Positions 1 to 38,547 of a DNA stretch of 38,547 bases are shown piece by piece (the stretch's first letter is position 1; every line of letters begins with the position of its first letter). The DNA is from Acidobacteriota bacterium (GTDB lineage: Bacteria > Acidobacteriota > Terriglobia > 2-12-FULL-54-10). The position numbers were made by a program, and so were the translations under genes. The notes under the pieces were generated by a model. It was given only the letters and a program-made list of their open reading frames with translations. It did not search any database and was not told the DNA's origin. The stretch covers positions 1 to 38,547 of the forward strand of contig SHUM01000033.1 of assembly GCA_009691245.1 (NCBI GenBank), written 5' to 3'.

Positions 1-40
1 CAAGGTGCCCCCTCCCTGGCGGTCGGGGCTCTGATCCGCG

Positions 41-78
41 CGAAAAAACGAAAACCCCCACTCTGGAGAATGGGGGTT
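41..78 (-). terminator. Rho-independent terminator after the first aldehyde dehydrogenase
   Basis: Read on the minus strand, an AACCCCCATT...AGTGGGGGTT stem (one mismatch, about 12 pairs, tiny loop) is followed by a T-rich run, TTCGTTTTTTCG. It lies about 30 bases beyond the stop of the aldehyde dehydrogenase gene and would end that minus-strand transcript. Confidence 0.85.
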
Positions 79-110
79 CCCGAATCTACTCCAGTGCAAT
101 TGCTATTGAG

Positions 111-1550
111 TTACTCAGGACGCAGCGTGATGACCACGCTCTTCGACATGGTGTAGTAGTTGAGCGCTTCCAGTCCGTGCTCCTGGCCGAGGCCGCTCTG
201 CTTCCATCCGCCGAAAGGCATTTCGTCGAAAATGATCTGCGCCGAGTTCACCCAGGTGTAGCCGGCTTCCAGGTTCTCCGCCGCGTAGTGAGCCTTGTAC
301 AGGTCTGAACTGAACACCGACGAGCCCAGGCCGTAGATGTTGTTGTTGGCGCGCTCGACGGCTTCCTCGATATTCTTCACCCGGAAGATGGGCAGCGCGG
401 GCCCGAAGCATTCGTCCTGCGCAAGCTGCGCGTCATCCGGCACATTTTCCACCAAGGCGGGCATCAGGAAATTACCTTTCTCGTACTCCTTGCCTTCGGG
501 ACGATTGCCGCCCACCAGCACGCGCGCGCCGCGCTTCACGGCGTCGGCGATTTGATCTTCCACTTCCTTGCGTTGTCCGTCGGTGTGCAACGGGCCGAGG
601 CGGGCTTTCTCGTTGAAGCCATCGCCGATGGTGAGTTTCTTCACTTTGTCCACCAGCTTGCCGACCACGTAGTCATACACGGAGTCGAATACATACAGGC
701 GCTTCACGGCGAGGCAGGCCTGACCGCAGTTGAAGAAGCGTCCCACGGCTGCCGCGCTGATGGCTTCGTCGAGGTTGGCATCATCGCAGATGATCATCGG
801 ATCGGAACCGCCCAGCTCCAGCGTTACATGCTTCAGCGTATCGGCTGCGGTGCGCATGACGTTTTTGCCGGTGTCGGTGGCGCCGGTGAAGGCGATTTTG
901 TGAATCTTAGGATTCTCCAGCAATTCCTGTCCGACGCTTGACCCCGGTCCGGCGACCACGTTCAGCGTGCCTTCCGGCAGCCCGGCTTCAGAGAGAATCT
1001 GGCAGACGCGCACGGTGGTCAGCGGTGTGGTGCTGGCCGGCTTGATGACGAAGCTATTACCCGCAAGCAATCCGGGAGCCAGCTTGTTGCCGAGCAGCGA
1101 GACCGGGAAATTCCAGGGAATGATCGCGCCGACGACGCCGATCGGTTTTCGCAGCACCATGCCGAAGCGGCCTTCGGCGATGGGAATCTGCAGGCTGCGC
1201 AGGTTCTTTCCGAGTCCAGCGTAATATTCCATGGTGTGCTGGAAGCGGCGAATCTCCATGCGCGCTTCCTTGATGGGCTTACCCTGTTCCTTGGTGAGGC
1301 TGGTGGCCAGTTCATCAATGTGCGCCGCGATGCCGCGGGCGGCCTTGAACAGCGTTTCGCCGCGCTGAGCGGGCGAGACCTTGGACCATTTCTTCAGCGC
1401 AATCTCCGCCGCGTCCACCGCCATGCGAACATCTTCTTTATTCCCCTTCGATACCGTGTCTACCACGGTTCCGTTGGAAGGATTCATAACTTTTGTGGAC
1501 TCGCCACTCTTTGATTCCAATTCCTGCCCGGCGATATAAAGCTTTGCCAT
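111..1550 (-). CDS. NAD(P)-dependent aldehyde dehydrogenase, succinate-semialdehyde dehydrogenase-like
   Basis: A 479-residue member of the aldehyde dehydrogenase superfamily, which oxidises an aldehyde to the acid with NAD(P)+. The PWNF motif is at about 145-148, the cofactor-site Lys at 170, the general-base Glu at 245 in LELGG, and the nucleophile Cys at 279 in FFNCGQACL. Full family length (about 480). ATG start preceded by GAGAGG at about 10 bases. The closest overall pattern is succinate-semialdehyde or medium-chain aldehyde dehydrogenase, but the substrate cannot be read from sequence. It is last in a minus-strand run after a paralogous dehydrogenase and an enoyl-CoA hydratase, with a 186-bp gap holding a palindromic repeat. 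A strong terminator follows. Confidence 0.93.
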   Translation of the reverse strand: MAKLYIAGQELESKSGESTKVMNPSNGTVVDTVSKGNKEDVRMAVDAAEIALKKWSKVSPAQRGETLFKAARGIAAHIDELATSLTKEQGKPIKEARMEIRRFQHTMEYYAGLGKNLRSLQIPIAEGRFGMVLRKPIGVVGAIIPWNFPVSLLGNKLAPGLLAGNSFVIKPASTTPLTTVRVCQILSEAGLPEGTLNVVAGPGSSVGQELLENPKIHKIAFTGATDTGKNVMRTAADTLKHVTLELGGSDPMIICDDANLDEAISAAAVGRFFNCGQACLAVKRLYVFDSVYDYVVGKLVDKVKKLTIGDGFNEKARLGPLHTDGQRKEVEDQIADAVKRGARVLVGGNRPEGKEYEKGNFLMPALVENVPDDAQLAQDECFGPALPIFRVKNIEEAVERANNNIYGLGSSVFSSDLYKAHYAAENLEAGYTWVNSAQIIFDEMPFGGWKQSGLGQEHGLEALNYYTMSKSVVITLRPE

Positions 1551-1609
1551 TTCGCGTAACCTCTCTAAGTTTATTGGGTGTAAAAAGTGCTGGTCTCAAT
1601 GAGTAATGG

Positions 1610-1715
1610 AAACCCCGCGCCATTCCAAAGTCCGGGATGACGCGGCTACCAAGGCAGGCTTATGCCCCTACGCACTGGTAGCCGCGTCAAGCGCATTTCT
1701 TGGCGCGGGCTTTTC
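1610..1715. repeat. Imperfect palindrome, repeat family B, copy 1
   Basis: About 105 bp of hyphenated palindrome. The inner arms TGACGCGGCTACCA (1638-1651) and TGGTAGCCGCGTCA (1676-1689) are perfectly complementary. The outer arms CCCCGCGCC and GGCGCGGG also pair. Copy 2 at 29042-29147 has the same arms in the opposite orientation with a different loop. It sits in the gap between the two aldehyde dehydrogenase genes. It looks like a REP or MITE-type non-coding element, and short ORFs across it are artefacts. Confidence 0.8.
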
Positions 1716-1736
1716 CTGAACGCTATACCGGCCTGC

Positions 1737-3203
1737 TTACAGTCCGGCGTAAACGACGCCCTTGGGCTCGATGTAATAATCCAGCGCCTCGGGGCCGTGC
1801 TCGCGACCGATGCCGCTCATCTTCACGCCGCCGAAAGGCAGTTCATCATAGCCGTAGTGCAGCGAGTTGATCCAGGTAATGCCGGCCTGAATCTTGTTCG
1901 CCGCCTTGTTGGCGCGGGACAGGTCCTTGGTCCAGATGGAGGAGCCGAGGCCGAACATAGAGCTGTTGGCCAGGCGGATCGCTTCGTCCAGATCCTTTAC
2001 CTTGAAGACGGGCAGGGCGGGGCCGAAGACTTCTTCTTGAACCAAACGCGAATCGTGCGGGACATCCACCATCAACGTTGGCTCGAAGAAATTCGAGGTC
2101 TTGAAGCCTGACGCAGCCTTGCCGCCGGCCAGAACTTTGCCGCCGCGCTTGATCGCGTCTTCCACTTGCTCCTGCACTTCGGCGCGCTGCGCGTCGGTGT
2201 GCAATGGGCCGATGCGGGTGTCCTTCTCGGTGCCCAGACCGACCTTCAACTTCTTCACCTTGCCCACAAGCTGTTCAACGAAGGCATCGTAAACGTTCTC
2301 AAAGACGTACATGCGCTTCACGCCCAGGCACTGCTGGCCGCAGTTAAAGTAGCGGCCCACGGCGCCCATTGACGCGGCGCGAGCGAGGTCCGCATCGTCG
2401 CAGACGATCATCGGATCGGAGCCGCCCAGTTCCAGCGTAACGCGCTTGAACGTGCGTCCGGCGACTTCCATGATGTGCTGGCCGGTGTTGGATGCGCCGG
2501 TGAAGGCCACGCGGCGAACCTTGGCGTTGGAGATCAACTCTTCGCCGACGCTCGAACCGGGGCCGGTAACGATGTTCAACACGCCCTTGGGCAGGCCTGC
2601 TTCATTCATCAGCTCGATCACGCGAATCGCGGTCATTGGCGTGCTGCCCGCCGGTTTGATGACCATGGTATTGCCCGCCACCAGTGCGGGGCCGACCTTG
2701 GTGCCCATCAGGGTGATGGGGAAGTTCCACGGCACGATGCCGGCGCAGACGCCGATGGGGCGTCGCATCACCAAGCCGAAAGCGTTCTTGTTCGGGAAGT
2801 CCGGCAGCGAAACATGGGCGCCGCGAACCTTGGTGGCCAGTCCGGCGTAGAAATCCAGGCCGTGCAGGAAGTGCTCAATCTCGGTCATGGCTTCGCTGAC
2901 CGGCTTGCCTTGCTCGCGATTCAGCAGCGCCGCCAACTCCGGCACATGATGATGCACGGCGTCATGCGCCTTCGAGAGCAAACGCGCGCGCTCTTGTACG
3001 CCAGTGTCCGACCAGGCTTCAAACGCCGCATCCGCTGCGTCAATCGCGCGCTTGGCATCCTCCGCGCCGCCCTTTGGTACGAAGCCGACAAGCTCTCCGG
3101 TGGCGGGGTCGCGTACTTCCGAGACCGCGCCGCTAAGCGCGTCCACCTGCTCGCCGTTCACAAAATTCTTAAGTCTCAATCCAGTTGCTTCCGCTGTTGA
3201 CAT
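1737..3203 (-). CDS. NAD(P)-dependent aldehyde dehydrogenase (second paralogue)
   Basis: A 488-residue aldehyde dehydrogenase with every catalytic element in place: PWNF at 158-161, Lys183, Glu258 in LELGG and Cys292 in YFNCGQQCL. It clearly resembles the neighbouring 479-residue enzyme over its whole length (shared GGSDPMI and CDDA segments and an FGPALP motif), so the pair arose by duplication or belong to the same subfamily. The ATG start is backed by a strong GGGAGG ribosome site 5 bases upstream. The 106-bp gap upstream toward the enoyl-CoA hydratase gene is A/T-rich and may hold its own promoter. Substrate unknown; succinate-semialdehyde or another short/medium aldehyde is plausible. 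Confidence 0.93.
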   Translation of the reverse strand: MSTAEATGLRLKNFVNGEQVDALSGAVSEVRDPATGELVGFVPKGGAEDAKRAIDAADAAFEAWSDTGVQERARLLSKAHDAVHHHVPELAALLNREQGKPVSEAMTEIEHFLHGLDFYAGLATKVRGAHVSLPDFPNKNAFGLVMRRPIGVCAGIVPWNFPITLMGTKVGPALVAGNTMVIKPAGSTPMTAIRVIELMNEAGLPKGVLNIVTGPGSSVGEELISNAKVRRVAFTGASNTGQHIMEVAGRTFKRVTLELGGSDPMIVCDDADLARAASMGAVGRYFNCGQQCLGVKRMYVFENVYDAFVEQLVGKVKKLKVGLGTEKDTRIGPLHTDAQRAEVQEQVEDAIKRGGKVLAGGKAASGFKTSNFFEPTLMVDVPHDSRLVQEEVFGPALPVFKVKDLDEAIRLANSSMFGLGSSIWTKDLSRANKAANKIQAGITWINSLHYGYDELPFGGVKMSGIGREHGPEALDYYIEPKGVVYAGL

Positions 3204-3309
3204 GAATCCTCCCTTAATCTTTCTGAAGTCTCTCTGATCTAGTCAAAACAAAATCTAAAACTTGAATTTTAACAGGTAACTCATTAAAAGTACTGGTGAT
3301 ATAACACCG

Positions 3310-4095
3310 TTATTTGCCTGTGTACTTGGCCTGCCGCTTCTGCAAATAAGCACTGACTCCCTCGCGGGCATCCGCGCTAACGTAAAGTTGCTGGAGCGTT
3401 TCGTGCTCGATCACGATGCCTTCGTGGATGCCGGTTTCGAGCGACATACGCGCCGATAGCTTGATGCGGCCCACGGCCATGGAGGCCTTGTTGGGTGGGC
3501 AGAACTGACGGGCGTAGGCCAGTGTCTCTTCCCAGAACGTGGCTGGTTCGTAAACGTAATGGAGGATGCCCAGGTCGAGCGCTTCTTCAAAAGCCAGCGC
3601 GCGGCCGGTGGCGATGATCTCGACGGCCTTGGCGTAACCGATAATGCGCGGCAGACGTTGCGTGCCGCCCACGCCGGGCTCGAGGCCAAGATTAATTTCA
3701 GGCAGGCCCAGACGCCCGCCATCGCGCTTGGCGACGCGGATGTCGCAGGCCAGCGCAATCTCAAATCCACCGCCCATGCAGTGGCCGTTGATGGCCGCGA
3801 TCACCAGCTTTGGCGTCAGCTCCAGGCGCCGCGCGGTCTCCTGAGCGTGCAAGGAAAAGTAGTAGAAGTAGCTCGGCGATTTCTCGTTGAGCATCTTGAT
3901 GTCCGCGCCGCCGCAGAAAAACTTGTCGCCTTTGCCGCGCAGGATGATGACGAACACCTCGTCATCCATGCGCGCCTGCAGGATGGCGTCATCCAGATCA
4001 CGCATCATCTCATGGCCATAAGCGTGCGCCGGAGGGCTGTTCAATTCAATGATAGCCAGCCCGTTATCTACTGTGTAATCGACCAATTTTGCCAT
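3310..4095 (-). CDS. Enoyl-CoA hydratase/isomerase (crotonase family)
   Basis: A 261-residue crotonase-fold protein, which typically hydrates trans-2-enoyl-CoA or isomerises acyl-CoA esters. Visible family features are the oxyanion-hole segments FFCGGADIKML and INGHCMGGGFEIALACD, then the LGLPEINLGLEPGVGGTQRL signature, with Glu in the PEINLGL stretch as a candidate catalytic acid. I chose the ATG at 4095 over a longer in-frame start at 4200 because AGGAG lies 8 bases before it and the crotonase domain begins at once. A weak promoter candidate on the minus strand is TTGGAT-17 nt-TATGGA at 4176-4204. Together with the two downstream dehydrogenases it suggests an acyl-CoA or aldehyde degradation cluster, but the exact substrate is unknown. 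Confidence 0.92.
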   Translation of the reverse strand: MAKLVDYTVDNGLAIIELNSPPAHAYGHEMMRDLDDAILQARMDDEVFVIILRGKGDKFFCGGADIKMLNEKSPSYFYYFSLHAQETARRLELTPKLVIAAINGHCMGGGFEIALACDIRVAKRDGGRLGLPEINLGLEPGVGGTQRLPRIIGYAKAVEIIATGRALAFEEALDLGILHYVYEPATFWEETLAYARQFCPPNKASMAVGRIKLSARMSLETGIHEGIVIEHETLQQLYVSADAREGVSAYLQKRQAKYTGK

Positions 4096-4292
4096 TCGCT
4101 TGCTCCTCGTTGAGATTAATGACGGACAGGAACGAACCTCTTCCGCAGCCGCTGGGCCGCAGTATCTCGCCTGATTCCATAGAAGTACGGTACGAAACAT
4201 CCAAGAATATCACAGGAAGCTCAGGTGTGCCAGCGCGAATTCACATCCAATTCCGGCTTTGCAGAAATGCCCAAACTCCGGATTGCAAAGTG

Positions 4293-4301
4293 TGGGATAA
4301 T
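4293..4301 (+). promoter_or_regulatory. Extended -10 promoter element just before the broken secreted-protein gene
   Basis: TGGGATAAT is an extended -10 motif ending 6 bases before the ATG at 4308. No ribosome binding site lies between, so a transcript starting about 7 bases downstream of the hexamer would be leaderless. No good -35 box is visible. Confidence 0.45.
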
Positions 4302-4307
4302 TTCAGA

Positions 4308-4913
4308 ATGCGGAGGCGATTCTCTTATGCCGGACTCTTGATTTTTTTGCTCCGAGCAACACTAATTCACGCTCAAACAGTTGAAAATCAGTGGCTGATT
4401 CTTAAGGTGGATACCCATTCGCGTGGACCGTACGGTAATCAGGAAGAAAAATCTTGTGTCCGGGTGTATTCAAACGGGAGCGTCAGCTACTCCAAGTGGT
4501 GGAGACCGTTGGACCGACTTATAGATGGTGATACAGGGAAGGAGATTAAGCAGAATCAGTCCTTTTCGTATTCCCTCCAATTAGAGCAGTGGGATGTAGC
4601 CGGGTTCGAAGAATTTCTGAAGTAAAATTACGTAAAAAGGATACCGAGCTTCTTTACCCCGCCGCACCCTCCTGTCGACTTTATCGAAACGATCACCCTT
4701 GAGATTCCATATGGCAAGGGGAAGTCTAAGACAATCGCCACAAGAGAATATTATGTTGCAAGCATGAAAGAAATGGTTCGATATCCATCTGCCCTAATAC
4801 TACTGATGAATAAAATAGATGCAATCATGCAAAAAGCAATCGAAGGAAAAGCATCCACAGATATACCAGCTGATTGCAATTTAGCTTCCAGCACTGTGCC
4901 GTCAATTCCATAG
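4308..4913 (+). pseudogene. Secreted hypothetical protein gene interrupted by an in-frame TAA
   Basis: From the ATG at 4308 the frame encodes a signal peptide (MRRRFSYAGLLIFLLRATLI, then HAQ, a likely cleavage site) and about 82 further residues up to a TAA at 4623-4625. The same frame then stays open for another 95 codons to a TAG at 4911-4913, giving protein-like sequence (SFFTPPHPPVDFIETITLEI and onward). No frameshift is needed: changing one codon would restore a 201-residue protein. I recognise no family. The gene is visibly more A/T-rich than its neighbours, which fits a recently acquired or poorly conserved gene. Its TAG lies one base from the sppA stop, so the two genes converge with no terminator. 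It may also be expressed as a 105-residue short form. Confidence 0.7.
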
Positions 4914-4914
4914 A

Positions 4915-6651
4915 CTAACGAATGTCAATCTGTGCGGGCATGCGGGCCCAGCCGGTGGTGCGGGCGAAGGCCTCGATTTCGATGAGCTGCGCGCGGGCCT
5001 GGTCGAGTGGGGAGGCCCACATTCTGGCGCTGCCGCGGGCGCGCTCCAGCAGCAGGTCGAGAAGCCGTTTGCGCTTGGGGAATTCGACGAGAAGCACGTC
5101 GTCGCCGGCGGCGATGCCGGATTTCTGCTTGATCATTTCAAGAGCGCGCTCCATGCCGCCCAACTCATCCACCAGGCCGTTGGCCTTGGCCTGCGTGCCG
5201 GTCCAGACGCGGCCTTGCGCGAGCTTGTCCACCTGCTCGGGAGTCATCTTGCGGGCGGCGGCGACCTTGCCAACAAACTTGTTATAGAAATCGGTCATCA
5301 GTGCACGCACGCGAACGCGTTCCTCTGGAGTATAGGGGCCGTAATCGGAGTCGAGGCGCGAGAAGTTGCCGCGCGAGATCACCTCTTTGTTGATCCCCAG
5401 CTTGTCGTAGAGGCCCTTCAGGTTGAACTTGCCGTAGACAATTCCAATGGAGCCGGTGAGCGTGCCAGCCTCGGCGATGATGGGATCGCCGGTCATGGCT
5501 AGATAATATCCGCCCGAGGCGGCCACGTCCGACATCGAGAATACGAGAGGTTTCTTCTTGCTGAGCAGATTCATGCGTCGCCAGATTTCATCAGACGCAA
5601 AGGCGTCGCCGCCGGGCGAATCAATGCGCACGATCACGCCCTTGATGTCGTCGTCTTCTTCGACATCTTTCAGCACCTCGCCCATGGTCTCCGCGCCGAG
5701 TGTCTTGCCACCCATTACAGGATTGTGAGATTCCTTGCCGGAGGTAATATCACCCACGGCATAAACGACCGCGATGCGCGGCGACTTGTTCTTGAGCGTG
5801 GGGGCGGTAGCAGTTCTATAATCTTCCACATCCACTTGCGGTGCGTCCTCTTCGCTCTTGCCGCCGGCAACTTCCTTCTCCACTTCGTCCGCGTAACGCA
5901 GCGCGTCAACCAAACCGGCCCGCTCGGCGCGGGCTGGCTCGAATGGGCCGGACTCTTCAATCAACTTGCGCATTTCCTCAACGGGCTTGCGGCGCGCCGC
6001 GGCGATGGTGGTCAGGAAGCCGCCATAGATGTCGTCCATCATGGACGTGGAGGCCTCACGGAAAGCCTCGCTCATCTGATTGGTCTTGAACACATCGGCG
6101 AAATTCTTGTAGGCTCCGATCTGTTCGAGGTCCGCCTGAACGCCAATCTTAGCCAGGCCATCCTTGAAGAACATTACCTCCATGCGGATGCCCTTGACGT
6201 CCAGAGCGCCCGCCGGCGAGAGGTAGAGTTTGTCGGCGACGCTGGCCAGATAGTATTCCCGAGAGCCTGAGACGCCGAGCAGCGCGGTAATCTTCTTGCC
6301 GCTGGTGCGGAAGTCAGCGAGCGCGCGGCGCAGTTGCTGGAGCTTGCCCCAACCCATTCCCAAGCGACCAGGCTGGAGCAGAATGCCAGTGATTCGATTA
6401 TCGATTTTGGCGCGCTCGATGGTGCGGATTAACGACACCATGGTCATGGGCTGCCGCTCGCCGAGCAACTGTCCGGCGATGTCGGGCGAGACCTGTTCCG
6501 GGACATCGCCGGAAATATCCAGCACCAGCGTGGAATTTTCCTTGATGTTGGGTCTGCCGCTGCCATAGTACGCGCTGTAGAGGGTAACCAATGTGATCAG
6601 AGTAAAGGCCAGGGAAAAGCCGGTGAGCAATCCAAAGAACCACTTCTTCAC
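4915..6651 (-). CDS. sppA: Signal peptide peptidase SppA, long (67-kDa) type
   Basis: A 578-residue membrane-anchored serine protease that degrades signal peptides left after secretion. One N-terminal membrane segment (about 5-27) is followed by two tandem S49 domains. The catalytic Lys is in the first domain (Lys182 in GAYKNFADVF, aligned with E. coli Lys209). The nucleophile Ser is in the second (Ser379 in DVAASGGYYLA, aligned with E. coli Ser409). This split dyad and the length are those of the long SppA form. ATG start preceded by GAGAGG. It lies just downstream of ribBA (22-bp gap), so the two may be co-transcribed. Confidence 0.95.
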   Translation of the reverse strand: MKKWFFGLLTGFSLAFTLITLVTLYSAYYGSGRPNIKENSTLVLDISGDVPEQVSPDIAGQLLGERQPMTMVSLIRTIERAKIDNRITGILLQPGRLGMGWGKLQQLRRALADFRTSGKKITALLGVSGSREYYLASVADKLYLSPAGALDVKGIRMEVMFFKDGLAKIGVQADLEQIGAYKNFADVFKTNQMSEAFREASTSMMDDIYGGFLTTIAAARRKPVEEMRKLIEESGPFEPARAERAGLVDALRYADEVEKEVAGGKSEEDAPQVDVEDYRTATAPTLKNKSPRIAVVYAVGDITSGKESHNPVMGGKTLGAETMGEVLKDVEEDDDIKGVIVRIDSPGGDAFASDEIWRRMNLLSKKKPLVFSMSDVAASGGYYLAMTGDPIIAEAGTLTGSIGIVYGKFNLKGLYDKLGINKEVISRGNFSRLDSDYGPYTPEERVRVRALMTDFYNKFVGKVAAARKMTPEQVDKLAQGRVWTGTQAKANGLVDELGGMERALEMIKQKSGIAAGDDVLLVEFPKRKRLLDLLLERARGSARMWASPLDQARAQLIEIEAFARTTGWARMPAQIDIR

Positions 6652-6673
6652 AAGAACCTCTCAATTCGTATCG

Positions 6674-7849
6674 CTACACCCGCGAGGGCGCCTTGCTCAC
6701 GGGAACCTGTTCCGTAATTTTGATGCCGTAAGCCTCCAGCGCGACTACTTTGCGCGGATGATTGGTCAGCAGGCGGACGGTTTTTAATTGCAGATCGGAG
6801 AGAATCTGCGCGCCGATGCCGCTCTCATGCTGGACACGCCGCGCGAACTCTGGTTCATTCTCTGCCGGGACGGGACGCGCATGGGAGACAATGCGCGCGG
6901 GCAATCCGTTCTCCGGGTTTTCGATATGGAAGCCCATGCCGCTCTGGTGGAGATAAAGCAGCACGCCGCGTCCTTCCTTGCCGATGCGCTCCAGAGACTG
7001 ATGCACCAGCGTGTGGCACTGGCAGCGCGTGGAGGCGAAAACATCGCCCAACAGGCAGTGCGAATGCACACGGACCAGGACGGGGGTGTCGCCAGCGATG
7101 GCGCCCATTACCAGCGCAATGTGCATTCCTGCGTCCACGTCGGATTCATACGCGATCATGCGGAACTCGCCATACTCAGTGTCGATGACGGACTCGGCCA
7201 GGCGGCGAACGTAGCGCTCTGTCTTCAGGCGGTAGCGGATCAGGTCGGCGACCGAGACCATCTTCATGTTGTGCTCGCGAGCAAATATTTCGAGTTGCGG
7301 GAGTCGTGCCATCGTGCCGTCGTCGTTCATGATCTCGCAGATCACACCGGCGGGGACCATGCCGGCAAGGCGAGCCAGATCCACTGAAGCCTCGGTCTGC
7401 CCAGCGCGCACCAGCACACCCCCGTTGCGCGCGCGCAGCGGTGGTATGTGTCCGGGACGCGCGAGATCAGCCGGCTTACTGGCCGGGTCAATGGCTACTT
7501 GAATCGTGCGCGCGCGGTCGGCGGCGGAAATGCCTGTGGTGGTGCCCACTTTGGCGTCAATCAATTCGCAGAAGGCCGTGCCGAAGGTTGCCGTGTTGCG
7601 CGTGGTCTGCAGGGGAATTTGCAAGTGGTCGAGGCGCTGCTCAGTCATGGCCAGGCAGATGAGGCCGCGGCCATGCTTGGCCATGAAGTTAATGGCCTCC
7701 GGCGTAATGCTCTCGGCGGACATGGTCAAGTCGCCTTCATTTTCGCGGTCCTCATCATCGACCACGATTACCATGCGACCGGCCTGGAACTCGGCAATGG
7801 CCTCTTCAATGGTGGCTAGTGGTGATCCGTATGCCCTGGCATCACTCAT
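6674..7849 (-). CDS. ribBA: RibBA-type protein: DHBP synthase fused to a degenerate GTP cyclohydrolase II domain
   Basis: A 391-residue fusion from riboflavin biosynthesis. The N-terminal half (about 10-210) is 3,4-dihydroxy-2-butanone 4-phosphate synthase with intact motifs: DDEDRENEGD at 31-40, HGRGLICLAM, TTTGISAADR, RPGH at 131-134 and CEIMNDDGTMAR. The C-terminal half (about 220-391) has the GTP cyclohydrolase II fold and its three zinc Cys (265, 276, 278 in HSHCLLGDVFASTRCQC). The usual RQEGR.IGL..K..AY.LQ stretch is replaced by HQSGMGFHIENPENGLPA, and the Asp-x-Arg and Tyr expected there are not visible. Its cyclohydrolase activity is therefore doubtful. I took the ATG at 7849 (GAGGAAGG upstream) rather than a GTG at 7873. 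Confidence 0.9.
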   Translation of the reverse strand: MSDARAYGSPLATIEEAIAEFQAGRMVIVVDDEDRENEGDLTMSAESITPEAINFMAKHGRGLICLAMTEQRLDHLQIPLQTTRNTATFGTAFCELIDAKVGTTTGISAADRARTIQVAIDPASKPADLARPGHIPPLRARNGGVLVRAGQTEASVDLARLAGMVPAGVICEIMNDDGTMARLPQLEIFAREHNMKMVSVADLIRYRLKTERYVRRLAESVIDTEYGEFRMIAYESDVDAGMHIALVMGAIAGDTPVLVRVHSHCLLGDVFASTRCQCHTLVHQSLERIGKEGRGVLLYLHQSGMGFHIENPENGLPARIVSHARPVPAENEPEFARRVQHESGIGAQILSDLQLKTVRLLTNHPRKVVALEAYGIKITEQVPVSKAPSRV

Positions 7850-7985
7850 GTTCAAAGTCCTTCCTCGATTCACTCTTTCCCTTGCCTTTAAAAATTATAA
7901 CGCGTTTGACGGGCCGGTGGTGGCGCTCTTGGTGAGCTAGTCCACGATGGGGCTTAAGTGGAGCAGGCATTCCTGCCTGCCCTCC

Positions 7986-8011
7986 AGGGACAGGTCTGGA
8001 GACCTGTCCCT
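7986..8011. repeat. Perfect 12-bp palindrome in the ribBA-cysS divergent gap
   Basis: AGGGACAGGTCT-GG-AGACCTGTCCCT is a perfect hairpin with a 2-base loop. It directly follows a second short palindromic stretch, CAGGCATTCCTGCCTG (about 7965-7980). The 259-bp gap between the divergent starts of ribBA and cysS holds this pair and no gene. It could be a mobile palindromic repeat or a regulatory stem, and no T-run marks it as a terminator. Confidence 0.65.
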
Positions 8012-8108
8012 AGCAGGACATTAAGTTGACGGCATCGGACGTCACTCCTACAATGGGATTTCGATTAAAGGGGACCGTGACTCGATCCTGCCGCTTCGGT
8101 CTGAATTT

Positions 8109-9524
8109 ATGCTGCGCTTTTACAATACGCTCACCGCACGCACCGAGGATTTTGTTCCTCTGGAGAATCGCAAGGTGCGCATGTACATCTGCGGGCCGAC
8201 GGTGTATGGCTTCGCGCATATCGGCAATTTCCGCACCTTCTTGTTTGGCGACATCCTGCGCCGCCACATCCGTCACAGCGGCTACGACCTGCTCCACGTG
8301 ATGAACATCACCGACGTGGACGACAAGACCATTCGCAACTCCATTGCCGCGGGTCTCTCGCTGCGTGATTTCACCGACCAGTATATTGCCGCGTTCAATG
8401 AGGATTGTCAGCGCCTGCGCCTGGAGCAGCCCGAGCTGGTGGTGCGTGCCACCGATCACATTCAGGAGATGGCTCACGCTATCAAGCAGCTTCAGGACAA
8501 GGGCTTCACTTACACCAGCGAAGGGTCCATCTATTACCGCATTGCCAACTTCGCGAATTACGGCAAACTCTCGAAGATCGACGTAGAAGGAATGATGGCC
8601 GGGGCGCGGGTCGATAACGACGAGTATGAGAAGGCGGATGCACGGGACTTCGTTCTCTGGAAAGCGCCGAAGGAAGGCGAGCCGTTCTGGGAGACCGAGA
8701 TCGGGCCGGGTCGTCCGGGCTGGCACATTGAGTGCTCCGTGATGGCCGGCAAATATCTCGGCGACACATTTGACATTCACGCCGGCGGGGTTGATCTGGC
8801 GTTCCCGCATCATGAGAATGAGATTGCCCAGTCGGAGGCTCTCACCGGCAAACAGTTCGTGCGCTACTGGCTGCACGCCGAGCATCTGCTGGTGGATGGC
8901 CAGAAGATGTCGAAGTCGCTCGGCAATTTCTACACGCTGCGCGACCTGCTCGACAAGGGCTATGCGGCGGAGTCGATTCGCTATCTGCTGTCCTCCGTCC
9001 CTTATCGCAAGCAGTTGAATTTTACGTTGGAAGGGCTCCGGCAGGCAGCAGCGGCGATTGAGCGTCTGCGCAACTTCCGTTTTCGTCTGGCGAATTCGGA
9101 TATTCCCGAGGGTGTTCATCTGGAAATTCAGGCGAAGGCAGCGGCATTTCCCTCCGCGATGCGTACTGCCCTCGACGATGATCTGAATACGGCGGCGGCG
9201 CACGGCGCGCTGTTCGAGCTGGTGCGCGATGCCAATACGGCGATCGACGCGGGTCAACTCCGCAAGAGTAATATTGCCGGACTGCTTGCGGCGATTGACG
9301 AATGGAACATCATCTTTGACGTGATGCCGATCGAGTCCGAGATCGGGGCGGGGAATTCGAATGGCCGGTTGAGCCCGGAGCAAGTGGAGGCCCAGCTCGC
9401 CGCGCGATTGGATGCGCGCAAGCAGCGGCAGTTCGCGCTCGCCGACCAGATCCGCGATGATCTCATCGCGGCGGGCATCATTATCGAAGATTCAAAAGGC
9501 GGATCGCGCTGGCGTTACAAGTGA
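8109..9524 (+). CDS. cysS: Cysteinyl-tRNA synthetase
   Basis: A 471-residue class I aminoacyl-tRNA synthetase that charges tRNA-Cys. The HIGH-type motif is HIGN at 37-40 and the KMSKS loop is at 266-270. The zinc ligands are recognisable as Cys28 in ICGPTVYG, Cys209 in WHIECSVM, and the HHENE region at about 234-238. Full family length. The ATG has no clear ribosome site. It heads a plus-strand run with the YraN-like gene (44-bp gap) and galT. Confidence 0.97.
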   Translation: MLRFYNTLTARTEDFVPLENRKVRMYICGPTVYGFAHIGNFRTFLFGDILRRHIRHSGYDLLHVMNITDVDDKTIRNSIAAGLSLRDFTDQYIAAFNEDCQRLRLEQPELVVRATDHIQEMAHAIKQLQDKGFTYTSEGSIYYRIANFANYGKLSKIDVEGMMAGARVDNDEYEKADARDFVLWKAPKEGEPFWETEIGPGRPGWHIECSVMAGKYLGDTFDIHAGGVDLAFPHHENEIAQSEALTGKQFVRYWLHAEHLLVDGQKMSKSLGNFYTLRDLLDKGYAAESIRYLLSSVPYRKQLNFTLEGLRQAAAAIERLRNFRFRLANSDIPEGVHLEIQAKAAAFPSAMRTALDDDLNTAAAHGALFELVRDANTAIDAGQLRKSNIAGLLAAIDEWNIIFDVMPIESEIGAGNSNGRLSPEQVEAQLAARLDARKQRQFALADQIRDDLIAAGIIIEDSKGGSRWRYK

Positions 9525-9568
9525 TTGGATGCCTGAGCGGTAGCTGATTCGTGTGAGCGGATGGGATT

Positions 9569-10033
9569 ATGCAGATGCCGTTAGCGATCTCACCTGCCAG
9601 ATTGTGGCGAAAAATGGTTCGCGCCGCGTCGCTCGCCCGTTTGCGTCGAGCGGGCTTGACCACCGCGAAAGCCCGGCTGGGTCGGGCAGGCGAAGAAGCG
9701 GCCTACTGGCATCTTCGTGAGCAGGGCTTCGTGATGGTCGCGCGCAATTATCGTCCGGAAGGACTAAAGGGCGAGATTGATCTGATCGGCTGGGAGGGCG
9801 GCACATTGGTATTTGTGGAAGTAAAGTCGCGCAGCCGCACCGATCTGCAAGCTCCCGAAGCCGCCGTGGATCGTGCCAAGCAAGGCCATGTGCTGGCAGC
9901 GGCGCGACAGTACCGGCACCATGCGCGGCAGGAGTCGGCTCCGGTGCGATTTGATATTGTCAGCGTCGAGTATTCCAATGAGAACGCTACGGACGCGCCG
10001 CGCATTCAACATCTCCGCGAAGCTTTCCGATAG
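9569..10033 (+). CDS. YraN/UPF0102 family protein, endonuclease-like fold
   Basis: A 154-residue protein of the UPF0102 (YraN) family, a small group with a restriction-endonuclease-like core whose cellular role is not firmly established. The core motifs are GRAGEEAAYWHL (39-49), NYR...GEIDLIGW (60-74) and VFVEVKSRS (81-89). The acidic and Lys residues (Glu42, Asp71, Glu84, Lys86) form the expected nuclease-type site. The first 30 or so residues are a basic extension, so translation might start at a later codon. It lies between cysS and galT on the same strand. Confidence 0.88.
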   Translation: MQMPLAISPARLWRKMVRAASLARLRRAGLTTAKARLGRAGEEAAYWHLREQGFVMVARNYRPEGLKGEIDLIGWEGGTLVFVEVKSRSRTDLQAPEAAVDRAKQGHVLAAARQYRHHARQESAPVRFDIVSVEYSNENATDAPRIQHLREAFR

Positions 10034-10064
10034 ATCAAGAGAGAATCAGCTCTAGGGAGTTTCC

Positions 10065-11066
10065 TTGCCTGAGTTGCGCAAAGACCCCATCACCGGACGC
10101 TGGGTGATCATCGCCACGGAGCGCGCCAAGCGGCCCACGGATTTTCTGCGCGAGCCCTCCACCCACGCTCACGGAGACTTCTGCCCATTTTGTCCCGGCA
10201 ACGAGGCGAAGACGCCGTCGGAAATTCTGGCCTATCGCGGGAATGGCTCCACGCCCAATTCGACGGGCTGGACCGTGCGCGTGATCCCCAATAAATTTCC
10301 GGCGCTGGGCATCGAAGGCGACTTGGGTCGCATGGGCGAAGGACTGTTCGACAAGATGAACGGCGTGGGCGCCCATGAAGTGATTATCGAAACGCCCGAG
10401 CACGAAGGCACCTTCAGCCGGCTTACTGAAAAAGGGTTGGAAGATGTACTCTGGGCTTATCGCGACCGCATTGTGGACCTGCGCAAGGACCGCCGCTTCC
10501 GCTATATTTTAATTTTCAAAAATCACGGCGAAGCAGCAGGCGCGTCGCTGGAACACCCGCATTCCCAGTTGATCGCTCTGCCCATTGTGCCCATCCGCGT
10601 GCGCGAGGAAGTGGATGGCGCCAGGCAGTATTACTCGCTCAAGGAGCGTTGCATTTTCTGCGACATGATCCGCCAGGAGATGGATTCCAAGGTGCGCGTA
10701 GTGGATGAAAACGAAAGCTTCGTAGTCATCGAGCCCTATGCGCCGCGCTTCCCCTTTGAGACGTGGATATTGCCCAAGGTGCATGAGTCGCATTATGAAA
10801 ATGGGCAGATGCGCGAGTTTCAGAATTTGTCGCGGGCGCTCAAGAAGCTGGTCTCGCAGATGGACCAGGTGCTGGAGCGGCCTGCCTATAATATGGTCAT
10901 ACACACCTCACCCGTGCAGGAGCTGACCAGCGCGCACTATCACTGGCATATAGAACTGATGCCTAAGCTGACCCGCGTCGCTGGCTTCGAGTGGGGCACT
11001 GGGTTCTACATCAACCCCACCCCGCCGGAAGAGGCCGCGCAGTTTCTGCGCAACGCCGAGATCTAA
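10065..11066 (+). CDS. galT: Galactose-1-phosphate uridylyltransferase
   Basis: A 333-residue GalT of the HIT superfamily, which exchanges UMP between UDP-glucose and galactose-1-phosphate in the Leloir pathway. The active-site HPH triad is at 164-166, with His166 as the nucleophile. A CPFC zinc pair is at 40-43, and the C-terminal HYHWHIELMPK segment is typical. A second CIFC pair is at 196-199. The start is a TTG with AGGGAG 6 bases upstream; no ATG is better placed. It is 31 bp after the YraN-like gene, and no other gal gene is in the window. Confidence 0.94.
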   Translation: MPELRKDPITGRWVIIATERAKRPTDFLREPSTHAHGDFCPFCPGNEAKTPSEILAYRGNGSTPNSTGWTVRVIPNKFPALGIEGDLGRMGEGLFDKMNGVGAHEVIIETPEHEGTFSRLTEKGLEDVLWAYRDRIVDLRKDRRFRYILIFKNHGEAAGASLEHPHSQLIALPIVPIRVREEVDGARQYYSLKERCIFCDMIRQEMDSKVRVVDENESFVVIEPYAPRFPFETWILPKVHESHYENGQMREFQNLSRALKKLVSQMDQVLERPAYNMVIHTSPVQELTSAHYHWHIELMPKLTRVAGFEWGTGFYINPTPPEEAAQFLRNAEI

Positions 11067-11091
11067 CAGGCTGCCGATAAACTCTCCAGAG

Positions 11092-11192
11092 ATGTCTTTC
11101 CGAAGCTCGGCGTATTTTGCCGGGCTGAGGAATCTGTTTTTGTTTTAGCAGTACGGGACAAAAGCAGATTCCTCGCTCGGCTCGGAATGACA
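11092..11192. repeat. Dispersed palindrome, repeat family A, degenerate copy 1
   Basis: The right arm, AGATTCCTCGCTCGGCTCGG then AATGAC (about 11166-11191), is the reverse complement of the GTCATTCCGAG...GAGGAATCTG core found at 37350. The left arm (about 11094-11142) matches only in pieces, with extra bases inside. It fills the gap between galT and the convergent methyltransferase gene. Confidence 0.7.
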
Positions 11193-11216
11193 AAGAAAAA
11201 CAGTAATTCAGCAATC

Positions 11217-11900
11217 CTAAGCAACAGGGACTACTTGCCCGGTTGCCTTGTCATTGAGGTGGCTCAATACGATAGTGGGAGATAGGAGTGGAGCGGCGGC
11301 GCGAATGTGGAATTTCATTAGCAGATAAGGAAAGTAGCCGAAGAAGTTGCACTTGCCAACCAGGTCTCCCATGGTTGCGTAGGTAAAAAATGAATGGTGG
11401 TCCTCGTTCTCCAGAGTGGCCATCGGGATTCCCAACCGCTCGATTATGCGGAAAACCCAGAAGCCCTGGTTGGGCGTGGTCATCACCAGTTGGCCGCCGG
11501 GCTTGAGGATGCGCTTGAACTCCGAGACCGTAAAGGCCGGATTGAGCAAATGTTCGATGACTTCGGTACACCAGATCAGATCAAGCGAACTTTCAGCGAA
11601 CGGCAGCTTCAAGTTGACGTCGACCTGAGTCGCGCCTGCGTAGTGAGGCTCGATATCGCAGGAGTCCACAGCATAGTGTTTCTCCTTGAGCCGTTCCGAC
11701 CAATAGCCATCGCGGCAACCTACATCTAGCGCTGTTTTTTTCGCGCCCTCGCCGACCAACTGGTAGGCGATCAACTTTCCCTTCGTCGTATAACGAAGTT
11801 CGTATTGGCCAAAGTCGAGGGGAAATTTCTTGAGTTGGCGAACGATAGTTCTTAGCATTCGGTTTTCGCTGGTTGCTCCCTGATTTTCCACACTATACAC
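11217..11900 (-). CDS. Class I SAM-dependent methyltransferase
   Basis: A 227-residue methyltransferase of the methyltransferase-11 type. Motif I is ALDVGCRDGYW at about 57-67, an acidic residue follows at the second strand (SCDIEP, 80-85), then DLIWCTEVIEHLLNP at about 107-121 and RILKPGGQLVMTTPN at about 130-144. Sequences of this shape often act on lipids, quinones or sugars, but the substrate cannot be told. It stands alone, convergent with galT and divergent from thrB, and is more A/T-rich than those genes. The start is uncertain: GTG at 11900 or 11891, or ATG at 11858, none with a good ribosome site. Confidence 0.85.
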   Translation of the reverse strand: MYSVENQGATSENRMLRTIVRQLKKFPLDFGQYELRYTTKGKLIAYQLVGEGAKKTALDVGCRDGYWSERLKEKHYAVDSCDIEPHYAGATQVDVNLKLPFAESSLDLIWCTEVIEHLLNPAFTVSEFKRILKPGGQLVMTTPNQGFWVFRIIERLGIPMATLENEDHHSFFTYATMGDLVGKCNFFGYFPYLLMKFHIRAAAPLLSPTIVLSHLNDKATGQVVPVA

Positions 11901-11966
11901 CAGCGACAGGCCCGTTGTAAAAATAGGTTAGGATAGAGTGTTTGGTTGTGAGGCATAGACGGCTGC

Positions 11967-12905
11967 ATGGAATCATTTCGTGAAATCCGAGTGCGCGTTC
12001 CGGCCTCCAGCGCGAATCTGGGACCGGGCTTTGACGCGCTGGGCCTTGCCATGGGCCTTCACCTGCGCTGCACGTTGCGACCCTCGTCTCAAGGATTACG
12101 GATTGCTGCGCAGGGAGCGGCTTCGGAAGGCATTCCCGCTGATGCCAACAACCTGATATGGCAAATATTTTCCAAGCGGGCTGGGCCGCAGGCGGGACAG
12201 AACTTTGAATTAGTGATTGAGAATGATATTCCGCTTGGTCGCGGCTTAGGCAGCAGTGCCGCCGCCGTTCTCGCCGGGCTGGCTCTGGCGAATGAGGTCA
12301 ATGGTGGAGGGGGCGAGGGACAGACGCGGCAGAACCTGATCGAGCGGGCGACGGAGATCGAGGGGCATCCTGATAACGCCGCCGCCGCCGTGATGGGTGG
12401 CTTCGTGGCCAGTTGTCAGACGGAGTCCGGAAGCGTGTTGGCGCTGCCCTGCGCCGCGCCGGATAATTTTGAGGCGCTGCTGGTGATCCCGCAGTTCCAG
12501 CTATCCACCGAATCGGCCCGTGCCGCTCTGCCGGGGCAGTACGCGCGCCAGGACGCTGTGTTTAATGTGCAGCGCGTGGCGCTGCTGCTGGCCGCGTTGC
12601 AGAATGGACGAATTGACCTTTTGGGCGAAGCCATGCGCGACCGCATCCATCAGCCCTATCGCGCCCCGCTGGTGCCGGGCTTCGAGGAAATACTCAAGTT
12701 GCGAAATATCCCCGGGCTGCTGGGGACGGCGTTGAGTGGGGCCGGCCCCAGCGTGCTGGCGTTTTGCCAACCGCTGCCGGGCAACTCCGCACAGGACGCA
12801 CCTGCTGCCGCCATCCAGGACTGCTTCAGGAAGAATAATGTGGAATCAAGCGCCGTGCGGCTGCCGATAGACCATGATGGCATTGTCATTGAGAGGAGCT
12901 CGTAA
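11967..12905 (+). CDS. thrB: Homoserine kinase
   Basis: A 312-residue GHMP-family kinase that phosphorylates homoserine with ATP in threonine biosynthesis. The N-terminal VPASSANLGPGFDALGLA (11-28) and the ATP-binding IPLGRGLGSSAAAV (88-101) are hallmark segments, and the GHMP C-terminal glycine-rich SGAGPSVLAF is present. Length matches the family. It ends 5 bp before thrC, so the two are surely co-transcribed. The ATG has no strong ribosome site. Confidence 0.95.
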   Translation: MESFREIRVRVPASSANLGPGFDALGLAMGLHLRCTLRPSSQGLRIAAQGAASEGIPADANNLIWQIFSKRAGPQAGQNFELVIENDIPLGRGLGSSAAAVLAGLALANEVNGGGGEGQTRQNLIERATEIEGHPDNAAAAVMGGFVASCQTESGSVLALPCAAPDNFEALLVIPQFQLSTESARAALPGQYARQDAVFNVQRVALLLAALQNGRIDLLGEAMRDRIHQPYRAPLVPGFEEILKLRNIPGLLGTALSGAGPSVLAFCQPLPGNSAQDAPAAAIQDCFRKNNVESSAVRLPIDHDGIVIERSS

Positions 12906-12910
12906 CTTCC

Positions 12911-14320
12911 GTGGACTCACCTGTGTCTCACAGCCCATCGTCGCCGATGCCCAGAGTTTCGTCGGATCGCCCCAGCGGACACTTGCGCTGCATTGAAACT
13001 TCCTGCGCCGCCACGTATTCTCTCGACGACACGCGCTCGGAGTGCGCCAACTGCGGCAACCTGCTCGATGTGATCTACGAACACGCCGCCGATCCGGAGG
13101 CGCTCAAGCGGCTGTGGCGTGAGCGCAAGATGTCGCTCGATCCGCGCGATCTGAGCGGAGTCTGGCGCTTCCGCGAGATCATTCCATTCCTGCGTGAGCA
13201 GGATCAGGTGGTGACGTTGCGGGAAGGGAACACGCCGATCATTGAGTCGAAGCACGCCGCCGCCTATGCCGGTCTCGACTCCATCGGCTTCAAGCATCAG
13301 GGCTTCAACCCCACCGGATCGTTCAAGGATAACGGGATGACCGCGGGCGTCACCAAAGCGTTGAACCTGGGGCGCAAGATTGTTGCCTGCGTCAGCACGG
13401 GAAACACTTCGGCATCGCTGGCGGCCTATGCCTCCTATGGCGGGCTGCATGCCGTGATCTTCATTCCCGCCGGCCAGATCGCCGCGGGCAAGCTGGCTCA
13501 GTCGCTGGAGTACGGCGCCATCACCATTCAGGTGGAGGCCAATTTCGACGGGACATGGAAAGTCGTGTCACAATTCGTCGAGCAAGCCGGCGTTTACTTG
13601 ATGAACTCGGTGAACCCTTACCGCATTGAGGGACAGAAGACCATCGTGGTGGAGATCATGGAGCGGCTCAATTGGGAGCCGCCGGACTGGATCGTGTTGC
13701 CGGGCGGCAATCTCGGCAACTCCTCGGCCTTCGGCAAAGGGCTGCGCGAGATGCTTGAAATGGGGCTGATTAAGCGCATGCCGCGGCTGGCCATTATTCA
13801 GGCCGAAGGCTCGGCGCCTTTGCACCAGCTATTGTGCAAAGCCCGCGCCGAGGGCCGCGCGCCGCTGAGTTATCCCGCGCCCGTAGTCGCTGATCCCAGG
13901 ACGCTGGCCACTGCGATCAAAATTGGCGCTCCGGTTTCCTGGCGCAAAGCGTTGCGTGAATTAGAATCCACCAACGGCGTATGCGAATCTGTAAGCGAGC
14001 AGGAGATTGCCGACGCCAAGGCCGTCATCGGTCAAGCGGGCATCGGCTGCGAACCGGCTTCCGCCGCCAGCCTGGCGGGAGCCAGGAAGCTGGTCGCCGC
14101 CGGAATCATCAAGCCTTCGGAGCGTGTGATTGGAGTCCTCACCGGCAACATGCTGAAGGACCCCATGTACTCACTGGCGTACCACGAAGGAACTCTGTCC
14201 ACTCACGACGCGGACGGCGACCGGCGCATTGTGCCGCGTTTTCCCAATCGTCCCGTTGTGGTGCCTCCCGATCCTGCCGCGATCATGAAAGCGCTGGAGT
14301 CGGTTCGCCAGCGAGGCTAG
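12911..14320 (+). CDS. thrC: Threonine synthase
   Basis: A 469-residue PLP enzyme that converts O-phosphohomoserine to threonine. The PLP-binding Lys139 sits in NPTGSFKDNGM, and the phosphate-cup glycines are in LPGGNLGNSSAFGKG. The N-terminus has a four-Cys ribbon (Cys27, 32, 45, 48), which is known from threonine synthases of this fold type. The first 20 residues are Ser/Pro-rich and low in structure. The start is GTG at 12911, with GAGGAG overlapping the end of thrB, so the two are translationally coupled. The 250 bp after it hold no convincing gene. Confidence 0.95.
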   Translation: MDSPVSHSPSSPMPRVSSDRPSGHLRCIETSCAATYSLDDTRSECANCGNLLDVIYEHAADPEALKRLWRERKMSLDPRDLSGVWRFREIIPFLREQDQVVTLREGNTPIIESKHAAAYAGLDSIGFKHQGFNPTGSFKDNGMTAGVTKALNLGRKIVACVSTGNTSASLAAYASYGGLHAVIFIPAGQIAAGKLAQSLEYGAITIQVEANFDGTWKVVSQFVEQAGVYLMNSVNPYRIEGQKTIVVEIMERLNWEPPDWIVLPGGNLGNSSAFGKGLREMLEMGLIKRMPRLAIIQAEGSAPLHQLLCKARAEGRAPLSYPAPVVADPRTLATAIKIGAPVSWRKALRELESTNGVCESVSEQEIADAKAVIGQAGIGCEPASAASLAGARKLVAAGIIKPSERVIGVLTGNMLKDPMYSLAYHEGTLSTHDADGDRRIVPRFPNRPVVVPPDPAAIMKALESVRQRG

Positions 14321-14570
14321 AAAATCTGCATAGTTTTGGTGAAGAGAGCACGGGCTCCCATCGCAAAGGAGCCACCACCGGAAGGCAGCGGTCGAGCGCC
14401 GTCTGGCGTGCTCGTTGAGCAACCACTCTCTCTGGTAGCGGCCCTGTTTCGCCATTCGTGCGATCCGCAACCACTCGGTCCAGTCGGTCCTATAGGTACG
14501 GTTAGGACGGTAAGCTAAAAATAACCTCCTGATTTTCTAATATCCTTCTCACCACAATCCGATAGAAACT

Positions 14571-15689
14571 TTGAGCAAGGCCCTGAAACGGTTTGAGTCC
14601 GCTCCGGCCGCCCTGCTGCAATCATTGCAGACGGATGCATCTGAATGGGAGATGGGTAATCGTATGAAGGCACATAACTGGGGAATCCAGGCTACATCCA
14701 TATCCGGCTCCTACGCAGAGCCCTCGGCATTCGCCGCCAATTGGTGGGATGGCGTGCGAGCGCTGCCAACGCTTCCTTCCGTTCTCTTTCGCTTCCTTGG
14801 GCTGGTGGGAGATTCACGGAATACTGTGGAGGAGATTGCAGAATTTGTCTGTCAGGACCCTGCCCTGCTAGCCCGCGTTCTTCCCGTGCTTCCTGAAGGA
14901 TTCTCCAGTGTCGATGACAAGCCTCTGCGTCAGGCCATCAGTTCGCTTGGACGTGATCGGTTGCGGGCGCTGGCGCATACCACTCCCTTGGTCCGATCCC
15001 TCGACACAGCCTGTTCGGGGTCTTACGCCGCGACGCTGTGGGAGCGTTCCTTGCTGTGCGCCACTGCAGCGCAGGCGGCGGCCAGTTTCCTGGGACTCAC
15101 TCGTCCCGAGCGCTACTACGTTGGCGGGTTGTTACACGACCTAGGGTATCTGGTCGCCCTGCAGAAGCGGTCAGACTTGTTTACTTCCGCCCTGAGGCTC
15201 TGGACACGGCGGCCTGCCGGATTACTGGAAATGGAAGCGGAGACTTTTGGCGCCAATCACTGTGAGATTGGAATCAGTGTCGCCAGGCAACTCCAGATTC
15301 ATCCTTGGTTTTACCCTGCGATCGCATGTCATCACACTCCTGCGCTGGACGGGGATCAAGTGAGCCGAATCACCGCACTGGCATCGGCGTTCTGTAGTTG
15401 GCAAGGGCTGGATCTATTTCCCAAGCAGTTGTTCTCCACTCACTCATTCACCACAGGCTTCCGGGAACGCGAAGCGCGCACCCGCGAGATGCACGAGATA
15501 CTGCGCGGCCTTGTCCCACAGTTACTGGAGATAGACCGGCACCACCTGTTGGCCAGCATGTTGAGTACGGTGCGCCCCACCCGCGCGGCTTTCCGCGAGA
15601 GTTTCATGGATCGGTTCGTGGCCGGGGAAAGCTGGACTCATATCTATCGATACGCACAAGCCGCCGAGACCATCGCAGCGGTGGCATGA
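14571..15689 (+). CDS. HDOD-domain signalling protein
   Basis: A 372-residue protein with an HDOD domain (about 60-265), a degenerate relative of HD phosphohydrolases found in regulatory proteins. It keeps an HD pair at 189-190 (GGLLHDLGYLV) and an ACHHTP segment near 260. Typical lead-in features are LPTLPSVLFRFLGLV and the QDPALLARVL segment. I see no receiver, GAF or EAL/GGDEF domain, so it is a stand-alone form; its partner and signal are unknown. No good ribosome site exists: TTG at 14571 is the upstream limit (TAA at 14538), and ATGs at 14652 and 14664 are alternatives that spare the domain. Confidence 0.85.
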   Translation: MSKALKRFESAPAALLQSLQTDASEWEMGNRMKAHNWGIQATSISGSYAEPSAFAANWWDGVRALPTLPSVLFRFLGLVGDSRNTVEEIAEFVCQDPALLARVLPVLPEGFSSVDDKPLRQAISSLGRDRLRALAHTTPLVRSLDTACSGSYAATLWERSLLCATAAQAAASFLGLTRPERYYVGGLLHDLGYLVALQKRSDLFTSALRLWTRRPAGLLEMEAETFGANHCEIGISVARQLQIHPWFYPAIACHHTPALDGDQVSRITALASAFCSWQGLDLFPKQLFSTHSFTTGFREREARTREMHEILRGLVPQLLEIDRHHLLASMLSTVRPTRAAFRESFMDRFVAGESWTHIYRYAQAAETIAAVA

Positions 15690-15813
15690 TCGAAATTACG
15701 GTGCCGATTACTTCCGAATCACCTAACCAAACGCAAGGTGTCGCAGACACTGGTTGCCTTCCTGCGGAAGGCCAGCGGAGTCGAGAATCAAAATACCATC
15801 TGCAAAATAAATC

Positions 15814-15850
15814 GCGGCCAGGTTCGCCGGTAATGGCTTGGCCTGGCCGC
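15814..15850. other. Hairpin in the gap after the HDOD gene
   Basis: GCGGCCAGG at 15814-15822 pairs perfectly with CCTGGCCGC at 15842-15850 across a 19-base loop. No T-run follows, so a terminator is possible but unproven. The rest of 15690-15980 shows nothing else I can name. Confidence 0.4.
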
Positions 15851-15980
15851 TAGTATTTGGATAGTACGCGTGAAGTCATCTCACGCTATGCAGTCTCGTA
15901 CAAATGTTCCATAGAACAATTCGAGATGCTAATAAGCTCTCAAAAAAAGGCTCCGGACTGAAGCACATCTGATGAAAACC

Positions 15981-16214
15981 TTACTTCTTGCCGGTGGCGC
16001 GGAAGTTGGCCCAGCGCTTTTTTGCGGCGTCGGCGATGCGGCGGCGGCCTGCGGCGGATAGCTTGCGGCGGCCGCTCTTCTTGCGCCCTGCCTTTGTCGG
16101 GGCAGCGGCAAATTTTTGAGCGTTGACACTTTTCAGCAGGCGAATCGCCTGATTGATTCGCTCGACGTCACGTTCCAGCTCACGTATTGCTGTCTCGATT
16201 CCAGTAGTCGGCAT
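15981..16214 (-). CDS. Small basic protein: coiled-coil N-terminus plus C-terminal GRRRIADAAKKRWA motif
   Basis: A 77-residue protein in two parts. Residues 1-35 look like an amphipathic helix with heptad-like spacing (IRELERDVERINQAIRLL). The C-terminal half is Lys/Arg-rich with the segment KLSAAGRRRIADAAKKRWAN. Small proteins of this plan recur in Acidobacteria and Planctomycetes, and the basic tail may bind DNA or RNA; I do not know their function. The start is secure: ATG with AGGAGGGA 7 bases upstream. No partner gene is close. Confidence 0.7.
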   Translation of the reverse strand: MPTTGIETAIRELERDVERINQAIRLLKSVNAQKFAAAPTKAGRKKSGRRKLSAAGRRRIADAAKKRWANFRATGKK

Positions 16215-16414
16215 TCTGATTCCCTCCTAGTTTGTAATCCCAATAATCCAAGGCACAGTTAGAATACGAAAAATAACTATAAAGTTAGTCTCTCTATTCC
16301 GCCTCACTTCGAGGTTACAAGCGAATTCAATATAGTGTCAACAGTCTGGCTAAGAATAAAGGATTGCGGAATGCAACTTTCAATTCCGTATTCTGGATGC
16401 GGCGACTTCGTTTC

Positions 16415-16843
16415 CTACCAGTCAATCAGTGGAGATTCAAAAATCACTTCGGTCCCCGGTGCGGTCACATCTCCCGTTGCTTCGGCGGTGACAAAAAGGA
16501 TATATTTCCGCCGCGGAGTGAGTGTCTCAATACGAGCGACTCTCTTGTCATCCACTCGCAATTGCCCCGTATTGACCGCATGCTGGCGGTCGGCATCGGC
16601 CACCCAAAGCACATAGCGAGTGTGTTGTGGATGCAATGCGGAAGGGTCCGGCACGTTGGAGAGCTTCACCTCCAGCCGGTTATTTCGGTCGTAAGTCAAT
16701 TCTACTTTGATGGTGCCAACGCCGCCGCGCGCCAGAGCGGTTGGCCTGAACTTAACTCCTTTTGCGCAACCCATCCCGAATAGGGTAGCTGCCATGAGTA
16801 GGTAGGCTATTCGTGCGCCCTGGCATCTGTTTACTGAAGACAT
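16415..16843 (-). CDS. Putative lipoprotein, function unknown
   Basis: A 142-residue protein from the ATG at 16843 (GAGG 6 bases upstream; a longer frame starts at 16879). The N-terminus has a hydrophobic stretch ending in a lipobox-like LFGMGC, so Cys26 is the likely lipidated residue. The mature part is beta-rich, with VLWVADADRQHAVNTGQLRV and LTPRRKYILFVTAEAT. This loosely recalls the C-terminal domain of RskA-like anti-sigma proteins, but the likeness is too weak to assign. Nearby minus-strand genes are small and unrelated. Confidence 0.65.
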   Translation of the reverse strand: MSSVNRCQGARIAYLLMAATLFGMGCAKGVKFRPTALARGGVGTIKVELTYDRNNRLEVKLSNVPDPSALHPQHTRYVLWVADADRQHAVNTGQLRVDDKRVARIETLTPRRKYILFVTAEATGDVTAPGTEVIFESPLIDW

Positions 16844-17012
16844 TCGTGGCCTCAATTGCAGTATATCCCACGCGCGCATGGAATCGCCAAGCGGAGACCT
16901 GCCGGGAAGAGTGAGCGGATGTGTGCGATATCAATCTCAGAGGCAGCACAGAGGCAGTCAAGTGGCAGCCAAGGGGCTGCTTAGCTGACGAGCCGTAAGC
17001 ATGCCGTTATCA

Positions 17013-17207
17013 TTAAGCATCGGAAAGGCCTTCCTGGTGGTCCGCTTCTTTCTCGCCTTCTTTCCGGACCTTGGCCAACAACTCATCGAGTTCCGCGGAC
17101 TCGAAGATTTCCCGGCAATCTAGGCATTCGAAAAACTTGCCGTTGGCGTCTTGTGAAATCACTTCCACGCGCGCGTGCGAGCAGGATTGGATGGGTGGTT
17201 GGGTCAT
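17013..17207 (-). CDS. Small protein with a zinc-ribbon-like C-x-H ... C-x2-C pattern
   Basis: A 64-residue protein. CSHARVEVISQDANGKFFEC holds Cys and His ligands and is followed by LDC, making an apparent four-ligand metal site (CSH then CLDC). The C-terminal half is acidic and helical (ELDELLAKVRKEGEKEAD). The ATG has GGAG about 11 bases upstream. Small ribbons of this kind are common and usually unassigned. Confidence 0.6.
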   Translation of the reverse strand: MTQPPIQSCSHARVEVISQDANGKFFECLDCREIFESAELDELLAKVRKEGEKEADHQEGLSDA

Positions 17208-19146
<1,939 letters not shown>

Positions 19147-19199
19147 GCGTGTTCGCCGAACTTGCTACTCTCTGTATGGGCGACCTGTTTTTTTGCGTT

Positions 19200-19234
19200 G
19201 TCGTCCTGAGCGTAGCGAAGGACCTGTTGTTCGG
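19200..19234. repeat. Dispersed repeat family A, solo arm (copy 2)
   Basis: GTCGTCCTGAGCGTAGCGAA followed by GGACCTG matches the left arm of the palindrome at 26395 with two changes. It lies in the atpD-atpC gap. Confidence 0.75.
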
Positions 19235-19260
19235 ATGAGTCTGGTATCAGATTGTCACAA

Positions 19261-19286
19261 GGGTAGGATCGAAGGGTAGGATCGAA
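19261..19286. repeat. Tandem 13-bp duplication at the atpC ribosome site
   Basis: GGGTAGGATCGAA occurs twice back to back, ending 6 bases before the atpC ATG. Each copy carries an AGGA that could serve as a ribosome site, so translation of epsilon might vary with copy number. Confidence 0.75.
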
Positions 19287-19292
19287 GTCATT

Positions 19293-19739
19293 ATGGCCCA
19301 CGCTGCTCCACAATCCGCTCCCGCTCCCGCCACTGGCGGCGCCAGTATGCTGCTGCGTGTCGTTACGCCCAGCCGCCAACTGCTGAGTGAGCCTGTCGAG
19401 GAATTGCAAGTTCCCGGCAAGGCAGGATATCTGGGCATCCTGCCGGGCCACGCTCCCATGCTCTCTGAGTTGCGCGTGGGCGAGTTGACCTATCGCCAGG
19501 GCCGCAACCTGCATCGCCTGTTGATCACGGGTGGTTTTCTGGAAGTGCTGCCCGAGCAGGTAACGATTTTGGCGGAAGCGGCGGAGCGCCCGGAAGAGAT
19601 TGATCTGGCCCGCGCCCAGTCCGCTCACGACCGCGCCGAAAAGCGCTTGCGTTCGGCCGACCCCGAAGTTGACCTGAATCGTGCCACCATTGCGCTGGAG
19701 CGCGCGCTCATCCGCATTCAACTCGCCGGCAAATCCTAA
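19293..19739 (+). CDS. atpC: F1F0 ATP synthase epsilon subunit
   Basis: A 148-residue epsilon subunit of the F1 stalk, which couples and regulates the rotor. The conserved beta-sandwich start is LLRVVTPSRQLLSEPVEELQ, then VPGKAGYLGILPGHAPMLSEL. Residues about 100-148 form the helical C-terminal domain. The first 18 residues (Ala/Pro-rich) are an extension beyond the usual start. It is co-directional with atpD after a 146-bp gap that holds a repeat arm and the duplicated ribosome-site segment. Confidence 0.93.
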   Translation: MAHAAPQSAPAPATGGASMLLRVVTPSRQLLSEPVEELQVPGKAGYLGILPGHAPMLSELRVGELTYRQGRNLHRLLITGGFLEVLPEQVTILAEAAERPEEIDLARAQSAHDRAEKRLRSADPEVDLNRATIALERALIRIQLAGKS

Positions 19740-19770
19740 TCCAATTTCAATATCACATTAACAGAGCTGC

Positions 19771-19839
19771 GACCGTGAGGGAGCGGTCACGTTTAAAGGG
19801 TTGTTGCTGTCCATCCGACGTGACCGCTCTCTTACGGCC
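19771..19839. repeat. 22-bp inverted repeat downstream of atpC
   Basis: GACCGTGAGGGAGCGGTCAC (then GT) at 19771-19792 pairs with 19818-19839 at 20 of 22 positions across a 25-base loop. It follows the atpC stop by about 30 bp. It could end the atp transcript, although no T-run follows, or be a mobile palindrome. Confidence 0.7.
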
Positions 19840-19875
19840 CACGGCACGCCGGGATGTTCCATCGCGGCTCTGTGC

Positions 19876-19909
19876 AAAAAAAACAGCCCTGCATGAAGCC
19901 AGGCTGTTT
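19876..19909 (-). terminator. Rho-independent terminator of the Skp/OmpH gene
   Basis: On the minus strand AAACAGCC-loop-GGCTGTTT is followed by eight T. It lies 24 bases after the stop at 19934 and would end the TPR-Skp transcript. Confidence 0.9.
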
Positions 19910-19933
19910 GAAAATGGTGTCGTTTGATAGTGC

Positions 19934-20533
19934 TTACGGCTTTGGCGCAGCCGGGGCGGCTGCTGGTTTCGGTGCGGCTGCGGGAGCGGCTGCGGCCGGT
20001 GCCGCGGCGGCATGGATTTTGTTATACTGCTCGACCACGGCCGGAGTGATGTTGGAAGGCTGGTCCGCGTAGAGCACCGGAGTCTGGGGCGACGAGACAT
20101 CCAGCACGACGGAAAGCCCGTTCTTCTCGGCATAGTCGGTGATGATGGCCATCATCTTCTGACCGATCTCGTTGATGGCATCCTGCTCGGCGGTCTGGAA
20201 CTCGGCGGTGGCGTCTTCGTTGGTACGATTCAGCGCGCGCGTCTTGTCATCAATGGAGCGCATCAGTTTATTGCGAGCATCGTCGCTGAGGGTCTTCTCC
20301 TGATTGCGGAGCTGATCCTGTAGAGCGGTAAGCTCGCTCTGCATCTTCTCCAACTCGCCGCGCTTGGGGGCGAAGCGGGCTTGTAAAGCTTGGGCGGCTT
20401 TTTGCCCATCGGTACTTTGGGCGATGGCCATCTGAATATTTATGATGCCCATTTTCTGCGCCGTTTGCGCTTTTGCCGTGCTCATACCCACCGTGAGGGC
20501 GGCAATCATAATCATCGGAATCAATCGTTTCAT
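19934..20533 (-). CDS. Skp/OmpH-family periplasmic chaperone
   Basis: A 199-residue secreted protein of the OmpH/Skp family, which in Gram-negative bacteria holds unfolded outer-membrane proteins. The signal peptide is MKRLIPMIMIAALTVGMSTA with cleavage near KAQ. The family start KMGIINIQMAIAQSTDGQKA follows, then a long coiled coil (about 50-120) and the usual DYAEKNGLSVVLDVS segment. The C-terminal 30 residues are Ala/Pro-rich (AAPAAAPKPAA), unlike classic Skp. The ATG at 20533 has AAGGAG 9 bases upstream; a longer frame from 20584 is unlikely. It is 61 bp after the TPR gene and probably in the same operon. Confidence 0.9.
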   Translation of the reverse strand: MKRLIPMIMIAALTVGMSTAKAQTAQKMGIINIQMAIAQSTDGQKAAQALQARFAPKRGELEKMQSELTALQDQLRNQEKTLSDDARNKLMRSIDDKTRALNRTNEDATAEFQTAEQDAINEIGQKMMAIITDYAEKNGLSVVLDVSSPQTPVLYADQPSNITPAVVEQYNKIHAAAAPAAAAPAAAPKPAAAPAAPKP

Positions 20534-20594
20534 TCCGTTACTCTCCTTGACTGACTTGAATTTGACCATAATACGTTCTTTCATTATCTATTAC

Positions 20595-21446
20595 TTACTT
20601 GCCTATCTTCAACTCTTGGTTGAGCTGTTTATCCAGCATCCCCTCGATCTGCTTCTTGCGCGCCGTAAACTCTTCGTCGTCCGGTTTCAGCAGGATGGCT
20701 TTGTCGAGCGCGACCAGCGCCTCATTCAGGTCGTTCTTATGACCGTAGGCGAGCGAGAGATTGTAGTAGGTGGTGGCTTCGTTCGGTTTCAGTTTGGCGA
20801 TCTCCTGGTACTTGGCGATGGCGCCGTCAAAATCCTTCTTCGCCAGGGAAGCGCTGGCCTGCGAACTGAGTGCCTGCATGCGCACGAGCTGTATCTTCGG
20901 CTCATGCTGCTTGTCGATGGCGGCAGCGGCTTCGATATTTTTCATCGCCTCTTCGAGCAAGCCCTTGTTTGCCTGAGACACGGCTTTGATTACCAGCGGA
21001 TTTGGCAAATCGGGCGCGATCAATAGAATCTCGTCTGACTTGGCGATGGCTTCATCATTTTTGCCAGAGATCATCAGAACGTTGGCCGCCTGCAGCATCG
21101 TGTTCAGCTTGCCCACGGATACGAAAACAGGGGCGCAGGTGTTGACCTTATTGCCCGCGATAGCCAACCCCTTGGCTTTGGTCAGCATGTAGTTGTCCAT
21201 GCTGCCGTCCAAGTCGTACTTGCCGTCCTTGAGTCCCTTGAACTCCACTTCACCCTCGTCGTTCGTCTTCTTCTTCCACTCTTTGGCCTGCTCGGTGTTC
21301 CTGAGAATGAATTCGAGCTTGATGGCAGGCTCTCCTGAATCGGTTTTAATCGTGCATTGCAGACTATTGTCTGCGTGCAATGCGGGCGTCATCACTGCGG
21401 CCAGGGTAGCGGCCATGATGGTGGCGGAAATTTTACGAAGTTTCAT
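20595..21446 (-). CDS. Secreted TPR-repeat protein
   Basis: A 283-residue protein with a signal peptide (MKLRKISATIMAATLAAVMT, then PALHA). A short beta domain (about 28-95) has the look of a carboxypeptidase-regulatory-like fold (EGEVEFKGLKDGKYDLDGSM). Tetratricopeptide repeats run from about 115 to 270, the clearest being DFDGAIAKYQEIAKLKPNEA and NDLNEALVALDKAILLKPDD. TPR repeats bind partner proteins. The ATG at 21446 has GGGAGG 8 bases upstream; a longer frame to 21485 is less likely. It precedes the Skp-like chaperone gene, which suggests a shared envelope-assembly role, though this is inference. Confidence 0.85.
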   Translation of the reverse strand: MKLRKISATIMAATLAAVMTPALHADNSLQCTIKTDSGEPAIKLEFILRNTEQAKEWKKKTNDEGEVEFKGLKDGKYDLDGSMDNYMLTKAKGLAIAGNKVNTCAPVFVSVGKLNTMLQAANVLMISGKNDEAIAKSDEILLIAPDLPNPLVIKAVSQANKGLLEEAMKNIEAAAAIDKQHEPKIQLVRMQALSSQASASLAKKDFDGAIAKYQEIAKLKPNEATTYYNLSLAYGHKNDLNEALVALDKAILLKPDDEEFTARKKQIEGMLDKQLNQELKIGK

Positions 21447-21536
21447 ATTTCTATCCTCCCTCTCGAAGCCGGGCTGAATACCCAAGCCGGAGTAGTGCCA
21501 TGAATTTTGATCCCAAAACTTTTATTGCTTGCAAAG

Positions 21537-23309
21537 CTATTTCCCGTTTTGCTGGGCCGTTACCAACTGCCGGGCCTGATTCATTGCCGCCACCGCCGCC
21601 TGCACCTGCGGATCGTTCCCAGCTTCCACTTGCTCACCGGCCTCGATTCCGTACACCAAGGTCAGCACCTCGGACTGAATGCGCCATCGAATCCAAGGAC
21701 GAACTTTTTCCCACTCATCCGCTGGGGCGCGAAACCCCGCCTCGCGCAGGAACATCTCAAACTGGCCGACAACCTCATCGGTCGCCTTGAATTCACGGCC
21801 TACCTTGCCACGCCGCTGTAGCAGCCCTTGGGCAAAATTAATGAAGGCCGTGCTTTCTTCAAGCACTTCCATCAATGGCCGCAGGCGCAACGGTGGCACA
21901 ACTTCATCCGGCTCAAGACCTCCGCCCTGTCGCAGCGGACGTCCGTTATCTGTGGTAATCTCTTCGGGTAACTCTTAGCTTAACCATAGGCCTAACCCAT
22001 CGCGGCCTCCGCTAAGGATACCAGCCAGGGCCGTTGCTGGCAATTCTTTTTGCACCGACCGGCCACGCGGGGTGAAATAGCGGGCGGTGGTCAGGACGAG
22101 GGCCGCGCCCTGGCTCAGCGGCATGATCGCTTCGGCCACCCCCTTGCCGAAAGTAGTTTCGCCCACCAACCAGGCGCGGTCGTGTTCTTGCAACGCGGCG
22201 GCGATGATCTCCGATGCGCTGGCGGAGTTTTCATTTATTAAGACCACCAGCGGAAGCCTGGCGAAGGCTGCCGGAGATGGGCCCCCAGATGATCCTGAAG
22301 TTGGAGTCGCGTAGCGCGTCTCGGGGACATTCCGTCCGCGCAGGCTGACTACGAGATTGCGATCCGGCTTGTTGCTATCGCCCTCGGGCAGGAACAAGCC
22401 CACGGTTTCCGCTGCCGCATCCACCGAGCCGCCGGGGTTGCCGCGCAGATCGAGCAGCAGTCCGTTCAGGGGCTCGTCGGCCATCCGGTCAATTGCTTCC
22501 TTAATCTCCGATGGCGTTGATCTTTCGATGTGAGCCACATGAACATAGCCGATACCCGGCGCGATCAGGAAGTTCTTGTCCACCGTTGGACTGGCCACCT
22601 CGGACGGGTCCAGCTCGAAATCGCGCGGGACCACTGAGCCACTTTGCAACACGGCCAGACGGACCTTCCCGTTGCGCGCGCTCTGCAGCAGCTCCACCAT
22701 CTCTTCGAGACCCATCTGCGCGATGCGCTGTCCATTGAGCGCCACCACGCGGTCGCCCGGCCCCAGTCCGGCGCGCGCAAAGGGCGAGTCCGGGACCGAC
22801 TGCAGCACGGTGATCTTCCCGGCCTGCACGTTCAACACCGCGCCGAATCCCTGACGCACGCCGCGCTGCTGCTGTCGCAACGCCAGAAACTGCTGCTCGT
22901 CCAGAAATACCGAAAAGGGATCAAGGCGCGAGAGCGCTCCGGCTATGGCTCCGTCGTAGATCAGCCGTCGTATCTCCACCGGCTCGGCGGCATGGGTGGA
23001 GATGGCATCAATCGTCGAGGCAACCTGCTGAAGGCTGGCGCGAATCTCTTCGTCCCGCGCGGGCTTCGCCGTTTGCGCGACGACTGGGGGGACCATGAGC
23101 AAAGGTATTGCTGTCAGAAGGAGCAGCCGCGATAATATCACCCGGTTGAATGAGGAAAGCCCCGGGCCAGGAAGGGCGCCGAGAAGGGCGCCGAGAAGGG
23201 CGAATGCTGCGGCTACTAAATCCCAAGCACCCCATGCATGGGATGTCTCGCCGTCCCGGTTTCCGGGATGGCGCGGGGTTTTCACCGGCTTGAGGGCCGC
23301 GACTAGCAA
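21537..23309 (-). pseudogene. S41 C-terminal processing protease gene interrupted by an in-frame TAA
   Basis: The first part (23309 to a TAA at 21975-21977, 444 codons) encodes a CtpA-type protease. A membrane or signal segment (SRLLLLTAIPLLMVPPVVAQ) is followed by a PDZ domain (about 150-225) and the S41 core with the nucleophile Ser in INENSASASEI and the catalytic Lys in ETTFGKGVAEA. After the TAA the same frame continues for 145 codons, giving TTDNGRPLRQGGGLEPDEVV and a helical C-terminal domain that ends EAGNDPQV...QNGK. Such tails are typical of this subfamily, so the two pieces belong together. One base change would restore a 590-codon gene. The stop falls in the linker after the catalytic residues, so the shortened protease could still be active. 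The start is unclear (TTG at 23309; a GTG near 23142 is possible). Confidence 0.8.
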
Positions 23310-23445
23310 AAGGACCGCCTACCATAAATATGCATATCTAATTGGAAGTGTAACCGAGGTTTTGAGTTGCCAGCCAGCGATGCCGGCGATGAACCTTTTG
23401 CAAAATACACAAATTTCGCTCGCCGGTGTAACTGCCCAGTCAATC

Positions 23446-23451
23446 TATAAT
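23446..23451 (+). promoter_or_regulatory. Consensus -10 box giving a probable leaderless transcript
   Basis: A perfect TATAAT ends 8 bases before the ATG at 23460. Transcription would start at or next to the ATG, and no ribosome site is present. No clear -35 box. Confidence 0.5.
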
Positions 23452-23459
23452 AGCCTGCC

Positions 23460-25106
23460 ATGCACTCTCCAAAGGACACCGCCAAATCCAAAGCGAAAGC
23501 ACTCCTCTTACCACCAAACTCGCCTGAGCAGCTCGACTTGTTGCGCGATCACATTGAACTTTTTCTCACTGAGCATCCCCGCCTGTTGCTCTCCGAGCCG
23601 GGGCGCGAGGTGATGGACCTATCCGAAACCAGTTACTCACTCTCCACCGAATTCGGCAAATTGACCTGGCACCTATGGAACGAGCGCAGCAATCTGGTGC
23701 GACAGATTACTTCGATTGCGCGTGAGCGGCCCGGACGCCTGGAGCTGAAATGCCAGCGCTTCGGCAAAGGTCCCGCCGGCACGCTGATCCTGGCCGACAC
23801 GCGAGCGGACGCCGAAAGCCTGGAGCGCCGCGGACGCCGCGTGGAATTTGCGCGCCACCTCAAACGTTGGCTGGCTCAATTGTTTCCGGATGCCCGCATC
23901 GACGAACTCACCACCGAGACCAGCATGAAGGACTCGCTCTCCGGCTGCTACGCGCGCGGCGTGTTGAACGATGGGGGCCGCCTGTGGGCCGTGATGGGAG
24001 TGGGCGAGGAGGAATCCCCCGCCGTCGTGGACGGCATTCTCACTTACGGATTACTCTGGCTCGATCATCTGCGCCGCCAGCAAACATCGCGTGTTGTGGC
24101 CGGGCTGAAGCTGTTCCTCCCGCGCGGACAGAGCGAGTTCAAAAATGAAGGCAGGAGTGAAACCACGCGTCAGCGCATGCCCTGGCTGAATAGCGCCGCC
24201 GCCCTGTGGGAGCTCTACGAAACGGGGCCGGAGGTAATTAGGCTGGATATCTCCGACGCGGGGAATTTCCGGACTTCGCTGCACCGCCCTCAGCAGAGCG
24301 GAGAACTGCGTGCCGGAAAACTACTCTCGGAAGATGTGCCTCTCGCACGCCGCATGGAACAACTCAGCGACCGTATTGTCTGTCGCATGGGAAGTGATGG
24401 CTCGCGCCGCTGGTCGATCCACGGACTGGTAATTGCGCGCGAAAGAGCGAACGATTCAGGCTCGCGAATTTTTTTTGGGCTGGGTCGCGCAGAGACCGGG
24501 CTAACTGAACAATCCTTCGAGAGGCTGCGGCGGCTCGCGCAGCAGGTGCTCGATCATCGCATGGCGCCCGTTTCAAAGGAGCCAGACTCTGTGGCAGAGC
24601 CGCTCGATCGGCAGCATCCACTTTTTCGCCTTTGCCCCGAGCTTTGGATGGAAGACGTACTCGTGAATCATGCCGAGTCCATTGTTCCCGACCTGCTTGG
24701 CAATCAGCTTGCCCGGCAAGTGTTTAGCGTGTCGGGATACGAAACTGGATTTGCCGACCTGCTGGGCGTCGCACGTGGCGGGCGACTGGCGATAATCGAG
24801 TTGAAGGCTTCGGAGGACATCCATCTGCCGCTGCAAGGGTTGGACTATTGGATGCGCGTTCACTGGCACATGCAGCGCGGCGACTTCGCGCGCCACGGCT
24901 TTTTTCCCGGCGGCGAGCTAAGCGCCGAGCCGCCGCGCCTGCTGCTGGTCAGCCCCGGCCTGCAGTTCCACCCAACGTGCCAGACCGTGCTCCACTATTT
25001 TTCACAAAAAATCGATGTGGAAATGATCGGCGTTAATGAGGCGTGGCGCGTCCGCCCGCAAGTAGTCTTCCGCAAGCATCGCGATGACTTCCGCCGGAGT
25101 GAATAG
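23460..25106 (+). CDS. Uncharacterised 548-residue protein with a PD-(D/E)XK nuclease-like C-terminus
   Basis: I do not recognise the family of the whole protein. Residues 1-60 are helical. A middle region (about 90-350) has mixed structure, including ADTRADAESLERRGRRVEFA and a WAVMGVGEEESPAVVDGIL stretch. The C-terminal segment GYETGFADLLGVARGGRLAI then IELKAS gives Asp433, Glu447 and Lys449, the D...ExK pattern of PD-(D/E)XK nucleases, followed by a helix (LQGLDYWMRVHWHM) like the one after that motif in many such enzymes. No helicase, methylase or other partner is next to it. The next gene is the broken MFS gene 7 bp on, with close spacing that suggests co-transcription. A nuclease role is an inference from the motif alone. 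Confidence 0.8.
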   Translation: MHSPKDTAKSKAKALLLPPNSPEQLDLLRDHIELFLTEHPRLLLSEPGREVMDLSETSYSLSTEFGKLTWHLWNERSNLVRQITSIARERPGRLELKCQRFGKGPAGTLILADTRADAESLERRGRRVEFARHLKRWLAQLFPDARIDELTTETSMKDSLSGCYARGVLNDGGRLWAVMGVGEEESPAVVDGILTYGLLWLDHLRRQQTSRVVAGLKLFLPRGQSEFKNEGRSETTRQRMPWLNSAAALWELYETGPEVIRLDISDAGNFRTSLHRPQQSGELRAGKLLSEDVPLARRMEQLSDRIVCRMGSDGSRRWSIHGLVIARERANDSGSRIFFGLGRAETGLTEQSFERLRRLAQQVLDHRMAPVSKEPDSVAEPLDRQHPLFRLCPELWMEDVLVNHAESIVPDLLGNQLARQVFSVSGYETGFADLLGVARGGRLAIIELKASEDIHLPLQGLDYWMRVHWHMQRGDFARHGFFPGGELSAEPPRLLLVSPGLQFHPTCQTVLHYFSQKIDVEMIGVNEAWRVRPQVVFRKHRDDFRRSE

Positions 25107-25113
25107 GAAATCC

Positions 25114-26376
25114 ATGGCGGAACTCGCCCCAGAAACCGCGCCCGCCTCGCCCTCATTGTGGCGGCACCGCGATTACCGCAGGTTTTGGATTGCGGGCACC
25201 ATCTCCGGTGCGGGAGATCAGTTCACCAGCCTGGCCATCCCGCTGATTGCCGCTCTCACCTTGCACGCTACGCCTTCACAGATGGGCTACATGGTGGCAT
25301 TGCATGGCGCGCCCTTTCTGCTCTTCAGCTTGTTTGCCGGCGTGTGGGTGGACCGCATGCCGCGCCGCCCTATTCTGATCGCCTGCGACCTGGGCCGCGC
25401 CGCCGTGCTGCTGACCCTGCCGCTGGCCGCCGTCGCGGGAACGATGCGCATGGGGCACTTGTACGCGGTGGAACTGCTGGTTGGGATCATGAATGTGTTT
25501 TTCCAAGTGGCTCATCAGGCCTATCTGCCCTCGCTCATCGACCGGCGCCGCCTGATGGAGGGCAACAGCCGCATGGCCGCCTCCAATTCGGTGGCTAGAC
25601 TCGCCGGCCCCAGCGTGGCTGGATCGGTCATCTAATTTTTCTCCGCCCCCATCGCCATCATAGTGGATGCCATTTCGTTTATTCTTTCCAGCTCATTCAC
25701 CTTTGCCATCCGCCAGCGCGAGCTGCCGCCGCACGCCGCGCCGCGATTGCCGATACTGGCCGAGATTCGTGTGGGCTTTGCCACTGTGTTGGGGAACCCT
25801 GTGTTGCGCTCTCTGGCGGCCTGCATGGGTTCGATCAACTTCGTCGACGCGGGAATGATGGCGCTCTTCATTCTCTTTGCAACGCAGGAACTCGTCCTTG
25901 GGCCCGCGCAGATTGGGCTGATTTTGGGCTGCGGCAGCGCTTCCGGGCTGCTGGGCGCCATCGCCGCGGAGAGGATCGCCAGGCGGTTCGGCGTGGGGCG
26001 CGTAATTGTCTGGGGCGTGGTGATGTATGGCGTCGGAGCAATCCCGGTGGCCTTTGCTCAGCCGGAGACGGCGTTTCCGCTGCTGATCTGCGCCTTCCTG
26101 GTGTTCAGTCTCGCCGGTCCAGTGTTCAGCATCAACCAACTGAGCCTACGTCAGGCAATCACGCCGCATCGCCTCCAGGGCCGCATGAACGCCACCATGC
26201 GGTTTCTGAATACCGGCCCGATGGCCCTGGGGGGACTGGTGGGCGGCTGGCTCGGGGAAGCCATCGGACTTCGCCCCGCCATCATCCTGCTGATCACGGC
26301 GGGTCTGTCAAGTTTTCTCTGGGTGTACTTCTCGCCCGTGCGCAAACTGCAAGCATTCCCGGAACCGGTGGATTAG
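25114..26376 (+). pseudogene. MFS transporter gene (EntS-like) interrupted by an in-frame TAA
   Basis: The frame from ATG 25114 (AGGA 7 bases upstream) encodes the N-terminal half of a major-facilitator exporter: WRHRDYRRFWIAGTISGAGD, the loop motif AGVWVDRMPRRPILIACDLG between helices 2 and 3, and the ARLAGPSVAG segment. TAA at 25633-25635 stops it after 173 codons. The frame then stays open, starting FFSAPIAIIVDAISFILSSS, and runs to 26376 with the second six-helix half. EntS-like proteins often have Gln at the stop position (LIQ..APxAxxVDAxSF), so a CAA-to-TAA change is the simplest cause. As it stands the product would have about five helices and should not transport. The gene follows the 548-residue protein by 7 bp. 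Confidence 0.8.
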
Positions 26377-26394
26377 GAAACCCGCTTTTACGTT

Positions 26395-26486
26395 GTCATC
26401 CTGAGCGCAGCGAAGGACCTGCTTTTGCTTGTCGGTTGGCCTGTCGATGAGATGAAAAGCAGGTCCTTCGCTGCGCTCAGGATGAC
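26395..26486. repeat. Perfect 32-bp inverted repeat, repeat family A, intact copy
   Basis: The left arm at 26395-26426 begins GTCATCCTGAGCGCAGCGAA and ends in GCTTTT; the right arm at 26455-26486 is its exact reverse complement, with a 28-base loop between. It lies between the convergent MFS and UbiD-type genes and could stop transcripts from both sides. Solo or degenerate arms occur at 11092, 19200 and 37350. Chance translation gives the well-known artefact HPERSEGP. Confidence 0.9.
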
Positions 26487-26510
26487 AGTGAATAAGGAAT
26501 GCGCGTCGGC

Positions 26511-27959
26511 TTACAATCCCAGCTTGTCCCACTTGCCGTCCACGATGGCCTTGATGCGCGGGTCCATCTTCAGCTCGTCAGGCCAGGGGCGCGTGAAGCC
26601 CTCCTGCGGCCACTTGCGCGTGGCGTCGATGCCCATCTTCGAGCCGAGATTGGGCATCCGGCTTGAATGGTCGAGTGAATCAACCGGCCCCAGCGTGAAC
26701 TGTATGTCGCGTTCCGGGTCAATATTATTGAGCGCCTTCCACACCACTTCGGCGCGGTCGTGGACGTTCACGTCCTCATCCACCACCACGATGCACTTGG
26801 TGAACATAGCCTGGCCCGTTCCCCAGATCGCGCTCATCACCTTGCGCGCCTGGCCGGGATAGGACTTGCGAATGGAGATCAGCATCAGGTTGTGGAACAC
26901 GCCCTCGAAGGGCAGCGACATGTCCACCACCTCGGGCAGTTGCATTTTCAGCAGCGGCAGGAAGATGCGTTCGATGGCGTTGCCCATCCAGCAATCCTCC
27001 ATGGGCGGCTTGCCCACGATGGTGGTCGAGTAAATGGGATCGCGGCGGTGCGTCATGGTAGTGACATGGAAAACCGGATAATCATCGGCGAGCGAGTAGA
27101 AGCCAGTGTGATCCCCAAACGGCCCTTCGCGGCGCTGCTCGTTCAGATCAACGTACCCCTCCAGAACAATCTCCGCCGTGGCCGGAACTTCGAGAGCCAC
27201 CGTGCGGCAGGGCAGCATCTCGACCGGCTTGCCGCGCAAGAATCCGGCGAACATCATCTCATCCAGGTCCGGCGGCAGCGGCGCAATGGCGGAAAAAGTA
27301 ACCGTGGGATCAGTCCCAATCGCCACGGCCACCTCCATTCGTCCCGCGCCACGGGCCTTCGACGCGCGACGAAAATGGTCGGCGCCCTGCTTGTGCGTCT
27401 GCCAGTGCATCCCGGTGGTGCGCTCGTCATAGACCTGCAAGCGATACATGCCGCAGTTGCGCTTGCCCGAGTCCGGGTCGCGCGAAAATACCACCGGGAA
27501 AGTTATAAACTTGCCGGCATCATCGGGCCAGCATTGCAGCAACGGCAATTCCATCAGCGAGAAATCCTTTTCGCGGACCACCTCCTGCGCCGGGCCGCTC
27601 TTGACCTTCTTGGGCATGAACGCGCCTAGCTCGAAGAGTTTCGGCAGCATGCGGATCTTGTCCATCAGGCCGTCGGGCGTTTGCATGTGCAGCAGTTCGC
27701 TGATGCGCCCCGCCACCTGATCGGGCGTCTCGCCGCCCAGCACGATCTCCATGCGGCGCGCCGAGCCGAACGCGTTGATCAGCACCGGCAACTTGCTGCC
27801 CTTCACGTTTTCAAATAGCAGCGCTGGTCCGCCGCGCTTGACCATGCGGTCGGAGATCTCGGTGATCTCCAGCACGGGGTCCACTTCCACGCTGATGCGT
27901 TTCAGCTCTCCCGCTTTTTCCAGCGCCGCTATAAACTCCCGCAAGTCTTCGTAGGCCAC
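26511..27959 (-). CDS. UbiD-family decarboxylase (menaquinone/ubiquinone or aromatic acid type)
   Basis: A 482-residue UbiD-family protein. These use prenylated FMN, made by a UbiX partner, to decarboxylate aromatic or unsaturated acids; the best-known roles are in ubiquinone and (futalosine-route) menaquinone synthesis. The start MAYEDLREFIAALEKAGELK is typical. Cofactor and metal-site segments include RNCGMYRLQVYD (about 167-178), GMHWQTHKQGADHF (183-196) and EGPFGDHTGFYS (279-289). Length fits. No ubiX is in the window, so the exact substrate is open. The start ATG at 27959 lacks a strong ribosome site. Confidence 0.9.
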   Translation of the reverse strand: MAYEDLREFIAALEKAGELKRISVEVDPVLEITEISDRMVKRGGPALLFENVKGSKLPVLINAFGSARRMEIVLGGETPDQVAGRISELLHMQTPDGLMDKIRMLPKLFELGAFMPKKVKSGPAQEVVREKDFSLMELPLLQCWPDDAGKFITFPVVFSRDPDSGKRNCGMYRLQVYDERTTGMHWQTHKQGADHFRRASKARGAGRMEVAVAIGTDPTVTFSAIAPLPPDLDEMMFAGFLRGKPVEMLPCRTVALEVPATAEIVLEGYVDLNEQRREGPFGDHTGFYSLADDYPVFHVTTMTHRRDPIYSTTIVGKPPMEDCWMGNAIERIFLPLLKMQLPEVVDMSLPFEGVFHNLMLISIRKSYPGQARKVMSAIWGTGQAMFTKCIVVVDEDVNVHDRAEVVWKALNNIDPERDIQFTLGPVDSLDHSSRMPNLGSKMGIDATRKWPQEGFTRPWPDELKMDPRIKAIVDGKWDKLGL

Positions 27960-28209
27960 AGATGTCCTTTCCTGCGTGCGGCGACAGTTTGGCGCCGCAT
28001 CAATAAATAATTGTACTGAATCTCGCGCAGCTTGGCGATTACATGAGGTTCCCGCCGGGAAAGTAAAATTTCATTGGCGCAACTTTCCGCCGCCTGCCTG
28101 TGTTTCTATCCGGTAGAGAATGATGGTTTCATCGATGGCCCTTATCTCGCAACGGCAGACAAAGTAGGATGCGCCATTTAGCGGCGCAAGAGATTTCGAG
28201 GAGGAGAAT

Positions 28210-28968
28210 ATGATTCGTTATCGCAACATCGGCAAGGCAGGCTTCGCGCTGGCAGCCATGGTTCTGGCGGCGGTGATTACTTTGTCCGGACACGCGCAGC
28301 GCCCCGGTGGCGGGCAACGCCCCGGTGGGCCGCAAGGCCCTGGAGGTCCGGGCATGGGCCCCGGCGGATTCGGCCCGCGCGTCGCGCAGGAACTTGGATT
28401 GAGTGAGTCGCAGAAATCCCAGATACAAAACTATTTGCAGGATACGCGCTCGCAATTGGATGTGTTGCGCAATGACGCCACGCTGACCGATGCGCAGCGC
28501 CGCGAAAGGGCCGGTCGAATTCGCGAGACTACGCAGGCGAAGATTCGCTCCGTGCTTACCGCCGATCAGCAGGCCAAGGCCGAGCAGCTCCGCGAGCAGG
28601 CGCAGCAGCGCATGCAGAAGCGCAACGAGCAGATGGTCGACCGCCGCATGAAGCAGATGGTAACCCAACTGGGGCTGAGCGCGTCGCAGTCGGAAACGAT
28701 TAAGGGGCTACTCGATCAGCAAAAGTCGCAGGCGCGCGCCATTCGCGACAATGAGTCACTCAATCGTGAGCAGCGGCAGACGCAGTTGCAGGCTCTGCGA
28801 GAGGCGTCCCGCAATCAGGTTCGCGCCACGCTAACCGCCGATCAGCAGGCCAAGCTCGATCAGTTGCGCGAGCAGGCCCGGCAGCGGTTTGAGAATCGCC
28901 AGCAGCGTGGCCCCGGCGGTCCGGGAGGTCCGCGAGGCATGGGCGGCCCCATGGGCATTGGCCTGTAA
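28210..28968 (+). CDS. Spy/CpxP-like periplasmic protein with a duplicated helical unit
   Basis: A 252-residue secreted protein. The signal peptide covers about 1-30 (ending SGHAQ) and is followed by a Gly/Pro-rich stretch (about 31-58). Two homologous helical units then appear. One is about 62-135 (LGLSESQKSQIQNYLQ ... VLTADQQAKAEQLREQAQQR), the other about 156-235 (LGLSASQSETIKGLL ... TLTADQQAKLDQLREQARQR). The tail is Gly/Pro/Met-rich again. LTADQQAKxxxLRE is the LTxxQ-type signature of Spy/CpxP chaperones. Proteins of this plan are stress-inducible envelope chaperones in enterobacteria; the role here is inferred. The ATG has a strong GAGGAGGAG site. A strong terminator follows, so it is a single-gene unit. 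Confidence 0.85.
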   Translation: MIRYRNIGKAGFALAAMVLAAVITLSGHAQRPGGGQRPGGPQGPGGPGMGPGGFGPRVAQELGLSESQKSQIQNYLQDTRSQLDVLRNDATLTDAQRRERAGRIRETTQAKIRSVLTADQQAKAEQLREQAQQRMQKRNEQMVDRRMKQMVTQLGLSASQSETIKGLLDQQKSQARAIRDNESLNREQRQTQLQALREASRNQVRATLTADQQAKLDQLREQARQRFENRQQRGPGGPGGPRGMGGPMGIGL

Positions 28969-28996
28969 AATACGAGCGGAAAGCACGCGTCAATAT

Positions 28997-29024
28997 AAAG
29001 CCCGGCGAATGTTCGCCGGGCTTT
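28997..29024 (+). terminator. Rho-independent terminator after the Spy-like gene
   Basis: AAAGCCCGGCGAA-TG-TTCGCCGGGCTTT is a perfect 13-bp stem with a 2-base loop followed by T and C. It ends the Spy-like gene's transcript 28 bases after the stop. Confidence 0.93.
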
Positions 29025-29041
29025 TCTTCGGAAACAAGAAG

Positions 29042-29147
29042 CAAAATCCCGCGCCAGGAAAATCGCTTGACGCGGCTACCAAACCAAAATTGCTCCATGC
29101 ACTGGTAGCCGCGTCATCCCGATTTTTGGAGGGCGCGGGGTTTTTCC
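29042..29147. repeat. Imperfect palindrome, repeat family B, copy 2 (inverted)
   Basis: The reverse complement of 29042-29147 aligns with 1610-1715. The same TGACGCGGCTACCA arm is at 29068-29081 and its partner at 29103-29116. The flanking CCCGCGCC and GGCGCGGG arms also match, but the loop differs. It lies between the Spy-like gene and queA. Confidence 0.8.
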
Positions 29148-29180
29148 ATATTGCGAGATCAGTGCCAGATTGACGCGGGT

Positions 29181-30314
29181 CTACAGAATCAACATGCAGT
29201 CGCCGTAGGAATAGAAACGGTATCGTTCGCGCACGGCGTGTTCGTACGCTGCCAGCACATGCTCTCGGCCCGCGAAGGCGGAGACCAGCATCAGCAGCGT
29301 GGATTGCGGCAGATGGAAATTCGTCAGCATTCCACCGATCACCTGAAACGGAAATCCCGGCTGGATGAACAATCGCGTATTGCCCGACCCGACGGTGATG
29401 CGGCCGGAATTTGCCGCGGCGATATGCTCGAGCGTGCGCACCGTGGTGGTGCCGACGGCTACGATGCGGCGAACTTCGCGGCGCGCCGATGCGAGTTGCT
29501 CCGCTACCGCCTCGCTGACTTCATAACGCTCCGGGTGCATCACGTGTTCTTCGATCTTCTCCGTGTGGATGGGCTGAAACGTCCCGAGGCCCACGTGTAG
29601 CGTGATCTCGGCGCGTGCAATGCCGCGCTGCGACAGCTTGTTCAACATGGGTCGCGTGAAGTGCAGCCCCGCCGTGGGTGCGGCCACCGATCCACTCTGA
29701 CGCGCGTAGACCGTTTGATAGCGCAGACGATCGGCGCGATCGTCCAGGTGATTGCCAGGTCTCAGTATGTATGGCGGCAACGGAATATGCCCGATCCGCT
29801 CGATCAGCCGTTGCAGCGATTTACTCTCTTCAAAGCGCAGTGTACGCAGACCGTACTCGCCCCGCGCGATGACTTCAGCTTTTAGATACTCACTGTGCTT
29901 TCCTGTCGCCTGGCCCGCTGCACTGGTTGCAGCTTCAAAGACGAGTTGCTCCCCGACGCGAATCTTTTTGCCGGGCCGCACCAGCGCCTCCCATGTGCGC
30001 TCATCAATCTGACGCGCCAGCATTGCTTCAATCTCCGATGTCAGATACTCTTCGCGCTTTGGGTGATTCTTGCCGATGGCCATTGCGCGAACGCCCACGC
30101 GCCGTCCCAACAGTCGCGCCGGAATCACGCGGGAGTTATTCAAGGCCAACACGTCGCCAGCCTGTAGAATCTCCGGCAGCTCGCGGAACTGGCGATCCTG
30201 TATTTCGCCTGTGGTGCGGTTGAGCAACAACATGCGCGAGTCCGTGCGCCGTCGCGGCGGATGCTGCGCGATCAAGTCGAGAGGCAGATGGTAGTTGAAA
30301 TCATGGAGTTGCAT
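29181..30314 (-). CDS. queA: S-adenosylmethionine:tRNA ribosyltransferase-isomerase
   Basis: A 377-residue QueA, which transfers the ribosyl part of SAM to preQ1-modified tRNA to make epoxyqueuosine in the anticodon of tRNAs for Asp, Asn, His and Tyr. The conserved start is YHLPLDLIAQHPPRRRTDSR, then VLALNNSRVIPARL. The core has SGSVAAPTAGLHFTRPML, HVGLGTFQPI and HMHPERYE-like residues, with NFHLPQSTLLMLVSAFAGR near the end. Family length. It is the last gene of the ccsA-hemA-hemC-queA run, 41 bp after hemC. No other que gene is in the window. Confidence 0.96.
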   Translation of the reverse strand: MQLHDFNYHLPLDLIAQHPPRRRTDSRMLLLNRTTGEIQDRQFRELPEILQAGDVLALNNSRVIPARLLGRRVGVRAMAIGKNHPKREEYLTSEIEAMLARQIDERTWEALVRPGKKIRVGEQLVFEAATSAAGQATGKHSEYLKAEVIARGEYGLRTLRFEESKSLQRLIERIGHIPLPPYILRPGNHLDDRADRLRYQTVYARQSGSVAAPTAGLHFTRPMLNKLSQRGIARAEITLHVGLGTFQPIHTEKIEEHVMHPERYEVSEAVAEQLASARREVRRIVAVGTTTVRTLEHIAAANSGRITVGSGNTRLFIQPGFPFQVIGGMLTNFHLPQSTLLMLVSAFAGREHVLAAYEHAVRERYRFYSYGDCMLIL

Positions 30315-30355
30315 TGTGAGTAGTTGGTTCAGTTAGAGTGTGGATGATTGAACAA

Positions 30356-31297
30356 TTATGCGGGCAATTGCAGGATGGATTGCGCTCCTTGGCGCAGCAA
30401 ATCTTCCGCGCAGCGCGCGCCGAGGTCTTCCGCGGCGGCCACCGTCAATTCACTGGACTGTTCCTTGGCGTTAATCCACTGCGTGCCAGCCGGGCTGATA
30501 ACCAGAGCGATTAGCGTCATGGCGGTCGTAGGTTCATTTTCAAACGCCGTGTGCGCGGCGATGGGAATCTGGCAGCCGCCGCCCAGGCGACGCAGGAGAG
30601 AGCGCTCGGCGGTGGCGCTCAAGCGCGAACGAAAGTCTTCGAGCGGCGCCAGCGCGGCGAGGGTAGCTTCATCGCGCGAACAGGCCTCAATCCCCAGCGC
30701 GCCCTGTCCCACGGCGGGGCAGAGAATTTCGGGAGCCAGATACTCGGTGATTTGCTCCGCCCAGCCCAGTCGATGAATGCCCGCCGCGGCCAGCACAATG
30801 GCATCGAGCGGTCCCTCCTTCAGCTTCCGCAATCGCGTGTCGAGGTTTCCGCGCAGTGGTTCAATCCGCAAGTCAGAACGAACCCGGCGAAGCTGTGCGG
30901 CGCGGCGAATGCTGCTAGTCCCGATGCGCGCACCTTGCGGGAGATCTCGCAACAGTGCGCCGCCGCGGCTAATTAGTGCATCGCGCACATCTTCGCGCTG
31001 CGGCACGGCGGCCAGCGTGAGGCCATCGGGGAGCTGTGTTGGCAAATCTTTTAGACTATGCACGGCCAGATGCGCGCGGCCTTCGAGCAGTGCGTCCTCC
31101 AGCTCCTTGGTGAACAGGCCCTTGCCGCCGATCTGCGGCAGCGGCTGTGCCTGCATCTTGTCGCCGGTGGTGGTCATGTTGGCCAACTCCACGCGCAGGC
31201 CGGGATTGAGCCGCTCCATCTCCGCGGCCACCCAGCGCGATTGAGTCAGCGCGAGCGGCGATTGGCGTGTGGCGAGAATAAGAGGAGAGTGAGTCAT
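30356..31297 (-). CDS. hemC: Porphobilinogen deaminase (hydroxymethylbilane synthase)
   Basis: A 313-residue enzyme that joins four porphobilinogens into hydroxymethylbilane. The cofactor-binding Cys242 is in RLGGGCQIPIAAH, and the catalytic Asp84 is in SLKDLP; both match E. coli numbering. Opening motif ILATRQSPLALTQSRWVA. It lies 18 bp after hemA in the same direction. No ribosome site is evident before the ATG, so it may be translated by coupling. Confidence 0.97.
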   Translation of the reverse strand: MTHSPLILATRQSPLALTQSRWVAAEMERLNPGLRVELANMTTTGDKMQAQPLPQIGGKGLFTKELEDALLEGRAHLAVHSLKDLPTQLPDGLTLAAVPQREDVRDALISRGGALLRDLPQGARIGTSSIRRAAQLRRVRSDLRIEPLRGNLDTRLRKLKEGPLDAIVLAAAGIHRLGWAEQITEYLAPEILCPAVGQGALGIEACSRDEATLAALAPLEDFRSRLSATAERSLLRRLGGGCQIPIAAHTAFENEPTTAMTLIALVISPAGTQWINAKEQSSELTVAAAEDLGARCAEDLLRQGAQSILQLPA

Positions 31298-31315
31298 TAA
31301 GTGAGTGGGCGATAG

Positions 31316-32584
31316 TTACTGCTTCAGATTGAAAATCTTCCTTACAGTTTCCACCAGCTTCAGACCGTCGGGCTGCTGCGCCAGTGTCTTCAAATGATGG
31401 ATGGGCGAGTGTAGGACTTTGTGCATCATGCCTCTGGTCAGCGCGTCCACCGCTTCGCGCTGCTCGGGTGTCAGGCTGGACAGTTGCGATGACACGCGCG
31501 TCATCTCCTGCTGGCGCATCTCTTCCAAGTGCGATTGCAGGTCGATGATGGTCGGCACCACTTCCAGCGTCTTCAGCCATTTCAGAAACTTGTCGGTCTC
31601 CTGCTCGGCGATCTGCTCGGCGGCCTGCGCCTCGCGCATACGCTCCTTCATGTTGGAGTCAACCACCTGCTGCAGGTCATCAATGTCATAAAGAAAAATG
31701 TTGTCAAGCTTGTTGATGGCCGGATCAATGTTGCGAGGCACGGCGATGTCAATCATGAACATCGGCCGGTTCTTTCGTTCCGAGAGCAATCGCTGCGCGT
31801 CGGCCATGGTGATGAGGTAGTTCGGCGCGCCGGTGGAAGTAAGAATAATATCGCACTGCGCCGCGTGGGTGAGCATCTGATCAAACGGAACGGCGCGGCC
31901 ATGCAGCATCGCGGCCATCTCGGTGGCGCGCTCAGGCGAGCGGTTCGTGACATATATATGCACCCCGCCGCTCGACACCAGATGCTTGGCGGCCAACTCA
32001 CTCATCTTGCCCGCGCCGATCAGGAGTATCTTCTTGTCATTGAGCGAGCCGAAGATTTTCTTGGCCAGCTCCACCGCCGCGTAACTCACCGAGACGGCCG
32101 AGCTGGCGATACCGGTCTCCGTGCGCACGCGCTTAGCCACGTGGAACGCGCGAGTTAGCGCCTCGTCGAGCGGCCCGCGCAGAGTGCCGACGGTACGCGC
32201 CTGCGCGTAGGCCTCCTTCACCTGGCCGAGTATCTGTGTCTCGCCGATGATCATCGAGTCCAGACTCGAAGCCACGCGAAAAATATGACGAATCACGTCG
32301 GCCTGCTGGAAGCGATAGAGGTAGGGCTCGATCTGCGAGTGCGCACGCTGGTGATAATGCGCCAAAAATTGGACCAATGCGCCGGTTACGTCGCCCTGCT
32401 CGGCGTCTGAGCGCGCCAATATTTCCACGCGGTTGCAGGTCGACAGGATCATCGCTTCATGCACGCCGGGCAGAGACGCCACGGCCTGCAGCGCCTGCGG
32501 CAAGGCAGTCTCCTGGAAGCAGAGTTGCTCCCGGACTTCTACCGGCGCTGTACGATGATTCAATCCAATGAGACTAAAATGCAT
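31316..32584 (-). CDS. hemA: Glutamyl-tRNA reductase
   Basis: A 422-residue enzyme that reduces Glu-tRNA with NADPH to glutamate-1-semialdehyde, the first committed step of the C5 route to haem. The nucleophile is Cys50 in MILSTCNRVEI, the start MHFSLIGLNHRTAPVEVRE is typical, and the NADPH fold has LLIGAGKMSELAAKHL. The C-terminus has the dimerisation helices. I chose the ATG at 32584 over a GTG at 32599 because it gives the usual family start; neither has a strong ribosome site. It follows the CcsA/HemX-like gene by 24 bp. hemB, hemD and hemL are not in the window. Confidence 0.96.
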   Translation of the reverse strand: MHFSLIGLNHRTAPVEVREQLCFQETALPQALQAVASLPGVHEAMILSTCNRVEILARSDAEQGDVTGALVQFLAHYHQRAHSQIEPYLYRFQQADVIRHIFRVASSLDSMIIGETQILGQVKEAYAQARTVGTLRGPLDEALTRAFHVAKRVRTETGIASSAVSVSYAAVELAKKIFGSLNDKKILLIGAGKMSELAAKHLVSSGGVHIYVTNRSPERATEMAAMLHGRAVPFDQMLTHAAQCDIILTSTGAPNYLITMADAQRLLSERKNRPMFMIDIAVPRNIDPAINKLDNIFLYDIDDLQQVVDSNMKERMREAQAAEQIAEQETDKFLKWLKTLEVVPTIIDLQSHLEEMRQQEMTRVSSQLSSLTPEQREAVDALTRGMMHKVLHSPIHHLKTLAQQPDGLKLVETVRKIFNLKQ

Positions 32585-32608
32585 ACGACAAAAGTCCACT
32601 CACTCAAA

Positions 32609-33421
32609 CTAAGGAATACGAAACGAGTGCAGGCCGCTGTTGGTGCTCCACGTTATCAGAATTGCCAGGAATCCCGCGATGGCGATGTAGGCGGCCTTGC
32701 GTCCGCGCCAGCCCGCTACCCATCGGGCGAACAGCAGGCCGAGATAGATCAGCCAAGTGGCGAAGGCCCAGCCGATCTTTGGGTCCATGGGCCAAGCCGG
32801 CCCCCAGACAGTGCTGGCCCATATGGCTCCGGTAACAATGCCCATGGTGATAAAGGGGAAGCCCACGGTGAGTGACTTATAGGCCAGATCATCAATCGAC
32901 TCAAGCGGCGGCAGGCGGTGGTAGAGCGAGCGCGGACGCTTCGACTTCAACTCGCGTTCCTGCAGCAGGTACATCAGTCCGGCGGCAAAGTTCAGGAAGA
33001 AAGCCGTGTATCCCAGCACAATCATGGAGACGTGCAGATACAGCCACGCCGTCTTGAGCAGGGGCGGCATCATCCAGACTTCCGTGCTGCGATCAAACGC
33101 TGCTGGCAGCGTCAGCACGAAGACCAGCGGGAAGACAAACACGCTGAGCGACTCGAACCGGTATCGCCAGTGAACAAATAAGAAAGAAGCGGCCAGCAGG
33201 AAGGACGCCAGCGACGCCGACTCACTCAGTGTCGTAATGGGGAAGTGATTTACAGCGAGGCCTTCTTCCACCAGCGAGACCAGATGCAGCACCGCGCCGA
33301 GCGAAATTGCCCCCAGCGCCACGCGAAAGATTTTCTCGCGCCGCTGCACCACGGTAAGAATGGCATGCGCCAGCCCAACCGAATAAAGGGCTAGTGCGAC
33401 CCACAGCCAGAAATGCCCCAT
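32609..33421 (-). CDS. CcsA/HemX-family membrane protein (cytochrome c assembly type)
   Basis: A 270-residue integral membrane protein with about eight hydrophobic segments. It belongs to the cytochrome c assembly (CcsA/CcmC/HemX) family. The conserved aromatic loop appears as WGPAWPMDPKIGWAFATWLI, close to the haem-handling WxWD motif. Residues about 140-160 (LYLHVSMIVLGYTAFFLNFA) hold a His typical of this family. In Bacillus-type operons HemX lies beside hemA and affects GluTR amount; the same order here supports a HemX role, but cytochrome c maturation is also possible. ATG at 33421 with GAGG 10 bases upstream. Confidence 0.88.
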   Translation of the reverse strand: MGHFWLWVALALYSVGLAHAILTVVQRREKIFRVALGAISLGAVLHLVSLVEEGLAVNHFPITTLSESASLASFLLAASFLFVHWRYRFESLSVFVFPLVFVLTLPAAFDRSTEVWMMPPLLKTAWLYLHVSMIVLGYTAFFLNFAAGLMYLLQERELKSKRPRSLYHRLPPLESIDDLAYKSLTVGFPFITMGIVTGAIWASTVWGPAWPMDPKIGWAFATWLIYLGLLFARWVAGWRGRKAAYIAIAGFLAILITWSTNSGLHSFRIP

Positions 33422-33441
33422 TGTTCCAAGTCCTCAACATC

Positions 33442-33447
33442 ATTATA
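33442..33447 (-). promoter_or_regulatory. -10 box for the ccsA-hemA-hemC-queA operon
   Basis: On the minus strand TATAAT lies 20 bases before the ccsA/hemX-like ATG, within CGCTATAATGATG. Transcription would start about 14 bases before the ATG. The -35 region is poor. Confidence 0.45.
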
Positions 33448-33495
33448 GCGGACATTGTGCCACGCGCCTCGGCTGGGGCTCATTACGTTACTGGA

Positions 33496-33524
33496 TTGCT
33501 GCCTCCTGCGAACACGGGCATAAT
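33496..33524 (+). promoter_or_regulatory. Promoter for mutS
   Basis: TTGCTG at 33496-33501, a 17-nt spacer, then CATAAT at 33519-33524. It points toward mutS, whose ATG is 50 bp on. Confidence 0.5.
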
Positions 33525-33574
33525 AACAACGTATCACCGTACGAACGATCCTCCGAAGCGAGACTGCTCAACCC

Positions 33575-36289
33575 ATGTCCGAGCCCGCCACGCCCCCGTC
33601 CACGCCCCTGATGCGGCAGTACACCGCGATCAAGGCGAAGTTTCCGCAGGCGCTCCTGTTCTTCCGCCTAGGCGACTTTTACGAGATGTTCTTCGAGGAC
33701 GCCGTGCTGGCCGCGCGAGAGTTGCAGATCACTCTGACCTCGCGCAATAAAGAAAAAGGCGAGCCGATTCCCATGTGCGGCGTGCCCTATCACGCCGCCG
33801 ACGGCTACATCGCCAAGCTGATTAAGAAGGGCTACAAAGTCGCCATCTGCGAGCAGATGGAGGCTCCCTCGGCGGGGAAGAAGTTGGTGCTTCGCGAAGT
33901 TACGCGCGTAGTTACGCCGGGGACTGTGCTCGACTCGAACTCACTCGCCCCGCGCGAAAATAATTTCCTGGCCTCCGTCTGCCGTAGTGGCGAGACGATT
34001 GGCCTCGCGTCCGCCGATCTATCCACTGGAGAGTTTCGCGCGACGGAATTTCACGGGCCCAGCGCCGAGGCGCAATGCGTGGATGAACTGAAGCACATCG
34101 GCGCGCGTGAAGTTTTATTTCCTTCCGCGCAAGGGCTGTTGCGCGAGACCGAAGCGCGTCTCGCGTTTGTCGGCGCCGATTCGCAAGGCCTGCGCCTGAT
34201 GCGCACGCCGCTCGAAGATTGGATCTTCGCTTCGGACTACGCCACGCGCCTACTGGCCGGACACCTTCATGTGGCCTCGCTCGATGGTTTCGGACTGGCT
34301 GGCCATGCGCAAGCCATTAACGCCGCCGGGGCGCTGATCCACTATCTCAATGAGACACAGCGCGCCAGTTCGCGCCACATTGACGGCATCTCCTACTACG
34401 AGCGGCAGCAGTGGATGGTACTCGACTCAGTGACTGTGCGCAACCTTGAGTTACTCGAACCGGTGTTCGCCGGAGAAACGGAGGCCACGCTGGTCTCGGT
34501 GATCGACCGCACCGCGACCAACATGGGCGCGCGTTTGCTCAAGGGCTGGGTACTGCGGCCCTCGCTCGATCACGCAGTCATTGAATCGCGGCTAGACGCG
34601 GTGGAGGAGCTGGTCCGTCAGGCCATCCCGCGCGGCAAGGCGGGCAAGTTGCTTGAGTCAGTCTATGATCTGGAGCGCCTGCTCAGCAAGGCCGTGCTCG
34701 GCACCGCCGGGCCTCGCGACCTGCTGGCGTTGCGCAATTCATTTGTACCGCTGCCTACTCTGAAGTCACTTTCGGCTGAGCGTACGTCTGTAAGATGGCA
34801 GTCACTCTCCGCCGCGCTTGATCCGTTGTCCGATGTCCGCGACTTGCTGGCGCGCGCGCTGTCTGATGCGCCGCCTGTGACTCTCGCCGATGGCGGAGTG
34901 ATTCGCGACGGCTACCACGCGGAACTCGATGAGTTGCGCCAATTGAGTCACTCTGGCAAGCAGACTATCGCCCAGATGGAGTCACGCGAGCGCGCGGCCA
35001 CAGGCATTAACTCACTCAAGATTAAGTTCAACGAAGTGTTTGGCTATTACATTGAAGTGTCCAAGGCCAACATGCACCTCGCGCCTGAACGCTATGAGCG
35101 CAGGCAGACACTGGCCGGCGCGGAGCGCTATACCACGCCCGAGCTGAAGGACTACGAGCGCAAGGTGCTGGACGCTGAAGGCAGCATGGCGACCATCGAG
35201 CAGGAACTATTCACGCAGTTGCGTAGCGCGGTCGCTGAGCAGGCCAGCCGCATCCGCCGCACCGCAGCCGCCATCGCCGAGATCGACGTGCTGGTAAACT
35301 TTGCGGGTCTTGCCGCCGAGTACGACTACTGCCGCCCGCAGTTCGCAGAAGCATCGGACACATCTGGTTCCTCAACGGGTGTGCTGGAAATCATGGCGGG
35401 CCGTCACCCAGTGCTGGAGCGGCTGGGGGTGATGCAGCCGGGTGCCATGCTATCGGGAGAAAGATTCGTGCCGAACGATCTGCGCATGGACTCGGACTCG
35501 AACCGCATCCTGCTCATCACCGGGCCGAACATGGGCGGCAAATCCACCTATCTGCGGCAGGTTGCGCTGATCTCCATCATGGCTCAGATGGGCTGCTTCG
35601 TCCCGGCGGCGAGCGCGCGGCTGCCCGTGTTCGACCGCATCTTCACGCGCATCGGCGCCAGCGACAACCTGGCGCGCGGCCGCTCGACGTTCATGGTGGA
35701 GATGACTGAGACCGCCGCCATTCTGAATACCGCTACGCCGGACAGCTTGATCGTACTCGACGAGATCGGCCGCGGCACGGCCACCTTCGACGGCCTCTCC
35801 ATCGCCTGGGCCGTAGTCGAGTATCTGGCTGCTCGCCCCGGCATCAAGGCCCTATTTGCCACTCACTACCACGAACTCACTGAGTTACCCGAGCACTTAC
35901 CCAGCGTGAAGAACCTGCACGTCGCCGTGAAGGAGTCCGGCGGCAACATCGTCTTTCTGCGTCGCGTCGAGCCGGGCCGCGCCGACCGCAGCTACGGCAT
36001 CGAGGTCGCCCGCCTCGCCGGCCTCCCCCGCGAAGTAATCGAGCGCGCCCGCGAAGTCCTCGGCCAGCACGAACAAAGCGAACACCGCCTCAGTGGTATG
36101 TTAAGCCCCGAAGATCATCAGCACGCGGCAGACCGCGACAGCGCCGCGCCCTCCAACATCCAACTCACCCTATTCACCCCCGCCGAGCGCAACGTCGCGG
36201 AGCGTCTCGCGCAAGTCAACGTCGATGAATTGAAGCCCATCGAGGCACTGAACCTGCTGGCGGAATTGAAGAAACAATTGGGCTGGTAA
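33575..36289 (+). CDS. mutS: DNA mismatch repair protein MutS
   Basis: A 904-residue MutS1, which recognises mismatches and starts methyl-directed or related repair. The mismatch-reading Phe-x-Glu is at 35-37 in LGDFYEMF. Walker A is TGPNMGGKSTYLRQ at about 648-661. Then come the signature FTRIGASDNLARGRSTFMVEM, Walker B LIVLDEIGRGTATFDG and ALFATHYHEL. Length is slightly longer than the E. coli form. All key motifs are intact. No ribosome site is visible before the ATG. mutL is not adjacent. Confidence 0.97.
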   Translation: MSEPATPPSTPLMRQYTAIKAKFPQALLFFRLGDFYEMFFEDAVLAARELQITLTSRNKEKGEPIPMCGVPYHAADGYIAKLIKKGYKVAICEQMEAPSAGKKLVLREVTRVVTPGTVLDSNSLAPRENNFLASVCRSGETIGLASADLSTGEFRATEFHGPSAEAQCVDELKHIGAREVLFPSAQGLLRETEARLAFVGADSQGLRLMRTPLEDWIFASDYATRLLAGHLHVASLDGFGLAGHAQAINAAGALIHYLNETQRASSRHIDGISYYERQQWMVLDSVTVRNLELLEPVFAGETEATLVSVIDRTATNMGARLLKGWVLRPSLDHAVIESRLDAVEELVRQAIPRGKAGKLLESVYDLERLLSKAVLGTAGPRDLLALRNSFVPLPTLKSLSAERTSVRWQSLSAALDPLSDVRDLLARALSDAPPVTLADGGVIRDGYHAELDELRQLSHSGKQTIAQMESRERAATGINSLKIKFNEVFGYYIEVSKANMHLAPERYERRQTLAGAERYTTPELKDYERKVLDAEGSMATIEQELFTQLRSAVAEQASRIRRTAAAIAEIDVLVNFAGLAAEYDYCRPQFAEASDTSGSSTGVLEIMAGRHPVLERLGVMQPGAMLSGERFVPNDLRMDSDSNRILLITGPNMGGKSTYLRQVALISIMAQMGCFVPAASARLPVFDRIFTRIGASDNLARGRSTFMVEMTETAAILNTATPDSLIVLDEIGRGTATFDGLSIAWAVVEYLAARPGIKALFATHYHELTELPEHLPSVKNLHVAVKESGGNIVFLRRVEPGRADRSYGIEVARLAGLPREVIERAREVLGQHEQSEHRLSGMLSPEDHQHAADRDSAAPSNIQLTLFTPAERNVAERLAQVNVDELKPIEALNLLAELKKQLGW

Positions 36290-36693
36290 CGGAGGCCGTG
36301 GTGAGCGAATTTCTCGCGGTGGGTATTTCGCTCCGGCGTAGACCAACGCAAAATCCCGCGTCACAAAAAACGTGCCGTGGATACCCGAGGGCGAAGATGG
36401 ATTCGGCGATTTGCGGAAATTATCTGGGCAATTTGGGATTTGCCGCGGCGTTGGACGATTCCGCTAAGTTGTCGTCGCGCGACGCGGAAATTTGTCGCTT
36501 TTGTCGACCGCGAATTTGGGCACGTTGGTCAGAACCGTGAACGTGTGTAGTTTGGGCTGGGCCGACAATTTCGCGGATTCCGATCTTGTTGAACCTCTTG
36601 ACGATCTGGTCAATTTTGTTTATTTTTGATTGTTGGGCCGACGCGCTTTCGGTTGGTCTATGATTGTTTGTGAATGTCGGTCAGGAGAGACAC
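36290..36693. other. 404-bp gap before nuoB, no recognisable gene
   Basis: A possible 80-codon frame at 36298-36540 has no family likeness and poor coding character. The only clear elements are the nuoB promoter (36598-36626) and ribosome site (about 36681-36685). The middle has several CGGAAATT/GCGAATTT-like words, which may be remnants of an old gene. Confidence 0.5.
36598..36626 (+). promoter_or_regulatory. Sigma70-type promoter for nuoB
   Basis: TTGACG at 36598-36603, a 17-nt spacer, then TATTTT at 36621-36626. It lies 68 bp before the nuoB ATG. Confidence 0.6.
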
Positions 36694-37254
36694 ATGCCGT
36701 TTTTGCAGAACAAGTTTGAGAAGAACTTCGTGATCACCACGGTGGACTACGTGTTCAACTGGGCGCGCAAGAGCGCCATCTGGCCGATGACGTTTGGCCT
36801 CGCGTGCTGCGCCATCGAGATGATCGCCTCGACCACGTCGCGCTTTGATCTGGCGCGCTTCGGCGCCGAGGTGTTCCGCCCATCGCCGCGCCAGGCTGAT
36901 CTGATGATCGTCGCTGGAACCGTTACGCTGAAGATGGCCCCGGTGCTCAAGCGCGTCTATGACCAGATGCCCGACCCCAAGTGGGTGATCTCGATGGGCG
37001 CCTGCTCGAGCGTCGGCGGCCCCTTCAACACCTACGCGGTGCTGCAGGGCGTGGACCGCATCGTGCCCGTGGACGTTTACGTGCAGGGTTGCCCGCCGCG
37101 CCCGGAGAACCTCTTCTACGGCCTGATGAAGCTGCAGGACAAGATTGACCAGATGACGTTGGCCAAGCGCCCGACTGAAATTCGCCTCGAAGACAACATG
37201 GTCGAGAGCTTCCGCAAACAGATCATGATCGCCCAGACGCCCAACCCGGCGTAG
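36694..37254 (+). CDS. nuoB: NADH-quinone oxidoreductase subunit B
   Basis: A 186-residue NuoB/PSST subunit, which carries the N2 iron-sulfur cluster next to the quinone site of complex I. The four cluster Cys are visible: Cys38 and Cys39 in GLACCAIEM, Cys104 in MGACSSVGG and Cys133 in [11 protein letters not shown] at 36694 with AGGAG 8 bases upstream, preferred to a TTG at 36664. nuoA, nuoC and the others are absent: mutS is upstream and a Rieske ferredoxin follows. It seems to have its own promoter, so it is an orphan copy or part of a scattered complex. Confidence 0.95.
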
Positions 37255-37349
37255 GGGGACTGCGTTCAGCCTTGCGCAAGCCCGCCAGCTTTGCGCGCAG
37301 CAATGATGCGGTCTCGCGAAACCCTAAGTTCCCGAAACCTCAATACGTT

Positions 37350-37383
37350 GTCATTCCGAGCGCAGCGAGGAATCTGTTTTTTC
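37350..37383. repeat. Dispersed repeat family A, solo arm (copy 4)
   Basis: GTCATTCCGAGCGCAGCGAG followed by GAATCTGTTTTTT is a solo arm of the family. It lies in the nuoB-Rieske gap, and its chance translation reads VIPSAARNL. Confidence 0.75.
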
Positions 37384-37448
37384 TTTGTGCGTCAACAGTA
37401 ACCCACGCCTCCGCTCCCTTGCGGCCGCTGCTCGGGTACAGTATTTCT

Positions 37449-37757
37449 ATGGCTAAATTCTTCAAAGTTGCCGAGATTGCCAACGTGCAGCCGGGCAAGG
37501 TGAAGCACGTGGTCCTGCTCGGCAGGCATATCGCGCTGTGCAATGTTGGCGGGACGTTCTATGCGATCGACAACTTCTGCATCCACCGCGGCGGCCCGCT
37601 GAGCGAAGGCTGGCTGGACGGCGACAAGCTGGAGTGCCCATGGCACGCCTGGAAGTTTTGCGTGAAGACCGGCCAGCTCACCCTCGACCCGAGCATGGGC
37701 GTGGCCACCTACGAAGTGAGAGTGGAAGGCACGGAAGTGTTACTAGCCGTCCTCTAA
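37449..37757 (+). CDS. Rieske [2Fe-2S] ferredoxin, NirD/dioxygenase-ferredoxin type
   Basis: A 102-residue soluble Rieske protein that carries electrons to an oxygenase or reductase. The cluster ligands are Cys44-x-His46 (NFCIHRGGPL) and Cys63-x2-His66 (LECPWHAWKF), with the usual 16-residue spacing. Family length. A longer frame runs back to 37272 through repeat A, but the ATG at 37449 starts the domain cleanly (MAKFFKVAEIANVQPG). No ribosome site is evident. No oxygenase gene is near, so its partner is unknown. Confidence 0.92.
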   Translation: MAKFFKVAEIANVQPGKVKHVVLLGRHIALCNVGGTFYAIDNFCIHRGGPLSEGWLDGDKLECPWHAWKFCVKTGQLTLDPSMGVATYEVRVEGTEVLLAVL

Positions 37758-37778
37758 TCCATCGAGCCAAAGCTGCTA

Positions 37779-38162
37779 CTAAGCGCATTGCCTCGCAATT
37801 CTCTGAAACACTCCGCTGGGTTTATCAAAGGGGATGTGGCAGTTGGGGCAAAGCACCTCAGTTAAATCGACTGGACAGCCGCAGTTTTCACACTCCCACC
37901 AGTACATTCCCGGATAACAATAAGCTACCAGCCGGAACCAGCAGACGAGGACTACGATCACAATTGCGATCAAATAAACGCTAACCAAGCCTTTAATGGA
38001 CATAGTCTCAGGGTCTATGGTTCCGCCAGAGAGGATTTTGATGATCCCGAGCAATAAAACGGTTAGCCCGATCGCTAGGATGGACGCTACTAGAATAAAG
38101 CCGTTCGGTCCATGTTTCTGATACAACGACTTGCTAGTTAGGATGCGTCGGCTTGTGTCCAT
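37779..38162 (-). CDS. Membrane protein with C-terminal zinc ribbon, function unknown
   Basis: A 127-residue protein with two hydrophobic segments (about 21-42 and 60-83). They are followed by WWECENCGCPVDLTEVLCPN and CHIPFD, a four-Cys zinc ribbon with CxxC pairs about 15 residues apart. Ribbon-containing two-helix proteins are often regulators or chaperones of unknown type. The gene is more A/T-rich than its neighbours. ATG with AGGA 5 bases upstream. It starts 17 bp after the MoaD-like gene and is probably co-transcribed with it. Confidence 0.7.
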   Translation of the reverse strand: MDTSRRILTSKSLYQKHGPNGFILVASILAIGLTVLLLGIIKILSGGTIDPETMSIKGLVSVYLIAIVIVVLVCWFRLVAYCYPGMYWWECENCGCPVDLTEVLCPNCHIPFDKPSGVFQRIARQCA

Positions 38163-38179
38163 CTGTCCTTGATATCCGG

Positions 38180-38461
38180 TTAGCCGCCGCTGATGTTGGG
38201 CACGATCATGATTTCCGCGCCGTAGGCGATGGGCGCGGAGAATCCTCCCACATCGCGGCTATTGTCATTGTTGACGAAGATGTTGATGTGCTGGCGCACT
38301 GCGCCCCGCTCATCGACTACGCGGTCGCGCAGGCCCGGATGCGCGCTCCACAGCGCCGCCAGCGCGTCGGTGAGCATACTGCCGTCCACTTGCAGGGCAA
38401 GCTCAGTACGTCCTCCCGCGTGCGGGCGCAGGTAGGCCGGGATCAAGTAGCGAATGGTCAT
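38180..38461 (-). CDS. MoaD/ThiS-family small sulfur carrier protein
   Basis: A 93-residue beta-grasp protein ending in the double Gly (NISGG) that MoaD- and ThiS-type proteins need for C-terminal thiocarboxylation by a MoeB/ThiF-type enzyme. The middle has VRQHINIFVNNDNSRDV and the last strand GAEIMIVPNISGG, typical of MoaD. It may serve molybdopterin synthesis or another sulfur-transfer route such as cysteine synthesis; no partner gene is visible. The frame stays open upstream to the window edge with no ATG and no good ribosome site, so the start could lie beyond it. Confidence 0.8.
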   Translation of the reverse strand: MTIRYLIPAYLRPHAGGRTELALQVDGSMLTDALAALWSAHPGLRDRVVDERGAVRQHINIFVNNDNSRDVGGFSAPIAYGAEIMIVPNISGG

Positions 38462-38547
38462 CGCGCGCGTCGTCTGGCTGCTGCCCGCGCCGGAGCTAGT
38501 TTCGCGGCTCGCCGCGTAGGCCGTACCATTGCGCGACGGACTGGGGC

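Follow-up and report, generated by a model that had tools for sequence, protein, structure and literature searches.

The locus and its flanking genes

The window, by which we mean the whole stretch of 38,547 nucleotides that was analysed, carries on its forward strand a gene for a 548-residue protein, here called P0001, which is the subject of this report. The initial annotation had given this reading frame as 23460-25106, and it indeed lies exactly there, on the + strand and with an ATG start. The gene and a possible promoter element are as follows.

23460..25106, + strand: gene for the 548-aa protein P0001; complete open reading frame with ATG start, member of a conserved family
23446..23451, + strand: TATAAT, possible -10 box; consensus match only, ending 8 nt before the ATG

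The TATAAT is identical in a genome of the same genus (G001), and the stretch from it to the ATG (window 23446-23462) is without an obvious ribosome-binding site. To judge from the sequence, a TATAAT so near the ATG could possibly give rise to a leaderless transcript. No RNA feature was found near the gene in Rfam.

The stop codon of the gene ends at 25106 and the ATG of an MFS transporter gene lies at 25114, which agrees with the 7-bp gap described before. The transporter gene (25114-26376, + strand) contains an in-frame TAA at 25633-25635 that divides it into two MFS halves, and it is either a pseudogene or the product of an assembly error. Since the flanks of 80 related loci held only four MFS matches, all far diverged (about 26% identity) and none adjoining the P0001 homologue, the pairing of P0001 with a transporter is uninformative. 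The genomic context in relatives, which the initial annotation had proposed as a check, was examined in these 80 loci and revealed no conserved neighbour, operon or partner gene. The initial annotation had also seen no restriction or CRISPR partner, and a Pfam scan of ten neighbouring open reading frames indeed detected no methyltransferase, no CRISPR gene and no other defence gene. Elsewhere in the window, an ATP synthase alpha/beta-family subunit with a V/A-type C-terminal domain (PF22919) is encoded at 17653-19146 (+ strand), and a full MutS1 gene lies at 33575-36289 (+ strand), about 8.5 kb downstream of the P0001 gene. In the 80 other loci, MutS was not closely linked to the family member.

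The predicted C-terminal nuclease domain

A PD-(D/E)XK-like C-terminus had been proposed on the basis of D433, E447 and K449 and a helix following them. In the AF2 model of P0001, built with 15 homologues (mean pLDDT 83.4), a restriction-endonuclease fold is present around residues 425-470, the region on which this proposal depended; the three residues stand at these positions, and the helix spans residues 456-472. The predicted domain has the alpha-beta-beta-beta-alpha-beta core of the PD-(D/E)XK superfamily, with D ... (D/E)xK in the core strands, and is made up of H393-403, E412-425, E428-438, E443-448, H456-472, E493-499 and E519-525. Its features are:

24627..25079, + strand: NucS-like PD-(D/E)XK nuclease domain, residues 390-540, predicted from the AF2 model, structure matches and profiles
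24639..24641, + strand: E394, equivalent of NucS E127 by alignment and invariance
24756..24758, + strand: D433, equivalent of NucS D160 by alignment and invariance
24798..24806, + strand: E447-L-K449, equivalent of NucS E174-x-K176 by alignment and invariance
24834..24848, + strand: Q459 to Y463, equivalent of NucS Q187 and Y191 by alignment and invariance

Among solved structures, NucS was the best match to residues 393-530 in VIA-align (Z 12.4, rmsd 2.1 A over 107 residues, 21% identity), and EndoMS reached Z 12.1. NucS (2vld) was likewise the best PDB match of a sequence profile of the domain (E 0.0046), and this profile aligns E127, D160, E174, K176, Q187 and Y191 of NucS with E394, D433, E447, K449, Q459 and Y463 of P0001. 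These six NucS residues belong to its active site (PMC7343888). A profile-profile comparison, also suggested in the initial annotation, was run with hhalign and matched the domain to four NucS_C-type proteins from related genomes at 97.2% (E 2.9e-11), while five column-shuffled controls all stayed under 0.5%. The six aligned residues of P0001, and W464 as well, occur without change in all 124 homologues. These homologues span the phylum and most are only 30-40% identical to P0001, so that the D433...E447-x-K449 pattern is not a product of chance. The computational evidence thus supports the prediction that the C-terminal domain is a PD-(D/E)XK nuclease with the fold and the active-site set of NucS.

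A predicted second nuclease-like domain in the N-terminal part

The region in front of the nuclease had been described as long and unknown. This description has to be revised, as residues 118-265 are predicted to form another, catalytically dead nuclease-like domain.

23523..23804, + strand: helix and beta-rich domain, residues 22-115, from models; weak PH-like or lipocalin-like matches (Z 4-6)
23811..24254, + strand: predicted restriction-endonuclease-like domain without catalytic residues (pseudonuclease), residues 118-265, from a model and structure matches
24375..24494, + strand: beta meander with conserved G322, A326 and G340, residues 306-345, from the AF2 model and alignment

Residues 1-290 were modelled alone with 70 sequences (mean pLDDT 88.5). 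The order of elements in this model (H114-141, E146-151, E165-171, E174-180, H193-207, E213-221, H234-242, E249-255) is the alpha-beta-beta-beta-alpha-beta order of PD-(D/E)XK enzymes. In VIA-align the best match to residues 118-265 was the nuclease domain of PaqCI (Z 10.1, over residues 124-264), followed by EndoMS and XisH (both 8.1), NucS and N.BspD6I (both 7.8) and, at lower scores, McrC (7.0), Shedu (6.8) and Can2 (6.6); at least eight different PD-(D/E)XK proteins are among the matches. In PaqCI, the nuclease is the N-terminal domain (PMC10201449). This type IIS restriction enzyme combines an active nuclease with a target-recognition domain, whereas the corresponding domain of P0001 is without catalytic residues. 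Across the 124 homologues, D or E occur at positions 175-181 with a fraction of no more than 0.02 and at 164-169 of no more than 0.01, and at least 98% of the sequences have no acidic residue in the core strands. Judged by the spacing of the motif, the residue that comes closest to D433 is R166, a near-invariant arginine. Given the missing acids and an arginine in the D433-like place, residues 118-265 are not expected to cut in the usual way.

In one close pair of sequences, dN/dS was 0.05 for the nuclease and 0.11-0.12 for the other domains, the pseudonuclease among them (0.12); by this pair, residues 118-265 are under purifying selection. The assignment of these residues as a catalytically dead restriction-endonuclease-like domain is a prediction drawn from structural evidence. 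With hhalign, no profile link was found between the N-terminal and the C-terminal part, nor between the N-terminal domain and NucS. An internal duplication of the nuclease, considered as a candidate at the sequence level, was therefore dropped as not demonstrated. Matches to ribosomal eS30 were set aside as matches to a short basic stretch.

Distribution and novelty of the family

The initial annotation had called the protein novel, which holds at the level of the family: P0001 gave no sequence match in Pfam, NCBIfam or PDB, even at E values up to 1. The curated NucS_C model PF01939 and DUF4263, the domain of Shedu, are included in this negative result at the same threshold. The family is present in 49 of 61 related genomes and in 38 of 41 genera, normally once per genome, and the genome of the window has one copy. 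In a phylum-wide sample, 97 of 297 genomes gave a match, of which about a dozen weak ones are probably other NucS-like proteins. The genome collection holds at least 534 loci of the family, and the best 80 of them carry Acidobacteriota titles, with the exception of one MAG named Rhodanobacteraceae.

In the genus g12, the family was absent from all six sampled genomes (G012, G020, G034, G040, G046, G058). Two genera sister to g12 do carry it, and a lineage loss is possible. As the sampled g12 genomes and two thirds of the wider phylum do without the gene, it is not essential everywhere. Some distant family members (395-466 aa) are without part of the first beta domain, which hints that this domain is an optional module. 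No paper was found in which Shedu is treated together with NucS, and a search of the literature on tandem or inactive nuclease pairs and on an Acidobacteriota core nuclease returned nothing relevant.

Inheritance, mobile elements and MutS

The tree of the P0001 family was compared with that of a single marker, MutS, in 28 genomes. The six GTDB families with several members form clades in both trees, the distances are correlated (Mantel r 0.76, 0 of 999 permutations), and the gene tree of P0001 largely follows that of MutS. Not one family member was found in 72,556 plasmid and 50,697 phage records, and a location of the gene on a mobile element or in a defence island was dropped as a candidate, given that no plasmid or phage matched. 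IMG/VR contained one contig with a family member (L111 1-6503), situated at the very edge of the contig; next to it come a D-aminoacyl-tRNA deacylase-like gene, apparently of the host, and then phage-like genes, as named from their sequences. The contig probably captures the border between a prophage and the DNA of its bacterial host. A viral relative of P0001 at full length was likewise dropped as a candidate, because matches in BFVD were of single-domain size at best, the top one being Gp54 of Bacillus phage G.

MutS was found in 20 of 20 genomes tested, with one copy lying within this window, and NucS_C proteins were found in three of the 20. In the genome of the window (G000), PF01939 gave no match above the cut-off, and the best relative had an E value of 0.013. 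The agreement of the trees, the absence from plasmids and phages, the lack of a conserved neighbour, the presence of MutS and the rarity of NucS_C together favour a chromosomal DNA-maintenance enzyme, and the missing restriction or CRISPR partner is in keeping with inheritance of the housekeeping type. Overall, a genome-maintenance nuclease passed on vertically suits the data better than a defence gene.

Discussion

We propose, with a probability of roughly 0.55, that P0001 belongs to the NucS superfamily and acts as a metal-dependent endonuclease on the cell's own DNA; its role is probably genome maintenance and not defence against phages. NucS and EndoMS (PDB 2vld and 5gke) are enzymes of archaea and Actinobacteria, with which P0001 shares the nuclease fold and the active-site residues of the C-terminal domain. 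Unlike them, it has 548 residues, carries a dead nuclease domain in front and coexists with MutS. The N-terminal domain of NucS is a half-closed beta-barrel that dimerises and binds DNA; the beta-rich domain of P0001 has no match in Pfam, and the alignments with NucS cover the nuclease folds only. A C-terminal sliding-clamp motif of the QLxxLF type was found in none of the 124 tails (patterns of the QxxL and QL[SD]LF kind). P0001 agrees with NucS neither in the curated models nor in clamp motif or size, and we therefore class it in a new family of NucS-like nucleases and not as a NucS.

In the mechanism that we envisage, the DNA would be held by the beta-rich and the dead nuclease domain, which would also position the sole active site, and a single chain would thus do the job of a NucS homodimer with its two copies. 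Its likely action would be the nicking or trimming of abnormal DNA, whether branched, flapped or mismatched, during replication or repair. P0001 is unlikely to replace mismatch repair altogether, since the same genomes carry MutS. More specifically, and as a tentative idea that we hold with less than even confidence, the active NucS-like and the dead nuclease in one chain may work as a built-in heterodimer, hitherto undescribed, which nicks a single strand of abnormal DNA and is near-universal in one class of the Acidobacteriota, alongside MutS mismatch repair.

A rather unlikely alternative is that P0001 acts on foreign DNA as a single-gene anti-phage nuclease, in the manner of Shedu or of the PADLOC candidate PDC-S11, with the N-terminal part serving as a sensor. 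Shedu (SduA) has the same layout of a long N-terminal part and a C-terminal PD-(D/E)XK nuclease, and it matches the C-terminal domain at Z 8.0 with a Foldseek probability of 1.00. In contrast to Shedu, P0001 is chromosomal and vertically inherited, and the family is near-universal in its class, largely vertical in descent and absent from the plasmids and phages searched, which speaks against a defence gene. The PDC-S11 models match weakly (E down to 2.6e-7), and the likeness is confined to about 30-95 residues around the motif, no model matching P0001 at full length. PDC-S11-type proteins of the same phylum (e.g. L165, L166) share the D...ExK...QALDY motif and align at 96% in hhalign, but they measure about 360-410 aa, have a different C-terminal part and carry the nuclease at the N-terminus, as does PDC-S11 itself, a protein of ~360 aa. 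Defence genes are also missing from the ten scanned neighbours, and no neighbour is conserved. Three Acidobacteriota proteins of about 370-410 aa (L165, L166, L167) combine an N-terminal NucS-like nuclease with an uncharacterised C-terminal part; two of them have the QALDY motif, and all three look like relatives of PDC-S11.

It is improbable that P0001 is a signal-gated nuclease, in which the front would bind a small ligand, as the CARF domain does in Can2 and Card1, and activate the C-terminal nuclease, possibly against DNA or RNA. Card1 was the top whole-chain Foldseek match (E 2e-4), but the rmsd of this alignment is 20 A. The C-terminal nucleases of Can2, Card1 and VC1899, together with the stretch preceding them, match residues 269-538 (Z 7-9), and R127, R166, R239 and W200 are conserved in the N-terminal domain. 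The order of secondary structure in this domain and its VIA-align matches are nuclease-like, no evidence of a Rossmann-like, ligand-binding CARF domain was seen, and CRISPR genes are absent from the ten neighbours scanned. Least probable is that residues 118-265 form an alpha/beta domain of a generic kind, like nucleases only through a common arrangement, so that P0001 would be a NucS-like nuclease preceded by an unrelated part: Z 7-8 is a typical top score for models without a clear match, sequence profiles give no support and central domains of acetyl-CoA carboxylase are also among the matches, yet the top entries (PaqCI, EndoMS, XisH, NucS and N.BspD6I) come from different PD-(D/E)XK families and align over nearly the whole domain, and the boundaries of the NucS and EndoMS matches agree with those of the C-terminal domain.

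The hidden dead nuclease makes the find somewhat more interesting than first described. The Acidobacteriota are among the commonest bacteria of soil, and P0001 represents a conserved nuclease of this phylum that lies outside every curated family. If the genome-maintenance role proposed here is one in DNA repair, a NucS-like activity would be added to bacteria that also have MutS. The combination of an active and a dead nuclease in one chain would be a natural design for a nickase.
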